Shown: positions 1 to 64,000 of the stretch, in pieces
How the letters are laid out: each line of letters starts with the position of its first letter
Position numbering within the stretch: the stretch's first letter is position 1
NCBI RefSeq assembly: GCF_024707545.1
Contig: NZ_CP062229.1
Location: 186,001-250,000, forward strand
Source of the DNA: Mesorhizobium onobrychidis
Lineage (GTDB): Bacteria; Pseudomonadota; Alphaproteobacteria; Rhizobiales; Rhizobiaceae
Reading direction: 5' to 3'
DNA length: 64,000 bases
Translations under genes and position numbers: made by a program
Notes under the pieces: model-generated
What the model was told of the DNA's origin: nothing
What the model saw: only the letters and a program-made list of their open reading frames with translations
Database searches by the model: none

Positions 1-783
1 CCGTCCGATGTCGACAACATCGATGTCTCGACCTGCGACGGCGTCGGGCTGATGCGAACCGAGTTCCTGTTCGGCAAAACGCTGCCGGACGAGGAAACGC
101 AGTATCGCGCCTACCGCAAGGTGCTCGAATGGGCTGAAGGCAGACCGGTGACCATTCGCACCGTCGACGCCGGCGGCGACAAGCCGGTGCCAGGCTTCAC
201 CGTGGCGGAAACTAATCCGTTCCTTGGCCTGCGCGGCATCAGGCTGTCGCTGGCAAGACCGGAGGTTTTTCGGCTGCAGATCAGGGCGCTGCTGCGCGCC
301 GCCGCGCATGGCAATCTGAAGGTGATGTTCCCGATGGTCGCCGTTAGGGACGAGTATGAACGTGCCGCCGCGCTCTTCGCGGAAGAGCAGGCCGCGCTTA
401 CCGCGCGCGGCGTCGCGCAAAAAATGCCGCCGCTTGGCATCATGGTCGAGGTGCCGTCGGTGGCGATCGCTCCTGAGGCTTTTACCGAGGTCGCCTTCTT
501 CTCGATCGGCTCGAACGACCTTACGCAGTATGTGATGGCGGCCGCGCGCGACAACGCGTTGGTTGCGCATCTCAATTCGATCAGGCATCCGGCCGTGCTT
601 CGGCTGATCGCCTCGGTTGCGGCGTTCGGCCGCGTGCAAAGGATTCCGGTCAGCCTATGCGGCGACGCCGGCGGCGATCCGGCGGCAATCCCGGCGCTGA
701 TTGAGGCCGGCCTGCGCGACCTTTCCGTGGTTCCCGCCCAGCTCGCAATGGCCAAGGCGGCCATTGCGGACGTTTCGATCTAG
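1..783 (+). CDS. PTS enzyme I-like phosphotransferase (DhaM/PtsI type), C-terminal part
   Basis: The reading frame is open from base 1, so the gene starts upstream of the window; about 260 C-terminal residues are present. They form the PEP-binding TIM barrel of enzyme I: the GLMRTEFLF segment, the RTVDAGGDK strand, NPFLGLRGIR, the metal/PEP-binding region MFPMV, EVPS, and SIGSNDLTQY. The active-site cysteine motif SLCGDAGGDP lies near the end, as in enzyme I. Enzyme I takes phosphate from PEP and passes it to HPr. Because dhaK follows about 470 bp downstream on the same strand, this is probably the enzyme I part of a DhaM-type multidomain phosphodonor for dihydroxyacetone kinase rather than a general sugar PTS enzyme I; the missing N-terminal IIA and HPr domains would decide this. 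Confidence 0.85.
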   Translation, partial: PSDVDNIDVSTCDGVGLMRTEFLFGKTLPDEETQYRAYRKVLEWAEGRPVTIRTVDAGGDKPVPGFTVAETNPFLGLRGIRLSLARPEVFRLQIRALLRAAAHGNLKVMFPMVAVRDEYERAAALFAEEQAALTARGVAQKMPPLGIMVEVPSVAIAPEAFTEVAFFSIGSNDLTQYVMAAARDNALVAHLNSIRHPAVLRLIASVAAFGRVQRIPVSLCGDAGGDPAAIPALIEAGLRDLSVVPAQLAMAKAAIADVSI

Positions 784-791
784 GCACCGGC

Positions 792-1217
792 ATGGCCGAC
801 AAGACACCTGAAGCCGGCTCCGAAGAGGCGATCCGCGCCTATAAGACGATCTTGTCGCAGGTCCTCGACCAGCGCCCGTCCGGGATGCGCCAGCGCCTCG
901 CCGACGCGTTGGGCAAGCATCGCAGTTTCGTCACCCAGATTTCCAGCCCGGCCTACTCGATCCCGATCCCGTCAAAACATTTGCCGGCTATTTTCTCCGT
1001 CTGCCATTTCAGCCCGGCCGAACGCGACCATTTTCTAGCCGCCTACCATCAGGCGCATCCCGGGAAAATGTCGGTGGCATCAGGCATGCGCAAGACGCGG
1101 CATGTCTCGCTGATCGTTCCCGATTTCGGCGACGACAAGCAGAATGCGGCGCTCGATCGGGCGGTCAACGATTTCATCCAGAAGATCACCAGCATCGCCG
1201 GCAAGGGCGGGACATAG
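792..1217 (+). CDS. conserved hypothetical protein with HTH-like N-terminal half, dha operon
   Basis: A 141-residue soluble protein starting 8 bp after the enzyme I stop and ending 36 bp before dhaK, so it is almost certainly cotranscribed with both. Residues about 30-90 (RQRLADALGKHRSFVTQISS and the stretch after it) look like a helix-turn-helix or small helical fold of the kind that skips between regulator-like proteins. No transmembrane segment or signal peptide is visible. I do not recognise a named family. Its position between the phosphodonor and the kinase subunit suggests a regulatory or accessory role in dihydroxyacetone metabolism, but that is inference from context only. Confidence 0.75.
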   Translation: MADKTPEAGSEEAIRAYKTILSQVLDQRPSGMRQRLADALGKHRSFVTQISSPAYSIPIPSKHLPAIFSVCHFSPAERDHFLAAYHQAHPGKMSVASGMRKTRHVSLIVPDFGDDKQNAALDRAVNDFIQKITSIAGKGGT

Positions 1218-1253
1218 TCGCGCCAAGTTCAGCTATTTCGGGAGGAGACGGCC

Positions 1254-2240
1254 ATGAAGAAGTTTCTAAATTCTGTGGACACGGTGCTGACCGAAAGCCT
1301 CGATGGCTTCGTTGCCGCCCATGCCGACATACTGGCGCTTGGCGACGAGCATAAATTCGTGCGCCGCAGGACACTCAAGCCCGGCAAGGTGGCGCTGATC
1401 TCCGGCGGCGGCTCGGGCCACGAACCGCTGCATGGCGGGCTGGTCGGGCACGGCATGCTGGATGCCGCCTGCCCCGGCCAGGTGTTCACCTCGCCGACGC
1501 CGGACCAGATGCTGGCAGCCGCGGAAGCAGTCAACACCGGCGCCGGCTGCCTGTTCATCGTCAAGAACTACGAGGGCGATGTAATGAATTTCGAGATGGC
1601 CGCCGAAATGTCGGAGGGCGTGATGCAAGTGGTGACCAATGACGACGTCGCGGTCGAGAACTCCTCCTACACCACTGGCCGGCGCGGCGTTGCCGGCACG
1701 CTGGTGGTCGAGAAGATCGTCGGTGCCGCAGCCGAGCAAGGCATGGCACTGAAGCCGTTGAAGGCGCTCGGCGAGCGCGTCAATGGCGCAACGCGCTCTA
1801 TGGGGGTTGCGCTGACCAGTTGCACCGTACCGGCCGCCGGCAAGCCGACCTTCGATATCGGCGACGGCGAGATGGAATTCGGCGTCGGCATCCATGGCGA
1901 ACCCGGCCGCCGCCGCGACGCGTTGAAGAGCGCCGACGCCATCGCCGAGGAGATCTGCGCGGCGATATCAGGCGATCTCGGTGACAGGGCAAAAGGCCCG
2001 GCGCTGCTTTTCGTCAACGGCTTTGGCGGCACGCCGCTGATGGAGCTCTACCTGATGTACAACAGTGCCCGGAAAATCTTCGAGAAAAACGGCGTGACGG
2101 TCACTCGCTCACTGGTCGGGTCCTATGTGACATCGCTCGACATGGCCGGCTGTTCGATCACGCTGACCATGCTCGACGACGAGACGACCGCATTGTGGGA
2201 CGCGCCGGTACATACGGCTGCGCTGCGCTGGGGGATGTAG
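1254..2240 (+). CDS. dhaK: dihydroxyacetone kinase subunit DhaK
   Basis: At 328 residues this has the length of DhaK subunits. The N-terminal glycine-rich loop LISGGGSGHEPLHGG (about residues 48-62) and VGIHGEPGRR with His214 are diagnostic: the histidine forms a covalent hemiaminal with dihydroxyacetone. DhaK binds the substrate while DhaL carries ADP that is rephosphorylated by DhaM, so phosphate comes from PEP rather than ATP. The upstream enzyme I-like gene fits that route. No DhaL (about 200 residues) follows in the window; it may lie upstream or be encoded elsewhere. The start is supported by a GGGAGGAG ribosome-binding site about 7 bases upstream. Confidence 0.93.
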   Translation: MKKFLNSVDTVLTESLDGFVAAHADILALGDEHKFVRRRTLKPGKVALISGGGSGHEPLHGGLVGHGMLDAACPGQVFTSPTPDQMLAAAEAVNTGAGCLFIVKNYEGDVMNFEMAAEMSEGVMQVVTNDDVAVENSSYTTGRRGVAGTLVVEKIVGAAAEQGMALKPLKALGERVNGATRSMGVALTSCTVPAAGKPTFDIGDGEMEFGVGIHGEPGRRRDALKSADAIAEEICAAISGDLGDRAKGPALLFVNGFGGTPLMELYLMYNSARKIFEKNGVTVTRSLVGSYVTSLDMAGCSITLTMLDDETTALWDAPVHTAALRWGM

Positions 2241-2296
2241 CACACGGCCAATGCCGCGCTGCGGCTTACCACACAAAGCGGCGGTCAAGAAGCAAA

Positions 2297-2327
2297 GCCC
2301 GCTTCGGTCTGCGAAGCGGGCCTTTGC
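2297..2327 (+). terminator. rho-independent terminator after dhaK
   Basis: GCCCGCTTCG (2297-2306) pairs perfectly with CGAAGCGGGC (2312-2321) around a 5-base loop and is followed by a short CTTTG tract. It lies 57 bp after the dhaK stop and probably ends the dha operon. The U-tract is short, so termination may be incomplete. Confidence 0.6.
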
Positions 2328-2472
2328 AAGGAATCCCAAAGACAGTCGGTGACAATACTGTCATGCGCTAGGCCGAGCATTGTCAGGCCAGTGTGGTGGA
2401 GTTAGGCACAATGTTGCTTTTCCTTTACCTTTGGTAAGGTAAGAAAATCCGGCAGGTTTTTGGAGGCAGAAC

Positions 2473-2589
2473 ATGCGTTACAATTGGGATCGGGCGCCGA
2501 CCGGTTTCGAACGTCACAGAAAGGTGCTGGCCGCCGCTTTGCTGATCGCCGGCGGTGTCGGCATCATGCTCGCGGCGCTGCCGCTTTAG
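2473..2589 (+). CDS. 38-residue single-pass membrane peptide
   Basis: A very short gene, ATG at 2473 and TAG at 2587-2589, preceded by TGGAGGCAGAAC (ribosome-binding site GGAGG, 6-8 bases before the start). The product begins MRYNWDRAPTGFERHRKV (basic and polar), followed by one hydrophobic helix LAAALLIAGGVGIMLAALPL that ends the protein. This N-in, C-out mini-protein layout is common among small rhizobial membrane peptides. It stands alone between the dhaK terminator and a convergent gene. Function unknown. The good ribosome-binding site and plausible topology support it as real, but no homology could be tested. Confidence 0.55.
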   Translation: MRYNWDRAPTGFERHRKVLAAALLIAGGVGIMLAALPL

Positions 2590-2635
2590 ATCCGCATTTG
2601 AGCGCAAGCAGGCGCTTTTCAACGCACCTGGCCGG

Positions 2636-3415
2636 TCACGGCGATAAAGCGGCGTCCCGTCCTTCAAATCCCTGACTGAAGCGTTGCACGAGCACGGCAA
2701 GCACAGCCGGTTTGCCGTCCGGGGTGAATGCATAGGATTCCGACAGGCTGTAGGAAGTCGGACAATTCCTCGAGCCGGGCACAGCCTTGTCCTGATGCAG
2801 CAGTTTGAACGCCTTGCCATCCAGTCCCTGCAGCGTCAGGCGGAAACCGAGCCCCTTGCCTACTGTGGCGCCTTGCTGCGTCTCGTCGAAGCTTGACGAG
2901 CAATCCGTCGTGCTGTCGGCCAGGAACTGGTCGAGCTGGATGCTAGAGATGCCAAGCACGTCATAGCTCGGTGAAAGCCATTTCTGCGAAACCTGCTCGA
3001 GGCGAGCAATATCTTGGTAGCCGACCATGTCGTCGGGAAAGGTGAACCTGTCCACAGCCGTCCGCTCGCCGCGCGGCGCGATGGCATATCGGGCGAGGAT
3101 CGGTGCCGCCTGCGCGGCAGCCTGTGCCCTCGCCTGATCGAGAGTGAGCGTCGCCTCCTCGGTTTCGTCGACGATGCGGATCGGCTTACCACCGACGAAT
3201 CCATCGGTGCGCGTGTCGATGATGTCGATCTCCGACCAGCCCGAATCCGAAGCGCCGGCGTCGAGCGTACCGTATTGTTCGAAGGCGAAGTAGCTACCGT
3301 CCGGCGAAAAGCCGATAATGCGCCGTGCCGCCGCATCGCCGGCCTGAGCGGCGGAAGCGACCACCAACAGCATCGCCGCCAAAACGGCAGATCCAACCTT
3401 GCACCGCAACTTCAT
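2636..3415 (-). CDS. secreted DUF2259-like protein
   Basis: A 259-residue protein with a clear signal peptide: MKLRCKVGSAVLAAMLLVVASAAQAGDA, with cleavage expected after AQA. The mature part begins with RRIIGFSPDGSYFAFEQYG, the opening I associate with the DUF2259 family of predicted secreted proteins. A second similar strand (SYAFTPDGKPAVLAVLVQ) lies near the C-terminus, suggesting a beta-propeller-like or repeated-strand fold. It is divergent from the acyl-CoA synthetase gene, sharing a 164-bp intergenic region. A longer in-frame extension to 3517 exists, but the signal peptide fixes the start at 3415. Biological role unknown. Confidence 0.75.
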   Translation of the reverse strand: MKLRCKVGSAVLAAMLLVVASAAQAGDAAARRIIGFSPDGSYFAFEQYGTLDAGASDSGWSEIDIIDTRTDGFVGGKPIRIVDETEEATLTLDQARAQAAAQAAPILARYAIAPRGERTAVDRFTFPDDMVGYQDIARLEQVSQKWLSPSYDVLGISSIQLDQFLADSTTDCSSSFDETQQGATVGKGLGFRLTLQGLDGKAFKLLHQDKAVPGSRNCPTSYSLSESYAFTPDGKPAVLAVLVQRFSQGFEGRDAALSP

Positions 3416-3579
3416 TGCGACTTGCCCCCAATTATGACCCAGATTGCAATTATGACCCGAGACCATCGTGCCGGCTATTTGCGACCAGGGCGAGAACGCC
3501 AAACGACGAAATTGCACATGCTTGCAAAAACAGCATACGCTATTTCAAAGGCAGCAAACATTCCTGGGGAGTAAGCTGG

Positions 3580-5487
3580 ATGGCGTCACGCTACCACGAG
3601 GTCTATGACGGCTGGAAACGCGACCCGGAAAAATTCTGGGCGGATGCGGCCAAAGCCATCGACTGGTTCTCACCGTTCGACACGGTCTTCGATCCGAATG
3701 CCGGCGTCTATGGGCACTGGTTTGGCGGCGCCTCCTGCAACACCTGCTTCAACGCCGTCGACCGCCATGTAGCGGGTGGCCGCGCCGATCAGACCGCGCT
3801 GATCCATGACAGCGCGATTTCAGGCACGATCAGGAAATTCACCTATGCCGAACTGAAACGCGAGGTGATCGCGCTGACGTCGGTGCTGAAGAACCGCGGC
3901 GTCCAAAAAGGCGATCGAGTCATCATCTACATGCCGATGGTGCCGGAAGCGGCCTTCGCCATGCTTGCCTGCGCCCGGATCGGCGCCGTGCATTCGGTCG
4001 TTTTCGGCGGCTTTGCCTCGCACGAGCTCGCCACGCGCATCGACGACGCCAGGCCGAAGCTGATCATTTCCGCCTCTTGCGGCCTGGAGCCCGGGCGCGT
4101 CGTTGCCTACAAGCCGCTGCTCGACACGGCGATCGAGATGTCGCGGCACAAGCCCGAGGCCTGCCTCATCCTGCAGCGCGACCAGCTGCGCTGCGAGCTC
4201 AGGGAAAACCATGACATCGACTATGCCGACGCCGTCGCCCGCGAGCGGGCCGCGGGCGCCAATGTCGACTGCGTTCCGGTGCTCGCCACCGATCCGCTCT
4301 ACATCATCTACACGTCCGGAACGACCGGCCAGCCCAAGGGCATCGTGCGCGACAATGGCGGCCACATGGTTGCACTGAAATGGTCGATGGAGAACGAGTT
4401 CGGCGTCAAGCCGGGCGAGGTGTTCTGGGCGGCTTCCGACGTCGGCTGGGTGGTCGGCCATTCCTACATCGTCTACGGCCCGCTGCTGCATGGCTGCACG
4501 ACCGTCCTGTTCGAGGGCAAGCCGGTCGGCACGCCCGACGCCGGCACCTACTGGCGGGTGATCGCCGAGCATGGAGTCGTCGCGCTGTTCACCGCGCCCA
4601 CCGCCTTCCGCGCCATCAAGGGACAGGACCCAAAGGGCGAATTCGTCCCGAAATACGACCTGTCGAAATTCCGCACGCTGTTCCTCGCCGGCGAGCGCGC
4701 CGATCCGGAAACCATCAAATGGGCGGAGCAGAAACTGAACGTGCCGGTGATCGACCATTGGTGGCAGACCGAGACCGGCTCGCCGATGACGATCAACCCA
4801 GCCGGATTGGGCCTGCTGCCGGTGAAATATGGCTCGCCCGGGGTGCCGATGCCCGGCTACGACATTCGCGTGCTCGACGATGCCGGGCACGAAATCCCGC
4901 GCGGCACGTTGGGCAATGTCGTAGTCAAGCTGCCGCTGCCGGCCGGCTGCCTGCCGACGCTGTGGAACGCCGATGACCGGTTTCGCCAAGCCTATCTCGA
5001 TGAATTCCCCGGCTTCTACAAAACGGCGGATGCCGGCATGATGGACGAGGACGGTTATTTGTTCGTCATGGCCCGGACCGACGACATCATCAATGTCGCC
5101 GGCCACCGGCTGTCGACCGGCGCCATGGAGGAGGTGCTGGCCGCGCATCCCGACGTTGCCGAATGCGCCGTCATCGGCATCGCCGATGCGATGAAGGGCC
5201 AGGTTCCGCTCGGCTTCGTGGTGCTGAATGCGGGTGTCGCGCGTGACAGCGGCGCCATCGAGGCCGAGGTCGTCACCCTGGTGCGCGAGCGGATCGGCCC
5301 GGTCGCCGCCTTCAAGACGGTGGTGACGATCAAGCGCCTGCCAAAGACGCGCTCCGGCAAGATCCTGCGCGGCACCATGCAGAAGATTGCCGACAAGGAA
5401 GGATGGACGATGCCGGCGACCATCGACGACCCGGCCATTCTCGACGAGATCACTGCGGCGCTCAAAGGGCGCGGCATCGGGCTTTAG
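3580..5487 (+). CDS. prpE: propionyl-CoA/acetyl-CoA synthetase (PrpE-like)
   Basis: A 635-residue AMP-forming acyl-CoA synthetase, matching PrpE and Acs length. The start at 3580 follows a GGGGAG ribosome-binding site and gives the typical MASRYHEVYDGWKRDPEKFW N-terminal cap; a longer in-frame extension upstream overlaps the divergent gene and is rejected. Signatures in order: YTSGTTGQPKGIV (phosphate loop), DVGWVVGHSYIVYGPLL, the TETGSPM adenine-binding motif, YLFVMARTDDIINVAGHRLS (hinge), and TRSGKILRG, which holds the catalytic lysine subject to acetylation control. It activates propionate or acetate to the CoA thioester. PrpE is favoured over Acs by overall sequence style; substrate choice is not proven. 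Confidence 0.85.
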   Translation: MASRYHEVYDGWKRDPEKFWADAAKAIDWFSPFDTVFDPNAGVYGHWFGGASCNTCFNAVDRHVAGGRADQTALIHDSAISGTIRKFTYAELKREVIALTSVLKNRGVQKGDRVIIYMPMVPEAAFAMLACARIGAVHSVVFGGFASHELATRIDDARPKLIISASCGLEPGRVVAYKPLLDTAIEMSRHKPEACLILQRDQLRCELRENHDIDYADAVARERAAGANVDCVPVLATDPLYIIYTSGTTGQPKGIVRDNGGHMVALKWSMENEFGVKPGEVFWAASDVGWVVGHSYIVYGPLLHGCTTVLFEGKPVGTPDAGTYWRVIAEHGVVALFTAPTAFRAIKGQDPKGEFVPKYDLSKFRTLFLAGERADPETIKWAEQKLNVPVIDHWWQTETGSPMTINPAGLGLLPVKYGSPGVPMPGYDIRVLDDAGHEIPRGTLGNVVVKLPLPAGCLPTLWNADDRFRQAYLDEFPGFYKTADAGMMDEDGYLFVMARTDDIINVAGHRLSTGAMEEVLAAHPDVAECAVIGIADAMKGQVPLGFVVLNAGVARDSGAIEAEVVTLVRERIGPVAAFKTVVTIKRLPKTRSGKILRGTMQKIADKEGWTMPATIDDPAILDEITAALKGRGIGL

Positions 5488-5561
5488 TTGCTTTCGGAGC
5501 GCGGCAGGCGGATCGCGGCGTCGGACGAATTCACGAATTCATCCTGCACTGCAATCGTCTG

Positions 5562-5576
5562 TTGTGCAATGCAGCA
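5562..5576 (+). promoter_or_regulatory. candidate operator, TTGTGCAATGCAGCA
   Basis: A dyad-like TGCA-N-TGCA element 45 bp upstream of the acyltransferase start. It matches the exo-cluster 15-mer TGTTGCGATGCAGCA (26181-26195) at 12 of 15 positions and the element before nasT (49076-49090) at 14 of 15. Protein identity is unknown; see the findings. Confidence 0.4.
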
Positions 5577-5620
5577 ATAGCCCTTAAACTTTGCGTGGGG
5601 GGCCATTCCGAAGGCACGGC

Positions 5621-6703
5621 ATGGCTCAGCAAAAAACCACATTCGGCGGCATCGACATCCTGCGTTTTCTCGCCGCCGTCCTCGTGATGTTCTACCACTA
5701 CGGCTTCTGGGTGTGGGCGTTCCCCGAGGGCGTTTCGGCGCGCGCGACGGGCGGCATCCCGCCGCATCCGGAAATAGGCGGGCTGGTCCAATTCGGATGG
5801 GTCGGCGTCCAGATATTCTTCGTCATCAGCGGCTTCGTCATCGCCTTCAGCGCCGAGCATTCGACACCGCTGCGGTTTTTCGAGGCAAGGGTGAAACGAT
5901 TGGCGCCGGCCGTCTGGATCTGCGCGCCAGTCACCGCGATGGTGCTGCTTTTCGTCGATCTCAGTTGGCCGACGGACGCTGTCACCAGGCTCTTGCGCAC
6001 CGCCTTGTTCGTTCCGTTCAACCCCTGGCTCGACAGCGTCTACTGGACGCTCGGCATCGAGATCGCCTTTTATGCCGTCGTCTGGATCCTGCTGCGGCTC
6101 GGCCGCTTCGATCTGATGGAAGCGGTGGCAGTTGCGCTCGGCGCGATCAGCACGCTTTTCTGGTGCCTGTACTATCCATTCGACTGGTCGGACCTTGCCG
6201 AGGCGCGCTGGCTCGACCTGCTCCTGGTGCATCACGGATGTTTTTTCGCGACAGGTGTGCTGCTCTGGCTGATGCGTTTCAAGGCAGTGACGCCCGCCCG
6301 CCTTGCCTTCTGCGCCTTGTTCCTGGCCGGCGGCGCGCTGCAGATCATCAGTGCTGTCGACGTCCGCAGCATCAAGGTCGAAGCCGCGATGCCCTACGCG
6401 CCGCCGATCGTCCTGTTTCTCGCTGCCATGGCGCTGATGGCGTGGTCATTACGGCTCGACCTGTCCTGGCGCGGCTGGCGTCGGATCGGGCTGATGACCT
6501 ACCCTCTCTATCTGATCCATAATGTCGTCGGCGCGGCTATTCTCGGGGCCTTGATGCGCGCGGGAGTGCCATACCTGCTTTCGGTGGTCATCGTCGGGGC
6601 GACCATGATCGCCGCGAGTTGGCTGATTGCGATCGAGGCCGAACCGCGAATCCGGCTTCTGCTCGACCACACCGTCTTCCGCTATCGTCTCAAGGCGGCG
6701 TAA
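5621..6703 (+). CDS. acyltransferase 3 family membrane protein (exopolysaccharide O-acetyltransferase candidate)
   Basis: About 360 residues. The N-terminal FGGIDILRFLAAVLVMFYHYGFW holds the R-F-x-A-x-x-V-x-x-x-H motif of acyltransferase 3 (OafA/ExoZ type) proteins, and roughly ten hydrophobic helices follow. GWVGVQIFFVISGFVIAFSAE is the conserved loop-helix of the family. These integral inner-membrane enzymes move acetyl (or succinyl) groups from the cytosol onto polysaccharide repeat units. The start at 5621 has GAAGG upstream; an in-frame TTG 30 bases earlier (5591) is possible. Lying next to exoP at the edge of the exo cluster, it is the likely EPS-decorating enzyme (an ExoZ or ExoH counterpart), but I cannot tell which acyl group it transfers. 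Confidence 0.82.
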   Translation: MAQQKTTFGGIDILRFLAAVLVMFYHYGFWVWAFPEGVSARATGGIPPHPEIGGLVQFGWVGVQIFFVISGFVIAFSAEHSTPLRFFEARVKRLAPAVWICAPVTAMVLLFVDLSWPTDAVTRLLRTALFVPFNPWLDSVYWTLGIEIAFYAVVWILLRLGRFDLMEAVAVALGAISTLFWCLYYPFDWSDLAEARWLDLLLVHHGCFFATGVLLWLMRFKAVTPARLAFCALFLAGGALQIISAVDVRSIKVEAAMPYAPPIVLFLAAMALMAWSLRLDLSWRGWRRIGLMTYPLYLIHNVVGAAILGALMRAGVPYLLSVVIVGATMIAASWLIAIEAEPRIRLLLDHTVFRYRLKAA

Positions 6704-7080
6704 CCGCGCCGGCGTGTCACGCCGGTTCCTGGCTGCAAGTCCTGCTGTGAATGTGCGGCGCGAACAATGGTGCCCACGCTTTTTGGCGCGGCATGACGAC
6801 GCGACTTCCCAAGCGAGAATTATTTTCTATCGTGGATCACCTTCTGCAGTGGTGAGCCCTCTTTCCAACCGTGTCGACCCGGCGCGGTTCGGCGACCTCT
6901 CGGGTCAAGCGAGGAGATCGACCAGCACCAGAAGCGACATTCCCGCCGACCATGTCAGCTTCATGCGCAAAGCTGCTGATCATGGTCTGTTCGAGGGCAT
7001 TCGTGCGCCAGCATCAGGCTCGGCATCGGTCTCGCCGCGCAGGACGACGCTGTGCTCAACATTCGTTCTGGTATACCGCC
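6704..7080. other. intergenic region, acyltransferase to exoP
   Basis: 377 bp between two convergent genes with no supportable coding sequence. A short hairpin CCGGCG-TGTCA-CGCCGG (6709-6725) follows the acyltransferase stop directly and may act as a weak terminator; no long T-tract follows. The rest shows no repeat or motif I recognise. Confidence 0.4.
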
Positions 7081-9462
7081 TCAGGTGTTTGCCTTCGTCC
7101 GCGCTTCCGATTTTTCCAGATAGTAGCTCGAATATCTGTCGAAGAATTTTTCCGAGCCGCCGATCGATCCATACTTCGCCAGCTTCTTCAAATCGACTTT
7201 GTTCAAGACGACGCCGACGATCTTGTTGGCGATATAGGATTCCGAGCTCAGTATGGATTGCACCATCGCACGCGGCGTGCGCCCCCACTCGGTCACGAGC
7301 ACGAAGCCGTCGGCAAGCGGGGCAAAGGCCTTGGCATCCACCACCGGTCCGAGCGGCGGCAGGTCGACGATGATGTATTCGAAGGTTTCCTTGGCGTTGT
7401 CGATGAAACGCCGCATTCCGGCCGACGACAGAAGCTCGCTAGTGTGCGAGAAATGACCGCGCGGGACGGCCGGGACGATCGCCAGCTTCGTCTGCCGGTC
7501 GATCTTGCCAACGGACTGCCAGGTCTGCCCACTCACCACCGCTTCCATAAGGCCTTGCTCGGCCTCCATGCCAAGGCTGCGGCTGAGGCCGGGGTTGCGC
7601 AGGTCGCCGTCCACCAGCAGGGTTTTCGACCCGTTGGCGGCAAGCAGTCCGGCCAGATTCGCCGCCACGGTCGACTTGCCCTCGCCGGGAAGGACCGAGA
7701 CTACGCCAATGACCCGGCTGCCTTGCCCTTCCATCACGACGTCGAAGGCAATCTTGGCGCTGCGGAGCGTTTCGGAAAACATCGATGCTGGAGCGTCGAT
7801 GCTCACCCGCATGCGCGCGCGCCTTTCAGCGGCCGACGGTGATTGAGCGGTTCTGACGTCCGCCTGACCGTCATCGCGCCTGTCGTCCTTGACGACCTTG
7901 CTGCCGATGATCGGCAGGTAGCCGAGGAATTTGAGGCCGACGCGATCGCGAACGTCTTCGCCGGTCCTGAAGAACCGTTCCCTGAATTCATTCAGGCCGC
8001 CAACCCCGGCTCCCATCATCACGCCAAGAACAAGCGAAAGTCCCAGCACTATGGACATGCGCGGGGTTGCCGCGGACTTCGGCAGCGTCGCGTCGGAGAT
8101 GACGCGGATCTTGCCGACCGGGAAGGATTGCTGCTGGGACGCTTCCTCGTAGCGGCCAAGGAACGTCTGATAGAGCGTCGAGAGCGCGGTTGCCTTCTGC
8201 TCCAATTCGCGCAGCTTGACCTGCGACTGGTTGTCGATGGAACTCTTGCCAGCCGCTAACGCGACATTTGCGCGGAGCGCCGTCTCGCGTGCGAGAGCGA
8301 CTTCGTATTCGTTGCGGTAGCTTTCGGTCAATTGCTTCAGCTCGCCGAAAATCTGCGCCGAAATGTCGGCCTTTTCCTTGGCAAGTGCGACGGCCTGGGG
8401 ATGCTCAGCCCCGAAATTGGCTTCGATATCCTGCTGCCGCTTGGCGACAGTGAGATAGCGGGTCTTGAGCGTTGAAATGACCGAGTTGCTCGGCTGGTCG
8501 GCGGATATGGCGGCGTCCCTGAATGCGTTGTCCGAACCGCTTTCGACGATCGACTTGTATTGCTGGTAGCGGGCGCTGGCGCGGGCGGTATCGGCCTGCG
8601 CCTCAATGAGCTGGCCGTTGAGGTCCGACAGTTGCTTGTCACTGATCAACTGGCCGTCATCGACGGCCAGCCCATGTTCGGCCCTGAACTTCTCGACGGC
8701 GAGCGCCGCTGTCTGGGAACTTTCGCGAAGCTCCGTCAGCCGGCCCTGCAGCCAGACCGCCGCCCGCTCGGTCGCATCGAAGCTCGCATCGAGCTGATCC
8801 GCGAGATAGGCGTCGGCATAGGCTTTGGTGACCGCGGTCGCAAGTGCGGGGTCCGTCGCCTGGTAGGCGATGGAGATCACATAGCTTCGACCAATGCGCT
8901 CGGCTTGCACCTCGTTTTGCAGTTTGAGGATAGCGTAATCGCGGCGTGACGACGCAACCATCGCGTCACGCGTCGCCGGATCAAGCTGAGTAACGTCGGT
9001 AGTACCCACGGCGGGACTGGGACGGAAATACCGGACCACGCCGCGCACAAAATCGGCAGCCTTCGACACGGCCGACGTCGGAGGGTCCATGAAAGCGTCG
9101 TTCTGATCGAGCTTCTGCCTGTCGACGACCACCGCCGCCAGCCTCGCCGAGTGGAGAATTTCGATCTGGCTGAGAATGGCGGAGTCTGTCTGCATGCTCA
9201 CCGACGCCGCCGAGACCTCGTCAACGACCTTGTTCAAGCCTTCATCGATCAGCACGCGGCTCATTGCCATATAGGTGGGAGGCGTGGTCTGCAAATAGAG
9301 CACGCCCAGAAAAAGTCCGATGGCGGCGCATGCCGCAACAACCTTTGCCTGCCTTGCTGCCATGCCGAGCAAGCGCTCGACATCGATAAAGTCTTCGGCG
9401 CTGACTGCGTCCGAACTCGGCAATGGCTTCCTCTTGTCGAGAGGAAAATTGGCATAATTCAT
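7081..9462 (-). CDS. exoP: ExoP: polysaccharide co-polymerase with BY-type tyrosine autokinase
   Basis: A 793-residue inner-membrane protein of Wzc/ExoP type. The N-terminal half is a Wzz-like chain-length domain between two membrane segments (VVAACAAIGLFLGVLYLQT near residue 40, and IVLGLSLVLGVMMGAGVGGL in the middle), with a long periplasmic coiled-coil rich in Gln, Glu and Ala. The cytoplasmic half is a bacterial tyrosine kinase: Walker A VLPGEGKSTVAANLAG, Walker A' TLLVDGDLRNPG, Walker B YIIVDLPPLGPVVDA. It ends in the tyrosine cluster DRYSSYYLEKSE, the autophosphorylation tail. It controls chain length and export together with ExoF and ExoQ. It is the last gene of the exoLAMONP operon, in the Sinorhizobium order. 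Confidence 0.93.
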   Translation of the reverse strand: MNYANFPLDKRKPLPSSDAVSAEDFIDVERLLGMAARQAKVVAACAAIGLFLGVLYLQTTPPTYMAMSRVLIDEGLNKVVDEVSAASVSMQTDSAILSQIEILHSARLAAVVVDRQKLDQNDAFMDPPTSAVSKAADFVRGVVRYFRPSPAVGTTDVTQLDPATRDAMVASSRRDYAILKLQNEVQAERIGRSYVISIAYQATDPALATAVTKAYADAYLADQLDASFDATERAAVWLQGRLTELRESSQTAALAVEKFRAEHGLAVDDGQLISDKQLSDLNGQLIEAQADTARASARYQQYKSIVESGSDNAFRDAAISADQPSNSVISTLKTRYLTVAKRQQDIEANFGAEHPQAVALAKEKADISAQIFGELKQLTESYRNEYEVALARETALRANVALAAGKSSIDNQSQVKLRELEQKATALSTLYQTFLGRYEEASQQQSFPVGKIRVISDATLPKSAATPRMSIVLGLSLVLGVMMGAGVGGLNEFRERFFRTGEDVRDRVGLKFLGYLPIIGSKVVKDDRRDDGQADVRTAQSPSAAERRARMRVSIDAPASMFSETLRSAKIAFDVVMEGQGSRVIGVVSVLPGEGKSTVAANLAGLLAANGSKTLLVDGDLRNPGLSRSLGMEAEQGLMEAVVSGQTWQSVGKIDRQTKLAIVPAVPRGHFSHTSELLSSAGMRRFIDNAKETFEYIIVDLPPLGPVVDAKAFAPLADGFVLVTEWGRTPRAMVQSILSSESYIANKIVGVVLNKVDLKKLAKYGSIGGSEKFFDRYSSYYLEKSEARTKANT

Positions 9463-9487
9463 CTTCGGTCCAATTCTAGTTTGTACC

Positions 9488-9528
9488 TAGAGCGGCGGTC
9501 TCTCAAGTCGAACTGTGCCGCCGCTCTA
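9488..9528. terminator. hairpin between exoN and exoP
   Basis: TAGAGCGGCGG (9488-9498) and CCGCCGCTCTA (9518-9528) form a perfect 11-bp stem with a 19-base loop. The T-tract (ATTTTTG) lies on the plus-strand side, so as a terminator it would work mainly for plus-strand transcription. On the exo transcript (minus strand) it could instead be a processing or attenuation hairpin ahead of exoP. Confidence 0.4.
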
Positions 9529-9729
9529 TTTTTGTCCAACATCGGATTTTCCCAAAACCGGCCTCCACTTTGGGTCCGATGCTCAAGTTGCAGACGCTAG
9601 AGCAAAATCGAGAGCATCAGCATATATACGACGCAAGCTTCATGCCAGACACCGCGAGACCTGGGCAGCAAGACATATCGGCGTGTCTCGCGTCATCATC
9701 CATTTGCTAATGCTCCCAAATAATGGGCT

Positions 9730-10626
9730 TTATGCGGCTTCCACCCGGCGCTCATGCGTCCGGACGAACTCCTGAAGCATCTCGAAGATCGACGCCTTCA
9801 TGTCGTCACGCGCCAGCGCGAATGCGACATTGGCCTGGATGAACCCCTCCTTCGAGCCGCAGTCGAACATTCGACCGTTGAAGGGCTGGGCGAAGAAAGC
9901 CTGGCTCTGCGCAAGGCGGACCATGGCGTCGGTCAGCTGAATCTCGTTGCCGGCGCCGCGCTGCTGATTGCCGAGCAGCGCGAAGATCTCGGGCTGCAGG
10001 ATGTAGCGGCCGTTGATGTAGTAGTTCGACGGCGCATTGGCCGGAGCCGGCTTTTCGACCATGGCGGTGACCTCGAAACCCGAGCCGACATCCGCGCCGC
10101 AGCCGACAATGCCATATTTGCTGGTCTCGGTCGGATCACAGCGCTCGACAGCGATAACGTTTCCACCGGTCTGCGCATAGAGGTCGGCAATTTCGGCGAG
10201 ACATCCGCGCCCGCCGAAGGACACCATGTCCGGCAACAGCAATGCAAAAGGCTCATCGCCGATGACCTCCCGGGCGCACCATACCGCATGGCCGAGACCT
10301 TGCGGCGACTGCTGCCGGATGAAGCTCGTCGCGCCAGCCACGGGAAGCAGGCTTTCGAGCGCCTGAAGCTGAGCCGTCTTGCCGGTCTGCTCCAAGGTCC
10401 CGATCAGTTCGGGATGCAGATCGAAATAATCCTCAATGACCGCCTTGTTGCGGCCCGTCACGAAGACAATGTGCTCGATGCCGGCTTCGAACGCCTCGTC
10501 CACCGCGTATTGCACGACAGGCCTGTCGACGACCGGCAGCATTTCCTTCGGCATCGATTTGGTCGCCGGCAGGAATCGCGTTCCAAGCCCCGCTACCGGT
10601 ATGACTGCCTTCCTGACTTTCTTCAT
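9730..10626 (-). CDS. exoN: UTP-glucose-1-phosphate uridylyltransferase (ExoN/GalU)
   Basis: A 298-residue GalU-family nucleotidyltransferase. [20 protein letters not shown] is the nucleotide-binding signature G-x-G-T-R, followed by [17 protein letters not shown] with the substrate-binding lysine; LLLPDMVSF and [21 protein letters not shown] are also typical. It makes UDP-glucose from UTP and Glc-1-P. UDP-glucose feeds the glycosyltransferases of this cluster and, via the ugd gene near 21 kb, UDP-glucuronate. The gene sits between exoO and exoP as exoN does in Sinorhizobium, so exoN is preferred over galU. AAGGA precedes the start. The gap to exoP is 267 bp, larger than elsewhere in the operon, and holds a hairpin. 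Confidence 0.93.
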
Positions 10627-10682
10627 TGCATATTCCTTCTGAGGAGATCACTTCAACCTGTCGCAGGCCGCCAAACTGTTTT

Positions 10683-11651
10683 TCAGCTGCCTGCACCCTT
10701 CACCTCCCCCGCACCCGCGGCAAATTGCGCCGCCACCCTTCGCAGCCGAACGGCGATCGGCATGCCCATATGCCGAACCGCCGCCGGATCGCTGAGCACC
10801 GTCCACACCGCCTTGAGGGGGGATCGGGCCTTGATGTGCTGGACCAACGAAAGGAAAGACGCCGCCTTGCGCAGGCTGCGCGTGCGCCTCGCGAAAGCGG
10901 CCTCGGCGGCTGCGTCCATCGAATGGGTCCTGGCGAAAACGAGGTCGGCCTTGCGCATCGCCTCGACGTGATGAAGTTCAAGCACGCGGGAAATGGAGCC
11001 GGTCCGGATATGGTAGACATAGCCGGTCGTCGGCTCGACCACGCATTTGCCGCCCTTGGCCAGAGCACTGGCCAGCAGGATGTAATCTTCTCCGATGATC
11101 AGGCCTTCGTCATAGCGAAGCCCGTTTTCGCTCAGGAAGCGTCGCTGGAAGATCGGTTTGAGATAGCCGAGATTGAACCTGGATTCGAAGACCACGTTGC
11201 CGGCGATATAGTCCGCCAGCGAGATTTCACCGAGCCCCTCCAGGTAGTCGGCCGGGAACATCGTCTCCTCGGCAACGCCGTCCTCGCGAACGACCTGAAG
11301 ATTGTCGATCGCGATCTCGGCGCCCGCTTTCTCCGCACGGTCAATCATGGTGCAGATTCGCCCGGGATAGACGGCGTCGTCGGAATCGAGTACCGCGACC
11401 CACCTGCCGCGGGCAAGCTCAAGGCCGGCATTCCTGGCGCCGCCGGGACCACGGTTTTGCTCAAGTGCGACAACGCGTACGATGTCTTCGGGGTAGGATC
11501 GCGCCAGATCGAGCGTCCGGTCGCGCGACTGGTCGTCGACGACGATGATTTCGACGCTGACATCACGCTGGGCTATGGCGCTGGCGATCGCCCGCTCGAT
11601 GGTCAGCTCCGCATTGTACGCGGCAATGACAAAGGTGACGTCAGGCTGCAC
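10683..11651 (-). CDS. exoO: ExoO-type succinoglycan glycosyltransferase (GT2)
   Basis: A GT2-family transferase of 322 residues from a GTG start at 11651, which has a strong GGAAGGGGG ribosome-binding site; this start overlaps the end of exoM by 11 bp. The opening DVTFVIAAYNAELTIERAI and IEIIVVDDQSRDRT-type strands bind the nucleotide sugar, and WVAVLDSDDAVYPGR carries the DxD-like metal site. There are no convincing transmembrane helices, so it acts at the inner face of the membrane on the lipid-linked oligosaccharide. In Sinorhizobium ExoO adds a side-chain glucose. Order within exoL-A-M-O-N-P supports the name; the exact linkage is inferred. Confidence 0.85.
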   Translation of the reverse strand: MQPDVTFVIAAYNAELTIERAIASAIAQRDVSVEIIVVDDQSRDRTLDLARSYPEDIVRVVALEQNRGPGGARNAGLELARGRWVAVLDSDDAVYPGRICTMIDRAEKAGAEIAIDNLQVVREDGVAEETMFPADYLEGLGEISLADYIAGNVVFESRFNLGYLKPIFQRRFLSENGLRYDEGLIIGEDYILLASALAKGGKCVVEPTTGYVYHIRTGSISRVLELHHVEAMRKADLVFARTHSMDAAAEAAFARRTRSLRKAASFLSLVQHIKARSPLKAVWTVLSDPAAVRHMGMPIAVRLRRVAAQFAAGAGEVKGAGS

Positions 11652-12591
11652 GCTTGCCCCCTTCCTGCGGCGAGGGCAGGCCGTACTGGCGGATTTCACG
11701 CACACCGACTAGACCGCTCACGACGCCGACATGCATGACGCCGCGAAGCACGCTGCGGTTCCTGCGCACGGGATTGATGGCGACCGGGATTGCCGATGCG
11801 AAACAAAAGACCGCCTTTGCCGAGGCAAGACCAACTTGCCTCACCAGTGCGAGCCCATTCGCGTCGCGCCCCAGAAGGTGCCCATGCGTTTGCCCGGCGC
11901 GGAACCGGCGGCGGCGGAGCCAGTCGAATGCGGCCCTGGCGCGCGGCACCACTTCGTCGACCCAGGCCTGCGGCGAAAAGGCGATGCGGCCGCCGGCCTT
12001 GACCATATGATCGAAGAATTCGGTGTCCTCGCCGCCGGTCTGGCCACGCGCCAAGCTGAACCGTCGGCCGCGGAGGCAGTCGGCGCCCATCCTGAGCAGG
12101 ACGTTGCAGGTGTAGCCGGTACGGATCTCGCCGCGCACCCAGACGGGCAGGGTCGAGTGGAAATCGCCGCGGCGCATCCAGTCGGGCGCGTCCGGCCGAT
12201 AGCGCGCCCGCACCGGCCCGAGCACGGCGGCGGTGCCACTCACCTCCGCCGTCGCCACCAATTCGGCGAGCCATCTGGACGATGCCGTTTCGTCGTCGTC
12301 GAGGAAGGCGACGAAATCCGACGTGCTGGCGTCGAGGCAGGCGTTGCGGGCGATCGAGATGTTGCGCGCCGGGCAATGATGGTAGCTGATCGGCAACTTC
12401 AACGTCTCCGCCAACGTCGCCACCAGCAGCTCTGCCGTCGGGCCGTCATCATTATCGGCCACGATGACGCGGATGTCGTATCCCGAAGGCACGTCAAGGG
12501 CGGCTATCGAGCGAAGCGTGTCAGCAAGCTCCGGCCGCCGAAACGTGCAGACGCAGATGTCGATGCTGCGGTTTTTTTCGGCCACACCCAT
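11641..12591 (-). CDS. exoM: ExoM-type succinoglycan glycosyltransferase (GT2)
   Basis: 316 residues. The chosen ATG at 12591 shares one base with the exoA stop (TGATG), indicating translational coupling. IDICVCTFRRPELADTLRSI is the typical ExoM-like GT2 opening; FVAFLDDDETASSRWLAELV holds the DDD metal-binding cluster, and GQTGGEDTEFFDHMVKAGG the acidic catalytic segment. The C-terminal part is hydrophobic enough for membrane association (AVFCFASAIPVAINPV). In Sinorhizobium ExoM adds the fourth sugar (glucose) to the lipid-linked repeat. Name from sequence style and operon position. Confidence 0.85.
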   Translation of the reverse strand: MGVAEKNRSIDICVCTFRRPELADTLRSIAALDVPSGYDIRVIVADNDDGPTAELLVATLAETLKLPISYHHCPARNISIARNACLDASTSDFVAFLDDDETASSRWLAELVATAEVSGTAAVLGPVRARYRPDAPDWMRRGDFHSTLPVWVRGEIRTGYTCNVLLRMGADCLRGRRFSLARGQTGGEDTEFFDHMVKAGGRIAFSPQAWVDEVVPRARAAFDWLRRRRFRAGQTHGHLLGRDANGLALVRQVGLASAKAVFCFASAIPVAINPVRRNRSVLRGVMHVGVVSGLVGVREIRQYGLPSPQEGGKRAA

Positions 12592-13604
12592 CACGCCACC
12601 CTGCGCTGTGATCGCGGTCCAAGCAGTTGCAGCCAGAAGCCGACGGACCAGCCGAAATGCATGACCATCGCCGAAATCCCGGCAAGCGCATTGTCCGGAT
12701 TGCGCTGGCTGATGGCGGTCCACACGCCATATCCGAGGCAGACCGACGCCCACACCAGCAGCGGCGTGATCGCCAGCCAATGCACGAAGGAAAAAGCCGC
12801 GAGAAGGACGACTGGGAACACCAGAAGCGGCACCATCTGCCGGACCTTCGGTATCATGCGGTGCTTGAGAATGTTCTTTGCCCGGCCGCGGCCATAGCCG
12901 AGATACTGGAAATAGAGGTCGGCGAGCGACGAGCGCGGGTAATAGATCATTTTCGTCTTGCCGCTCATCCAGATCCGGTAACCGGCCTTGCGCAGCCGGT
13001 AGTCGAGTTCCGCATCCTCATTGTGGCTGAACGTCTCGTCATAGCCGCCAACCGCCTTGAAGGCCGATATTCGCATCAGCGCGTGGTGGCCGTGATCGAC
13101 CCACTCTCCCACTGAGAGATGCCGGTGCTTGGAGCCACCAGTGCCGAGCTTGGAGTTCTGTGCAGCCGCGACCGCTTTCTGCACCATACCGCTGCCGCTG
13201 GTCAGCATGGAGACGACGACCGAGTCCGCGCCGGTGATCCGCGCCTCCTCGACCAGCCGATCGCAATAATCCGGGGGATAGCCGCCATGCGCGTCGATGC
13301 GAATGACATATTCAGCCCCTTCGCCACAACTGGCGACGGCGAGATTGATCGCCGCACTCTGGAGGCGCTTTTCATTGTGAAGAAGGATGATCAGCGGATC
13401 CTTCCCGGCGATCTCCTCGACGATCGCCCTTGTGCCGTCCGTGCTGCCGCCATCGGCAACGACGATCCGGGCACCGAGCCTCTCGGCCGCCGGGCGAAGC
13501 TCATGAACAAGCGCGCCGATGTGAGCCGCTTCGTTCAGGCACGGAATCACGATCAGGCTGGACGGAAGAATTTTGGTCTGCATCATCGGCCCGTGTCCAT
13601 CCAT
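12591..13604 (-). CDS. exoA: ExoA-type succinoglycan beta-glycosyltransferase (GT2)
   Basis: 337 residues from an ATG at 13604 that follows AGGA; the gene begins 7 bp after the exoL stop. SLIVIPCLNEAAHIGALV, ARIVVADGGSTDGTRAIV and YVIRIDAHGGYPPDYCDRL (with the DAH metal site) are GT2 features. SHNEDAELDYRLRKAGYRIWM is the acidic/QxxRW-like acceptor region. Two or three hydrophobic helices near the C-terminus (VPLLVFPVVLLAAFSFVHWL and following) anchor it in the inner membrane. ExoA adds the first glucose to the ExoY-made galactosyl lipid in Sinorhizobium. The same order is found there. Confidence 0.88.
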   Translation of the reverse strand: MDGHGPMMQTKILPSSLIVIPCLNEAAHIGALVHELRPAAERLGARIVVADGGSTDGTRAIVEEIAGKDPLIILLHNEKRLQSAAINLAVASCGEGAEYVIRIDAHGGYPPDYCDRLVEEARITGADSVVVSMLTSGSGMVQKAVAAAQNSKLGTGGSKHRHLSVGEWVDHGHHALMRISAFKAVGGYDETFSHNEDAELDYRLRKAGYRIWMSGKTKMIYYPRSSLADLYFQYLGYGRGRAKNILKHRMIPKVRQMVPLLVFPVVLLAAFSFVHWLAITPLLVWASVCLGYGVWTAISQRNPDNALAGISAMVMHFGWSVGFWLQLLGPRSQRRVA

Positions 13605-13611
13605 AGCATTC

Positions 13612-14784
13612 CTAAGCCAGTGCCTTGGCAGCATATGAATCGGGCACGGCCGTCAACCCGCGAAGCTTCTCGACGAGCGCCCGGCAATCGCTGCGGTCGT
13701 GGCTCCAGGTTCGCGGATTGCGGGCAAGAACACGCGCCCGCAATTTTCCGAAACGATGCTCCTCCAGTTCGCCCAGGGCGGCTTCGAGTGCCTCGGGAGT
13801 GGCTTGAGGCAAAAGAACGCCGATCCCCTGCCGGTCGAGGAACCGGCCAGTTTCGGTGTTGCCCATCGAGATCGGCACGGCGCCGAAGCGGCAGCCCTCG
13901 TAGAGACGGTTGGGCAGCAGCCATTCGGAATTCAGCCCCTGCTCGAAAAAATCGATGGCCCAGGAAAAATGGACCTCACGGTAGATCGTAGCCATATCCT
14001 CGGGATTCCGATAGGGCCCGCCAAACGAGAGCCAGGGCTCGGATTCAACGAAACCGTGAAAATCCGGAAATTCGGAAAGCGCCGGACGGCCTCTGAGGAT
14101 GATTTCGAAGCGGCCCTCGAGCCGTCGGGAAAATTCGGCCAGAAGCTCCAGGGAGCGGCGGCATCGGAGTGCGCCGAACCAGCCGATCCGCCAAGGCGGA
14201 GGGATGGGGGCCTCCGCCGCTGTGCGATCATCCAGCGAAACCGCGGCAAGCTCGAAATATTTGTTTTCGAGCAGTTCGACCGGCGCAGCAATCTGCCCGA
14301 ATGGCTTGAAATAATTGGCGATGAAGGCCGGCGAACTGGTGACCAGCAGCTTTACATCCCTGGCCAGATAGCGTTCCGCGCCGCGCATGGCCCTGCCCAG
14401 AAAGTCGTCGCGAAGCATCAGACGATGGATGTCGAGACACTCATAGACGATCGGCACCGTTGCCTGGAACGCCGATCTGGCACGCCGGGCAAGCGCCAGC
14501 ATTTCCAGATTGCGTGCGACGATGAGGTCGGGTCTTGGCATCGAACCTAGTTTCGAACCGATCGAGACCGCCGCCTTTGTGACTGCTGCCAGACGCTGGG
14601 CGAATCGGCCGTCGCGCGTCGCGCCAAGATCGATCGGCCGCAAGCCCTCGACATCGGCGATCGGGCTTACAGTCCGACGGAAGCCCGCCAGTGTGACCTG
14701 GGCGCCGCCTGCCTTGAGCATTATGATCCGCCGGCGCACTGCCGGATCGGAGACGTCGTGTACCAAGTACAAGACATGCAGCAT
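13612..14784 (-). CDS. exoL: ExoL-type glycosyltransferase
   Basis: 390 residues and the first gene of the six-gene minus-strand exo operon. MLHVLYLVHDVSDPAVRRR with the following MLKAGGAQVTLAGFRR is the characteristic ExoL opening, a GT-B-like N-terminal lobe. The C-terminal lobe has IGWFGALRCRRSLELLAEF and SEWLLPNRLYEGCRFGAVPI, the region where GT-B enzymes bind the nucleotide sugar. It lacks membrane helices. ExoL adds the third sugar of the succinoglycan backbone in Sinorhizobium. The promoter should lie in the 129-bp region shared with exoT, which carries two copies of a repeated 15-bp motif. Confidence 0.87.
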   Translation of the reverse strand: MLHVLYLVHDVSDPAVRRRIIMLKAGGAQVTLAGFRRTVSPIADVEGLRPIDLGATRDGRFAQRLAAVTKAAVSIGSKLGSMPRPDLIVARNLEMLALARRARSAFQATVPIVYECLDIHRLMLRDDFLGRAMRGAERYLARDVKLLVTSSPAFIANYFKPFGQIAAPVELLENKYFELAAVSLDDRTAAEAPIPPPWRIGWFGALRCRRSLELLAEFSRRLEGRFEIILRGRPALSEFPDFHGFVESEPWLSFGGPYRNPEDMATIYREVHFSWAIDFFEQGLNSEWLLPNRLYEGCRFGAVPISMGNTETGRFLDRQGIGVLLPQATPEALEAALGELEEHRFGKLRARVLARNPRTWSHDRSDCRALVEKLRGLTAVPDSYAAKALA

Positions 14785-14833
14785 GAAAACTCGACCGCTG
14801 TTGGCCCGCCCGGAAAAACCCTAGTACAGCTTT

Positions 14834-14848
14834 TGCTGCATCGCAACA
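14834..14848 (+). promoter_or_regulatory. repeated exo-cluster motif TGCTGCATCGCAACA
   Basis: Lies in the exoL/exoT divergent promoter region. It is the exact reverse complement of the 15-mer before exoY (26181-26195), and 14 of 15 bases match the copy at 23787-23801. Probably an operator for a shared EPS regulator. Confidence 0.5.
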
Positions 14849-14882
14849 TTTTTGGTGCAGCGAGGCAGGTATCCATGTTTTT

Positions 14883-14897
14883 TGTTGCGCTGCAAAA
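14883..14897 (+). promoter_or_regulatory. second, degenerate exo-cluster motif copy
   Basis: TGTTGCGCTGCAAAA matches 12 of 15 bases of the exoY-proximal copy. It lies 34 bp from the copy at 14834-14848 and just upstream of the exoT start, in the opposite orientation. Confidence 0.35.
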
Positions 14898-14913
14898 TTA
14901 ATGCCGTAGTTTG

Positions 14914-16470
14914 ATGGTGGCATCGGGCATGGGTCGGATAGTGGGACCGGCACAAAAATCAGGGATCCTGAATTTGCAAGCCAATGCATTCGATCCGCCA
15001 GAGGGCTCTCTCCGCAGATCGGTCGGACGCGGCGCTATCGTCACGGCTTTGGCGCAATCGGTGCGGGTTGCGACGCAGGTCGCCTCCGTCATCGTGCTGT
15101 CGCGCCTGCTGTCGCCGCACGACTTCGGTGTGGTGGCAATGTGTGCGCCGGTGCTTGCCTTCATCGCGCTGTTCCAGGACTTCGGCCTAACCCAGGCGAC
15201 GATCCAGAAAAGTGGAATCAAGCATGAAGAGATCAATTACCTCTTCTGGATCAATGTCGCGGTCAGCGTGCTACTCGCTTGCGTGCTCGCCGGCGCGGCG
15301 CCTCTGGTCGCCGCCTTCTACGGCGAGCCGCGGGTGGCAGATCTGGTGGCCGCGCTCGGGCTGCAGATCATAGCCTATGGGCTCGGCGCCCAGCATCTGG
15401 CGCTGCTGACACGCCGCATGCAGTTCGCCCGCCTGGCCATCATCGACGTCGCAAGTGCCATCGCCGGCCTCGTCGTGTCGATCGCCTGGACTTTCATCGA
15501 CCGTTCCTACTGGGCGCTTTTTGCTGGCACGCTGACAGCAGCCGTGCTGCCCACGATTTGCTTCTGGGCAAGCTCGCGATGGCGCCCCAGCCTGCCGCGC
15601 AAGGTTACCGGCATCAGTGAGCTGATCAATTTCGGCGCCGGCATCACCGGATTCAACTTCGCCAACTTCTTTGCCCGAAATCTCGACAATGTGCTGATCG
15701 GAAAATACTGGGGCGAAGCGCAGCTTGGGCTCTATGACCGCGCCTACAAGCTGCTTCTGTTTCCGCTGAGCCAGATCACCAACCCGCTGTCGAAGGTCAT
15801 GGTGCCGGCTCTTTCCAGGCTGAAGGACGAGCCGGACCGCTACCGCAGCGCCTATCTTCGCGTCATGCCGCTGATATTGCTGGTTGCACTTCCAGGTGTC
15901 GCCTTCGCCACCGCCATGGCCGACGTGCTGATACCGTTCGTGCTCGGCGAGCAGTGGCGGCAGAGTTCCAGCATCTTCCTGGCGCTCGGTTTTGCCGGGC
16001 TGCTGCAGCCGCTCAACAACCCGGCGGGATGGCTTTTCATCAGCCAGGGCCGCTCGGGCGATTTTATGCGCTGGGGCATCATAACAGCCTTGACCTCGGT
16101 GCTGGCCTTCATCGTCGGCCTGCCCTATGGCGCGCTGGGCGTGGCGATCGCCTATGCAGTCAGCGAGTATCTCAGAACGCCTTTCCTGTGGCTCTATATC
16201 GGCAAGACCGGACCGCTGCGGGCAAGCCATATTCTTCGCGCGGCAACGCCCTTTGTGCTTGGTGCACATCTGGCGCTTGCCGCCATCTGGTTCGCCAAGC
16301 CGCTGCTGCCGCAACAGCACATCCTCGCCATGGCGAGCGCGGTGGTGCTATCCTACATGATCACCATCGTGGTCGCCCTAGCGTTTGCTTCCGGCCGCGA
16401 GGCGTTGCGGGAGGCAGTGAAGCTCCTGCCGGCACGGGCGCCCGCGGCGGCACCAAGCGAGGCGAAGTAA
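14914..16470 (+). CDS. exoT: ExoT/Wzx-type polysaccharide flippase
   Basis: About 518 residues with roughly 12-14 hydrophobic helices and no other domain. VGRGAIVTALAQSVRVATQVASVIVLSRLLSPHDFGVVAM is the usual MOP-superfamily (Wzx/ExoT) opening, and the GAGITGFNFANFFARNLDNVLIGKYWGEAQLGLYDRAYKL region is highly typical of this flippase family. It moves the undecaprenyl-linked repeat unit to the periplasmic face, where ExoQ polymerises it. ATG 14914 is chosen over TTG 14911; ATG 14929 is also possible because the ribosome-binding site is weak. It begins a plus-strand pair with the phosphoribosyltransferase-HAD gene 38 bp downstream. Confidence 0.88.
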   Translation: MVASGMGRIVGPAQKSGILNLQANAFDPPEGSLRRSVGRGAIVTALAQSVRVATQVASVIVLSRLLSPHDFGVVAMCAPVLAFIALFQDFGLTQATIQKSGIKHEEINYLFWINVAVSVLLACVLAGAAPLVAAFYGEPRVADLVAALGLQIIAYGLGAQHLALLTRRMQFARLAIIDVASAIAGLVVSIAWTFIDRSYWALFAGTLTAAVLPTICFWASSRWRPSLPRKVTGISELINFGAGITGFNFANFFARNLDNVLIGKYWGEAQLGLYDRAYKLLLFPLSQITNPLSKVMVPALSRLKDEPDRYRSAYLRVMPLILLVALPGVAFATAMADVLIPFVLGEQWRQSSSIFLALGFAGLLQPLNNPAGWLFISQGRSGDFMRWGIITALTSVLAFIVGLPYGALGVAIAYAVSEYLRTPFLWLYIGKTGPLRASHILRAATPFVLGAHLALAAIWFAKPLLPQQHILAMASAVVLSYMITIVVALAFASGREALREAVKLLPARAPAAAPSEAK

Positions 16471-16508
16471 CTTGCACGGACATCCATACGAGGACCAGGC
16501 CTGATCCC

Positions 16509-17531
16509 ATGCACTACCGATCGATCTCCGACATGAACGATGCCATTGTCAGGAACCTTCACCGGTTGCCGCGCGATATCGACCTGGTGGTCGGCGTCCC
16601 CCGAAGCGGCATTCTCGCCGCCACGCTGCTCAGCCTGACGGCGAACATCCCGATGACCGATCTGGACAGTTTCCTTGCCGGAAAGATCTATACTTCGGGG
16701 GTCACCAAACGCCGGGCCGCGCTCGACCGGCAGGCTTCCGACATGCGCAAGGTTCTGGTGATCGACGACAGCGTCAGCGGCGGCGCCGCCATGCGCGAGG
16801 CACGCAGCCGCGTAGAGGCCGCCGGCATCAAGGCGGACTTCACCTTCGCCGCTGTGTTCGGCCTGCTGCCACAGCACGAGGAAACCGACATCGTCTTGGA
16901 AGTCGTGCCGCATCCAAGGATGTTCCAGTGGAATTTCATGCACCACAAATTCCTCGCGCAATGCTGTGTCGACATCGACGGTGTGCTCTGCCTGGATCCG
17001 ACCGAAGCAGAGAACGACGACGGCCCGGCCTATGAGAAATTTCTGAGCGAAGCACTGCCTCTCTTTGGCCCGACCCGCAAGATCGGCTGGCTCGTCACCA
17101 GCCGGCTCGAGAGATACCGCGCGCTTACCGAAGCATGGCTCGCAAAGCACGGCATCGAATACGACAAGCTGATCATGCTTGACCTGCCGAGCAAGGCGGA
17201 ACGGCAACGGCTTGGCGTGCATGGCAGTTTCAAGGCCGATTTCTACCGCAAATCCGATGCCATCCTGTTCATCGAAAGCGAGCACCAGCAGGCGCTAAAA
17301 ATCGCCAAGCTTTCCGGCAAACCGGTGCTGTGCGTGGAAACGCATGTGATAAATTATCCCGACACGTTGTCGCTTCCGGCACTTCGACAGACGGCACGCA
17401 ACCTTCCGGACAGATTGCAGGAGATCAGTTCGCCCGACGGGCGCAAGACGGCGATCAAGACCGTCGCGCGCACGCTGCTTGGCGAACGCGGCTACGAGAC
17501 GCTCAAGAGCCGGGTCAAACGACCGGCCTGA
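16509..17531 (+). CDS. phosphoribosyltransferase-HAD fusion protein
   Basis: 340 residues with two recognisable halves. Residues about 20-130 form a type I phosphoribosyltransferase fold: DLVVGVPRSGILAATLLS and the PRPP loop KVLVIDDSVSGGAAM. Residues about 155-300 look HAD-like: CCVDIDGVLCLDP gives the DxDG nucleophile motif, WLVTSRLERYRALTEAWL motif II, SFKADFYRKS the motif III lysine, and AILFIESEHQQA takes the place of the acidic motif IV. No signal peptide or membrane helix. It starts 38 bp after exoT on the same strand, so it is probably cotranscribed with it. No role in EPS synthesis is established; PRPP-linked phosphate or nucleotide chemistry is a guess. Motif IV is less acidic than in classical HAD phosphatases. 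Confidence 0.78.
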   Translation: MHYRSISDMNDAIVRNLHRLPRDIDLVVGVPRSGILAATLLSLTANIPMTDLDSFLAGKIYTSGVTKRRAALDRQASDMRKVLVIDDSVSGGAAMREARSRVEAAGIKADFTFAAVFGLLPQHEETDIVLEVVPHPRMFQWNFMHHKFLAQCCVDIDGVLCLDPTEAENDDGPAYEKFLSEALPLFGPTRKIGWLVTSRLERYRALTEAWLAKHGIEYDKLIMLDLPSKAERQRLGVHGSFKADFYRKSDAILFIESEHQQALKIAKLSGKPVLCVETHVINYPDTLSLPALRQTARNLPDRLQEISSPDGRKTAIKTVARTLLGERGYETLKSRVKRPA

Positions 17532-17545
17532 ACCTGGTTTCGGGA

Positions 17546-17575
17546 CTTAAAGCGCGTCGCGCGACGCGCTTTAAG
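17546..17575. terminator. perfect 30-bp palindrome, bidirectional terminator
   Basis: CTTAAAGCGCGTCGC followed directly by its exact reverse complement, between convergent genes (HAD fusion and GT4). A T-rich tract (GTTTGTTTT) follows on the plus strand. It fits a bidirectional terminator, and its sequence is also typical of dispersed palindromes in Rhizobiales. Confidence 0.6.
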
Positions 17576-17630
17576 GTTTGTTTTATGCAGTCGTTGTCCA
17601 AAACCGCTACGCACTTTTGGGCGACATGCA

Positions 17631-18710
17631 TTAGGCGGCTTGCCGCGAAGGCTGTCGTGTCGCCCTCTCTAGCATCGAGAAGAAGGTCGCGAACTGACTC
17701 GCCGGATCGAGTTCCGGGCGCTCGGAGAATGCACGCGCCGCCGCGGAAAGCCGCCGATATTCCTGGCTGTCGGTCCACAGACGCCTGACCACTGCCACCC
17801 AGTCGGCGAGTGGGGCGTCGTAGTCCAGCACCACGCCACCGGAGCCGACCGCTTCGGGCAGGCCACCACGACGCGAGCCGACGACGGGAATGCCGCTGCA
17901 ATGCGCTTCCGACGCCACCCGGCCCCAGGCCTCTTCCCATTTGCTGGGTGCGAGCAGGATTTTCGTGCGGCCATAGACCGTCTTCATATCGCTGGTCCGG
18001 CTCTCCAGCGTGACGTTGCCGAGCGGCGCGATCGTCTGCTCGATCCGGGCCCGATGATCGTCATCGAGCTTCCAGCTTTCGACGAACAGGAACGGGATTT
18101 CGGAGCAGGCGGCGGCGATGCGCACCGCAAGCTCGAAACCTTTTTCCTCATAGGGGTTGATCAGCGTGACAAACGCACCCGTCGTCGGCGTGCTGTAGAG
18201 TGCGGGATTGATGGTCGGCGGTATAACCGTCGAATCGATATCGAATTTTGCCTTGTAGGAGCGCGCCGTGAACTCGGAATTGGCGATGTAAAGCGCCGAA
18301 TGCAGCTCGCGCAGATCGCCGCCCAATTCATGAAACTCGACATTCCTCAGATACACGACCAGCGGTACGCCTTCGGCCTGCAGCGCCTTGCCGATCGGAA
18401 CCGACTTGTGGCACTGGACCACGGCGACGTCCGGCCTCAGCTTTTCGACGGCAAAACCCGCCGCCTCCCAGGGAAACCAAGCCCGCACGACCGGATAGCC
18501 CGGATAGCTGTCGATGACCGCTCGCTGCCTCAGAAGCTTCATCTTGGCGCGCGCCTTGTAGCCGAAGACGCCCTGGCCGAACAGCGCGGCGAGCACCGAC
18601 GCCTCATGTCCGCGCTCGAGCAGCTGCTCGGCAAGATGATGAGTGCTGGACTGGACACCGCCGCTGAACTGGGGCGTGTAACCGTTGCCGCCTGCAAAAA
18701 GCACTTTCAT
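17631..18710 (-). CDS. glycosyltransferase family 4
   Basis: 359 residues from ATG 18710 (AGGAG ribosome-binding site); the 29-residue in-frame extension upstream is not needed. The N-terminal lobe has MKVLFAGGNGYTPQFSGGVQ with the GGV-x-x-x motif of GT4 enzymes. The C-terminal lobe has INPYEEKGFELAVRIA, ILLAPSKWEEAWGRVASEAHCSGIPVVGSRRGGLPEAVG, the E-x7-E signature that binds the nucleotide sugar diphosphate. It is a retaining GT-B enzyme and an extra glycosyltransferase compared with the Sinorhizobium exo cluster, so it may add a sugar specific to this polymer. It is 79 bp downstream of the dehydrogenase small subunit gene on the same strand. Confidence 0.85.
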   Translation of the reverse strand: MKVLFAGGNGYTPQFSGGVQSSTHHLAEQLLERGHEASVLAALFGQGVFGYKARAKMKLLRQRAVIDSYPGYPVVRAWFPWEAAGFAVEKLRPDVAVVQCHKSVPIGKALQAEGVPLVVYLRNVEFHELGGDLRELHSALYIANSEFTARSYKAKFDIDSTVIPPTINPALYSTPTTGAFVTLINPYEEKGFELAVRIAAACSEIPFLFVESWKLDDDHRARIEQTIAPLGNVTLESRTSDMKTVYGRTKILLAPSKWEEAWGRVASEAHCSGIPVVGSRRGGLPEAVGSGGVVLDYDAPLADWVAVVRRLWTDSQEYRRLSAAARAFSERPELDPASQFATFFSMLERATRQPSRQAA

Positions 18711-18789
18711 GGTTTCGGCTCCTGTCGCATTCTCAAGTTTACGGACGATGACGGATCGCTTGTTAACGGATGGTGACTGCAACCCGCCG

Positions 18790-19239
18790 TCAGGCACCCT
18801 GCTGCATCTCTAAATTGGCGAACGGATTGGTGCATGGCTGCCATCCGGTGAATCGGATCGGGTCGGTTGGCGAACTGCGCCGGGCGTAGTCGGTCAGCAT
18901 ATGGAACTCGGCAATGACCCAGCGGTCGAAATGCCTCAGATCCTCTTTTTTCCGTTCGGGCAGCAACCGGCGGGCGGCGCCCAATTTCAGCGCCTCAAGC
19001 AGAGTGACCGCATCGCCCAGCTTTTCGTTTGGAAATATCCAGGGATTCCGCTTCTGGAACTCCAAAACGAACTGCTGCAAATGCTCGATGCGCATGTTCA
19101 GCCTGCCGAAATATCTTTCGAGCGTGACGCGCACCAGGTCCTCGTCCGAAAGCGAGGAAACGGCGGCGTAGGCGATGCCGGTCGAAGCAACTCCGCCAGC
19201 CATGATGGCCAGTGCCGCGCGTCGCGAAACCTTGATCAT
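18790..19239 (-). CDS. Tat-exported small subunit partner of GMC dehydrogenase
   Basis: 149 residues with a twin-arginine-like leader: IKVSRRAALAIMAGGVASTGIAYA. The remaining part is helical and resembles the gluconate 2-dehydrogenase subunit 3-type partner proteins that assist export and membrane docking of GMC dehydrogenases. The start overlaps the stop of the GMC gene by 4 bp (ATGA), so the two are translationally coupled and their products are probably a complex. The co-exported FAD subunit lacks its own leader and would hitchhike through the Tat system. The name is inferred from context and the leader; homology is weak by eye. Confidence 0.7.
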   Translation of the reverse strand: MIKVSRRAALAIMAGGVASTGIAYAAVSSLSDEDLVRVTLERYFGRLNMRIEHLQQFVLEFQKRNPWIFPNEKLGDAVTLLEALKLGAARRLLPERKKEDLRHFDRWVIAEFHMLTDYARRSSPTDPIRFTGWQPCTNPFANLEMQQGA

Positions 19240-20696
19240 CCGGCCATTTCCTTTCCCGCTATCCGGCTCGCCGCCCGCAAGGAGAGGGCTGCCGCGGTCA
19301 GGCTCGGATTCGCACAGGAGCAGCTTGGATATGTGCTCGAGCCGACGACAACAAGGTTCCTGAGCCGATGGTGGATCATGTCACGGTCGACAACCGAATC
19401 CGCCGGGCTCACGCCCATCCTCAACGTGCCCTGGACGTGCGACTCGGTCCGCCGGATGCCGCGATCGAAAATCGCTTCGACCGGCAGCGGAGCCAGAAGC
19501 GCCGGCAATTTCTCCTTTGCCCGCGCCATGCCCTTGACCGCGTAGTCGGATGCCCCCTTGAAACTGATGAAGGCGTTTTCATCCTCGTCAAGGATCACGA
19601 GATTTTCCGGTTCAAGCAGGTTTTCTGTGACAATGATGAGGGGAAGCGTCTGACGGACACGTCCCTTTTCCGGGCGCATCCCATGCTGCCAGCGGTTTTC
19701 GAAATAAACCAATGCCGCCGCATGCTGTGACCGGTGGGAGCCGTCATAAAGGCCGAAATTCAGGCCGGTGGTGATGGTGCTTCCGTCGAAATTGTCGACA
19801 CCGTCGAGATAGGCCTCGAAATTCCATCCGTAGGATTCGTGCAGGCCGCGGCCGACGAATTCGCCCGACAGGCCGGACCGCAGCATGATCGCCGGGCTCT
19901 GTATGGCATTGGCGCCCAGAATGAAAAGGTCGCCGCTGACCGAATATTCCTTGCCGTCATGAACGAAAGTGACCGACCGGACGGATCCGCCGACGTGGTC
20001 GAGCCGACGAACTTCAGCACCAAGGCAGACCGAAACGTCGGGATGCTCGAAGACGTGCATCAGGCCGTTGTTGGCGGTGAACTTCGCATCGACCGGGCAT
20101 AACCCGCATCGCAAATTGGCACAGCACGAAGACCGCTGCGCGGTCGGCACCCGCGCCCTGGCTGTCGGCACGACAAAATGCTGGTCCGGCTGCGCCGCTT
20201 TCATCATTCGGTCCGGCGTCGACATGTGGTGCGGTGGTTGGGGAAACGGCCTTGAACGCGGCATCATCGCCGCCATGTCGGGGTCGCCTGAAATCGACAT
20301 GACGTCCTCTGCATCGCAGTAGAACGGCTCGAGCTCGTCATAGCTGATCGGCCAGTCGTTGCCGACGCCGTAGAGGCTTTTCAGCCTGAAGTCGTTCGGA
20401 TGAAAGCGCGGCGTCTGCGCGAACCAGCAATTCGTCCCGCCACCCAATCCGATGGTGTAGTTCCACGGCTTGTCGGAGTTGGTCTTGTAGGTGGTCTCGT
20501 CCTCAATGTCGGTGTTGACGTTCTGCTCGAGCTGCCATTCATGCGTGTTGTGCCGGCCCCATTCCAGAAGCAGAATGCGCGCCTTTCGCTGCTTGGCGAA
20601 CGCATGCAGGAAGAAGGCGGAACCGAAACCGGAACCGACAGCGACAAGATCAAAATGTTCGTTGGCGATCTGTTCCGGCCTAATGCCCAACACCAT
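19236..20696 (-). CDS. GMC-family FAD-dependent sugar/alcohol dehydrogenase
   Basis: 486 residues, short for a GMC enzyme and in the size class of bacterial gluconate, fructose or sorbose-type dehydrogenases. FDLVAVGSGFGSAFF is the FAD-binding GxGxxG strand; IGLGGGTNCWFAQTPRF is the GMC signature 1 region. CCANLRCGLCP is an unusual cysteine-rich stretch in the middle. SHVQGTLRMG and LVVVGSSTYPSCSCANPSLTAAALSLRAA hold the C-terminal active-site His/Asn region. The substrate is unknown, probably a sugar or sugar acid. Within an EPS operon it might oxidise a polysaccharide-derived sugar in the periplasm, which is inference. Confidence 0.83.
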   Translation of the reverse strand: MVLGIRPEQIANEHFDLVAVGSGFGSAFFLHAFAKQRKARILLLEWGRHNTHEWQLEQNVNTDIEDETTYKTNSDKPWNYTIGLGGGTNCWFAQTPRFHPNDFRLKSLYGVGNDWPISYDELEPFYCDAEDVMSISGDPDMAAMMPRSRPFPQPPHHMSTPDRMMKAAQPDQHFVVPTARARVPTAQRSSCCANLRCGLCPVDAKFTANNGLMHVFEHPDVSVCLGAEVRRLDHVGGSVRSVTFVHDGKEYSVSGDLFILGANAIQSPAIMLRSGLSGEFVGRGLHESYGWNFEAYLDGVDNFDGSTITTGLNFGLYDGSHRSQHAAALVYFENRWQHGMRPEKGRVRQTLPLIIVTENLLEPENLVILDEDENAFISFKGASDYAVKGMARAKEKLPALLAPLPVEAIFDRGIRRTESHVQGTLRMGVSPADSVVDRDMIHHRLRNLVVVGSSTYPSCSCANPSLTAAALSLRAASRIAGKEMAG

Positions 20697-20794
20697 CAGA
20701 TAAGACCCCTTGCTGACACGAGCGCGTTCATCGGCGCCCTCGTGACCGTCCTGATGTCCGAGCCGGCCTTGTCACCGGCCTTTCCCGCATGGTC

Positions 20795-22126
20795 TCACGC
20801 CGCCAGCCTGCCGATGCTGTGATATTCGATGCCGTAGCGAGCGATGACCTTCGGGTCGTAGAGATTTCGGCCGTCGAAGATGATCGGCGTGATCAGCGCA
20901 TCCTTCATCGCATCGAACGACGGCGCCTGGAAGTTCTTCCACTCGGTGGCGATCATGAGAGCATCGGCGCCGCGCAGCGCTGCCTCCTTGGTGCCGCACA
21001 AGAGCAGATCCTCGCGCAGTCCGTAGATGGCCTGGCATTCCTGCATCGCCTCGGGATCGTAGGCCTGCACTTTGGCACCGGCCTTCCACAGCGCTTCCAT
21101 CAACACACGCGCCGGCGCCTCGCGCATGTCGTCGGTATTGGGCTTGAAAGCCAGGCCCCACAGCGCAAAGGTCTTGCCCTTCAGATTGCCCTCGAAATAG
21201 CGGTTCACCTTGTCGAACAGGACCGACTTCTGTTCATTGTTGCGTTCCTCGACCGCGCGCAGCAGCTTGGCATCGAACTTGACGCCTTCGGCGGTCTTGA
21301 TCAGGGCGCGCACGTCCTTTGGGAAGCATGAACCGCCATAGCCGAGGCCCGGATAGATGAAGTGATAGCCGATGCGCGGATCGCTGCCGATGCCCTTGCG
21401 GACCTCCTCGATGTCGGCGCCCAGCTCCTCGGCCAGATTGGCCATTTCGTTCATGAAGCTGATCTTGGTCGCCAGCATGCAATTGGCCGCGTATTTGGTG
21501 AACTCGGCGCTGCGCACATCCATCACGATCATCTTCTCGTGGTTGCGGTTGAATGGAGCGTAAAGCTCACGCATCACCGTCTCGGTATCCTCACTGCCGG
21601 TGCCGACGATAATGCGGTCGGGCTTCATGCAGTCGGCCACCGCGGAGCCTTCCTTGAGGAATTCCGGATTGGAGGCGACGTCGAAAGTCAGATCCTCGCG
21701 GCCCCGCGCCTTCAGCGTCGCGGCGATCTTGGCCTTTATCTTTTCGCAGGTGCCGACCGGCACGGTCGACTTACCCACGACGATCTTGGGCGCGTCCATC
21801 TCCCGGCCGATGGCCTCGGCAACGGCCAGCACATATTTGAGGTCGGCCGAACCATCCTCGCCCGGGGGCGTGCCGACGGCGATCATCTGGATTTGGCCAT
21901 GCTTGACGGCGGCCGCGGCATCGGTGGTGAACTTGATGCGGCCGGCCGCATGGTTCTCCTTGACGAGGTTTTCGAGCCCGGGCTCGAAAATCGGGATGAG
22001 GCCCTGATTGAGCCGCTCGACCTTTTTCACGTCGATGTCGACGCACACCACCTGGTGTCCAACTTCGGCAAGCACCGCCGCCTGCACGAGACCGACATAA
22101 CCAATTCCAAAGACCGTCAAATTCAT
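20795..22126 (-). CDS. ugd: UDP-glucose 6-dehydrogenase
   Basis: 443 residues, the normal length for Ugd/Rkp[20 protein letters not shown] is the NAD-binding GxGxxG fold, STVPVGT and [28 protein letters not shown] are family motifs, and [13 protein letters not shown] carries the catalytic cysteine. It oxidises UDP-glucose to UDP-glucuronate with two NAD. Glucuronate is a component of several rhizobial EPS and capsular polymers but not of Sinorhizobium succinoglycan, so its presence inside this exo locus suggests a glucuronate-containing repeat unit. It is flanked on the same strand by exoK upstream and the GMC pair downstream. Confidence 0.93.
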
Positions 22127-22187
22127 TTGGTATCATTCCTGTTCAAGACTTCGGAGCGCTTTCGGTCCGGCCGGTTCAGATTAGTCT

Positions 22188-23057
22188 TTACTTTATGCTG
22201 CATGCCAGCGATTCCGGAAACTGGCATGGCTGGCCCAGTGCCGTGAATGCGACGCGGTCAACTTGCATGGTGAGCTTGCGGCCCGGATCCGAAAACGGCC
22301 CCAGCCATTCCTTCATCGTGTCGCTGCCCCAGTGGCTGAAGAATATCTTTTGCGCATGGCTGGGCAGCTTTGCCGGATCGGTGATCGTGTTTACCAGTTG
22401 GCCATTGACGTACCAGCGCAGCCGGTCTTTCTCCCAGACGAAGGCATAGTCGTTGAAAGCCTTGTCGGTGCCGCCAGCTACATCCACTACTTTCTCATTG
22501 TTGCCCTTGCCGGCTATGTAGGCGTTGACCTGCACCTTGGACGTGTCCTTGGTCAGCACCTCGAAGTCGATTTCATCCCACGGCTGCTTATCGGTGGGGC
22601 CGATATATGTGAAGAAGGCGGCGTTGATGCCGGAGCCCGCATCGGTTTTCAGCCGCGCCTCATAGGTGCCATAGCCGAAGCGCTTCTTGGTCTGGATCTC
22701 GCCACAGGCAAAGTCGCGATCCTTCAGCTTCCGCTTTTCGAAACCGAGCGTCAGCTTGCCGTCGGAAAGCTTGACCTGGCTTTTGGACCAGGTGCAGTTC
22801 TGATACTTGCCGTTTGTCCAGCCGTCGGCAATGTACCAGCGCGCACGGTCGAAGCTGGTGAAATCATCGACGAACGATGGCGCAGTCGGGATGTCCTGCG
22901 AACGGGAAGGGGTCGGGCTTGCAATCAGGCTGCCGAGTGCGACCAGCAGAAACGCGCCGCCCGAACATAGCTGCCTCAGGTTCCCTTGCCTGATCGTGCG
23001 CGTGAACGGCCTGTCGCCGGTTGCTGGGGTGGACGTGCTTTTCGGATCCGCATTCAT
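22188..23057 (-). CDS. exoK: ExoK-type family 16 endo-beta-glycanase
   Basis: 289 residues from ATG 23057 (AGGTGAG ribosome-binding site). A basic N-terminus and hydrophobic segment GAFLLVALGSLIASPTPSRSQD give a signal sequence. The mature part is a jelly-roll GH16 domain: FGYGTYEARLKTDAG, then the catalytic EIDFE motif in QPWDEIDFEVLTKD (two glutamates as nucleophile and acid/base), and YAFVWEKDRLRWYVNGQLV. In Sinorhizobium ExoK cleaves nascent succinoglycan to set the molecular weight. Spacing suggests transcription from the upstream coiled-coil gene. It ends 61 bp before ugd. Confidence 0.9.
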   Translation of the reverse strand: MNADPKSTSTPATGDRPFTRTIRQGNLRQLCSGGAFLLVALGSLIASPTPSRSQDIPTAPSFVDDFTSFDRARWYIADGWTNGKYQNCTWSKSQVKLSDGKLTLGFEKRKLKDRDFACGEIQTKKRFGYGTYEARLKTDAGSGINAAFFTYIGPTDKQPWDEIDFEVLTKDTSKVQVNAYIAGKGNNEKVVDVAGGTDKAFNDYAFVWEKDRLRWYVNGQLVNTITDPAKLPSHAQKIFFSHWGSDTMKEWLGPFSDPGRKLTMQVDRVAFTALGQPCQFPESLACSIK

Positions 23058-23238
23058 ACCAAACTCACCTTTGTGCTGTGCGCCCCCAACCCAAAGTCGA
23101 CGTTCAAACCATGACGAAACGAGATGATCTTGACCGTCTGCCAATACCTTCCTTGTGTTGCCTGTTTTTTTGTCCTGTGCAGCCTTTTGCTGTGGCACCA
23201 AACCCCTTGCCTGTGGCGCCACCCAGGATCCTTGAAGT

Positions 23239-23637
23239 TCACCCCGTGCCGGCAGCCGGCTTGGCGAAATCAGCCTTGGTGGTCGAGCTACGCTCGACGC
23301 TTTCGTCGAAGATTGCATCCAGCGAATGACGGAGATCCTTCATTAATTCGTTCTGGCGCGCGAGCGCCGCGATGCGCCGCTCGCAATTCAGGATCGACTT
23401 CGTCAGTTCGCTGACCTCGGCGGATCTGCTGGAGGAGGCCGCCCCATTCTCCATCGCCTCGACCAAGAAGGCCGCGTTGGTGGCCTTGGTCCGATAGCGA
23501 TTCTCAAGGCCGTTTTTCTCCGCCTCGACCTCGGCTGCGATCTGGTCAAGCAGCTTTGCCAGGCGGTCAAGGCGCGAGATGTCGGTCTGCCTGTCTCGGG
23601 CCGGATCCCTTGATCTAAAGCCGAATATCGAGACCAT
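23239..23637 (-). CDS. coiled-coil hypothetical protein
   Basis: 132 residues, AGGAAA ribosome-binding site 8 bases upstream of ATG 23637. The sequence MVSIFGFRSRD is followed by long amphipathic heptad-like helices (LDRLAKLLDQIAAEVEAEK, ELTKSILNCERRIAALARQ) with charged residues typical of coiled coils. No transmembrane segment or known motif. It lies between the exoU-like gene and exoK on the same strand, so it may be the first gene of the exoK-ugd-GMC-GT4 unit. The 23787-23801 operator-like motif lies 150 bp upstream. Function unknown. Confidence 0.6.
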   Translation of the reverse strand: MVSIFGFRSRDPARDRQTDISRLDRLAKLLDQIAAEVEAEKNGLENRYRTKATNAAFLVEAMENGAASSSRSAEVSELTKSILNCERRIAALARQNELMKDLRHSLDAIFDESVERSSTTKADFAKPAAGTG

Positions 23638-23786
23638 CCGCTCAGTTTCCTGTCATGGTCGGCCTGGCACTCATGGTCGGCCTGAGGCCACCCCCGTGCC
23701 CGTCCGGGCCAACAAAACCTTGTCGCATCGTCCAGCTCCTCTGACAGGGGGACATTTTCGGGCCGATTCAAACAGCCAACCAAAAT

Positions 23787-23801
23787 TGCTGCACCGCAAC
23801 A
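23787..23801 (-). promoter_or_regulatory. exo-cluster motif copy TGTTGCGGTGCAGCA (minus strand)
   Basis: The plus strand reads TGCTGCACCGCAACA, 14 of 15 bases identical to the exoL/exoT copy. It lies upstream of the coiled-coil and exoK genes and downstream of the exoU-like gene, where a promoter for the exoK unit would be expected. Confidence 0.45.
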
Positions 23802-23922
23802 TACATGCCATCCCCAAGGCGAGTAGGCAACCACCTAGTGTGGCGAATCGGAAATTCGCATCACAATGGGGCGGGGTAAGGGCCTGTTGACAGGATCGGC
23901 ATGGCACGGCCTGCGGACAAGC

Positions 23923-24936
23923 TCAAGTCTCGCCGGCCGGGCTGGTTGCGGCCATGAGAAAGCGCAACGGCGGCACAGGCTGCTTTGAGCCAAAGCCGGC
24001 GCGGCGAAACAGCGCATCCAGCTTGTCGGCGGCCACGCCGCGAACGATGGGGATAAGGTTGGATTGGCTGGCCAGGGCGTAGGCCGCAGCCGATGTCAGC
24101 CCCTGCTCATTCTTCACGTCGAGGAAGTTTCGCAACCGGTATTTGTCGCGTACCTGCCGTTCGTGCCTTCTGAGCACGGCTTTAGAACCTTCCGGCAAAC
24201 TGTCGATCGCCAGCAGCGCCAGATCCGCGTCGGCCAGACGCTTGAGATCCTGCGTCTTGTGCCGGCCGCTCAGGGAATCCGCGCGGACGATCGCGCCGTA
24301 GCCGCAGGACCTGATGACCTTGAAGCGCGCACCGCAAGCCACCGCGCGCGCGTAGAGTTCATAGTCTTCGCCCAGTCGCAGGTTTTCGTCATAGTGCAGC
24401 CCATGCCGGTCGAGAAAAGCGCGGCTGATCACCGGCTTGAGGAAACCCAACTCACCTCTCTGCACACGGCGACTGGAGATGTTGCCTTCGATGAAACGCT
24501 CGAAATCGAGGAACTCCGGATCGGGGGAGAACCGCGGAGCGGCGATTTTCGAGACATCAGTTGCCGCGTCGTCCCTGATCATCATGATATTGTCGGCAGC
24601 GAAATCCCAATCGGCGCTGGCGAACAATTCGCGAAATCTGCCCGCAAGAAAAAAATCGTCGGCGTCCAGAATGCTGATGAACGGCGATTTGGAGCTGGCG
24701 ATCGCGGCGTTGCGGGCGAAGGAGGGGCCGCCGTTGACGTCAAGCCGGATTACGGAAAGCCTGCCGCTGCCATCGTCGGCCGCCCGAGCGACTTTCGCGG
24801 TATCGTCGGTAGAGGCGTCGTCGACGACGACGACTTCCGCCACCTCCGGCTCGCGCAATGCCGATGCGATGGCAACCGGGATTGTCCGCGCCGCGTTGCG
24901 GGCAGCGATGATCACGCAGACCTGGGGTTCTGTCAT
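23923..24936 (-). CDS. exoU: ExoU-type glycosyltransferase (GT2)
   Basis: 337 residues from ATG 24936 with GAGAGG upstream. VCVIIAARNAARTIPVAIAS, VAEVVVVDDASTDDT and FISILDADDFFLAGRF are GT2 nucleotide-sugar and metal sites. LRLGEDYELYARAVACGARF holds the ED acceptor motif. It resembles ExoO in this window in overall layout (a repeat of GELGFLKPVISRAFLDRHGLHYDENLRLGEDY in both), consistent with an ExoO/ExoU pair acting on consecutive sugars. The name exoU is tentative; ExoW is another possibility. It is the first gene of its own unit or overlaps the start of the next. Confidence 0.75.
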   Translation of the reverse strand: MTEPQVCVIIAARNAARTIPVAIASALREPEVAEVVVVDDASTDDTAKVARAADDGSGRLSVIRLDVNGGPSFARNAAIASSKSPFISILDADDFFLAGRFRELFASADWDFAADNIMMIRDDAATDVSKIAAPRFSPDPEFLDFERFIEGNISSRRVQRGELGFLKPVISRAFLDRHGLHYDENLRLGEDYELYARAVACGARFKVIRSCGYGAIVRADSLSGRHKTQDLKRLADADLALLAIDSLPEGSKAVLRRHERQVRDKYRLRNFLDVKNEQGLTSAAAYALASQSNLIPIVRGVAADKLDALFRRAGFGSKQPVPPLRFLMAATSPAGET

Positions 24937-25375
24937 CAATTCGCCTCTCGACTGCACGGTAGCTCCGATTCCTCGCCCTTCCCCGTTGAATGTCCAATGC
25001 AGCTCTCGTTCTCAACGACTGCCGGCTGTTTGAAAAAGCGTCAGCCGGCGCTTATGCTGCAGGTGCGAAGCAAAGCATCGTCAAAATCATTCGCCCCGTC
25101 CAGTCTTTCCTTTCGGTGTCGCCTCGGCGCAAATCTATGGGCGATGAAATGCCAGCGGATAGACGGGCCGCTTCGCACATCGTCCCTGCTCATTCTGGAT
25201 GGAGCCGTCAGCGCACTCGAATCGCTGATCATCAGGTCGATCGACAGAGTTTAGGCAATATTAGGGGCTGAATCAGAGGATCCGAGGCTGAAGGAAAAAT
25301 CCGGAAGCCGGTTGTCCAGGATGTTGTCGGGCGAGCAGTCCGCCAGGAATCCGACTGACGCTACCTGTCGTCAGG
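24937..25375. other. intergenic region between exoU-like and exoX-like genes
   Basis: 439 bp with no supportable gene. Short open frames exist on both strands but none has a ribosome-binding site and recognisable content together. It should contain the promoter of the exoU-like gene (minus strand). No repeats found. Confidence 0.4.
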
Positions 25376-25648
25376 TTAGTGGAGGCGTCTCCTGGCACTG
25401 AACTTCTCGCCATCGGCCGTTTCGGCCGAACTCAGCTTTCGTTCGGCATCGCGAATCTTATCAGCCGACGTCGGGGGATTTCTGACAACCATGACGAAAA
25501 CCAACAGAAAGTAGCCCAGCTGGATGACAATGGCGCAGGCTATAGTGCGAAACAGCGTTGTGCCCAGCGGAGCGCCGTCGAGATAAGACCAGGCGGCCAC
25601 GATCGCCAGGGCGAAAATCATGCCGACAGTGAATTTTGGTAGCGACAT
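25376..25648 (-). CDS. exoX: ExoX/SyrA-like exopolysaccharide production repressor
   Basis: 90 residues from ATG 25648. The pattern MSLPKFTVGMIFALAIVAAWSYLDG, then GTTLFRTIACAIVIQLGYFLLVFVMVV, with two membrane helices and a short charged tail, matches the small inner-membrane ExoX/SyrA family (exopolysaccharide production repressor). These proteins act after transcription of exoY, so the ratio of ExoX to ExoY sets EPS output. In Sinorhizobium exoX is next to exoY; here it is divergent from exoY across about 600 bp. The ribosome-binding site for 25648 is weak; an upstream in-frame start at 25717 (113 residues) is possible. Confidence 0.75.
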   Translation of the reverse strand: MSLPKFTVGMIFALAIVAAWSYLDGAPLGTTLFRTIACAIVIQLGYFLLVFVMVVRNPPTSADKIRDAERKLSSAETADGEKFSARRRLH

Positions 25649-26246
25649 ACCCGACAGCCCGTCAACCTGCTCGGGCAAAAATCGATGATTGACCCACCCC
25701 GAGCCTCCCTTCGCCATGCGAGTTGTTGAGGCCGCTCGCTTGGCCGGTTGCTTCCGGCATTCCCACGCTGCCCATACTCTGACAGAAACAATTTGCAACT
25801 CTATTAAGGTGTGCAATAGCGGGCAAGGCCAACCGCAAATTATTTTGGATAAGTTCGCGGGATCGAGTCTGCCATGTTGCGATGCACACATCGGCATCAC
25901 GGCCAATCACCCGGTATGGACTCACTTCAGTAAGAGCCGCAATATTAACCAGTATTTTACTTTAAAGACTCTCTATATTTTACAAAGCTGAAGCACGACA
26001 ACACTCGACGATGCGACGCAAAGAGCGATTCGTCCAAAATCAGCCTCAAAAAGGCACTAGATTTTTCACGGTTGCCCATAATTTGTCACAAACTCGCCAT
26101 AAAGTTTAAAATTTGTGCAGGATCGGTTTATTATTTAGTCAATTCATGACGTGATTATTTCAGGCGCTCAAGAAATTGTGTGTTGCGATGCAGCATTTTT
26201 TTGATATCGTGCGGCAAACCATCCGTTCAACGTATGGAGTTTACGC
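25649..26246. other. 598-bp AT-rich intergenic region, exoX to exoY
   Basis: Long non-coding stretch between divergent genes, clearly richer in A and T than its surroundings from about 25930 to 26230 (runs such as TATTTTACTTTAAAG and AAGTTTAAAATTTG). This suits a heavily regulated promoter region such as sites for MucR- or Ros-type repressors. It contains an exact copy of the repeated exo motif at 26181-26195. Small open frames inside lack coding character. Confidence 0.5.
26181..26195 (+). promoter_or_regulatory. exo-cluster motif TGTTGCGATGCAGCA upstream of exoY
   Basis: Exact reverse complement of the copy at 14834-14848. It lies 52 bp upstream of the exoY start, where a repressor or activator site would control the first committed step of EPS synthesis. 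Confidence 0.5.
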
Positions 26247-26921
26247 ATGAGGGACGTAGCCAAGCCGGCCGACGCGGAATTTTCGCAGGCCGGTATCGAT
26301 TTTCAACCAATCGGCGGCCTGCTCAAACGCAGCTTCGATATTGCCGGTTCACTGATTGGCCTGGTTGCTCTCAGTCCGCTGTTTGTGATGGTCGCGCTGC
26401 TTGTCAAGTTTTCTGACGGCGGGCCGATTTTCTACGGTCACAGCCGGATCGGTCGGGGAGGACGGATTTTCCCGTGCCTCAAATTTCGGACTATGGTACA
26501 GAATGGCGAACAGGTGCTGGCTGCATATCTTGCCGCCAACCCAGATGCCAATGCCGAATGGATAGCGACCCGCAAGCTCAAGAACGATCCGCGCGTCACG
26601 CGCGTCGGGGCCGTGCTGAGGAAGCTCAGCCTCGACGAATTGCCGCAGATCATCAACATCCTTCAGGGCGACATGAGCCTTGTCGGTCCTCGCCCCGTCG
26701 TGCGCGACGAGCTCGAAATCTACGGCAGTTCGGCTGTTTATTACCTGAAATCGCGCCCCGGCCTGACCGGGCTCTGGCAGGTCAGCGGCCGCAACGACGT
26801 TTCCTATGACAGCCGGGTCGCATTCGATCGCCACTATGTCGAGAACTGGTCGCTATTCGAGGACATTCGCATTATCATCAAGACCGTGCCTGCCGTCTGG
26901 ATGTCGCGGGGCTGCTACTGA
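26247..26921 (+). CDS. exoY: ExoY: undecaprenyl-phosphate sugar-1-phosphate transferase
   Basis: 224 residues. LLKRSFDIAGSLIGLVALSPLFVMVALLVKF is the single membrane hairpin of the family. KFRTMVQNGEQ, RKLSLDELPQIINILQGDMSLVGPRPV and SRPGLTGLWQVSGRNDVSYDSRVAFDRHYVENWS are the well-conserved cytosolic motifs of polyprenyl-phosphate hexose-1-phosphate transferases. In Sinorhizobium ExoY transfers galactose-1-phosphate to undecaprenyl phosphate, the first committed step of succinoglycan synthesis. The gene begins a plus-strand unit with exoF (30-bp gap). It is likely regulated by the ExoX-like repressor and by the upstream AT-rich region. Confidence 0.93.
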   Translation: MRDVAKPADAEFSQAGIDFQPIGGLLKRSFDIAGSLIGLVALSPLFVMVALLVKFSDGGPIFYGHSRIGRGGRIFPCLKFRTMVQNGEQVLAAYLAANPDANAEWIATRKLKNDPRVTRVGAVLRKLSLDELPQIINILQGDMSLVGPRPVVRDELEIYGSSAVYYLKSRPGLTGLWQVSGRNDVSYDSRVAFDRHYVENWSLFEDIRIIIKTVPAVWMSRGCY

Positions 26922-26951
26922 CCGGCCGGGACCCGGTCTCTGTGTGGATGA

Positions 26952-28301
26952 GTGACTGTCCAGACGCCAGACATTCTGCAGCAAGTTTCATCGGGCGAGG
27001 CTAAGCGGATCGGAAACGTTCAGTTGAAAACAGACATCTTCGAAATCTCCAGCGCCGGCATTGTTAGCAATCGCATGCGGCGGATGCGGCTTTTGATCAC
27101 TTGCCTCGCGCTGGCACTCACCATTCCCCAACTCGCCGCCGCCGATGAGTACCGCCTTGGATCGCAGGACAAGCTGACCGTCCGCGTGGCCGAATGGCAG
27201 ACCGTTGAAGGCACGTTCCGCGACTGGACGGCCGTCAACGGAGAGTACACAGTCGGCCCGGCCGGAACATTGTCCGTGCCGTTCGTCGGCGAGATGCCGG
27301 CATCTGGCAAGACGACATCCGAGATCGCGGCAGCGATCGGCCAGGCGCTCCAGCGCAAGCTCGCCCTGGCGGACCGGCCGGAAGCCTCCGTCGAAATGGC
27401 GCAGTACAGGCCGTTCTACATTTCCGGGGAGGTCCAGACGCCGGGCCAGTATCCTTACGTGCCGGACCTGACCGTGCTGAGGGCGATGAGCATCGCCGGC
27501 GGTGTCCGGCGGAGCCCAGAAGGACAGCGGTACGACCGCGACATGATCAACGCCAAGGGCGATTTTGACGTTCTCCAAGACCAACGGGTCCGACTGATCG
27601 TCAGGCGCGCCCGCATCGAAGCGGAGATCGCGGACAAGCCGACATTCGACGTGCCGAAGGAATTGGCCGACGATCCGAAGCTGGCAAGCATCGTTGCCGA
27701 CGAGATGGCGATCCTGACAGCCGACCAAAAGAAGCTCAAACTGCGCCTTCAGGCGCTCGACGACTTGAAGAAGCTGCTGCAGAGCGAGATCGACTCGTTG
27801 CAGAAAAAGATCGTCAACCAGCAGCGGCAGGTCGACCTGGCAAAAGAACAGCTCAGCGGCATCGGTTCGCTGGCGCAGAAAGGCCTTGTCGTCAACACGC
27901 GGGTTCTGGGTTCGCAACAGACGATCGCCGACCTGGAAGGCCAGATCCTGGATTACGACACGGCCATCCTCACCGCCAAGCAGGCGATCAGCAAAGCCAC
28001 CCAAGATGCCATCGACCTGGAAAACACCCAGAATGCGGGCCTCGCCGCCGACCGGCAACAGGTAGAAGCCGATCTCAGTGCAACGATGCTCAAGATGAAC
28101 ATGCAAACAGGCCTGATGGCCGAAGCCATGTCGGGGAACCCGGCACTGCAACGCTATCGCGACGGCGAAGAGCCGGCAATGACGTTTAGCCTGGTTCGGA
28201 TGGTCGACGGCAAGACCAGCGCAATCACCGCCAGCGAAGACACGCCCGTACTGCCCGGGGATGTGATCAAGGTGAAGCTGGTACCGATGGCTAGCCAATA
28301 G
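26952..28301 (+). CDS. exoF: ExoF: periplasmic polysaccharide export protein
   Basis: Up to 449 residues. A signal peptide MRRMRLLITCLALALTIPQLAAAD begins at residue 42 of this frame (27075), so translation may start at 27075 rather than at GTG 26952. The mature protein opens with YRLGSQDKLTVRVAEWQTVEG and a Poly_export/SLBB region (FYISGEVQTPGQYPYVPDLTVLRAMSIAGGV). A long coiled coil (about residues 230-370; ALDDLKKLLQSEIDSLQKK and onward) follows. That combination of Wza-like N-terminal domain with a coiled coil is typical of ExoF. It works with ExoP and ExoQ in export. Confidence 0.88.
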   Translation: MTVQTPDILQQVSSGEAKRIGNVQLKTDIFEISSAGIVSNRMRRMRLLITCLALALTIPQLAAADEYRLGSQDKLTVRVAEWQTVEGTFRDWTAVNGEYTVGPAGTLSVPFVGEMPASGKTTSEIAAAIGQALQRKLALADRPEASVEMAQYRPFYISGEVQTPGQYPYVPDLTVLRAMSIAGGVRRSPEGQRYDRDMINAKGDFDVLQDQRVRLIVRRARIEAEIADKPTFDVPKELADDPKLASIVADEMAILTADQKKLKLRLQALDDLKKLLQSEIDSLQKKIVNQQRQVDLAKEQLSGIGSLAQKGLVVNTRVLGSQQTIADLEGQILDYDTAILTAKQAISKATQDAIDLENTQNAGLAADRQQVEADLSATMLKMNMQTGLMAEAMSGNPALQRYRDGEEPAMTFSLVRMVDGKTSAITASEDTPVLPGDVIKVKLVPMASQ

Positions 28302-28303
28302 GC

Positions 28304-28450
28304 CTTCGAGCGATCGGCCGATCCGATCACGCCGAACAGATCGACTGGATCGGCGAAGAGTTCGACCCGGACGAGTTCGACCTTGAACTCGCCAACACTG
28401 TGCTCGCCGCCCCGACAAGCCGGCCTACCGCCAACTCGGGACGTGAGTAA
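28304..28450 (+). pseudogene. fragment of a pRiA4b ORF-3-like gene
   Basis: An open frame ending at TAA 28448-28450 encodes SDHAEQIDWIGEEFDPDEF followed by DLELANTVL. This is the C-terminal pattern (W-x-G-x-x-FDP-x-x-FD-x-x-x-x-N-x-x-L) of the plasmid pRiA4b ORF-3 family, often found on mobile elements. The upstream part of such a gene (about 150-190 residues) is missing; exoF ends at 28301. This is therefore a remnant, evidence of past insertion and decay at this site. Identification is by eye. Confidence 0.5.
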
Positions 28451-28509
28451 TTGCAGCGCAAGGAGATGTTGTGCTTTAGTTGCAACTTAAATCCGAGGAG
28501 GACTTTGTC

Positions 28510-29268
28510 GTGCACAGTGAAAGGGACGAAATCGTCAGTCGAGAAAGAGAATTTCACAATCTCAGATTCAGTCAGGAGGAGGATCCAAGAGGAAGCCTGG
28601 ACAAGTGGTATCGAACAATTCGTCACGGCGCTGAACGTCAAGACGAGCAAATAAAACGCCTGTCGAAAAACGCAGACGTGCTCGAGTACGGTTGCTCCGA
28701 TGGCGGGTGGTCCCTGCATTCCCTGCACCTGCCCGATCTTTGCCGATCTCTGACGGGGATCGATATTTCGGATGTAGCAGTGAACAAGGCGAACGAACGG
28801 GCGAGCACGCTTGGAAGCACGAACGCTACATTCCTGGCGATGAATGCGGAAGCCATGTCCTTCGAGGACAACAAGTTCGACCTGGTGTATGGACGCGGGA
28901 TCATCCATCACCTGGACCTGGACCGGTGCTTTTCCGATGTGGTCCGTGTCTTGAAGCCGAACGGCGTGGCGTCCTTCTACGAGCCGATGGGACACAATCC
29001 TCTCCTGAATGCCTTCAGAAGGCGGACACCGCTCATCCGCACCGCCGATGAACATCCTTTGTTAATTTCGGACTTCGCGTTGGCCCGCCGCTATTTCAGC
29101 AATGTCCAGGTGGACTATTTCGGCCTGTGCTCCGTAGGAAGCGCGCTAATGCCACGAAGCATCTCGGAAACCGTCTACACAGTTGGCAAAGCTGTCGATT
29201 CGGTAGTTCTGACGCTTCCCTTCGTGAAGCGGTTCGCATGGTATGCGCTCCTAACCCTTAGGGCCTGA
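28510..29268 (+). CDS. class I SAM-dependent methyltransferase
   Basis: 252 residues from GTG 28510, which has an excellent GAGGAGG ribosome-binding site 8 bases upstream; a TTG 30 bases further up is less likely. ADVLEYGCSDGGWSLHSLHL is motif I (SAM-binding, E/D-x-G-x-x-x-G), GIDISDVAVNKANERAST motif II, FDLVYGRGIIHHLDLDRCFSDVVRVLKPNGVASFYEPM motif III/IV. The C-terminal half lacks further motifs. It may O-methylate a sugar of the EPS, as some rhizobial polymers carry methyl groups, but its target is unknown. It sits between a mobile-gene fragment and an acyltransferase fragment, so it may be a later arrival. Confidence 0.8.
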   Translation: MHSERDEIVSREREFHNLRFSQEEDPRGSLDKWYRTIRHGAERQDEQIKRLSKNADVLEYGCSDGGWSLHSLHLPDLCRSLTGIDISDVAVNKANERASTLGSTNATFLAMNAEAMSFEDNKFDLVYGRGIIHHLDLDRCFSDVVRVLKPNGVASFYEPMGHNPLLNAFRRRTPLIRTADEHPLLISDFALARRYFSNVQVDYFGLCSVGSALMPRSISETVYTVGKAVDSVVLTLPFVKRFAWYALLTLRA

Positions 29269-29573
29269 TCAATAGGTGGCAAGCCCAACTCTGGCGAGGG
29301 TGGAAGGGGCAAGTGCCTCACGCCACCGCTTCAGAAGCTGCCCGGGTGACGATTGTTTGGCCTGAGCGCTGTTAGGCGGCGTCTTCGTACGAAGCTCAAT
29401 AATCTGCCTGGCGTCGAAATCGGGGATCATCGCGTAAGTCCGTGGTCGCCCCCACGAAGCATGGCTGCGGGAAATCCTGCCCGAATAATTCGCGAATTTG
29501 TGGCGTCCCAGGATTACATTTATTTGATACTAATCTTAGCAGGCGAACATCAAGACGATATTTGGCGCTTTGC
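29269..29573. other. intergenic region with acyltransferase remnant
   Basis: 305 bp between the methyltransferase gene and the convergent exoQ gene. Its only recognisable content is the hexapeptide acyltransferase-like fragment at 29410-29499. No terminator hairpin was seen. Confidence 0.4.
29410..29499 (+). pseudogene. C-terminal fragment of a hexapeptide-repeat acyltransferase
   Basis: In one plus-strand frame, VEIGDHRVSPWSPPRSMAAG continues as NPARIIREF. Hexapeptide (LpxA/CysE/NodL-like) transferases end with the same pattern: VxIGD-x-x-V-x-x-x-S-x-V, P-x-S-x-x-AGNPA-[KR]-x-IR. The rest of such a protein (about 150 residues of left-handed beta-helix) is absent, so this is a degraded remnant. 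It may once have acetylated a polymer or Nod-factor-like sugar. Recognised by eye from the AGNPAR-IR motif. Confidence 0.4.
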
Positions 29574-30836
29574 TTAGCCCCTTGCGGTTTCTGGTTCCGC
29601 GAGGTTGGCTGCGGCCCACCGGGGACGGGCGACAGGCACCCTCACCAGCTTGAAGTAGCTGTAGTACAGGAGGAAAGAGCCCATGATATAGGGGTTGAAG
29701 GTATCGATCTCGACGAAGGACCGGATGAACAGAAGCACCATCACGCCGGCAAGAATCACGGACTCGGCTTGCCATGTCCTGAATATCAACGCCGATATAT
29801 GGCCCCACAGCGTGCGTACAATGATCAGCGACATCAGCGTCGCCCCGACATAGCCAAGCTCGACGAGGGCTTCGATATAGGTGTTGTGGAAGTGGAAGCC
29901 GCTTCGGGTCGTGATGTAGAATTCGTTCCAAAGCCGCTCGGCCTCGGCGAAACCCTGCACCCAATAGGCCGCGTAGCCGACGCCGAGGATCGGTGCTTGC
30001 TGCGCCGCATCCCAGCCCTGCTCCCAGAGATAGGTGCGTCCGGTGAGCGTGGAATCCTTTCCGAAGGCGCCAAGGATGAAATCCAGAAGTCCCGCAAAGG
30101 CAACCACGGTGACCACGACCAGCCCGAATGCGCCGACTAGGAAAATCACCCGTCGGTAGCGGAGCGAAAGCTTCTTGGCCATGGTAAGCAGAGCCACCAG
30201 AGCGAGAGCTGCCGGTATCGAAGCCGTCGAGGTGGCGGAATGCGCCATGACCAGCAGATAGGCCGACAGGACGAGGACCGGCGCCATCAGGAAAAGGCTT
30301 GTCCGGCCGCGTCTGAGGAAGACCAGGAAGACAATGCAAAAATAGATGCCGAGCGATGCGACAAAGCCGATCTGGTTTTTGGAGCTGAATGCGCCGACGA
30401 AATTGTACGTCCCGTCGAGCATATCATAGGAATAACCCCCGACCTTCAGCGAATAGAGCAGAACGACAAAAATCCCAATCAGTGAGCCAATCGTCAACGT
30501 TCGGACGCTGACGGTGCGCGCTGCAATGTAGGCGCAGGCGATATGGGAGCAATACTGGATTGCCGTCCTCAACGTGATGCCGGGGGCATCCGACCAGAAC
30601 ACCGAGAGGCAGACGTAGAATGCAAACGCCAGCGGGAGCCACGCGCTGGAGGCATGTCGCAACAGCCGCCGGTAGTCTACCACGATCAGGGGAAGCCAGA
30701 CCGCATAGTAGGCCAGGATCAGTATCTGGCCGAAAACGGAGGAGTAGGAGAACGCCCAAACGGAGATGGCAACAGCAAATGTGCCGTAGACCGTGCTCTT
30801 CTCCGGGTCGACCAACAGAGATTTTGGAATCTTCAT
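29574..30836 (-). CDS. exoQ: ExoQ: EPS repeat-unit polymerase
   Basis: 420 residues from ATG 30836 and about 10-12 hydrophobic segments. The opening EKSTVYGTFAVAISVWAFSYSSVFGQ and the periplasmic-loop region GKDSTLTGRTYLWEQGWDAAQQAPILGVGYAAYWVQGF, then FHFHNTYIEALVELGYVGA, match the O-antigen ligase/polymerase (Wzy_C) family, where the conserved R and H residues handle lipid-linked sugars. In Sinorhizobium ExoQ polymerises repeat units into high-molecular-weight EPS. Upstream in-frame codons to 30893 exist; the ribosome-binding site near 30836 is weak. It is separated from exoF by the methyltransferase and remnants. Confidence 0.88.
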   Translation of the reverse strand: MKIPKSLLVDPEKSTVYGTFAVAISVWAFSYSSVFGQILILAYYAVWLPLIVVDYRRLLRHASSAWLPLAFAFYVCLSVFWSDAPGITLRTAIQYCSHIACAYIAARTVSVRTLTIGSLIGIFVVLLYSLKVGGYSYDMLDGTYNFVGAFSSKNQIGFVASLGIYFCIVFLVFLRRGRTSLFLMAPVLVLSAYLLVMAHSATSTASIPAALALVALLTMAKKLSLRYRRVIFLVGAFGLVVVTVVAFAGLLDFILGAFGKDSTLTGRTYLWEQGWDAAQQAPILGVGYAAYWVQGFAEAERLWNEFYITTRSGFHFHNTYIEALVELGYVGATLMSLIIVRTLWGHISALIFRTWQAESVILAGVMVLLFIRSFVEIDTFNPYIMGSFLLYYSYFKLVRVPVARPRWAAANLAEPETARG

Positions 30837-31294
30837 CTCGGTAGCGAATTCCCGTCCATGCAGTTCAATGCCGATTCGCCGCCGCGCCACCATGCGCGAA
30901 TGCTTCCATTGTGCAGCGCAATATAACCCATCCCCCGCAACCTGTCACCCAAATGAGGCAAAAACAGCCATAAGGTGCCCCCGGGACGGCGGTAAAAGGC
31001 CACGACAGGCCGTGCGGCAAGAACCCGAGCATCTCGGCGCACGGCTGGGCATCGCTGTCGGCGCCGTCAAAAGCCATCGCCGCCGCATTTATGAGAGGCT
31101 CGGCATCACCACCGCGCGGAACTGTTTTTGCAGTTCTTTCAGCACCGGACCGAAAAATAGCAGCCGGCATTCGTTGCATCCGTTGCAATGAATGAGGCCC
31201 TCCGCGTACGCTATCTCGGGGACAACCAGACGATGGCCACACGAACAATTGGCAGGCGCTGGTCGTCCCCAATCTGCTGGGTTGGAGCAAACGG
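30837..31294. other. intergenic region with LuxR-type HTH remnant
   Basis: 458 bp between exoQ and the TIR-like gene. It should hold the exoQ promoter and has a weak match to the exo motif (TTGTGCAGCGCAATA, 30909-30923). The LuxR-type remnant at 31000-31137 lies inside. Nothing else is recognisable. Confidence 0.4.
31000..31137 (+). pseudogene. LuxR-type helix-turn-helix remnant
   Basis: A plus-strand frame reads EHLGARLGIAVGAVKSHRRR then IYERLGITTARN. This is the GerE/LuxR DNA-binding helix pair (x-x-IA-x-x-LGIA-x-x-TVK-x-H-x-x-x-IY-x-KLG). There is no start codon in a sensible place and no complete N-terminal half, and the downstream residues are not conserved. It is therefore a decayed C-terminal fragment of a regulator, just upstream of the TIR-like gene and in the same orientation. 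Confidence 0.5.
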
Positions 31295-32224
31295 ATGGAC
31301 AAACCTCGAATCTTCCTGGGCTCGTCGGGGAAGCAGAAAAAACTGCTGCAGGCGCTGACACGCGGTCTTGAAGACATCGCGCATGTGGAGCCTTGGACGA
31401 CGTCCTTCAATCCGGGAACAACCACCCTGGGGCGCCTCCTCGAGCTTACGCGTGAAGTCGACTTCGCCGCTTTCGTGTTCGCTCAGGACGATTGGACCAG
31501 TGTGAGCCAGCCGGCATCGTCTGCGGCGGCATCCGCTCAAGCTTCTCCCCGAGACAATGTGGTTTTCGAGGCCGGCCTTTTCGGCGGAGTCCTTGGAATG
31601 CGCCGGACGTTCATCCTCCATGCCAATGGCTCCAAGCTTCCAAGCGATCTCCTCGGCCTCACCTCCGTAAGGTATGGCGAGGCAACGACCGGCGCGGAGA
31701 TGAGGGCGATCAACCAAAAGCTTCGGAATGCGATCGAGAACGAAAGTCGCGTCGCCCGCATAGAGGGCTTCTGGTGGCAGTTTTCCCTGACGGAGCGCTC
31801 CGCGAGGGAGCCGTCCGCCGTGAGCCTCTTGCGTATCTCGCGAGGCCGCGATGGTGCGCTGGAGTTGGCCGGCCGCTCATGGCAAGAGAATGGCAGTCTG
31901 TCGGCCAGATACTGGAGCGAGGCGGTAAAGGAGAGAAAGGAGCCTGCCGGCATCTTCTACTTTTGGAATGGAGAACGGCCCTTGGATGCGAACGCGTCGC
32001 AGTTGTACGGGACGGGAGAGATCCGGCTGGAGTCCGCCGATCGCGCATCCGGGTATTTCACGACGCGCGCGGATACGAACCCCGAGGTGAATGCGCGCAC
32101 GTCCGGGGTTTACCTGCGCGCCGATCCGGAAGACTTAAGCATCCTGGACGGACGCGACAATCAGCGGCGCGTGGAGTTGATCGCAGAGCGGCTGAGCCAT
32201 TGGAAGTCGATCAAGAACGTCTGA
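31295..32224 (+). CDS. orphan TIR-like nucleotide-binding protein with C-terminal beta-rich domain
   Basis: 309 residues; ATG 31295 has GGAG 7 bases upstream. Residues 5-130 match the TIR-like family (PF10137 type, as in CBASS/Pycsar effector proteins): RIFLGSSG, VEPWTTSF, VDFAAFVFAQDDWTS, RDNVVFEAGLFGGVLG with the putative NADase Glu92, and LPSDLLG. Residues 155-285 are unlike TIR; they run as short beta strands (FWWQFSL, LLRISRG, LELAGRS, GIFYFWNG, GTGEIRLES, GYFTTRAD, SGVYLRADPED). This pattern resembles the lipocalin-like beta-barrel ligand sensor of Cap15-type effectors. No cyclase gene is near. No signal peptide or membrane helix. Probably an NAD-cleaving abortive-infection effector triggered by a small ligand; that role is inferred. 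Confidence 0.7.
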   Translation: MDKPRIFLGSSGKQKKLLQALTRGLEDIAHVEPWTTSFNPGTTTLGRLLELTREVDFAAFVFAQDDWTSVSQPASSAAASAQASPRDNVVFEAGLFGGVLGMRRTFILHANGSKLPSDLLGLTSVRYGEATTGAEMRAINQKLRNAIENESRVARIEGFWWQFSLTERSAREPSAVSLLRISRGRDGALELAGRSWQENGSLSARYWSEAVKERKEPAGIFYFWNGERPLDANASQLYGTGEIRLESADRASGYFTTRADTNPEVNARTSGVYLRADPEDLSILDGRDNQRRVELIAERLSHWKSIKNV

Positions 32225-32427
32225 ACTGCGCGCATGGGAGTCGCTCGGACGGCCCTGCCGCCTCGCCGCGACCGCAGCCCCAGTATCATATGGAGAGGTA
32301 ACAGCCAGGAGGGGCTTCTCAACCGCCTGCTGCTGGCCCACCACGAAGTTGTTCGGAGGCTCCAGACTCCGGCTTGAACTTCTCTGTCGTTGACTTCACA
32401 TTCGCCGCCGATTGGGAGGACGAGCAC

Positions 32428-33180
32428 ATGACGATGAGTTTTGCGGGACGGTTTGCCGGGCGGTCGGCCGTGATCACCGGTGGCGCGTCGGGAATCGGCC
32501 TGGCCGTCGCGCAAAGAATCGCTGAGGAGGGCGGGCGCGTTTGCGTCTGGGATCGTGACCCCGTCCAAATCGAGCAGGCGAAGGCTGTCATTGCCGACCT
32601 GCACAGCGTGACAGTCGACGTCGCCGATCCCTTAGCGGTCGAACAGGCCGCCCAGCAGACATTCGATACCCTTGGCGCCGTCGATATACTGGTCACCAGT
32701 GCGGCCATCACCGGACCGAACACGACGACCTGGGACTATTCGGTGGAGGATTGGCGCCGGGTCATCGACATCAACATCAATGGCGTCTTCTACTGCAACA
32801 AGGCACTGGTTCCGCACATGCTCAAGCGCAATTACGGCAGGATCGTTAACATCGCTTCGATCGCCGGCAAGGAGGGAAACCCGAATGCATCTGCCTACAG
32901 CACCTCCAAGGCGGCGGTGATCGGCCTGACCAAGTCGCTGGGCAAGGAATTGGCCAAGACCAAGGTGACGGTGAACTGTGTCACGCCGGCGGCCGTGCGC
33001 ACCGCGATCTTCCAGCAGATGAGCCAGCAGCACATCGATTTCATGCTGTCGAAGATACCGATGGCGCGGTTCGGCGAGGTCGAGGAGGTGGCGGCGCTGA
33101 TCTCGTGGATCGCTTCCGAGGAATGCTCTTTCACGACGGCTGCCGTTTTCGACGTTTCCGGCGGCCGGGCGACCTATTGA
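32428..33180 (+). CDS. SDR-family oxidoreductase
   Basis: 250 residues from ATG 32428 (GGGAGGAC ribosome-binding site); an extension of 18 residues upstream is rejected. Classical short-chain dehydrogenase: AVITGGASGIGLAVAQRIAEE (cofactor-binding G-x3-GxG), LVTSAAI (N-x-A-G-like), VNIASIAG with the catalytic serine, and YSTSKAAVIGLTKSLG with Tyr and Lys. WDRDP after the second strand suggests NAD rather than NADP. It is followed 38 bp later by the glucoamylase-like gene in the same direction. Substrate unknown; a sugar or 3-oxoacyl substrate is possible. Confidence 0.83.
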   Translation: MTMSFAGRFAGRSAVITGGASGIGLAVAQRIAEEGGRVCVWDRDPVQIEQAKAVIADLHSVTVDVADPLAVEQAAQQTFDTLGAVDILVTSAAITGPNTTTWDYSVEDWRRVIDININGVFYCNKALVPHMLKRNYGRIVNIASIAGKEGNPNASAYSTSKAAVIGLTKSLGKELAKTKVTVNCVTPAAVRTAIFQQMSQQHIDFMLSKIPMARFGEVEEVAALISWIASEECSFTTAAVFDVSGGRATY

Positions 33181-33218
33181 AGCAACTGGGGCGCGATCCA
33201 GACTGGAGTTAACGTCGC

Positions 33219-34562
33219 TTGCTTAGGGTCGAACCCCCACTATCCGACGAAGATCTGCTCGACCGCTTCCAGTGCGCGGCCTTCGGCTATTTTCTGGAAA
33301 CCATGAATCCCGAGAACGGGCTGGTCGCCGACACCTCGCGGCCAAATTGGCCGGCAAGCATCGCGGTCGTCGGCTTCGCCCTGTCCTGCTATCCGGTCGG
33401 GGTCGAGCGCGGCTGGATGACGCGAGACACAGCCGCGAAGCTGACGCTTGCCGCACTGCGCTTCTTCTGGAACAGCCGGCAAGGCAATGGCGACAACGTC
33501 ACCGGGCACAAAGGCTTCTATTACCATTTCCTCGACATGCAGACCGGCCTGCGCGCCTGGCGATGCGAATTGTCGATGGTGGACACTGCGCTTTTGATGG
33601 CCGGCGTGCTCGTGGCTGGCGCCTATTTCACGGGCGACAATGACGAAGAAACCGAAATCCGCGAGCTCGCGGAAGTGCTCTACCGGCGCGTCGACTGGCG
33701 ATGGGCGCAAGGCAGCAATTCGACCTTGCGGCAGGGCTGGAGGCCGAAGAGCGGCTTTCTGCGTTATGGCTGGGAAGGCTACAACGAAGCGACGATGCTC
33801 TACGTTCTGGCGATGGCCGCCCCGGACAAGCCAGCCTCGGACGACAGCTATGCCGGCTGGACGGCGACATATCAGTGGGAAAACATCTACGGCTACGACG
33901 TGCTCTATGGCGGCCCGCTGTTCATGCATCAGTTCTCGCATGCCTGGATTGACTTCGACGGCATCCGGGATGCGTTCATGCGGGAGAAGAACTCGGACTA
34001 TTTCGAAAACAGCCGCCGCGCGACCTACCTTCACCGGGACTATGCGCGGCACAACCCCTCTGGCTACGACGGCTACGGCGAAGGACTTTGGGGCCTTTCG
34101 GCGGGTGACGGACCCGGCAACTTCCGCGCGCAGATCGAGCGGCGACCGCGCAAATTTTCCGGCTACGCGGCGCGCGGCGCGCCGTTCGGCCCCGACGACG
34201 GAACGATAGCGCCGTGGTCGTATCTCGCATCGCTGCCCTTCGCGCCGGAAATCTGCCTGCCGGCGCTGCGCCATCTCAGAGAACGCCACCCTGAGGTGAT
34301 CGACAGTTTCAGGATGCCGAGCGGCTTCAACCCGACGCTGGCGAACCGGCGGAAGTTCGGGCCGAGCGGCTGGATATCGGATGCGCATTACGGACTGGAC
34401 CAGGGCATTGTCGTGCTGATGATCGAAAACCACCGCTCGCGCCTGATCTGGGACCTGATGCGGTCGAGCCCGCATATCCGTCGCGGCCTGTGCAAGGCTG
34501 GATTCAGCGGCGGCTGGCTGTCGCAGCCGGCGAGCCTCCTCCCAAGGACAAGTGCTGAATGA
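33219..34562 (+). CDS. glucoamylase-family (PF10091-type) beta-glucan hydrolase-like protein
   Basis: 447 residues from TTG 33219 with GGAG upstream. The protein matches the glycoamylase domain found in the C-terminal part of cyclic beta-1,2-glucan synthases and in GH144 endo-beta-1,2-glucanases: LVADTSRPNWPASIAVVGFAL, FYYHFLDMQTGLRAW, ELSMVDTALLMAGVL, GWEGYNEATMLYVLAMA, GGPLFMHQFSHAWIDFDG, GYDGYGEGLWGLSAGDGP and DDGTIAPWSYLASLPF. The acidic and aromatic residues of these loops line the active site in the family. No signal peptide is seen, so it would act in the cytosol unless the true start is upstream. Likely substrate is a beta-glucan. Confidence 0.8.
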   Translation: MLRVEPPLSDEDLLDRFQCAAFGYFLETMNPENGLVADTSRPNWPASIAVVGFALSCYPVGVERGWMTRDTAAKLTLAALRFFWNSRQGNGDNVTGHKGFYYHFLDMQTGLRAWRCELSMVDTALLMAGVLVAGAYFTGDNDEETEIRELAEVLYRRVDWRWAQGSNSTLRQGWRPKSGFLRYGWEGYNEATMLYVLAMAAPDKPASDDSYAGWTATYQWENIYGYDVLYGGPLFMHQFSHAWIDFDGIRDAFMREKNSDYFENSRRATYLHRDYARHNPSGYDGYGEGLWGLSAGDGPGNFRAQIERRPRKFSGYAARGAPFGPDDGTIAPWSYLASLPFAPEICLPALRHLRERHPEVIDSFRMPSGFNPTLANRRKFGPSGWISDAHYGLDQGIVVLMIENHRSRLIWDLMRSSPHIRRGLCKAGFSGGWLSQPASLLPRTSAE

Positions 34563-34693
34563 CGGCTACTGCCCAGCTGTCGCTGTCGTGTCGGGCACGA
34601 AGATGTTCGCCCTTCCCAGCAACTCGCGCTTGCTAGGAGGGGCGTCATCGGCCGGCTCGCATGTTCATCTGGCTTGGCAAGTCACCGATTTGA

Positions 34694-36133
34694 TTAGCCG
34701 GCGAACGTATAAGCGGTCTTCACCGTGGTGTAGAATTCCGCCGCGTAGCGGCCTTGCTCGCGCGGGCCGTAGCTCGATCCCTTGCGTCCGCCGAAAGGCA
34801 CATGGAAGTCGACGCCCGCCGTCGGCAGATTGACCATCACCATGCCGGCCTCCGAGTTGCGCTTGAAATGCGTGGCGTGCTTGAGGCTCGACGTACAGAT
34901 GCCCGACGTCAGCCCGAAAGGCGTGTCGTTGGCCACCGCCAGCGCCTCGTCATAGTCCTTGACGCGGATGACGTTGGCGACCGGGCCGAAGATCTCCTCG
35001 CGTGAGATGCGCATGGCGTTGGTGGCTTGCGTAAACAGCGCCGGCTGCAGGTAGAAGCCGAGGGTTTCGCGATCGAGCCGCTCGCCGCCGAAAGCGAGAT
35101 CGGCGCCCTCCTGGCGGCCGATGGCGATATAGTCTTCGTCCTGCTTCAGCTGGCTCTGGTCGACGACGGGTCCGATCTGGGTTTTGGTATCGAGCGCGTC
35201 GCCGACGACCAGCTTGCCCAGGCGATCCTTCATCGCGTCGACGAAACGGTCATGGATGCCGTCCGTCACCACCAGGCGGGACGATGCCGTGCAGCGCTGG
35301 CCGGTCGAGAAATATGCGCCGTTGACCGCGCAGTCGACGGCGACGGCAAGATCCGCATCGTCGAGCACGACAAGCGGGTTCTTGCCGCCCATTTCGAGCT
35401 GGAACTTGCGCATGTGCTCGACGCTGGCGGCAGCGACGCGCTTGCCGGTGCCGACCGAGCCGGTGAAGGTGATGGCGTTGAGATCAGGGCTGTCGAGCAT
35501 GGCCTGGCCGACCACAGAACCCTTGCCCATCACGAGATTGAGCACACCCTTAGGCAGACCGGCGCGGTGCAATATATCGACAATGGTCCAGGCGCTCTCC
35601 GGAACCAGCTCGGCCGGTTTGAAGACAATGGTGTTGCCATAGGCCAGGGCAGGAGCGATTTTCCACGCCGGGATGGCGATCGGGAAATTCCACGGCGTTA
35701 TGATGCCGACGACGCCGACCGCCTCCCGCGTGATCTCGACACCGACGCCGGGCCGCACACTCGGAACCAGCTCGCCAGACAGGCGCAGCGTCTCACCAGC
35801 GAAGAAATCGAAGATCTGGGCGGCCCGCACGGTCTCGCCGATGCCCTCGACCAGCGTCTTGCCTTCCTCGCGCGCCAACGCCCGGCCGATTTCATCTTTC
35901 CGCGCTGTGATCTCGTCCGACGCCTTCCTCAGCACCGCATGGCGTGCCAGCAGGCCCGATCGGGACCATGACGGAAATGCCGCTTTCGCCGCCGCGATGG
36001 CCTGCCGGGCCTGCTCGGCGCCCCCCGACGCATATTCGCCGACCACGTCGTCGAGATTGGACGGGTTGATGTTGCGGGAGCCGGCATCGCCCACCCACTC
36101 GCCATCGATGAGGTTCTTTCGAAACGGGATCAT
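34694..36133 (-). CDS. NAD(P)-dependent aldehyde dehydrogenase
   Basis: 479 residues from ATG 36133 with AAGGA upstream; codons up to 36265 are not part of the gene. TPWNFPIAIPAWKIAPALAYGNTIVFKPAE is the ALDH cofactor region, FTGSVGTGKRVA the NAD loop, QLEMGGKNPLVV holds the general base Glu247, and FSTGQRCTASSRLVV the catalytic Cys281. EEIFGPVANVIRV and FGLTSGICTSSLKHA are C-terminal family motifs. Looks closest to 2,5-dioxovalerate or succinate semialdehyde dehydrogenases, but the substrate is not certain. It faces the 2-hydroxyacid dehydrogenase gene across about 265 bp. Confidence 0.87.
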   Translation of the reverse strand: MIPFRKNLIDGEWVGDAGSRNINPSNLDDVVGEYASGGAEQARQAIAAAKAAFPSWSRSGLLARHAVLRKASDEITARKDEIGRALAREEGKTLVEGIGETVRAAQIFDFFAGETLRLSGELVPSVRPGVGVEITREAVGVVGIITPWNFPIAIPAWKIAPALAYGNTIVFKPAELVPESAWTIVDILHRAGLPKGVLNLVMGKGSVVGQAMLDSPDLNAITFTGSVGTGKRVAAASVEHMRKFQLEMGGKNPLVVLDDADLAVAVDCAVNGAYFSTGQRCTASSRLVVTDGIHDRFVDAMKDRLGKLVVGDALDTKTQIGPVVDQSQLKQDEDYIAIGRQEGADLAFGGERLDRETLGFYLQPALFTQATNAMRISREEIFGPVANVIRVKDYDEALAVANDTPFGLTSGICTSSLKHATHFKRNSEAGMVMVNLPTAGVDFHVPFGGRKGSSYGPREQGRYAAEFYTTVKTAYTFAG

Positions 36134-36241
36134 GTCGCTGTCTTCCTTGTCGTCCTTCGATTGCCGTCTATCTGGACCACCGGCCGCCACACCGCAAGGC
36201 CGCGGGCGGCAAAGTTCTCCTCTTCGACAGGCATGTGATAA

Positions 36242-36286
36242 GCAGGTTTCGGAAAAGTGTCCCACGGTTTTCCGATAGAAACCTGC
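36242..36286. repeat. imperfect inverted repeat in ALDH / 2-hydroxyacid dehydrogenase intergenic region
   Basis: GCAGGTTTC (36242-36250) pairs with GAAACCTGC (36278-36286), and GGAAAA (36251-36256) with TTTTCC (36268-36273), around a GTGTCCCACGG-like loop. It resembles the dispersed palindromes of Mesorhizobium-type genomes. A hairpin in the shared regulatory region. Confidence 0.45.
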
Positions 36287-36398
36287 GACAAAACAAAAAA
36301 CCTATGCAGGCGGAGCCCCGCAAGCCTGCTTAGGTGTCGAGGTGGTAAACCATGATTCTAGTATGGTGCGACGCGGATCGCACCAGGAGGAAACTGCC

Positions 36399-37430
36399 AT
36401 GTCCGACAACGCGTTGCCTCTGGTGATCAGCGCGCCCGAGCCACGCACGCTCAACCTGATTTTCACGCCCGAGGCACTGGCGAGATTCCGCGCCAGATAC
36501 CGTATCGTCGAGACGTCGCCCGAAGGCGTCGCGGCTCTGCCGGCCGACGTGCTCGCCGAGGCGCGCTACATTGTCGGCCAGCCGCCGATCGCGCCGGAGA
36601 CGCTCGACAAGATGCAAACGCTGCGCTGCGTCTTCAACGTAGAGAGCAACCTCATCAACAACATGCCGTATGAGACGCTGTTTACGCGCGGCATCCATGT
36701 CGTCACCACCGGCCTGGTCTTCGCCGAGCCGGTGGCCGAACTCGGCCTTGCCATGGCGCTCAACCTCGCCCGCGACATCGTCGACGCCGATCTCGCGTTT
36801 CGTCAAGGCAAGGAGTTGTGGGGCGGCGACGGCAACCGGACGGCGCGGCTTCTGTCCGGCGCGGATGTCGGTATCATCGGCTTCGGCGATCTCGGCCGCG
36901 CGCTCAACCGGCTGCTGTCAGGCTTTCGCACGCGGACCAAGGTCTTCGATCCGTGGCTGCCGCCGTCAATCCTGATCGAGAACGGCGTCGAGCCGGCCTC
37001 GCTCGACACGGTTCTGTCGACCAGCGATTTCGTCTTCGTCGTCGCTTCGGTGACCAGCGAAAACCAGGGTTTTCTCGGCGCTGAGGCCTTTGCCAGAATG
37101 CGTAGGGGAGCCGCGTTCATCCTGCTCAGCCGTGCCGGTGTGGTCGATTTTCCGGCGCTGATGAACGCCGTTCGCAGCGGCAACATCGTCGCCGCCAGCG
37201 ACGTGTTTCCGGAAGAGCCGCTGGCGCAGGATCATCCCGTACGCACGCTCCCCGGCTTCCTGCGCTCCGCCCATCGGGCCGGCGCGCTCGACATCGCCTT
37301 CAAGCGCATGGGCGACATGGTGCTGGAGGACATGGACCTGATCGACCGCGGCCTACCGCCGATGCGTTCGAAGCGGGCCGAACGCGAAACCGTTTCGCGC
37401 ATGCGTTCGAAGCCGGTCGACAAGAATTAA
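36399..37430 (+). CDS. D-isomer 2-hydroxyacid dehydrogenase
   Basis: 343 residues, AGGAGG ribosome-binding site 6 bases before ATG 36399. ADVGIIGFGDLGRALNRLLSGF is the NAD-binding GxGxxG region. ASVTSENQGFLGAEAFARMRRGAAFILLSRAGVVDFPAL contains the Arg of the active site, AASDVFPEEPL the Glu, and LRSAHRAGAL the catalytic His. It resembles phosphoglycerate dehydrogenase-like enzymes that act on 2-hydroxy acids such as glycerate or sugar acids. It is divergent from the aldehyde dehydrogenase gene, which may share a sugar-acid pathway with it. Confidence 0.85.
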   Translation: MSDNALPLVISAPEPRTLNLIFTPEALARFRARYRIVETSPEGVAALPADVLAEARYIVGQPPIAPETLDKMQTLRCVFNVESNLINNMPYETLFTRGIHVVTTGLVFAEPVAELGLAMALNLARDIVDADLAFRQGKELWGGDGNRTARLLSGADVGIIGFGDLGRALNRLLSGFRTRTKVFDPWLPPSILIENGVEPASLDTVLSTSDFVFVVASVTSENQGFLGAEAFARMRRGAAFILLSRAGVVDFPALMNAVRSGNIVAASDVFPEEPLAQDHPVRTLPGFLRSAHRAGALDIAFKRMGDMVLEDMDLIDRGLPPMRSKRAERETVSRMRSKPVDKN

Positions 37431-37460
37431 GCCGTTAAACCGAGCGGCTGCGAAGGTTTC

Positions 37461-37946
37461 TCAGATAGTAAACGACCAGAACAGGCAGACGAGCGTCGCA
37501 GCGGCGAAGACGACAAAGAACAGGCTTCTCAGCAGGATATTGCGGCGCAGCTCGTTCATGAAGAGATGGCATCCGACGACGGCGGCGACAAACAGGAAGC
37601 GCCAATTCAGCAGTGCCGGCAAGATATTGCTTCGATCGAAAGCCCATCTGGCGGCGAGGCCGCCAATGATGGCCGTGAACAACACGATGACTGTCCAGAA
37701 GATCGCATCTGCGGCATGTGTCAGGACGACGCCGGCGACCCTTATCGGCAGGATCATCATCAGCAGCGCGCTGAAGAAGTACACGGCCGCGAGCGGGATA
37801 AACGTCCCGGCATCGGCGACGTCGTCCAGGCGTTTTGCGCCGATCGCACCATAGGGATAGCCATGCCTGGCCACCGCCAGGCTGAGCGCCATCAGCAAAG
37901 CCGTCAATACGGCGACCAATGCGAATGAAGTGAGGGCCTTGCTCAT
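37461..37946 (-). CDS. hypothetical integral membrane protein
   Basis: 161 residues from ATG 37946 (AAGGA ribosome-binding site). Four or five hydrophobic helices: LTSFALVAVLTALLMALSLAVA, FIPLAAVYFFSALLMMILPI, IFWTVIVLFTAIIGGLAARWAF, FLFVAAVVGCHLFMNEL and SLFFVVFAAATLVCLFWSF. A short conserved loop RHGYPYGAIG lies between the first two. No recognised family; function unknown. It stands alone, convergent with the 2-hydroxyacid dehydrogenase (30-bp gap) and 172 bp downstream of nasA. Confidence 0.7.
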   Translation of the reverse strand: MSKALTSFALVAVLTALLMALSLAVARHGYPYGAIGAKRLDDVADAGTFIPLAAVYFFSALLMMILPIRVAGVVLTHAADAIFWTVIVLFTAIIGGLAARWAFDRSNILPALLNWRFLFVAAVVGCHLFMNELRRNILLRSLFFVVFAAATLVCLFWSFTI

Positions 37947-38118
37947 GCTGTTCCTTGTCCCACCGTTCAACGTGCTTGGCGAATCGAACAAGGACGTTGG
38001 TAGCCCACGGTTGTAAATGGCTGGTAAGCGGCAAAGCAGCGCGGTGACAGCTTTGGGGGACGGGCTTTACGGCATAACCGTTCCAGCCACAGGAAATTCA
38101 ACAGCGGCAGTCGGGCAT

Positions 38119-40977
38119 TCACTCTGCCGCTTGAAGATCTCGTGCATCGACGATGGTCCTGATCTCGGCGCGGCAGGAGCCGCAATTGGTGCCGGCATGC
38201 AAGGTGGCGCCGATCGCTTCGACGCTTACGCAGCCGCCGCGTACCGCTTCGGCGATCTGATTGGCGCCAACCCCGAAACAGGAGCATATGATGGGGCCAC
38301 GGTCGACGCTATTGCCGCCCGGCCGCCCGGCTACGATCGCCAGCCGCCCGCGCCGATCGGCATGGTCAGCGCTCAACTGCTCCACCGCCCAGCTGCGCGA
38401 CACCGCGACCGGTTTGGGCGCAAGATAGAGCGCGCCAGCCACCCGGCTGCCGGCGAAGCGGGCGAAGCGATAGTGCCCGCCGGCAACGTCATGATAGGCG
38501 AGCGTCTCGCCTGGCGTGTCCGCCCCGAAAAGCGAAGCCGCGAAATCCGGCCAGTCCCGGTCGGCTTCCAGCGCAAGCTCGAGGCGCCAGCCGGCGGCGC
38601 AGCGGGCGAGGCTCCAATAGTCGGCGTCGATCGAGGCCGGCCGTTCGGCAAGCACCGCGAAGCCGAAAGCGACGGCAGCGAGGCGTTCCACGCGGGCGGC
38701 AACATTCTTCGAGGCCGGCTGTCCTGAAATCGCATCGGTGATGGGCGCCACCAGTGCATCGACGCGAGCGCGCGCGGAGAACTGGTCCGTCCAGTGCATC
38801 GGCACGAAGACCGAGCCCGGGCGCTGCCGCGCTGTCACCAGCGCGCGAAGCAGGACCTCGCCATGCGCGGTCGAGACGCGGACGATGTCGGCGTCGCCGA
38901 TGCCAAAGTGCTGCGCATCCGCCGGGTGGATTTCGGCGAACGGCTCGGCCAGGTGCTGCGACAGCCGCGGGCTCTTGCCGGTCCGCGTCATGGTGTGCCA
39001 GTGGTCGCGAACCCGCCCGGTATTGAGCACCAGCGGGAATTTTTCGTTCGTGCGGGTTTGCGGAACTGGACGGATCGGGATGAAGCGCGCTTTGCCATCG
39101 GGTGTGTAGAAGTTGCCGTTGGCGAAAAAGCGGGTGCTGGGTGAGGCACGTCTTGCCTGAACGCCCTCACTTTCAGCCTGAGCACCCCCCTCTGGCCTGC
39201 CGGCCATCTCCCCCGCAAGGGGGGAGATTAGCAGCTTGGGCGCCGGCTCTCCCCTTGCAGTATTGGAGATTGGCGAAGGCCGTGGTGATAGCCGATCTCC
39301 CCCCTTGCGGGGGAGATGGCCGGCAGGCCAGAGGGGGGTGCCTGGGCTCGGCGCTGGCCACTGGAAAGGCACCAGCGCATCGTATCCCTCTGCATCAATC
39401 CCGCCATACGCGCCTATATCGAAATCGCGCGCGCCGTCATTCTCGAATGCCGACAGCGCGGCGTGCTCGGCGAAGATATCGGCCGGCGACGCATGCGAAA
39501 ACGCTTCGCCAAAACCCATCCGGTTGGCCACTTCGGCGATGATCCACCAGTCGGCTCTTGCCTCACCGGGCGTGGCCAAAAAGGCGCGCTGGCGCAAGAT
39601 GCGGCGCTCCGAATTGGTGACGGTGCCGTCCTTTTCGCCCCATGCGGCGGCGGGCAGGCGGACATGGGCGTGGCGGACCGTGTCGGTCTTGGCCAGCACG
39701 TCCGACACCACGACAAACGGGCAGGCCTTGATCGCCGCCTCGACGGCATCGGCATCCGGCATCGAATCGACCGGGTTGGTCGCCATGATCCACAGCGCCT
39801 TGATGCGCCCGTCGGCCACCGCCTGGAACATTTCGACCGCCTTCAGGCCGGGTTTTTCGGCCACCGTCGGCGCGTTCCAGAAGCGCTGTACTCGGTCGCG
39901 GTGCTCGGGGTTTTCGATCTCCATATGGGCGGCCAGCATGTTGGCCAGGCCGCCGACCTCGCGGCCGCCCATGGCGTTGGGCTGGCCGGTCACCGAAAAC
40001 GGCCCGGCGCCGGGCTTGCCGATGCGGCCAGTGGCGAGATGACAGTTGATGATGGCGTTGACCTTGTCGGTGCCCGAGGATGACTGGTTCACCCCCTGGC
40101 TGTAGACGGTCACCGTCTTCGCCGTCGCGGCAAACAGGCTGTAGAAGCGGGCAAGCTCGTCCTCGCCGAGGCCCGTGGCAGCGGCGATGCCGGCAAGGTC
40201 GAGCGACGAGGCGGCGAACAGCGCTTGCCCGAAGCCGGTCGTGTGCGCCGTGATATAGGTGCGGTCCAGCGCGTTATGCTGGCCGAGATAGGCGAGCAGC
40301 CCTGTGAACAGCGCAACGTCACCATCCGGCTCTATGGCCAGATGCATGTCGGCGATGTCTGATGTCATCGTGCGGCGCGGGTCGATCAGCACCACCTTCA
40401 TGTCGGGCCGTTTTTCCCGGGCAGCGGCAATGCGCTGGTAAAGCACCGGATGGCACCAGGCGAGATTGGAGCCGACCAGCACGATGAGATCGCCAAGCTC
40501 CAGATCCTCGTAGCTGCCCGGCACGGTGTCGGAGCCGAAGGCGCGGCGATGGCCGGCAACCGACGAGGCCATGCACAGGCGCGAATTGGTGTCGATATTG
40601 GCCGAGCCGACAAACCCCTTCATCAGCTTGTTGGCAACGTAATAGTCCTCGGTCAACAACTGGCCGGAGACGTAGAAGGCGACCGCGTCGGGCCCGTGCT
40701 CGGCGATGGTCCGCGAAAAGGTCGAGGCGACGAGGTCGAGCGCTTCGTCCCAGTCGGTGCGGCGGCCGTGGATCTCCGGGTAGAGCAGCCGTCCGTCGAG
40801 GTCGATGGTCTCGGCCAGCGCCGAGCCCTTGGAACAGAGCCGGCCAAAATTCGCCGGATGGTCTGGGTCGCCGCGCACGGCTATTTCACCGTTCGCGGCG
40901 ACCTTCGCCAGCACGCCGCAGCCCACCCCGCAATAGGGGCAGGTGGTCCTCACCTCGCGCGCTTCTTCGATCTTCAT
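38119..40977 (-). CDS. nasA: assimilatory nitrate reductase catalytic subunit
   Basis: 952 residues, about 60-70 longer than usual for NasA. The N-terminal CPYCGVGCGVLA with later LCSKGSAL ligates a [4Fe-4S] cluster; the middle is molybdopterin oxidoreductase (SRLCMASSVAGHRRAFG; YSQGVNQSSSGTDKVNAI); a dinucleotide-binding domain follows (LVLNTGRVRDHWHTMTRTG). The C-terminus IICSCFGVGANQ plus HAGTNCGSCRAEI is a BFD-like [2Fe-2S] domain. It reduces nitrate to nitrite in the cytosol. The start is 2 bp after nirD. The extra length comes from an in-frame insertion near residues 545-600 encoded by a perfect inverted repeat (39182-39341), translated as SPLAGEMAGRPEGG-like sequence. Whether the protein still folds there is unknown. 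Confidence 0.92.
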   Translation of the reverse strand: MKIEEAREVRTTCPYCGVGCGVLAKVAANGEIAVRGDPDHPANFGRLCSKGSALAETIDLDGRLLYPEIHGRRTDWDEALDLVASTFSRTIAEHGPDAVAFYVSGQLLTEDYYVANKLMKGFVGSANIDTNSRLCMASSVAGHRRAFGSDTVPGSYEDLELGDLIVLVGSNLAWCHPVLYQRIAAAREKRPDMKVVLIDPRRTMTSDIADMHLAIEPDGDVALFTGLLAYLGQHNALDRTYITAHTTGFGQALFAASSLDLAGIAAATGLGEDELARFYSLFAATAKTVTVYSQGVNQSSSGTDKVNAIINCHLATGRIGKPGAGPFSVTGQPNAMGGREVGGLANMLAAHMEIENPEHRDRVQRFWNAPTVAEKPGLKAVEMFQAVADGRIKALWIMATNPVDSMPDADAVEAAIKACPFVVVSDVLAKTDTVRHAHVRLPAAAWGEKDGTVTNSERRILRQRAFLATPGEARADWWIIAEVANRMGFGEAFSHASPADIFAEHAALSAFENDGARDFDIGAYGGIDAEGYDALVPFQWPAPSPGTPLWPAGHLPRKGGDRLSPRPSPISNTARGEPAPKLLISPLAGEMAGRPEGGAQAESEGVQARRASPSTRFFANGNFYTPDGKARFIPIRPVPQTRTNEKFPLVLNTGRVRDHWHTMTRTGKSPRLSQHLAEPFAEIHPADAQHFGIGDADIVRVSTAHGEVLLRALVTARQRPGSVFVPMHWTDQFSARARVDALVAPITDAISGQPASKNVAARVERLAAVAFGFAVLAERPASIDADYWSLARCAAGWRLELALEADRDWPDFAASLFGADTPGETLAYHDVAGGHYRFARFAGSRVAGALYLAPKPVAVSRSWAVEQLSADHADRRGRLAIVAGRPGGNSVDRGPIICSCFGVGANQIAEAVRGGCVSVEAIGATLHAGTNCGSCRAEIRTIVDARDLQAAE
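39182..39341. repeat. 160-bp palindromic element inside nasA, perfect 47-bp arms
   Basis: The left arm 39182-39228 (GCACCCCCCTCTGGCCTGCC...) and right arm 39295-39341 are exact reverse complements over 47 bases, with 66 bp between them. It is the REP/RIME-like palindrome style common in Mesorhizobium intergenic DNA. It is open in the nasA frame and adds about 53 residues to that protein. Confidence 0.85.
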
Positions 40978-40979
40978 GC

Positions 40980-41312
40980 TCAGGCCGCGCGACTAGCCAG
41001 CGCTTCCAGCGCAATGAACAGACGCTCGCCCTCGATCCGCACCGGAATGGTGCGCACCGCACCTTCGTCGGCGCCGAGCGCCTTGCCGGTCTCCAGCGAA
41101 ATCACCCAATTGTGCAGGGGACAGGTCACGGCCGCGCCATGGACGATGCCTTGCGAGAGCGGCCCGCCCTTGTGCGGGCAATGGTCTTCGATGGCGAAGA
41201 CCTGATCGTCTGCCGTGCGGAAGACGGCGATCTTGCCTTGAGGCGTGGCGACGCAGCGCGCGCCGCGGCACGGAATGTCTGAGATCGAGCCGATTGATAC
41301 CCAGTTCATCAT
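40980..41312 (-). CDS. nirD: nitrite reductase small subunit
   Basis: 110 residues, ATG 41312, two bases after the nirB stop, with GGAG inside the nirB end. A Rieske-type fold: DHCPHKGGPLS with C45-x-H47, and CPLHNW with C64-x2-H67, so all four [2Fe-2S] ligands are present, unlike the ligand-free NirD of enterics. It pairs with NirB to reduce nitrite to ammonium. It lies between nirB and nasA in the operon. Confidence 0.9.
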   Translation of the reverse strand: MMNWVSIGSISDIPCRGARCVATPQGKIAVFRTADDQVFAIEDHCPHKGGPLSQGIVHGAAVTCPLHNWVISLETGKALGADEGAVRTIPVRIEGERLFIALEALASRAA

Positions 41313-41314
41313 GA

Positions 41315-43765
41315 TCACTCCGCCGCCTGCGCGAAGCCGACCGAAGCCATCGGCCGGAACTCGTGCTTGTCTTTGCCGGAAACGCGTTCCGACCAAGGGT
41401 CGACTTGGGCGAATTTCTGCGAAAAGACGAAGCGGTCGAAATAGGCCCTGCGCTTCTCGCCATCGTCCATGATCTGGCGCTTGATCTCGGCGATTCCGAT
41501 GCGCTTGGCCCATTTGTAGATGCGCTCGAGATACCGGCCCTGTTCGCGATACATCTGCGTCAGCGCCACGATATGTTCCAGCGCCTCGTCCTCGGTTTTG
41601 ACCAGGCCGAGCACCTCGGTGCCCTTGATGTCGAGGCCGGCGGCCCCGGCGAAATGGATCTCGTAGCCTGAATCGACGCAGATCACGCCGACATCCTTGC
41701 AGGTCGCCTCGGCGCAGTTCCTCGGGCAGCCCGACACCGCCATCTTGACCTTGGCCGGCGTCCAAGAGCCCCACATGAATTTCTCGATACGGACACCGAA
41801 TCCCGTCGAATCCTGCGTGCCGAAGCGGCACCAGTCCGAACCGACGCAGGTCTTTACCGTGCGCAGTCCCTTGGCATAGGCGTGGCCGGAGACGAAGCCG
41901 GCCTGGCCGAGATCGGCCCACACCGCCGGCAGGTCCTCCTTGCGGATGCCGAGCATGTCGATGCGCTGTCCGCCGGTGACCTTGACCATTGGAATTTCGA
42001 ACTTGTCGACGACGTCAGCAATGGCGCGCAGTTCGGCGGCATTGGTGACGCCGCCCCACATGCGCGGCACCACCGAATAGGTACCGTCCTTCTGAATGTT
42101 GGCGTGGACGCGCTCGTTGATGAAGCGCGACTGGTAGTCGTCGGCATACTCGTCCGGCCAGTCGCAGACGAGATAGTAGTTGAGCGCCGGCCGGCATTTG
42201 GCGCAGCCGCAGGAGGTGGTCCATTCCAGTTCCTGCATGACGGCGGGAATGGTTTTCAGGCCCTTGGCCTTGATCAGCCGGCGAACCTCGTCATGGCCGA
42301 GCGTGGTGCAGCCGCACATCGGTTGCACTGCCGCCGGATTGTATTTGTCGCCGATGGTCAGCACCATCAGCTTTTCGACCAGCCCGGTGCAGGAGCCGCA
42401 GGAAGCGGACGCCTTGGTGTGCGCACGCACGTCGTCGAGCGAGGTCAGGCCCTTGGCCGTGATTGCGCCTGATATCTTTCCTTTGCAAACGCCGTTGCAG
42501 CCGCAGATTTCCGCATCATCCGGCAAGGCTGCAACGGCCGCCATAGGGTCCAGGGAGGCGCCTCCCTGGTATGACTGGCCGAAGATAAGCGTGTCGCGCA
42601 TTTGCGATATGTCGGTCTGCTTCTTCTTGAGGTCGTTGAACCAGGCGCCGTCCGCCGTCTCGCCGTAGAGCACGGTGCCGATGATGCGGTCATCCCTAAG
42701 CACCAGCCGCTTGTAGACGCCGGCGGCGGCATCGCGCAGCACGATCTCCTGGCGGTCCTCGCCCTCGGCGAAGTCGCCGAGCGAGAACAGTTCGATACCG
42801 GTGACCTTGAGCTTGGTCGGCGTATCCATATGGACGAAAGCCGCCGCCTCGTTGCCGGCAAGCTGGCTGGCTGCGACGCGCGCCATCTCGTAGAGCGGCG
42901 CGACCAGCCCGTAGACCTGTCCGTTGACCTCCGCGCATTCGCCGAGCGCATAAATGTCAGGATCGTTGCTGCGCATGCCGGCGTCGACGACGATGCCGCG
43001 GTTGACGGCAATGCCGGCTTCCTTCGCCAGCGCCGCATTCGGCCTGATGCCCACCGCCATGACGACGAGCGTCGCCGGGATGATGGTTCCGTCGGCGAGT
43101 TCCACCTGCTCGACCTTGCCCTTGCCTGTGATCGCCTGGGTGTTGGCCTTGGTGATGACCTTGATGCCGCGCTGCTCGACGGCGCGCTGCAAGAGATAGC
43201 CGGCGGCCGGATCGAGCTGGCGCTCCATCAGCGTCGGCATGACATGCAGCACGGTGACGTCCATGCCTTGCGAGTTCAAGCCCGCTGCCGCCTCCAGCCC
43301 GAGCAGACCGCCGCCGATGACCACGGCCTTGGCCCGCGACTGGGCGGCAAGCAGCATGGCCTGAACGTCATCTAGATCGCGATAGGTGAGCACGCCCGGC
43401 AGATCGTGGCCGGGCACCGGAATGATGAACGGCACCGAGCCGGTGGCGATGACGAGCTTGTCGTAGGGCTCGGTGACGCCGTGGTCGGAAGTGACGGTCT
43501 TTGCCGTCCGGTCGATGGCGACGATCTTGTGGCCCTTGTAGAGCGTGATGCCGTTGGCGATGTACCAGCCGTCGCCATGGATGATGATTTCCTCAAAGGC
43601 CTTCTCGCCGGACAGAACCGGCGACAGCATGATGCGGTCGTAATTGACCCGCGGCTCGGCGTTGAAGATGGTGACCTGGTAGCGACCGGGCGCCTGTTCG
43701 AATAGGTGCTCCAGCATCCGCCCGGGCGCCATGCCGTTGCCGATGATGACGAGTTTTTCGGTCAT
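41315..43765 (-). CDS. nirB: nitrite reductase (NADH) large subunit
   Basis: 816 residues, the normal NirB size. The N-terminal half is an FAD/NAD oxidoreductase (LVIIGNGMAPGRMLEHL; VVIGGGLLGLEAAAGL). CGCNGVCKGKI and CGSCTGL are BFD-like [2Fe-2S] sites, followed by CGCAKCRPALNY. The C-terminal half carries siroheme and [4Fe-4S]: GSDWCRFGTQDS and AVSGCPRNCAEATCKD. It reduces nitrite to ammonium with NADH as donor, in the cytosol. It follows the nitrate transporter ATPase gene by 4 bp. Confidence 0.95.
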   Translation of the reverse strand: MTEKLVIIGNGMAPGRMLEHLFEQAPGRYQVTIFNAEPRVNYDRIMLSPVLSGEKAFEEIIIHGDGWYIANGITLYKGHKIVAIDRTAKTVTSDHGVTEPYDKLVIATGSVPFIIPVPGHDLPGVLTYRDLDDVQAMLLAAQSRAKAVVIGGGLLGLEAAAGLNSQGMDVTVLHVMPTLMERQLDPAAGYLLQRAVEQRGIKVITKANTQAITGKGKVEQVELADGTIIPATLVVMAVGIRPNAALAKEAGIAVNRGIVVDAGMRSNDPDIYALGECAEVNGQVYGLVAPLYEMARVAASQLAGNEAAAFVHMDTPTKLKVTGIELFSLGDFAEGEDRQEIVLRDAAAGVYKRLVLRDDRIIGTVLYGETADGAWFNDLKKKQTDISQMRDTLIFGQSYQGGASLDPMAAVAALPDDAEICGCNGVCKGKISGAITAKGLTSLDDVRAHTKASASCGSCTGLVEKLMVLTIGDKYNPAAVQPMCGCTTLGHDEVRRLIKAKGLKTIPAVMQELEWTTSCGCAKCRPALNYYLVCDWPDEYADDYQSRFINERVHANIQKDGTYSVVPRMWGGVTNAAELRAIADVVDKFEIPMVKVTGGQRIDMLGIRKEDLPAVWADLGQAGFVSGHAYAKGLRTVKTCVGSDWCRFGTQDSTGFGVRIEKFMWGSWTPAKVKMAVSGCPRNCAEATCKDVGVICVDSGYEIHFAGAAGLDIKGTEVLGLVKTEDEALEHIVALTQMYREQGRYLERIYKWAKRIGIAEIKRQIMDDGEKRRAYFDRFVFSQKFAQVDPWSERVSGKDKHEFRPMASVGFAQAAE

Positions 43766-43769
43766 TGAG

Positions 43770-44567
43770 CTACTCCGCGGCTTCGACGAAGCGGTGGCGT
43801 TCGTAGAGGAACTTCAGCACCGCCTCGCGGCAGCGCAGGAAGGTCCGGTCGGAGGACAGCTCGACGCGGTGGCGCGGCCGGGCCAGCGGCACGGGAAGCA
43901 CCTCGCCGATGGTCGCCGCCGGACCGTTGGTCATCATGACGATGCGATCGGACAACAGCACCGCCTCGTCGACGTCGTGGGTGATCATGATCGTCGTCGA
44001 GCCAAGCCTCGAATGGATATCCATCACCGCGTCCTGCAGATGCGCGCGCGTCAGCGCGTCGAGCGCACCGAACGGTTCGTCGAGCAGCAGGATCTTCGGT
44101 TCCATGGCCAACGCGCGGGCGATGCCGACGCGCTGCTTCATGCCGCCCGATATCTCAGCGGGCCGCTTGTCCCTGGCATGTGCCATCTGCACGAGGTCGA
44201 GATTGCGCATGATCCAGTCGTGCCGTTCGGCCCGGCTCCTGGTGCGGCCGAAGACCTTAGACACCGCCAGGTTGATGTTTTCGTAGACGGTGAGCCATGG
44301 CAGCAGGCTGTGGTTCTGGAACACCACGGCGCGTTCAGGACCAGGGCTGTCGACCTCCTTGTCTTCGAGCAGGACCGCGCCGGCGGTCACTTTCGTCAGT
44401 CCGGCGATCAGGTTGAGCAAGGTCGACTTGCCGCAGCCGGAATGGCCGATGATCGAGACGAATTCGCCCTTGTCGATCGTCAGCCGGATGCCCTTCAGCA
44501 CCTCGCTGACCTGGCCGCCGCGGGCGAAGGACTTGTCGATATGGTCGAGTTTCAGATAGGCCGTCAT
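43770..44567 (-). CDS. nrtD: nitrate ABC transporter ATP-binding protein
   Basis: 265 residues from ATG 44567 (TGAGGAGAGG ribosome-binding site). SIIGHSGCGKSTLLNLIAG is Walker A, AVVFQNHSLLPWLTV the Q-loop, ISGGMKQRVGIARALAMEPKILLLDEPFGALDALTR the signature and Walker B, and MITHDVDEAVLLSDRIVMMTNGP the H-loop. The style is that of NrtD/SsuB-type ATPases. Acts with nrtB at the inner membrane face. Starts 10 bp after nrtB. The alternative label NrtC is possible, but the NrtC solute-binding fusion domain is absent. Confidence 0.9.
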   Translation of the reverse strand: MTAYLKLDHIDKSFARGGQVSEVLKGIRLTIDKGEFVSIIGHSGCGKSTLLNLIAGLTKVTAGAVLLEDKEVDSPGPERAVVFQNHSLLPWLTVYENINLAVSKVFGRTRSRAERHDWIMRNLDLVQMAHARDKRPAEISGGMKQRVGIARALAMEPKILLLDEPFGALDALTRAHLQDAVMDIHSRLGSTTIMITHDVDEAVLLSDRIVMMTNGPAATIGEVLPVPLARPRHRVELSSDRTFLRCREAVLKFLYERHRFVEAAE

Positions 44568-44577
44568 TGCCCTCTCC

Positions 44578-45474
44578 TCACTTTGCCGTTGTGCCGCGGG
44601 TGACGAAGGCGCCGACCGCCGCGACCAGGCGATCGAGGCAAAAGCCGGTGACGCCGATATAGGCGAGCGCAACGATGATGTCGGGCAGCCGCGACGAGTT
44701 CCAGGCGTCCCAGATGAAGAAGCCGATGCCGACGCCGCCTGTCAGCATTTCGGCGGCAACGATGGCGAGCCAGGACAGGCCGATGCCGATGCGCAGGCCG
44801 GTGAAGATGTAAGGTGCCGCGGCCGGCACCATGATCTTCACGAAGAATTCGAGCTGGTTGAGCCTGAGGATGCGGGAGACGTTGCGATAGTCCTCTGGAA
44901 TGTTGCGGACGCCTACGGCGGTGTTGATGATCACCGGCCAGATCGAGGTGATGAAGATGACGAAGATCGCCGACGGGCTGGAATCGCGGAAAGCGGCCAG
45001 CGACAGCGGCAGCCAGGCGAGCGGCGGCACGGTGCGCAGGATCTGGAACACAGGGTCGAGGCCGCGCATCGCCCAGATCGACTGGCCGACCAGAGCGCCG
45101 AGCGCGACGCCGACGATTGCAGCCAAGCCGAAGCCGATGGCGACGCGCTGCAGCGAGATCAGCACCCGCCAGGCCAGTCCGATATCCTGCGGACCATAGT
45201 CGAAGAACGGATGGGCGATCAGATCGTAGGCCTCGTTCCATACCTGGCTAGGTGGCGGCAAGCTGGCGTTGGGCGACGAGCAGGCGATCTGCCAGATGAC
45301 GAGCATGACGACGATGACGATTGCCGGCGGTACCAGCGTGCTCGCCAGCTTGCCGGCGATCGCGGCGGGATCGAAGCGGCGCCTCACCTTGGCGGTGAAA
45401 GCTATGACCTCTGCGGGCTTGGCAGGCGTGGGGAACGCCTTGACCTTGGTGTCCTCGATGGCTTGGATAGACAT
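44578..45474 (-). CDS. nrtB: nitrate ABC transporter permease
   Basis: 298 residues from ATG 45474 with AAGGAG upstream. About six hydrophobic helices, including VPPAIVIVVMLVIWQIACSS and IGFGLAAIVGVALGALVG, and a cytoplasmic EAA-type loop (YRNVSRILRLNQLEFFVKIMVPAAAPYIFTGLRIGIGLSW) that docks the ATPase. NrtB-like binding-protein-dependent permease. Codons upstream in the same frame are a shadow of nrtA. It starts 65 bp after nrtA and is followed by the ATPase gene. Confidence 0.9.
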   Translation of the reverse strand: MSIQAIEDTKVKAFPTPAKPAEVIAFTAKVRRRFDPAAIAGKLASTLVPPAIVIVVMLVIWQIACSSPNASLPPPSQVWNEAYDLIAHPFFDYGPQDIGLAWRVLISLQRVAIGFGLAAIVGVALGALVGQSIWAMRGLDPVFQILRTVPPLAWLPLSLAAFRDSSPSAIFVIFITSIWPVIINTAVGVRNIPEDYRNVSRILRLNQLEFFVKIMVPAAAPYIFTGLRIGIGLSWLAIVAAEMLTGGVGIGFFIWDAWNSSRLPDIIVALAYIGVTGFCLDRLVAAVGAFVTRGTTAK

Positions 45475-45539
45475 TTCGCAAAAAGCTCCTTGAGCATTGG
45501 CGTGAAAGGCGGCGCCACTGGCGCCGCTTGCCGGCGACG

Positions 45540-46856
45540 TCAGGCCGATGCCTTGATCTTCAGGCTGTCGAGATAGGCGGACGGATTGGCCGGATCGAAG
45601 ATCTTGCCGTCGAAGAAGGTCTCGACGCCGCGCGATGAAGACGCAGGGATGTCGGCCGCAGCGACGCCGAGATCCTTCGCCGCCTCGCGCCACAGATCTT
45701 CGCGGTTGACTTGATCGACCAGCGCCTTGATGTCGGTGGTCGCCGCGAATTTGCCCCAGCGGATGTTTTCGGCGAGGAACCAGCTGTCGTGGCTCTTGAA
45801 CGGATAGGACACACCGCCCTTCCAGAACTTCATGTAGAGGTCGGTGCCGGTGGCGACGCGGTCGTTGCCGTAATTGATGTCGCCCTTGAGGCGGCCGATG
45901 ATGTCGGCGGTCGGCACGTTCATCCATTGCCGCTTGCCGATGATGGCCGCCATCTCGTCCTTGTTTTCCATGGCTTCGCACCATTGCTGGGCTTCCATGA
46001 CGGCCATCAGGATCGCCTTGGTGGCGTTCGGGTTCTTGTCGATGAAGGCGGCGCGCAGGCCGAGCGCCTTTTCCGGATGGCCTTTCCACAACTCGCCCGT
46101 GGTGGCGGCGGTGAAGCCGACGCCCTGATGGACAAGTTGCTCGTTCCATGGCTCGCCGACGCAGAACACGTCCATGTTGCCGACCTTCATGTTGGCGACC
46201 ATCTGCGGCGGCGGCACAACGATGGTCGAGACATCCTTGTCGGGATCGATGCCGCCGGCAGCCAGCCAGTAGCGCAACCAGAGATCATGGGTGCCGCCCG
46301 GGAAGGTCATGGCGGCTTTCACCTCCTTGCCTTCGGCCTTCTTGGCCGCAAAGGCGTCCTTCAGCTTGGAGGCATCGAGGCCGACGCCGGTGCCGGCATA
46401 TTCCTGCGCGACGGAAATTGCCTGGCAGTCGTAGTTGAGCCGCGCCACAATCGCCATCGGCATCGGCTGGTTGTTCTGCGTCACCTTGCCGGTGTGCATC
46501 AGGTAGGGCATCGGCGTCAGGATATGGGCGCCGTCGATGCCGTTGGCTTCGCCGCCGAGCATCAGATTGTCGCGTGTCGCGCCCCAGGAGGCCTGCTTGA
46601 GCACTTCGACATCGGGCATGCCGAATTTTTCGAACAGGCCCTTCTCCTTGGCGATCATCAGCGGCGCTGCATCGGTCAGCGCGATGAAGCCGAGCTTGGC
46701 GCCTGTGACTTCCGGCGCTGCCGTTGCCGCATAGGCGCCGGACGGCAACAGCGCGCGCGCCGCCGCCAGTGTTGCCGCGGTGGCCGCGCTCATCATCAGG
46801 AAATCGCGGCGCGTTACGCCCGTGAGGGCGGATTGGGTTTTGATGCGTTTCGTCAT
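45540..46856 (-). CDS. nrtA: nitrate ABC transporter substrate-binding protein (Tat-exported)
   Basis: 438 residues. The leader TRRDFLMMSAATAATLAAARALLPSGAYA is a twin-arginine signal, so the protein is exported folded to the periplasm. The mature part has the NrtA/CmpA pattern: ALTDAAPLMIAKEKGLFEKFG, WGATRDNLMLGGEANGIDGAH, IVVPPPQMVANMKVGNMDVFCVGEPWNEQLV. It binds nitrate or nitrite for import. Two close starts exist (46862 and 46856); the GGAG spacing favours 46856. The mRNA leader upstream has a hairpin and T-run resembling a terminator, fitting NasT antitermination control. Confidence 0.9.
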   Translation of the reverse strand: MTKRIKTQSALTGVTRRDFLMMSAATAATLAAARALLPSGAYAATAAPEVTGAKLGFIALTDAAPLMIAKEKGLFEKFGMPDVEVLKQASWGATRDNLMLGGEANGIDGAHILTPMPYLMHTGKVTQNNQPMPMAIVARLNYDCQAISVAQEYAGTGVGLDASKLKDAFAAKKAEGKEVKAAMTFPGGTHDLWLRYWLAAGGIDPDKDVSTIVVPPPQMVANMKVGNMDVFCVGEPWNEQLVHQGVGFTAATTGELWKGHPEKALGLRAAFIDKNPNATKAILMAVMEAQQWCEAMENKDEMAAIIGKRQWMNVPTADIIGRLKGDINYGNDRVATGTDLYMKFWKGGVSYPFKSHDSWFLAENIRWGKFAATTDIKALVDQVNREDLWREAAKDLGVAAADIPASSSRGVETFFDGKIFDPANPSAYLDSLKIKASA

Positions 46857-47209
46857 CGTCATCTCCGTTGGGCGCGGCTTGGGATCTGCGCCGTCGATTG
46901 CGTGTTCGACCAAAACAAAAAAGCCGCCGGCCAGGCCGCCGCGTCCGTTGATCCGGATCGCGTGTTGACCTGAGCGGCAGCTTTGCCTGTGGCGCCCGCC
47001 ATTGGACGCCGTATTCAATGGCCTGAAGGCCTATGGATTACTATGCAGGAACCGTGCCAGTTTGAAGAAACGGTAGATTCAGCAATGAAAACAATCGAGT
47101 GAGCGGGCGTAAAGGCTGGAGCGCCAGATTGTCGATGCTCATGCGACAGTCACGTTCATTGTGCAGCGGCACAAAAATTGTGCAGTGCACGATAATGCGC
47201 AAGGAATGC
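46857..47209. other. nas leader and intergenic region between nasS and nrtA
   Basis: 353 bp with no supportable gene, between two same-strand genes. It holds the leader hairpins described at 46915-46981. Two TTGTGC-type elements lie nearer nasS (47159-47173 and 47178-47192), like the candidate operator before nasT (49076-49090). The promoter of the nrtA-nasA transcript must lie here. Confidence 0.5.
46915..46981 (-). promoter_or_regulatory. putative NasT-responsive leader terminator upstream of nrtA
   Basis: Read on the minus strand, GCTGCCG (46981-46975) can pair with CGGCGGC (46929-46923), and a run of six T follows (46922-46917), then TTTTG. This terminator-like hairpin lies about 60 bp before nrtA. 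An upstream stem CCATTG/CAATGG on the same leader is another hairpin. NasT (ANTAR domain) usually prevents termination at such a site when nitrate is present. The structure is my reading by eye, not computed. Confidence 0.45.
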
Positions 47210-48448
47210 TCAACCCGTCGGCGTTGCCCAGTCGCGGATGGCGAGATAGTCGTCGATCCTGTCCGGATCGAAGATGCGGCCGTCGAAGAAACCATCCGGA
47301 CCAAGGACGAGGCTGGCGCCCGCCGAGCCGACCGGCGTGGCAGCGGTCAGGGCCCCCTCGACCTTGGCATTGGCTCCCGGCAGAGCGACGCCGAGCGGCT
47401 TCAGCGCTGCGCGATAGAGGTCGGGCCGGTAGGTGTCGCGCGCGAGCGCCATGTGGGCAGCGCTGTGCTTGACCTGCCCCCAACGGACCATCTGCGTGTA
47501 GAACCACAGCGCATGGCTCTTCCACGGAAAATTCGCCGCCTTGCCGAAAGGAAGAAAGAAGTCCTCGACGCTCAATTCCGCGACCCCGCCCAGCGCAAGA
47601 TGTCCGGTCAGGATCGGCATCAGCAGCGCCGGCGAAACGCCGAGGAAGGAAGGCTGCGCCATCAGGGCGGCCAGTTCACCGCGGTTTGCCGGATCCTGGC
47701 ACCAGCGCGCAGCATGATGCAGCGCACGCAACAGGGCCGAAAGGGCCTCCGGGTGTTTTTCGGCCCAGGCCTTGCGCACGCCGACGACTTTCTCGGGGCT
47801 GGTCTTCCAGATAGCGGCCTTGACCGTGGCGATATGGCCGGTGCCGGCGACGACCGAGGCGCTGTTCCAGGGTTCGCCGACGCAGTAGCCGTCGATCCTG
47901 CCGGCGGCGAGTGCGTCGGCCATGAAGGGCGGCGGCACGATGACGATTTCTATTTCGCGCGACGGATCGATGCCGCAGGCCGCGAGCCAGTAGCGCAGTT
48001 CGTAATTATGCCCCGAGTGCGGATGCACGACCGCAAAGCGCATCGGCTCGCGACCGGCATTTGCCCGTTCACGGATCAGCGCTCCCAGGGCCTTGCCGGC
48101 TCGCGCCGGATCGAGGTCGGGCAAGGCGCCGTGCGTGGCCATGCCCGTCCAGAGCGTGTTCGAAACCGTTACGCAGTTGCCGCCCAGTCCCAGCGAGAAC
48201 GGCACGATCGTGTCGGAGGCGAGTGGGGTGAGCCCCAGATTGCAGGCGATCGGCATCGGTCCCAGCATATGCGCCAGGTCGAAATGTCCGATCGCAATGC
48301 GATCGCGGATGTTGGCCCAGGACGTTTCGCGACTGAGCGTCAGGTCGACGCCTTCGCGCGCGGCAAAGCCGATCTCCCTCGCTGCGACAAGAACGGCACT
48401 GTCGAAGAGCGGTATGAAACCGGCATTGATCTGGTGTTCGGCCGCCAT
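47210..48448 (-). CDS. nasS: NasS-type nitrate sensor (substrate-binding-like, no signal peptide)
   Basis: 412 residues; ATG 48448 begins 2 bp after the nasT stop. The fold and motifs are those of NrtA (IPLFDSAVLVAAREIGFAAREGV; SWANIRDRIAIGHFDLAHML; IVPPPFMADALAAGRIDGYCVGEPWNSASVV), but the sequence begins directly with MAAEHQINAGFIPLF and lacks any export signal. That is the hallmark of cytosolic NasS, which binds nitrate and releases NasT so that NasT can act on the nas leader RNA. The gene pair nasT-nasS lies immediately upstream of the structural operon, as usual in alphaproteobacteria. Confidence 0.88.
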   Translation of the reverse strand: MAAEHQINAGFIPLFDSAVLVAAREIGFAAREGVDLTLSRETSWANIRDRIAIGHFDLAHMLGPMPIACNLGLTPLASDTIVPFSLGLGGNCVTVSNTLWTGMATHGALPDLDPARAGKALGALIRERANAGREPMRFAVVHPHSGHNYELRYWLAACGIDPSREIEIVIVPPPFMADALAAGRIDGYCVGEPWNSASVVAGTGHIATVKAAIWKTSPEKVVGVRKAWAEKHPEALSALLRALHHAARWCQDPANRGELAALMAQPSFLGVSPALLMPILTGHLALGGVAELSVEDFFLPFGKAANFPWKSHALWFYTQMVRWGQVKHSAAHMALARDTYRPDLYRAALKPLGVALPGANAKVEGALTAATPVGSAGASLVLGPDGFFDGRIFDPDRIDDYLAIRDWATPTG

Positions 48449-48450
48449 GC

Positions 48451-49050
48451 TCAACTCTCTCCGGGATCCAGAAGGCCTGCCGCCGTCACCAGGCTCTGCG
48501 CGATTTCGCTGATCTTGCGGTTCTGGTTCATGGCGGTCTTGCGCAAAAGCGTATAGGCGGCGTCCTCCGACAGGCCGCGCGACCTCATCAGGATGCCCTT
48601 GGCACGGTCGATGACCTTGCGGTCCTCCAATTCACTGCGGGCTTCTTCCAGTTCGCGCGCCATCCGCGAGAATGCGTTGAAGCGGCTGATCGCCATGTCG
48701 AGAATCGGCTTGACGCGCTCCTGGCGCAGCCCGTCGACGACATAGGCGGAGACCCCTGCTTCCACCGCAGCTTCGATCGAAGCCTGATCCGACCGATCGA
48801 CGAACATGGCGATCGGCCGCTTCACGACGCGCGAAAGCTGAAACATGTTTTCAAGCATGTCGCGGTTGGGGTTTTCGAGGTCGATGACGATTACGTCCGG
48901 TTCGATCTCGGCGATCCGCCGCGCTATTCCGGCAACATCGTGAACGACCGTGACCTGCTCATGCCCGGCCTCCCGCAATCCCGCCTCAATGATGGAGGCG
49001 CGGATGTGGTTTTCGTCGATCACCAGGACGGTGAGGGATTTCCGGATCAT
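48451..49050 (-). CDS. nasT: NasT-type ANTAR antiterminator
   Basis: 199 residues from ATG 49050. The N-terminal half is a receiver-like domain: LTVLVIDENHIRASIIEAGL and IVIDLENPNRDMLE (the acidic site is atypical, as in NasT). The C-terminal half is ANTAR: LEDRKVIDRAKGILMRSRGLSEDAAYTLLRKTAMNQNRKISEIAQSLV, the RNA-binding three-helix motif. NasT binds leader RNA hairpins of the nas operon and stops early termination when NasS has bound nitrate. It is followed 2 bp later by nasS. An operator-like element TTGTGCAATGCGGCA is 25-40 bp upstream. Confidence 0.92.
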   Translation of the reverse strand: MIRKSLTVLVIDENHIRASIIEAGLREAGHEQVTVVHDVAGIARRIAEIEPDVIVIDLENPNRDMLENMFQLSRVVKRPIAMFVDRSDQASIEAAVEAGVSAYVVDGLRQERVKPILDMAISRFNAFSRMARELEEARSELEDRKVIDRAKGILMRSRGLSEDAAYTLLRKTAMNQNRKISEIAQSLVTAAGLLDPGES

Positions 49051-49075
49051 GCCGCATTTTGCGCACGCCGCGCGA

Positions 49076-49090
49076 TTGTGCAATGCGGCA
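49076..49090 (+). promoter_or_regulatory. candidate operator upstream of nasT, TTGTGCAATGCGGCA
   Basis: Differs from the element before the acyltransferase (5562-5576) at one position of 15. It lies in the nasT promoter region. The same TTGTGC core recurs twice in the nasS-nrtA gap. Confidence 0.35.
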
Positions 49091-49249
49091 TGGTGAGAAT
49101 TGACGCAGTTATCGCTTCGGGGACTGCCATATGTTCGCAGAGCTGACCCGTTAAGCTACCATTCATAGGGTCTACTTTGCTTTTGTATCCCCTGCGCTAT
49201 TTTTCAGTTTGCGAACCTTGTCTCGCTGGCTAGAAGATTGGAGGTTTCC

Positions 49250-49571
49250 ATGGATCGGCGATCATTTTTGACACGAATGTTTGGCATTGCTGGGGGCAGC
49301 AGCCCTTGCGAACGCAGTTCGGCCAAGCAGTGCGGTCGCCGGCGTACCGGGCGCCAGAAGCGGCATTCTCGATGAACTCGACGCGCCGGATACGGAAGCC
49401 TTCGAGGATGAAGATACTCAAGCGGAGCCGGTCCGCCATCGGCGCTGGCACCGCAGGCCGCGGCGCAGGCGGCGCGCTTGGAGAAGGATCTGCCGTCGTT
49501 ACTGGCGAAAAGGCTATCGGCGCGTCCGGTGCCGTCGCAGGCGTGTTTGGGTCTGGGATTGGTATTATTAG
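49250..49571 (+). pseudogene. frameshifted Tat-signal arginine-rich protein gene
   Basis: ATG 49250 follows GGAGG and begins MDRRSFLTRMFGIAG, a twin-arginine leader. After about base 49280 the sensible continuation (ALLGAAALANAVRPSSAVAGVPG, then LDELDAPDTEAFEDED, then a run of Arg/Trp such as RHRRWHRRPRRRRRAWRR) is in another frame, ending at 49571. In the first frame the product stops after 42 residues. So a one- or two-base indel near 49270-49285 breaks the gene, or the sequence has an error. The arginine- and tryptophan-rich C-terminus ending WVWDWYY resembles small secreted rhizobial proteins of unknown role. Function unknown. Confidence 0.6.
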
Positions 49572-49723
49572 CAGCTAGTGTGCTGAAAACCTTGGTGGTT
49601 GCCGGGGTTTTCAGTTTCAGACTAGCCGAAATACAGCGAAATTATTTCAGGGGACCCGCCCGATTTTGTTGGGCCTGCCAGTGATAGGCAGGTCTAAAGA
49701 GACTGATTTTCCCGAGAGAAAAC

Positions 49724-49799
<76 letters not shown>

Positions 49800-49970
49800 A
49801 CTCCCGGCAGTCAACCGGCGCCGTCGCCGGCGAAGAGATCCGGCGCGGGTTGAGACCGCGCCGTTAGTGCAGCGGCTTCTAACCCCGCCTTCCGTCAATA
49901 TCAAGCCTTCAAGAGCCGCTTTTTCTCAAGACGCCGCGAAAGTCGGCATGCGCTTGCGCCACAGGCCGGA

Positions 49971-50360
49971 TCAGACTTCGTCGTCGTCGTCGCCGACGCC
50001 GATCATGTCGGCGACATCGTCGTCTTCTTCCTCTTCGTCGGCGAGGAAAGTATCGTCGTCGTCATCGCCGAGGTCCACATCGTCCTCGTCTTCGCCGAGA
50101 TCGGGAAGATCGTCTGGTTTCGCATCCTCGTCCGCCTCTTCGAGCGAGACGACCTCGACGCCCTCTTCCTCCTCGGCGTCCACTTCCTTCTCGGCAACTT
50201 CCTCTTCCTCCTCAAGGGCGGCGATCTTGCCTTCCTCGAAATAGGAACGTGGATAGCTCTTGCCGGTATAGGGCGAGACGACCGGATCCTTGTTCAGGTC
50301 GTAGAATTTTTGACCCGTTTCGGGGTCGATGCGTTTGGTGCCAAGTTCGGGTTTTGCCAC
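49971..50360 (-). CDS. FYDLN acid domain protein (TIGR02300 family)
   Basis: 129 residues from GTG 50360 (GAGG upstream), giving the typical start AKPELGTKRIDPETGQKFYDLNKDP and VVSPYTGKSYPRSYFEE. The rest is an acidic tail: long runs of Glu and Asp with few hydrophobics (EEEEEVAEKEVDAEEEE and a long D/E tract), probably disordered. The family is conserved across alphaproteobacteria, with no established function. In-frame codons up to 50417 are not needed. It lies between tRNA-Ala and the divergent aroA gene. Confidence 0.8.
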   Translation of the reverse strand: MAKPELGTKRIDPETGQKFYDLNKDPVVSPYTGKSYPRSYFEEGKIAALEEEEEVAEKEVDAEEEEGVEVVSLEEADEDAKPDDLPDLGEDEDDVDLGDDDDDTFLADEEEEDDDVADMIGVGDDDDEV

Positions 50361-50492
50361 AGCAAGCCTCGTCGATGAAAGTTTGGTCCCCATAACCACA
50401 GTTTGCGGCGCTGTCAAAGCCTAAAGCCAGCCTCATAAATCGCCGTGTTGAGCGACCTCTCGCAAGGGGATGACCATTTCCGTCCGCCGTGA

Positions 50493-51914
<1,422 letters not shown>

Positions 51915-52021
51915 CGGTACTGCGAGCAGGATTTCCACGTTCAGCGCCAAACTAGCCGCGCCAGCGGTCTCGTGAGCGACTTTCGATTTCTTTGTAAGCA
52001 ACCGCGCAGGGGGGTGAGTGG

Positions 52022-52618
52022 ATGGCAAGTCCTGATTTTCAGAGGCCGGGGGCCAGGGGCTCTCATTGGCAAAGGCAAGCAGACGGTACTTTTCTGTTCC
52101 GCTTGGACAGGTCCGCCAAAACCCGGATCGTCAATGCCAATGAACTTACCAGCCTCATCGAGATCCAGAATCGCGAATGGGCGTTTGTTTTGTTCACTCT
52201 CATTCCCATGCTCGTGTTCATCGTGCTTTGGCTTTCCGACCGGATGGATAGTATCTGGGTTCTCCTTGCTGCAGCGATATGGATTGCCTTGAACCATCAC
52301 ATGCATCGCAAGTTGAGAGCACAGACTGGAGCTATTCTTTCTACTACCCAACTGTCTTCCGATGAGTTCGTTTTTCCAAAAGCCTCGATCGATGGGATAG
52401 CTATTGAGATCGCAAAGAAGGTTTCTGCTCGCTCCGGTAATTTTTGTCTTGTGATGTCGATATTGTTTACCGGAGCTGGCGCGGTAGCCTTGGTAGACGG
52501 CATATTTCATCTGGGTCTTGGCGGGCAGGAGATAAGTCCGCTGGCCAGCGGCTATGCATTCGCCTTCTTTGGCCTCCTATCCTACCTATTTTATCGTGTC
52601 CGAAAGCTACGCCCTTGA
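52022..52618 (+). CDS. hypothetical membrane protein between aroA and cmk
   Basis: 198 residues; AGGGGGGTGAGTGG precedes ATG 52022. Residues 55-95 form two adjacent hydrophobic helices ([38 protein letters not shown]) and residues 140-190 two more ([39 protein letters not shown]). No recognised domain. The stop overlaps the TTG start of cmk. Codon use and base composition are noticeably more A/T rich than in the flanking aroA and cmk genes, which usually adjoin each other, so it looks like an insertion into that operon. Confidence 0.65.
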
Positions 52619-53259
52619 CCTTCACCATCGCCATCGACGGACCCGCCGGCGCCGGCAAAGGCACGCTGGCGCGGCGGCTGGCTGACCATTACCGCCTGAA
52701 CCTGCTCGACACCGGCCTCACCTATCGCGCGGTCGCCCATGCGCTGCTTCGGCTCGGCCTGCCGCTCGACAATGTCTCGGCGGCGGAAACCGCGGCGCGG
52801 CAGGTCGATCTGGCCAAGCTCGACCGGTCGGTGCTGTCGGCGCATGCGGTCGGCGAGGCGGCTTCGAAAGTGGCTGTTATCCCGTCGGTGCGGCGCATAC
52901 TGGTCGAAAAGCAGCGTGAATTCGCCAAGGCACCGCCCGGCGCGGTTCTCGACGGCCGCGATATCGGCACCGTCGTCTGTCCCGACGCCGACATAAAACT
53001 CTATGTGACGGCGAGCGCCGAGGTGCGGGCACAACGCAGGCTGGCCGAGATCGAGAGCATCGGCGGCACCGCCGATTTCGACGAAATCCTGGCCGATATC
53101 CTGCGCCGCGATGAGCGCGACATGGGCAGAGCCTCCTCGCCCTTGAAGCCGGCCGCCGATGCGCACTTGCTCGACACGTCGGAAATGGCTATAGAAGCCG
53201 CGTTTCTTGCGGCCAAGGCGATCATCGACGACGTTCTGGCCAAGAGAAACAAAGCCTGA
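52615..53259 (+). CDS. cmk: cytidylate kinase
   Basis: 214 residues from TTG 52615, which overlaps the preceding stop (TTGA). [28 protein letters not shown] is the P-loop, [15 protein letters not shown] the CMP-binding region, [24 protein letters not shown] the lid and metal site, and [16 protein letters not shown] a family motif. Phosphorylates CMP and dCMP with ATP. The unusual TTG start is imposed by the start motif; no ATG or GTG gives the P-loop at the N-terminus. Confidence 0.92.
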
Positions 53260-53464
53260 GCCGGGTTTTCCTCCCGTTGCCGATTGCCGGCGGCGAAAAC
53301 ATACCCATATCGGGCACGAACCAGCCTGCCAGCATTTTTCATGCGCCGGAATTGCCGCTTAGGCGGCCAAGGGCTTTTTTGAAGCCCGGAACGCCGGCAG
53401 GCCAACGCAACGCTAACCCACGGCGCCCGCCCCGCTTGAGATGCGGGGCATTCCAGGAGAAACT

Positions 53465-55162
53465 ATGTCAGTTGCAAATCCCACTCGCGATGATTTCGCG
53501 AGCCTGCTCGAAGAATCTTTTTCCGCCGGTCATTCCGGCGAAGGCCAAGTCGTCAAGGGCACGATCACCGCGATCGAAAAGGACATGGCTATCATCGACG
53601 TCGGCCTCAAGGTCGAAGGCCGCGTGCCGCTGAAGGAATTCGGCGTCAAGGGCAAGGAGTCGACGCTCAAGGTCGGCGACACTGTCGAAGTCTATGTCGA
53701 GCGCATCGAGAACGCGCTTGGCGAAGCGATGCTTTCCCGTGAAAAGGCCCGCCGCGAAGAGAGCTGGGTCCGTCTCGAAGAGAAGTTCACCAAGGGCGAG
53801 CGCGTCGAAGGCGTCATCTTCAACCAGGTCAAGGGCGGCTTCACCGTCGATCTCGACGGCGCCGTGGCCTTCCTGCCGCGCAGCCAGGTCGACATCCGCC
53901 CGATCCGCGACGTCTCGCCGCTGATGCACAATCCGCAGCCTTTCGAGATCCTCAAGATGGATCGCCGCCGCGGCAACATCGTGGTGTCGCGCCGCACCGT
54001 GCTTGAGGAAAGCCGCGCCGAACAGCGTTCGGAAATCGTGCAGAACCTCGAAGAAGGCCAGGTGGTCGAAGGCGTCGTCAAGAACATCACCGACTATGGT
54101 GCGTTCGTCGACCTCGGCGGCATCGACGGCCTGCTGCATGTCACCGACATGGCATGGCGCCGCGTCAACCATCCGACCGAAATCCTCAACATCGGCCAGA
54201 CGGTCAAGGTGCAGATCATCCGCATCAACCAGGAAACCCACCGCATCTCGCTCGGCATGAAGCAGCTCGAGAGCGATCCGTGGTCCGAGATCGGAACGAA
54301 ATTCCCGATCGGCAAGAAGATCAAGGGCACCGTCACCAACATCACCGACTACGGCGCGTTCGTCGAGTTGGAGCCAGGCATCGAGGGCCTCATCCACGTT
54401 TCGGAAATGTCGTGGACGAAGAAGAACGTGCATCCCGGCAAGATTCTGTCGACGACGCAGGAAGTCGACGTGGTGGTGCTCGAGGTCGATCCGGCCAAGC
54501 GCCGCATTTCGCTCGGCCTCAAGCAGACGCTCGAGAACCCGTGGCAGGCTTTCGCCAGCAGCCATCCGGTCGGCAGCCAGGTCGAGGGCGAGGTCAAGAA
54601 CAAGACCGAGTTCGGCCTGTTCATCGGCCTCGAAGGCGACGTCGACGGCATGGTCCATCTTTCCGACCTCGACTGGACCCGTCCGGGCGAGCAGGTGATC
54701 GAGGAGTACAATCGCGGCGATATCGTCAAGGCGCAGGTGCTCGACGTCGACATCGACAAGGAGCGCATCTCGCTCGGCATCAAGCAGCTGGCCAAGGACA
54801 CGGCCGGCGAGGCGGCGACTTCAGGTGAACTGCGCAAGAACGCGGTCGTCACCTGCGAGGTTACCGGCGTCAAGGATGGCGGCCTGGAAGTGCGGCTGGT
54901 CGACAGCGGCATCGAGACCTTCATCAAGCGCTCCGATCTCAGCCGTGACCGCGACGAGCAGCGCCCCGAGCGCTTCACGGTCGGCCAGAAGGTCGACGCC
55001 CGCGTCATCGCCTTCGACAAGAAGACCCGCAAGCTGCAGGTCTCGATCAAGGCGCTGGAGATCGCCGAGGAGAAGGAAGCTGTTGCCCAGTACGGCTCGA
55101 CCGACTCCGGCGCTTCGCTGGGCGACATCCTGGGTGCCGCGCTGAAGAAGCAGGGCAGCTAG
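53465..55162 (+). CDS. rpsA: 30S ribosomal protein S1
   Basis: 565 residues from ATG 53465 (CAGGAGAAACT before it). Six S1 RNA-binding repeats follow one another, marked by [62 protein letters not shown], and others. S1 bridges mRNA to the 30S subunit during initiation. The cmk-rpsA order is standard for alphaproteobacteria. A strong terminator follows at 55195. Confidence 0.97.
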
Positions 55163-55194
55163 GTCCACTAACGCAGCGCCTCGCGCGGCCTGTT

Positions 55195-55232
55195 AAAAAC
55201 CCCGCCGGAGCGATCCGGCGGGGTTTTTGTTT
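55195..55232 (+). terminator. strong rho-independent terminator after rpsA
   Basis: AAAAACCCCGCCGGA (55195-55209) and TCCGGCGGGGTTTTT (55214-55228) form a perfect 15-bp stem with a GCGA loop and T-rich tail. The inverted A/T tails make it bidirectional, so it also ends transcription from the minus-strand SDR gene. Confidence 0.93.
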
Positions 55233-55306
55233 GACCATGGTCAGAGCATCGTAACCCAAACGTGGCAAACCGATTTTGGGAAATCCGCGCTCAACAAAGA
55301 GATAGA

Positions 55307-56014
55307 TCAGGCCCTGCCGTAAAGCGGCACTAGTGTGCCGCTCATCGCCAGATTGGCCGGCGAAGCGAGGTAGGCAATGGCCGCCGCGGCCGCTTCGAGG
55401 CTAACCCATTTGCCGAAATCGGCTGCCGGCATGTCAGCCCGGTTGGCCGGCGTGTCGAGGGTCGAGGGCGCGACCGCGTTGACCAGAATGCCCTTGCCCT
55501 TGAGTTCTTCCGCCATCGCCACCGTCATTGCCGCGACCGCCGCCTTGCTGGCGGCATAGGCGACCATGCCGGAACCGCGCCGCAGGTCGAGCCCCGCGCG
55601 CGCCGTGACATTGACGATGCGGCCCGACACGGAAGATTCCAGCATCGAGCGGATCGCCGCGCGGCAGCACAGGAAGGTGGTGCGGGCGTTGGTGTCCATC
55701 ATTTCGGCAAAGGACGCGGGCTCGATCTTCTCGACCGGCGCGGCGGTGAAGCCGCCGGCCAGATGGATGGATGCCCACAAATCCGTAACACTGGCGTAGA
55801 ACGCATCGACTTTGGCGGGGTCGGCGAGATCGACATTGTGCGCCAGCCTGACGCGCTCATGTGCCGGGAAGGGAAAATGCGCGGGCGCGGCGGCATGGGC
55901 ATTGGGCACATGGCAGATCGCGCCCTGCTCCAGCAGTTTGCCGACAACCGCGCCACCGAGCGCCCCGGTGCCGCCGGTCACCACAACATGCCTGCCGTCC
56001 AGTGTATCCGTCAT
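55307..56014 (-). CDS. SDR-family oxidoreductase
   Basis: 235 residues. RHVVVTGGTGALGGAVVGKL is the cofactor-binding loop, IHLAGGF the N-x-A-G-like strand, RIVNVTARAGL holds the catalytic residue (Thr in place of Ser), and AYAASKAAVAAMTVAMAEEL the Tyr-Lys pair. Substrate unknown. The start at 56014 is the only good one. Stands alone, convergent with rpsA. Confidence 0.8.
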   Translation of the reverse strand: MTDTLDGRHVVVTGGTGALGGAVVGKLLEQGAICHVPNAHAAAPAHFPFPAHERVRLAHNVDLADPAKVDAFYASVTDLWASIHLAGGFTAAPVEKIEPASFAEMMDTNARTTFLCCRAAIRSMLESSVSGRIVNVTARAGLDLRRGSGMVAYAASKAAVAAMTVAMAEELKGKGILVNAVAPSTLDTPANRADMPAADFGKWVSLEAAAAAIAYLASPANLAMSGTLVPLYGRA

Positions 56015-56177
56015 CTTCGACCACTCCAGTCACTCATATGCCGCTGCTCGCCGCCGCCGAAGGTCGCGCCTTTCGCGCGATCACTCAACCGATATCTCGA
56101 TGACGCGGCGTCGTTTGCGCGCGTCAAGCCGGCGGCCATCAGTCGAGGATCGCATCTCCAAGACGCTGCCACAGCAC

Positions 56178-57758
56178 TCAATCGACAGTGATCTCGATGA
56201 CATAAGGCAGTCCGGTCGCACGCGCGCGCTTGAGTGCGTCCGCCAGATCGTCGATACTAACAATCCGCTCCGCGGCAATGCCATAGGCCTCGGCCAGCTT
56301 GCAGAAATCAGGCGGCGCCGGCGAGACGCCGACCGGCTCGACGCCGACATCGAGCATCGAGGTTTCGATTTCGCGATAGCCGCGATTGTTCCAGACGACG
56401 AAGATCACCGGCGCCGCAGCATCGAGCGCGGCGCCCAGTTCGGGCAGCGTGAACTGGAAGCCACCGTCGCCGGTGAGACAAACGACCGGCGCATCAGGCA
56501 CGGCAAGGGCCGCACCGATCGCCGCCGGCGGACCATAGCCCAGCGCGCCGAAGCCGGTAGCGGCGTTGAACCAGCCGCCCGGTCGGTCGTGATCGTAATA
56601 GAGGTTGGCGGCGTAGACCGGCTGGGTCGAATCGCCGACGATAATTGAACCCGGCAACGCATCGCGGATCGCCTCGACGGCGCGTGTTTGCGCCTGGAGG
56701 CTCGGGCTGATTTCGGCGAAGGCCGCTTGCCTTGTTGCAGCGGCGCGAGCCGGGCCGTCGTCCGATGGCGGCTGGCCCTTGCCGATTTCGGCAAGCAGCG
56801 CCTCGAGTGCTACGCCGCAATCGGCCTGGATCGAAATCCGGGCCGGCCGGCGGGCAAGCTGGTCGGCGCCGATGTCGATGCGGATCAGATTGGTCGGCAG
56901 GACAAAGCCGCCGTCGCCATACCCATCATAGTCGGTCGGGCCGAATTCGGTGCCGGCGGCAATGACCAGATCGGCGTCGGCCATCAGTGCACGCACCGCC
57001 TTCAGACTGGGGCTCGCCGGCACGGCAAGCGGATGGCGATGCAGCAGGCCGCGGGCATTGGCCGTCTGGACAACCGGCGCTCCCAGCCTTTCGGCAAGGC
57101 GCTGCAACGGTGCTTCGGCTCTCTTGGCGCCGCCGCCGGCAAGGATCAGCGGGCGGCAAGCAGCCGCGCAAAGTTTTGCCGCCTCTATTATCGCTGCAGC
57201 ATCCGGTTCGGGCGGCGCGACATTGGTCAGCAAAGCCGCGATGCTGTCGGCCGGCTTGACCATGATGTCGGTCGGGATCTCGATATGGACCGGGCCGGGG
57301 CGCGATGACGAAAACAGGGCGAAGGCGCGGGCAAGAACGCCCGGCAGTTCGTCGGCGTCGGTGACACGGTGCGAGAACAGCGCGACCTTCTCCATCATGC
57401 CGCGCTGGTCGGGCAGTTCGTGCAGGTGGCCAAGGCCCTTGCCCAGCGTCGGCGTGGCGTTGACGCCCGAGATCACCAGCATCGGAACCGAATCGGCACG
57501 GGCCTGGCCCATGGCGGTGATGGTGTTGGTCAGTCCCGGTCCGGTGATGACGAAGGCGACGCCAGGCTTGCCGCTGGCGCGCGCATAACCGTCGGCCATG
57601 AAGCCGGCGCCCTGCTCGTGACGCGGGGTGACGTGGCGGATCTTCGAGCGCGCCAGCCCGCGATAGAGTTCTACCGTATGCACACCAGGAATGCCGAAGA
57701 CCGTGTCGACATCATGGGCTTCGAGCAAAGTGATGAGCGCTTCGCCGACTGTCGTCAT
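56178..57758 (-). CDS. aruI: thiamine-diphosphate decarboxylase, 2-ketoarginine decarboxylase (AruI)-like
   Basis: 526 residues from ATG 57758, overlapping the amidinotransferase stop. TVGEALITLLEAHDVDTVFGIPGVHTVELYRGL and HEQGAGFMADGYARASGKPG, holding the catalytic glutamate, open the Pyr domain; LTGDGGFQFTLPELGAALDAAAPVIFVVWNNRGY is the TPP/Mg motif (GDG-x-NN). It resembles the 5-guanidino-2-oxopentanoate decarboxylase AruI of arginine catabolism more than acetolactate synthase, as it lacks the regulatory-subunit and FAD signature. It would yield 4-guanidinobutanal from 2-ketoarginine. The name rests on family style and the guanidino-type neighbour. Confidence 0.75.
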   Translation of the reverse strand: MTTVGEALITLLEAHDVDTVFGIPGVHTVELYRGLARSKIRHVTPRHEQGAGFMADGYARASGKPGVAFVITGPGLTNTITAMGQARADSVPMLVISGVNATPTLGKGLGHLHELPDQRGMMEKVALFSHRVTDADELPGVLARAFALFSSSRPGPVHIEIPTDIMVKPADSIAALLTNVAPPEPDAAAIIEAAKLCAAACRPLILAGGGAKRAEAPLQRLAERLGAPVVQTANARGLLHRHPLAVPASPSLKAVRALMADADLVIAAGTEFGPTDYDGYGDGGFVLPTNLIRIDIGADQLARRPARISIQADCGVALEALLAEIGKGQPPSDDGPARAAATRQAAFAEISPSLQAQTRAVEAIRDALPGSIIVGDSTQPVYAANLYYDHDRPGGWFNAATGFGALGYGPPAAIGAALAVPDAPVVCLTGDGGFQFTLPELGAALDAAAPVIFVVWNNRGYREIETSMLDVGVEPVGVSPAPPDFCKLAEAYGIAAERIVSIDDLADALKRARATGLPYVIEITVD

Positions 57759-58630
57759 TGTCTGAGCACCGGACGTGTGAGGCAAGTCGGGCCGCCCTCG
57801 CAGGCGATGCACAGCGCGTCCGCCTCGAAGGTTGAAACCCTGCAGCCGGCGGCCGCCATGGCCGCCGCCGTCTTCGGGAAGCCGGCAACGGCGATCACGT
57901 CGCGCGGCGCGGTCGGCAGCACATTGAGGCTGAGGCCATTGGAGGCGAAGAACTCCCCGGCGTCGCCCTCGACCAGGCGAATGCCGCGCGCCCGCAGCAT
58001 CTGGTAGAAGGCAGCAGGCAAAAGCGGTGCATAGACCAGCGCCAGATCGTCGGCGAGCGGACTGATCACCGACATCAGATGCAGGCAGGCCTCTTCGCCA
58101 TGCCAGAGCGGCAGGTCGTAACCGTAGACCTGGATACCCTTGGGGGTGAGCAGGTTGGCGAGTTGCTGGATGCCGTCCTGGTTGGTTCGCACGCCGCGGC
58201 CGACGGCCAGCGTCCGTGAATCCACCCAGACGCAATCGCCGCCCTCGACCTGTCCGGGATGCTCGATGCTGCCGAGGATAGGCACGCCCATGCGCCTGTA
58301 GGCCGCCTCGTGCAGGCCGGGCTCGGCCCGGCGCAGCGCCTTGCCCATGGCAAGGATGATGGCGCCGTGGTCGGTCATCAACGAAGGATCGTGCGTGAAG
58401 ACGGAATCGGCAAGCCCGTCATCGGCGTCGGTCAGCCATTCGATCTCGGCGCCGGATGCCAAAACCAGCGTCGTCAGCGCCTCATACTGGGCAGCAGCCT
58501 TTTGCGGATCGAAGCCGGGGCCATAGTGCCATTCCGATGCTCTGGCGCGGGGCATGGCGCTTGCGGCGGACCGCATCAGCACGCGCTGCAGGGGCCCTGC
58601 CATGGACTGCGACCCGTATGCTTTACCCAC
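57755..58630 (-). CDS. amidinotransferase/dimethylarginine dimethylaminohydrolase-like enzyme
   Basis: 291 residues from GTG 58630, chosen for the GGAG 6 bases upstream; longer in-frame codons reach 58816 and ATG 58675 is a less supported alternative. SMAGPLQRVLMRS, FTHDPSLMTDHGAII, EHPGQVEGGDCVWVDSRTLAVG and the C-terminal CEGGPTCLTRPVL with its probable catalytic cysteine match the guanidino-group modifying enzyme superfamily. DDAH, ornithine-forming or other arginine-deiminating activity is possible. Its coupling to the AruI-like gene (overlapping ATGA) suggests it acts on a related guanidino compound. Confidence 0.8.
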   Translation of the reverse strand: MGKAYGSQSMAGPLQRVLMRSAASAMPRARASEWHYGPGFDPQKAAAQYEALTTLVLASGAEIEWLTDADDGLADSVFTHDPSLMTDHGAIILAMGKALRRAEPGLHEAAYRRMGVPILGSIEHPGQVEGGDCVWVDSRTLAVGRGVRTNQDGIQQLANLLTPKGIQVYGYDLPLWHGEEACLHLMSVISPLADDLALVYAPLLPAAFYQMLRARGIRLVEGDAGEFFASNGLSLNVLPTAPRDVIAVAGFPKTAAAMAAAGCRVSTFEADALCIACEGGPTCLTRPVLRQ

Positions 58631-58818
58631 CAACTGCTCCTGAAATATCCCATCCAGCCAATAGCCACTCAGCATGCCGCGATCAATGGTCCAAAAAGCA
58701 TGGTTGACGGAGGCAAGCGGAACGGTCCATCTTGAGAATGAGAAGTCTGTCCAGTGATGGTAATGGGTACTAAATTCCAGCAGCGACGGGTCCAGCCGCT
58801 TCGTGAGGCACCCCAAAG

Positions 58819-59634
58819 GTGACAGCCCAAGGCACGGCTCCCGCCCTGAAGTATACGGCGCAGAACGACGCCGCCGAAGCCATCCATGTCGAGAACCTGC
58901 ATAAAAGATTCGGCGAACTGCATGTGCTGAAGGGTGTTTCGCTGTCGGCGCGCGACGGCGAGGTCATCGCCATCATCGGTGGCAGTGGCTCGGGCAAGTC
59001 GACCCTGCTGCGCTGCATCAATTGCCTGGAGAACCCGACCAGCGGGATCGTTCGCGTCAATGGCGAGGAGATCCGGATGAAGGCCGACAGTCACGGCCAC
59101 ACCGTTCCCGCCGACCGCAAGCAGATCGAGCGCATCCGTTCCAAGCTCGGCATGGTCTTCCAGAATTTCAATTTGTGGAGCCACATGACGCTGATCGAGA
59201 ACGTCATCGAGGTTCCGGTGCATGTTCTGGGCGTCAAGCGCGACGTGGCCATCGCCGAGGCCGAAAAGCTGCTCGCCCGCGTCGGCCTGGCCGAAAAGCG
59301 CGATGTCTATCCGGCTTACCTGTCGGGCGGACAGCAGCAGCGCGCGGCCATCGCCCGGGCGCTGGCCATCAATCCGCGCGTCATGCTGTTCGACGAGCCG
59401 ACCTCGGCGCTCGACCCGGAACTGATCGGCGAGGTGCTGAAGGTGATCGGCGATCTGGCGCGCGAGGGCCGCACCATGGTGCTGGTTACCCACGAGATGA
59501 AGTTCGCCCGCGAAGTCGCGACGCATGTCGTGTACCTCTACAACGGGCTGGTCGAGGAAGAAGGGCCGCCGGAGCAGATCTTCGGCGCGCCCAAATCCGA
59601 AAGGCTGAAGCAATTCATCCGCAACATCGGTTAA
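58819..59634 (+). CDS. polar amino acid ABC transporter ATP-binding protein
   Basis: 271 residues from GTG 58819. AIIGGSGSGKSTLLRCINCLE (Walker A), GMVFQNFNLWSHMTLIENVIE (Q-loop), YLSGGQQQRAAIARALAINPRVMLFDEPTSALD (signature, Walker B) and VLVTHEMKFAREVATHVVYLYNG (H-loop) are HisP/OccP-type. It powers uptake of basic amino acids such as arginine or octopine, in the direction of the divergent guanidino-enzyme genes. It begins the unit ATPase, binding protein, two permeases. Confidence 0.92.
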   Translation: MTAQGTAPALKYTAQNDAAEAIHVENLHKRFGELHVLKGVSLSARDGEVIAIIGGSGSGKSTLLRCINCLENPTSGIVRVNGEEIRMKADSHGHTVPADRKQIERIRSKLGMVFQNFNLWSHMTLIENVIEVPVHVLGVKRDVAIAEAEKLLARVGLAEKRDVYPAYLSGGQQQRAAIARALAINPRVMLFDEPTSALDPELIGEVLKVIGDLAREGRTMVLVTHEMKFAREVATHVVYLYNGLVEEEGPPEQIFGAPKSERLKQFIRNIG

Positions 59635-59684
59635 GCCGAGGCGGATGGAAAAACGGGAACAACAACAAACTGGGAGTTATTGAA

Positions 59685-60479
59685 ATGAACACCGTCCTTA
59701 AGACATTGGCCGCAGCGCTTCTGCTCGGCGTTGCCGCGATGGGCGTGGCCAAGGCCGAGCCGGTCAAGATTGGCGTCGCCGCCGAACCCTATCCGCCGTT
59801 CACCTCGCCGGATGCCTCGGGCAAATGGGTCGGCTGGGAGATCGAATTCATCGACGCGGTCTGCGCCGAGCAAAAGCTCGATTGCGTCATTACCCCCGTC
59901 GCCTGGGACGGCATTATCCCGGCGCTGACGACCAAGAAGATCGATGTCATCGCCAGCTCCATGTCGATCACCGACGAGCGCAAGAAGACGATCGACTTCT
60001 CCGACAAATATTACAACACCCCGACCGCCATTATCGGGCCTAAGGACCAGAAATTCGGCGCTGCCCCGGAAGATCTCAAGGGCAAAATCATCGGCGTCCA
60101 GGTTTCGACCGTGCATGCCGACTACGTCAAGAAGCACTTCACGGAAGCGGCGGAAATCAAGGAATACCAGACCCAGGACGAAGCCAATCAGGATCTTGCC
60201 GCCGGCCGTGTCGATGCCGTGCAGGCCGATTCCATTGCGCTCGATGCGTTCCTGAAATCGGATCAGGGCAAGCAATGCTGCGATCTGAAGGGCACGGTCG
60301 CACCGGACCTGGCAATCCTCGGGCCCGGCGTCGGCGCCGGTGTCCGCAAGGAAGACACCGAGCTGAAGGAGAAGATCAACGCCGGCATCAAGGCGATCCG
60401 TGCCAACGGCAAATATGACGAGATTTCGAAGAAATACTTCGATTTCGACATCTATGGCGACGACACACAGTCGAATTGA
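59685..60479 (+). CDS. periplasmic amino acid-binding protein (arginine/octopine/histidine type)
   Basis: 264 residues from ATG 59685 (GGGAG ribosome-binding site). Signal peptide MNTVLKTLAAALLLGVAAMGVAKA, cut before EPVKIG. The mature protein is a type II SBP_bac_3 fold: IGVAAEPYPPFTSPDASGKWVGWEIEFIDAVCAE, ALTTKKIDVIASSMSITDERKKTIDFSDKYYNTP, and a second lobe with CCDL disulfide-like cysteines. Its closest style is the lysine/arginine/ornithine and octopine binding proteins. Ligand not proven. Confidence 0.9.
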   Translation: MNTVLKTLAAALLLGVAAMGVAKAEPVKIGVAAEPYPPFTSPDASGKWVGWEIEFIDAVCAEQKLDCVITPVAWDGIIPALTTKKIDVIASSMSITDERKKTIDFSDKYYNTPTAIIGPKDQKFGAAPEDLKGKIIGVQVSTVHADYVKKHFTEAAEIKEYQTQDEANQDLAAGRVDAVQADSIALDAFLKSDQGKQCCDLKGTVAPDLAILGPGVGAGVRKEDTELKEKINAGIKAIRANGKYDEISKKYFDFDIYGDDTQSN

Positions 60480-60503
60480 CGGCGTGCATCCCTGAGCGAA
60501 TAA

Positions 60504-60532
60504 CCACGCGGCGCAGACAGCGCGCCGTGTGG
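60504..60532 (+). other. hairpin between binding protein and permease genes
   Basis: CCACGCGGCGC (60504-60514) pairs with GCGCCGTGTGG (60522-60532), with one G-U pair and a 7-base loop. No T-run follows. A stem like this after a binding-protein gene often protects the upstream mRNA so that the binding protein is made in excess over the permeases. Confidence 0.5.
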
Positions 60533-60637
60533 CTTCGTCGAACTCTACCTATGCAAGCTTTCCGCTGACGGCATTGCCGACGGTTTGGAGCCAGCAATTC
60601 GGGGGCGACGCTGATCGACGCATTTCTTCCGGCCTCT

Positions 60638-61360
60638 GTGGCCCGTATCATCGAACTGCTTTCGCCGACGCCGCCTGGCTGGGGCGGAACGCTGCTGGTC
60701 GGACTGCTCCACTCGGTCGAGATCGCTGTCGGTGCTTTCGGTCTCGGCCTCGTGATCGGCATTTGCGGTGCGTATGGCAAGCTCTATGGCGGGCCCGTCG
60801 TGCGCGATCTGCTGGCAGTCTATACGACGATCGTCCGCGCCGTGCCGGAGCTGGTGCTGATCCTGCTGCTCTATTATGCCGGCACCGATTTGATCAACCA
60901 GCTGCTGACGGCAATGGGATATCAGCGCATCGACATCAGCGGGCTGGTGGCCGGCATTGCCGTGCTCGGCTTCGTCCAGGGCGCCTATTCGACCGAGGTG
61001 ATCCGCGGCGCGATCCTTGCCATTCCGCAAGGCCAGATCGAGGCCGCAAGAGCCTATGGCATGTCTCCCGGCCTCCTGCTGCGACGCATCACGCTGCCGG
61101 CGATGCTGCCTTTCGCCATACCCGGCCTTGCCAATCTCTGGCTGATCGCCACCAAGGACACCGCGCTGCTGGCGGTCGTCGGCTTCTACGAACTGACATT
61201 GGCCACGCGGCAAGCGGCGGGCGTAACCAAAGCCTATCTTACATTCTTCCTCGCCGCGGGCGTGATCTATCTTCTGTTGACGCTGGTCTCCAATCTGATC
61301 ATCGGCCGCATCGAGGTCCGGGCGCGGCGCGGCATGCCCTCCCTCAAAGAGGCGCGTTGA
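60638..61360 (+). CDS. polar amino acid ABC transporter permease (HisQ-type)
   Basis: 240 residues from GTG 60638, the first GTG/ATG/TTG in frame; a CTG at 60611 would add nine residues and cannot be ruled out. GWGGTLLVGLLHSVEIAVG is the N-terminal family motif, YTTIVRAVPELVLILLLYYAG the permease consensus, and EVIRGAILAIPQGQIEAARAYGMSPGLLLRRITLPAMLPFAIPGL the EAA loop for ATPase docking. Ends by overlapping the next permease start (TGATG). Confidence 0.88.
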   Translation: MARIIELLSPTPPGWGGTLLVGLLHSVEIAVGAFGLGLVIGICGAYGKLYGGPVVRDLLAVYTTIVRAVPELVLILLLYYAGTDLINQLLTAMGYQRIDISGLVAGIAVLGFVQGAYSTEVIRGAILAIPQGQIEAARAYGMSPGLLLRRITLPAMLPFAIPGLANLWLIATKDTALLAVVGFYELTLATRQAAGVTKAYLTFFLAAGVIYLLLTLVSNLIIGRIEVRARRGMPSLKEAR

Positions 61361-62169
61361 TGGCTGACGAAGCGACCATCGTCAATGTAGCCGCCCGCGC
61401 GTCGCTATGGCTGCAGCCGCACCGCATCGTGCTGGTCCTGATAGCGCTGGCGCTGATTTTCGCGGCCGCCTTCTTCATGCGCTGGGACTGGCTGCCGCAA
61501 TATTACGAAATGGCGCTTGTCGGCCTCTGGCGCACGCTCTGGATTCTCGCCGTCACCTGCACGCTGGGCTTCCTGCTCGCCGTGCCGCTCGGGCTGGCGC
61601 AGGCTGCCGGCCCTTTCTGGCTCGCAGCGCCTGCAAAGGCCTTCTGCACCGTCATCAGGGGAACGCCGCTGCTGCTGCAGCTCTGGCTGCTCTATTATGG
61701 GCTCGGCTCGCTGTTTCCGCAGTATCCCTGGATTCGCGAGTCCTGGATGTGGCCCTATCTCAGGCAAGCCTGGCCCTACGGCGTCCTGGCGCTGACCTTG
61801 TCCTTCGCCGGTTATGAGGGTGAGGTGATGCGAGGCGCCTTTGCCGGGGTGCCGAAAGGGCAGTTGGAAGCGGCGCGTGCCTTCGGCATGAGCCGCTGGA
61901 AGATCCTGCGGCGGATCTGGCTGCCGCAAGCCTTCTATCGGGCGCTGCCGACGCTGACCGGCGAAACCGTGCTGCAGCTGAAATCGACGCCGCTGGTGGC
62001 GACCATCAGCGTGATCGACATATTCGCCGTCTCTTCCAAGGTGAGGCAGAGCACTTTCCTCACCTATGAACCCTTGCTGCTCCTGGCGTTGATCTATATG
62101 GCGATCACCGGCATCCTGGTCTTCGCCCTCGGCAAGATCGAGGCGCGGATCCCGAACAAGATTGGTTAG
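61360..62169 (+). CDS. polar amino acid ABC transporter permease (HisM-type)
   Basis: 269 residues from ATG 61360, which shares its A with the preceding gene's stop. Membrane helices such as RIVLVLIALALIFAAAFFMRWDW and LWRTLWILAVTCTLGFLLAVPLG, permease motif VIRGTPLLLQLWLLYYGLG, and EVMRGAFAGVPKGQLEAARAFGMSRWKILRRIWLPQAFYRALPTL (EAA loop). Partner of the HisQ-type permease. Confidence 0.9.
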   Translation: MADEATIVNVAARASLWLQPHRIVLVLIALALIFAAAFFMRWDWLPQYYEMALVGLWRTLWILAVTCTLGFLLAVPLGLAQAAGPFWLAAPAKAFCTVIRGTPLLLQLWLLYYGLGSLFPQYPWIRESWMWPYLRQAWPYGVLALTLSFAGYEGEVMRGAFAGVPKGQLEAARAFGMSRWKILRRIWLPQAFYRALPTLTGETVLQLKSTPLVATISVIDIFAVSSKVRQSTFLTYEPLLLLALIYMAITGILVFALGKIEARIPNKIG

Positions 62170-62172
62170 TAG

Positions 62173-62256
62173 GGGAATAGGGGAGTAGGGCCAGCCACTA
62201 TTCACATACACATTTCCATCCCATTCGCATTCACTGCTTACTACTCCCCTACTCCC
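62173..62256. repeat. inverted repeat of AGGGGAGTAG-type units
   Basis: GGGAATAGGGGAGTAG (62173-62188) and CTACTCCCCTACTCCC (62241-62256) are reverse complements at 15 of 16 bases. Both arms are themselves made of short tandem GGGGAGTA units. It lies between the permease and Ldh-family genes, in otherwise less GC-rich DNA. Confidence 0.6.
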
Positions 62257-62270
62257 TTAGGACCGCTAAG

Positions 62271-63272
62271 ATGCAACTCAGTCTCGACCAGGCGACAGGG
62301 CTGTGCCGGATGGCGGCGCTCGGCGCCGGCGCCAATGAAGAAGCGGCGCAGTCGCTCGCAGCCTCCATCGTAGCGGCCGAGGCGGAAGGTCTGTCGACGG
62401 TCGGACTGTCGCATTTCATCGACTATCTCGAAGCGCTGGAGGCCGGCCGCATCGACGGCAAGGCCGAGCCGGTCATCACCAGGCCGGCTTTGGCGGTCTA
62501 TCTCTCCGACGCGCGCGGCGGCCTGGCGCATACCGGCTTCGACCGCACGATCGACGATCTCGCCAAGGCGGCGCGCCTGTTCGGCGTGGCCATCTTTTCG
62601 CAGAAGAACGCCTATACATGCGGCGCGCTCGGCTATTTCACCGGGCGGCTGGCTGCGCAGGGCCTGGTGTCCTTCGCCGCGACCAACGGACCGGCCGTGC
62701 TTGCCGGCTCGGGCTCGGTCAAGCCGGTCTACTGCACCAACCCGATGTCCTTCGCCGCGCCCGCCGCCGACGGGGCGCCGCTGGTGATCGACCAGTCATC
62801 GAGCGCCACCGCTTTCGTCAACATCCGCAAGGCGGCCGAGGGCGGCAAGAAAATTCCAGAAGGCTGGGCACTGGACGTCAGCGGCAACCCGACCACCGAT
62901 CCCGCCGCTGCCATGAAAGGCGCGATGCTTGCCTTCGGCGGCCAGCGCGGTGCCAACATCGCACTGATGGTCGAAGTGCTGGCGGCGGGCCTGTCGGGCG
63001 CCAACTGGTCGCTCGATGCGCCGTGGTTCAGCGGCGGACCGGACAGTCCCGGAACCGGCCTCTTCGTTCTGGCCGTCGAGCCCAAGCTGCTCGATCCGGA
63101 TTTCGAGAAACGCATGAAGGACCAGCTCGACCGGTTGCGCCGCCGCTACGGCGTGCATGTGCCCGGCCGTGCCCGAGCCGAAGCGGCGGAGAAAGCGGCG
63201 GCGCGGGGCATAACGGCTCCGAAAGCCGTGGTCCAGCGGATTTCGGAATTCGCCGAGCGCTACTCTTCCTAA
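62271..63272 (+). CDS. Ldh-family (malate/L-lactate/ureidoglycolate type) oxidoreductase
   Basis: 333 residues. The Ldh-2-fold signature is seen in SLAASIVAAEAEGLSTVGLSHF, SDARGGLAHTGFDRTIDDL, FSQKNAYTCGALGYFTGRLAAQGLVSFAATNGPAVLAGSGSVKPVYCTNPMSFAAPA, and APWFSGGPDSPGTGLFVLAVEP. This family reduces 2-keto acids or cyclic imines such as Delta1-piperideine-2-carboxylate with NAD(P)H. Downstream of arginine-type transporter genes, it may act on 2-oxo products of basic amino acids, but the substrate is unknown. Confidence 0.85.
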   Translation: MQLSLDQATGLCRMAALGAGANEEAAQSLAASIVAAEAEGLSTVGLSHFIDYLEALEAGRIDGKAEPVITRPALAVYLSDARGGLAHTGFDRTIDDLAKAARLFGVAIFSQKNAYTCGALGYFTGRLAAQGLVSFAATNGPAVLAGSGSVKPVYCTNPMSFAAPAADGAPLVIDQSSSATAFVNIRKAAEGGKKIPEGWALDVSGNPTTDPAAAMKGAMLAFGGQRGANIALMVEVLAAGLSGANWSLDAPWFSGGPDSPGTGLFVLAVEPKLLDPDFEKRMKDQLDRLRRRYGVHVPGRARAEAAEKAAARGITAPKAVVQRISEFAERYSS

Positions 63273-63606
63273 AAAGTTTGTCTGCATTTTTTTCGCCGTC
63301 GTTGAACCTTTTTGCGCGGTGCCGCGACCAATGCCTGTCCGGGGTGGGGTTTGCCCGGGCGGTGACATCCGGTCGCCAGGGCTGGGGCGGGCGTCTCACG
63401 CCGTCCTGATACCGTCTCAGGTCAGGCCGCCTCGTCGGACCTTGACTGCGACCTTGGAAGTCACCCGGAAAACCCCGCTTCGGCGGGGTTTTCTGCGTCC
63501 TCTCGCATCTGGTTAGTTAACATGCGTCTTCTAGTCAACTTTTGTTCATTTGACTCTGACCGAGGTGGTCGGGTGTTTGCGCAGAGCAGCAAAAAGAGGA
63601 GCCCCA
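63273..63606. other. intergenic region, Ldh-family gene to DoxX
   Basis: 334 bp with no gene. A terminator lies at 63468-63493. The DoxX gene promoter should lie between 63494 and 63600. Confidence 0.4.
63468..63493 (+). terminator. UUCG-loop terminator after the Ldh-family gene
   Basis: GAAAACCCCGC (63468-63478) pairs perfectly with GCGGGGTTTTC (63483-63493) around a TTCG tetraloop. An extra-stable hairpin with T-rich 3' side. It should end the amino acid transport transcript. Confidence 0.85.
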
Positions 63607-64000
63607 ATGTCCGCAAGCACCGACAATTCCAGCCGAAGCCTTTTCGTCCCGGCCCTTGGCAGCCTTTATGCGGCGCTGAACACCGCCACCGAAACCATCC
63701 TGCGTGCCGTGGCCGGCATCTTTCTCACCATCCATGGCTCGCATAAGATCACCGAACCTTTCGGCGCCGCCGAGATGGTCGAAGGCCTCGGCTTCTATCC
63801 CGGCGCATTCTGGTCCCTGCTTTTGGCCTGCACCGAGTTTTTCGGCGGCATTTTCATCGCAATAGGCTTCTTGACCCGCCCGGCCGCCTTCGCCGGAATG
63901 TTCGTGCTTCTGGTCACGGTCTGGTTCCACTGGGTCACCATGGGCGAGGGCTTTTCGGGCGCCGAAAAATCGCTGCTGTGGGCGGCAATCCTGTTCTTCT
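63607..64000 (+). CDS. DoxX-family membrane protein, N-terminal part
   Basis: ATG 63607 follows AAAGAGGAG. The gene runs past the window end (131 residues seen). ILRAVAGIFLTIHGSHKITEPFG and MVEGLGFYPGAFWSLLLACTEFFGGIFIAIGFLTRPAA are the DoxX helices with their G-x-x-x-HG motif. Four membrane segments expected. Family members are quinone- or oxidative-stress-linked, with varied roles. Its partner genes lie outside the window. Confidence 0.88.
   Translation, partial: MSASTDNSSRSLFVPALGSLYAALNTATETILRAVAGIFLTIHGSHKITEPFGAAEMVEGLGFYPGAFWSLLLACTEFFGGIFIAIGFLTRPAAFAGMFVLLVTVWFHWVTMGEGFSGAEKSLLWAAILFF

Follow-up and report, generated by a model that had tools for sequence, protein, structure and literature searches.

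A conserved gene joining a TIR domain to a predicted Cap15-like beta barrel in Mesorhizobium and bacteria of other phyla

The analysis of a 64,000-nucleotide stretch of the Mesorhizobium onobrychidis genome (NCBI RefSeq assembly GCF_024707545.1, contig NZ_CP062229.1, positions 186,001 to 250,000), hereafter the window, identified an intact gene encoding a TIR domain that is followed by a predicted Cap15-like beta barrel and may act as a one-protein sensor and NADase (Table 1). The occurrence of such an intact two-domain gene is far beyond chance, since 48 of the 51 loci found in a genome scan carry uninterrupted full-length homologues, which are 67–99% identical across both domains; of the three others, L047 and L049 have a disrupted reading frame and L051 lies at the end of its contig.

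Table 1. Features of the TIR-barrel gene and its surroundings (window coordinates).
Feature	Coordinates	Strand	Basis or remark
Wzy_C polymerase/ligase on the left flank (exopolysaccharide locus; context, outside the system)	29574..30893	-	
Segment missing from an otherwise matching site in the same-genus non-carrier L103	30970..32278	.	130 bases there vs 1309 in the window
LuxR-type regulator relic, C-terminal part, two frames	31030..31157	+	directly upstream of the TIR-barrel gene
TIR-barrel gene	31295..32224	+	309 codons and stop; 48 uninterrupted full-length homologues, 301–311 aa
TIR domain, residues 5–127, Cap12/PycTIR type	31307..31675	+	PF10137, E 2.5e-22
BB-loop residues W34 and F38, putatively NAD-binding (ElSTING W34, F39)	31394..31408	+	alignment to 9lmq; roles from PMC12421889
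Putative catalytic Glu92, codon GAG (ElSTING E86)	31568..31570	+	alignment to 9lmq
Linking helix, residues 133–154	31691..31756	+	AlphaFold2 model
Eight-stranded Cap15-like beta barrel, residues 158–275, putative ligand sensor	31766..32119	+	predicted fold
G253-x-[FW]-x-T257 ... T269-x-G271, resembling Cap15 GxYxTxRxTxG	32051..32107	+	homologue and Cap15 alignments, post hoc pattern count, invariance
C-terminal helices, residues 278–307	32126..32215	+	AlphaFold2 model
Right flank, short-chain dehydrogenase (SDR; context)	32374..33180	+	

The gene and its homologues

The reading frame is uninterrupted, with a 309 aa product, and GGAG at positions 31284–31287 lies 7 bases 5' of its ATG. The gene is present as a single copy in the 7.5 Mb genome (G000:C1:217295-218221), and its nearest named relative in the genome scan is that of Mesorhizobium temperatum (99% identity). 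No Rfam family matched at gathering thresholds over positions 28000–35000; the terminator scan around the gene found none, and the promoter scan gave a single promoter-like site, which lies on the minus strand.

Homologues were found in six phyla: on the Pseudomonadota side, in Mesorhizobium and its relatives, Xanthomonadaceae and Phenylobacterium; in Actinomycetota, in Nocardioides, Aeromicrobium, Arthrobacter and Thermoleophilia; and further in Chloroflexota, Acidobacteriota, Gemmatimonadota and Myxococcota, several of the carriers being MAG contigs with possibly wrong labels. The homologues group mostly by phylum in the tree. The copies of Arthrobacter oryzae and Mesorhizobium alhagi are paired (support 100/98), which suggests transfer between phyla. 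Among 199 related genomes a full-length copy is present in 14 (the window's own genome counted), all within the genus. In one further genome of the 199, the Mesorhizobium copy (L066, G101:C1:3593488-3593937) has an in-frame internal deletion joining residues 1–94 to about 251–309. No match was found in 50,697 phage records; none of 13 plasmid matches extends past residue 173, and none of three IMG/VR matches past residue 147.

The TIR domain

The only Pfam family matched by the whole protein is PF10137 (Cap12/Pycsar TIR domain), which covers residues 5–127 and scores 79.6 bits (cut-off 24.7). This agrees with an earlier, sequence-only reading of the window, which had placed a TIR-like domain at residues 5–130 and had proposed Glu92 in RDNVVFEAGLF as the putative NADase residue. 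Glu92 is in place and aligns with the catalytic residue E86 of ElSTING, in which W34 and F39 of the BB loop are taken to bind NAD (PMC12421889; this and the other PMC sources are cited from excerpts). W34, F38 and Glu92 are invariant across the genome collection, in 48 of 48 uninterrupted homologues. Judged by this alignment, the TIR domain looks enzymatically complete, and its NADase activity is putative.

The PDB sequence search matched Cap12/TIR-STING (7un8, 9lmq) and PycTIR (8jsj) by the TIR portion alone, and the PADLOC models for effectors and the NCBIfam models for Cap12 are also confined to this part, reaching up to residues 156 and 149, respectively. In the full-length model, residues 31–130 fall into blocks of pLDDT 36–67, which is poor, and the TIR assignment therefore rests on homology; the top PDB match of this model in Foldseek is TIR-STING 9lmq. 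Other TIR relatives found in the searches (30–47% identity) have different architectures, as judged by eye.

The barrel domain

Residues 155–285 had been described as beta-rich and Cap15-like from the letters of the sequence, and structure prediction points the same way: AlphaFold2 places eight strands at residues 158–275, followed by helices up to residue 307. Modelled alone, the barrel region has pLDDT 89.1 and pTM 0.85, and its best structural match, designed barrels aside, is a Cap15-like barrel. Invariant W, R and T residues, among them W160/W161, R183, W196, W224, R228, R250, T257 and T269, are spread through the strands. A pattern defined post hoc, combining a strand-1 [ILVM]xGxW motif with a late motif similar to GxYxTxR..TxG, is present in 40 of 44 homologues vs 7 of 12 Cap15 sequences. 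STING is missing from the list of structural matches of the barrel, an absence that proves nothing.

Descent from Cap15 is not supported by sequence, and the likeness is one of predicted fold. The Cap15 family PF18153 matched none of the 44 homologues; hhalign of the barrel against Cap15 (L099 and L102 left out of the Cap15 alignment) gave a probability of 1.5%, and permuted columns reached the Cap15 score in 1, 2, 15 and 2 of 60 cases under four settings. Pfam matches to the barrels of the 44 homologues were weak (DUF7167 in four, SSXRD in one), and the PDB sequence search with the barrel profile returned a single match with E 1.6. The maximal 19-residue Kyte-Doolittle mean is 1.16 here vs 1.79–2.65 in the 12 Cap15 sequences. 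The barrel profile matched four times in 398 genomes of the phylum, three matches being TIR fusions, the window's own counted; the fourth (36 positions, E 0.004), a candidate barrel without TIR, was rejected because its frame looks like an ABC transporter by eye.

The Mesorhizobium locus

In the window the gene lies in an exopolysaccharide locus, as had been noticed before: the eight scanned window neighbours are polysaccharide and metabolic genes of an ordinary kind, including those for a sugar transferase, Poly_export and Wzy_C. This region, together with the Wzy_C gene, is common to all 17 main Mesorhizobium loci, counting the window, while the SDR gene is present in 16 of them and the gene order varies. 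The exopolysaccharide setting is seen in Mesorhizobium only. The sequence-only reading had considered that homologues might always stand beside exopolysaccharide genes; this is not the case, and an exopolysaccharide link was rejected, as of the clusters from this region that were checked only SDR (L019, L030, L037) and methyltransferase (L018) ones recur outside the main Mesorhizobium loci. Fourteen Mesorhizobium non-carriers were chosen as a subset of the non-matching genomes, and four of them, L103 included, keep both flanks and lack the TIR-barrel gene.

The LuxR gene that precedes the TIR-barrel gene as a relic is intact (259–260 aa) in L008, L009, L012, L013 and L014, with a GerE domain in L008, and is decayed in at least seven Mesorhizobium loci besides the window. 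The TIR-barrel gene had been said to sit among decayed genes in a setting typical of defence hotspots. The first part holds for this one relic; the second is not supported, as the decayed neighbour is a regulator intact in five other loci and the scanned neighbours are ordinary.

The median dN/dS of the TIR-barrel gene against 13 Mesorhizobium orthologues is 0.077 (0.054 for the TIR half and 0.102 for the barrel half). This is below the values for Wzy (0.230) and SDR (0.155), close to that for aldehyde dehydrogenase (0.073), and above that for the sugar transferase (0.055). The gene is maintained under strong purifying selection, with its frame open beside the decayed LuxR gene.

Two further observations concern other genes of these loci. 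Upstream of the homologue, beside the LuxR gene in its intact form, lies an operon resembling that of acetone carboxylase (by eye; L008:2159-7019, also in L009 and L012–L014). In some Mesorhizobium a gene with a Prim-Pol domain (L007:11438-12085, 216 aa; also L008, L011, L012, L028) lies near the TIR gene and precedes two genes that resemble glycosyltransferases by eye.

Neighbours outside Mesorhizobium

Outside Mesorhizobium, 116 neighbouring proteins from 30 loci were collected (genes of at least 60 aa called with our own script, at most two places from the homologue; L018, L019, L021, L050 and the 2030 aa protein L024:9312-15401 left out), in which 111 Pfam families were matched. None of the gene clusters is found next to the majority of these copies, the commonest being the CMD cluster at nine loci. 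This survey of homologue neighbourhoods, which had been proposed from the sequence, revealed no constant partner gene in the six phyla. PADLOC models for CD-NTase matched neither these 116 neighbours nor the eight window neighbours, consistent with the earlier statement that no CD-NTase or cyclase gene is near.

Nineteen PADLOC families were matched among the 116 neighbours, each in one protein only, and no defence island is therefore evident; a defence hotspot was rejected on the same scatter and on the ordinary window neighbours. Seventeen of these families fall on three proteins, which are MADS-like (L049), class III cyclase-like (L031) and RecD-like (L034), and the remaining ones are PDC-S07 and HTH_VI. 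In the exopolysaccharide locus, the methyltransferase gene at 28480–29268 matched PADLOC mad2 (E 4.6e-17) in the methyltransferase region only, so that the match was read as generic. A 784 aa protein with mad3 and mad8 matches (L049:4310-6661) adjoins one of the frame-disrupted homologues. Phosphoketolase and acetate kinase genes adjoin or lie near three copies in MAGs of three phyla, L016 (8934-12355), L029 and L040 (4511-7978).

Proposed mechanism and alternative explanations

We consider a one-protein sensor and effector, consisting of the TIR domain and the C-terminal Cap15-like barrel, to be the best explanation, and give it an even chance of being right with the following steps. The barrel would bind a small, probably nucleotide-like ligand, as its fold suggests; ligand binding, or ligand loss as in Panoptes, would alter self-assembly; the TIR domains would then stack head to tail by analogy with TIR-STING, in which stacking builds the NADase site (PMC12421889, PMC10419184); composite NADase sites would be formed from W34, F38 and E92, residues assigned by alignment; and NAD+ would be cleaved, so that the cell is halted or killed, most likely to stop phage spread. 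Either sign of activation is possible, because Cap15 multimerises upon ligand binding and 2TM-beta/OptE upon ligand loss (PMC12657218, PMC12657230). No dedicated cyclase was found travelling with the gene, and the phage or the general metabolism of the host is therefore the probable source of the ligand. More tentatively, the protein may be a cyclase-free relative of CBASS, in which a Cap15-type barrel joined to a TIR NADase reads a general host or phage nucleotide signal directly, partnerless across at least six phyla and possibly in a Panoptes-like ligand-loss mode; this we regard as possible but somewhat short of probable.

An alternative, in our view rather unlikely, is a stress- or redox-triggered NADase with no antiphage role, whose barrel reads an oxidative or envelope-stress metabolite and whose TIR domain lowers NAD+ and induces dormancy. 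The strong purifying selection agrees with it, and so does the presence of ECF sigma or AhpD-family (CMD) genes, detected with HMMs built here, at most three genes away in 12 of 34 loci. ECF and ChrR anti-sigma genes are directly upstream in L041 (6574-7868; Pseudoxanthomonas) and, by cluster, in L050, from a second Pseudoxanthomonas; SigJ and AhpD genes are upstream in L033 and, by cluster, in L027 (two Nocardioides); CMD genes are directly downstream in L020, L042, L043, L045 and L046 (four Xanthomonadaceae and another Nocardioides); and of the three CMD matches in genome G227, one starts 114 bases past the end of the barrel match. However, the excess of ECF/AhpD genes among near vs far genes of the same loci (14/196 vs 8/263, p 0.035), for families chosen after looking, is reduced to 9/166 vs 8/205 (p 0.33) when five related loci are dropped, and such clusters are near none of the 17 main Mesorhizobium copies. 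We treat these neighbours as a lead for an oxidative-stress link, not a result.

It is also conceivable, but quite improbable, that the gene acts in single-gene abortive infection of the SpbK kind, with the second domain recognising a phage protein rather than a small molecule. A lone gene with no constant partner in six phyla would fit such a role. Domains that recognise phage proteins would be expected to diverge fast, yet the barrel has dN/dS of 0.10. SpbK offers a precedent, its TIR NADase being switched on by the portal protein of a phage (PMC12847820), whereas the barrel of Cap15 is known as a pocket for cyclic nucleotides (PMC10419184). Here the strands contain W, R and T residues that do not vary. 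CBASS Cap15 barrels read cyclic dinucleotides (PMC10419184), and the protein could accordingly be an effector of CBASS that depends on a CD-NTase encoded elsewhere in the genome, which we hold to be very doubtful. The window's own genome has a SMODS match 1.4 Mb off (E 4.1e-7); SMODS cyclases were found in 6 of 14 carriers vs 5 of 14 non-carriers (p 1.0), and above the Pfam cut-off in 6 of 14 vs 3 of 14 (p 0.42). These differences are not significant, eight of the 14 carriers lack any SMODS match, and the 116 neighbours gave none to a CD-NTase model. DAC (c-di-AMP synthase) was found in none of the 14 carrier genomes, nor was mCpol anywhere in them. There is no clear sign in the carriers of a cyclase acting in trans. 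For comparison, eight of 12 Cap15 regions from plasmids have an annotated nucleotidyltransferase, cyclase or mCpol gene in the stretch.

For the one-protein sensor and NADase a phage-defence role is plausible; defence is our first guess and stress-induced arrest the second. Our claim of novelty is limited to the open-licence literature, where our searches turned up no title or abstract opening that names a TIR domain fused to a Cap15-like barrel; the excerpts of PMC11229360 and PMC13142454 make no mention of such a fusion. If the explanation is true, the TIR NADase toolkit would gain a new sensor after the STING, SAVED, CARF and cNMP domains, and the Cap15 barrel would be found freed from membrane helices. 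That unrelated soil bacteria share a highly conserved sensor-NADase encoded by a lone gene would imply a signal made without a dedicated synthase, and the identity of the ligand would tell whether bacteria retain a branch of nucleotide-triggered cell death that works without a cyclase.

Comparison with known systems

With Cap15 (CBASS) and OptE/2TM-beta (Panoptes), both of PF18153, the protein shares the sensor barrel fold, predicted here, and the strand-1 and late motifs. Their effector part consists of two membrane helices, the Cap15-type barrel being described as "obligately fused" to an element that crosses the membrane twice (PMC12657218), whereas here it is a TIR domain, with no PF18153 match and no cyclase or mCpol gene next door. 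Assignment to Cap15 or S-2TM-beta was rejected on the lack of PF18153, the low hhalign probability and the TIR domain in place of two N-terminal transmembrane helices, and assignment to Panoptes on the lack of mCpol in the 14 carrier genomes.

In PycTIR, the TIR is driven by a nucleotide-sensing cNMP domain placed before it. The likeness is in the TIR match to 8jsj, while the sensor is of another kind and the system has a cyclase. Pycsar was rejected, as the TIR domain starts at residue 5, with no cNMP domain before it, and no PycC was found among the eight window neighbours; elsewhere, PycC models matched one of the 116 neighbours (L031). TIR-SAVED is similar in that the TIR is driven by a nucleotide-sensing domain (PMC10419184), but differs in its SAVED sensor and in being a system with a cyclase. 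SpbK of Bacillus subtilis also has a recognition domain besides its TIR NADase; this domain is N-terminal and reads a phage portal protein, and no barrel is mentioned in the excerpts (PMC12847820).

Cap12/TIR-STING (SfSTING 7un8, ElSTING 9lmq) differs in its sensor, which is STING and not a predicted beta barrel, the PDB matches stopping at residues 128 and 143, and no CD-NTase gene was found beside the TIR-barrel gene. Cap12 itself was rejected, since the NCBIfam models reach only residues 149 and 141 (74.6 and 40.4 bits vs a cut-off of 450), the C-terminus is predicted to be all-beta and a CD-NTase is lacking. What the protein shares with Cap12/TIR-STING is an N-terminal PF10137 TIR domain in which the catalytic and BB-loop residues are identical, a C-terminal sensor and a similar length, the chains having 331 and 312 residues.
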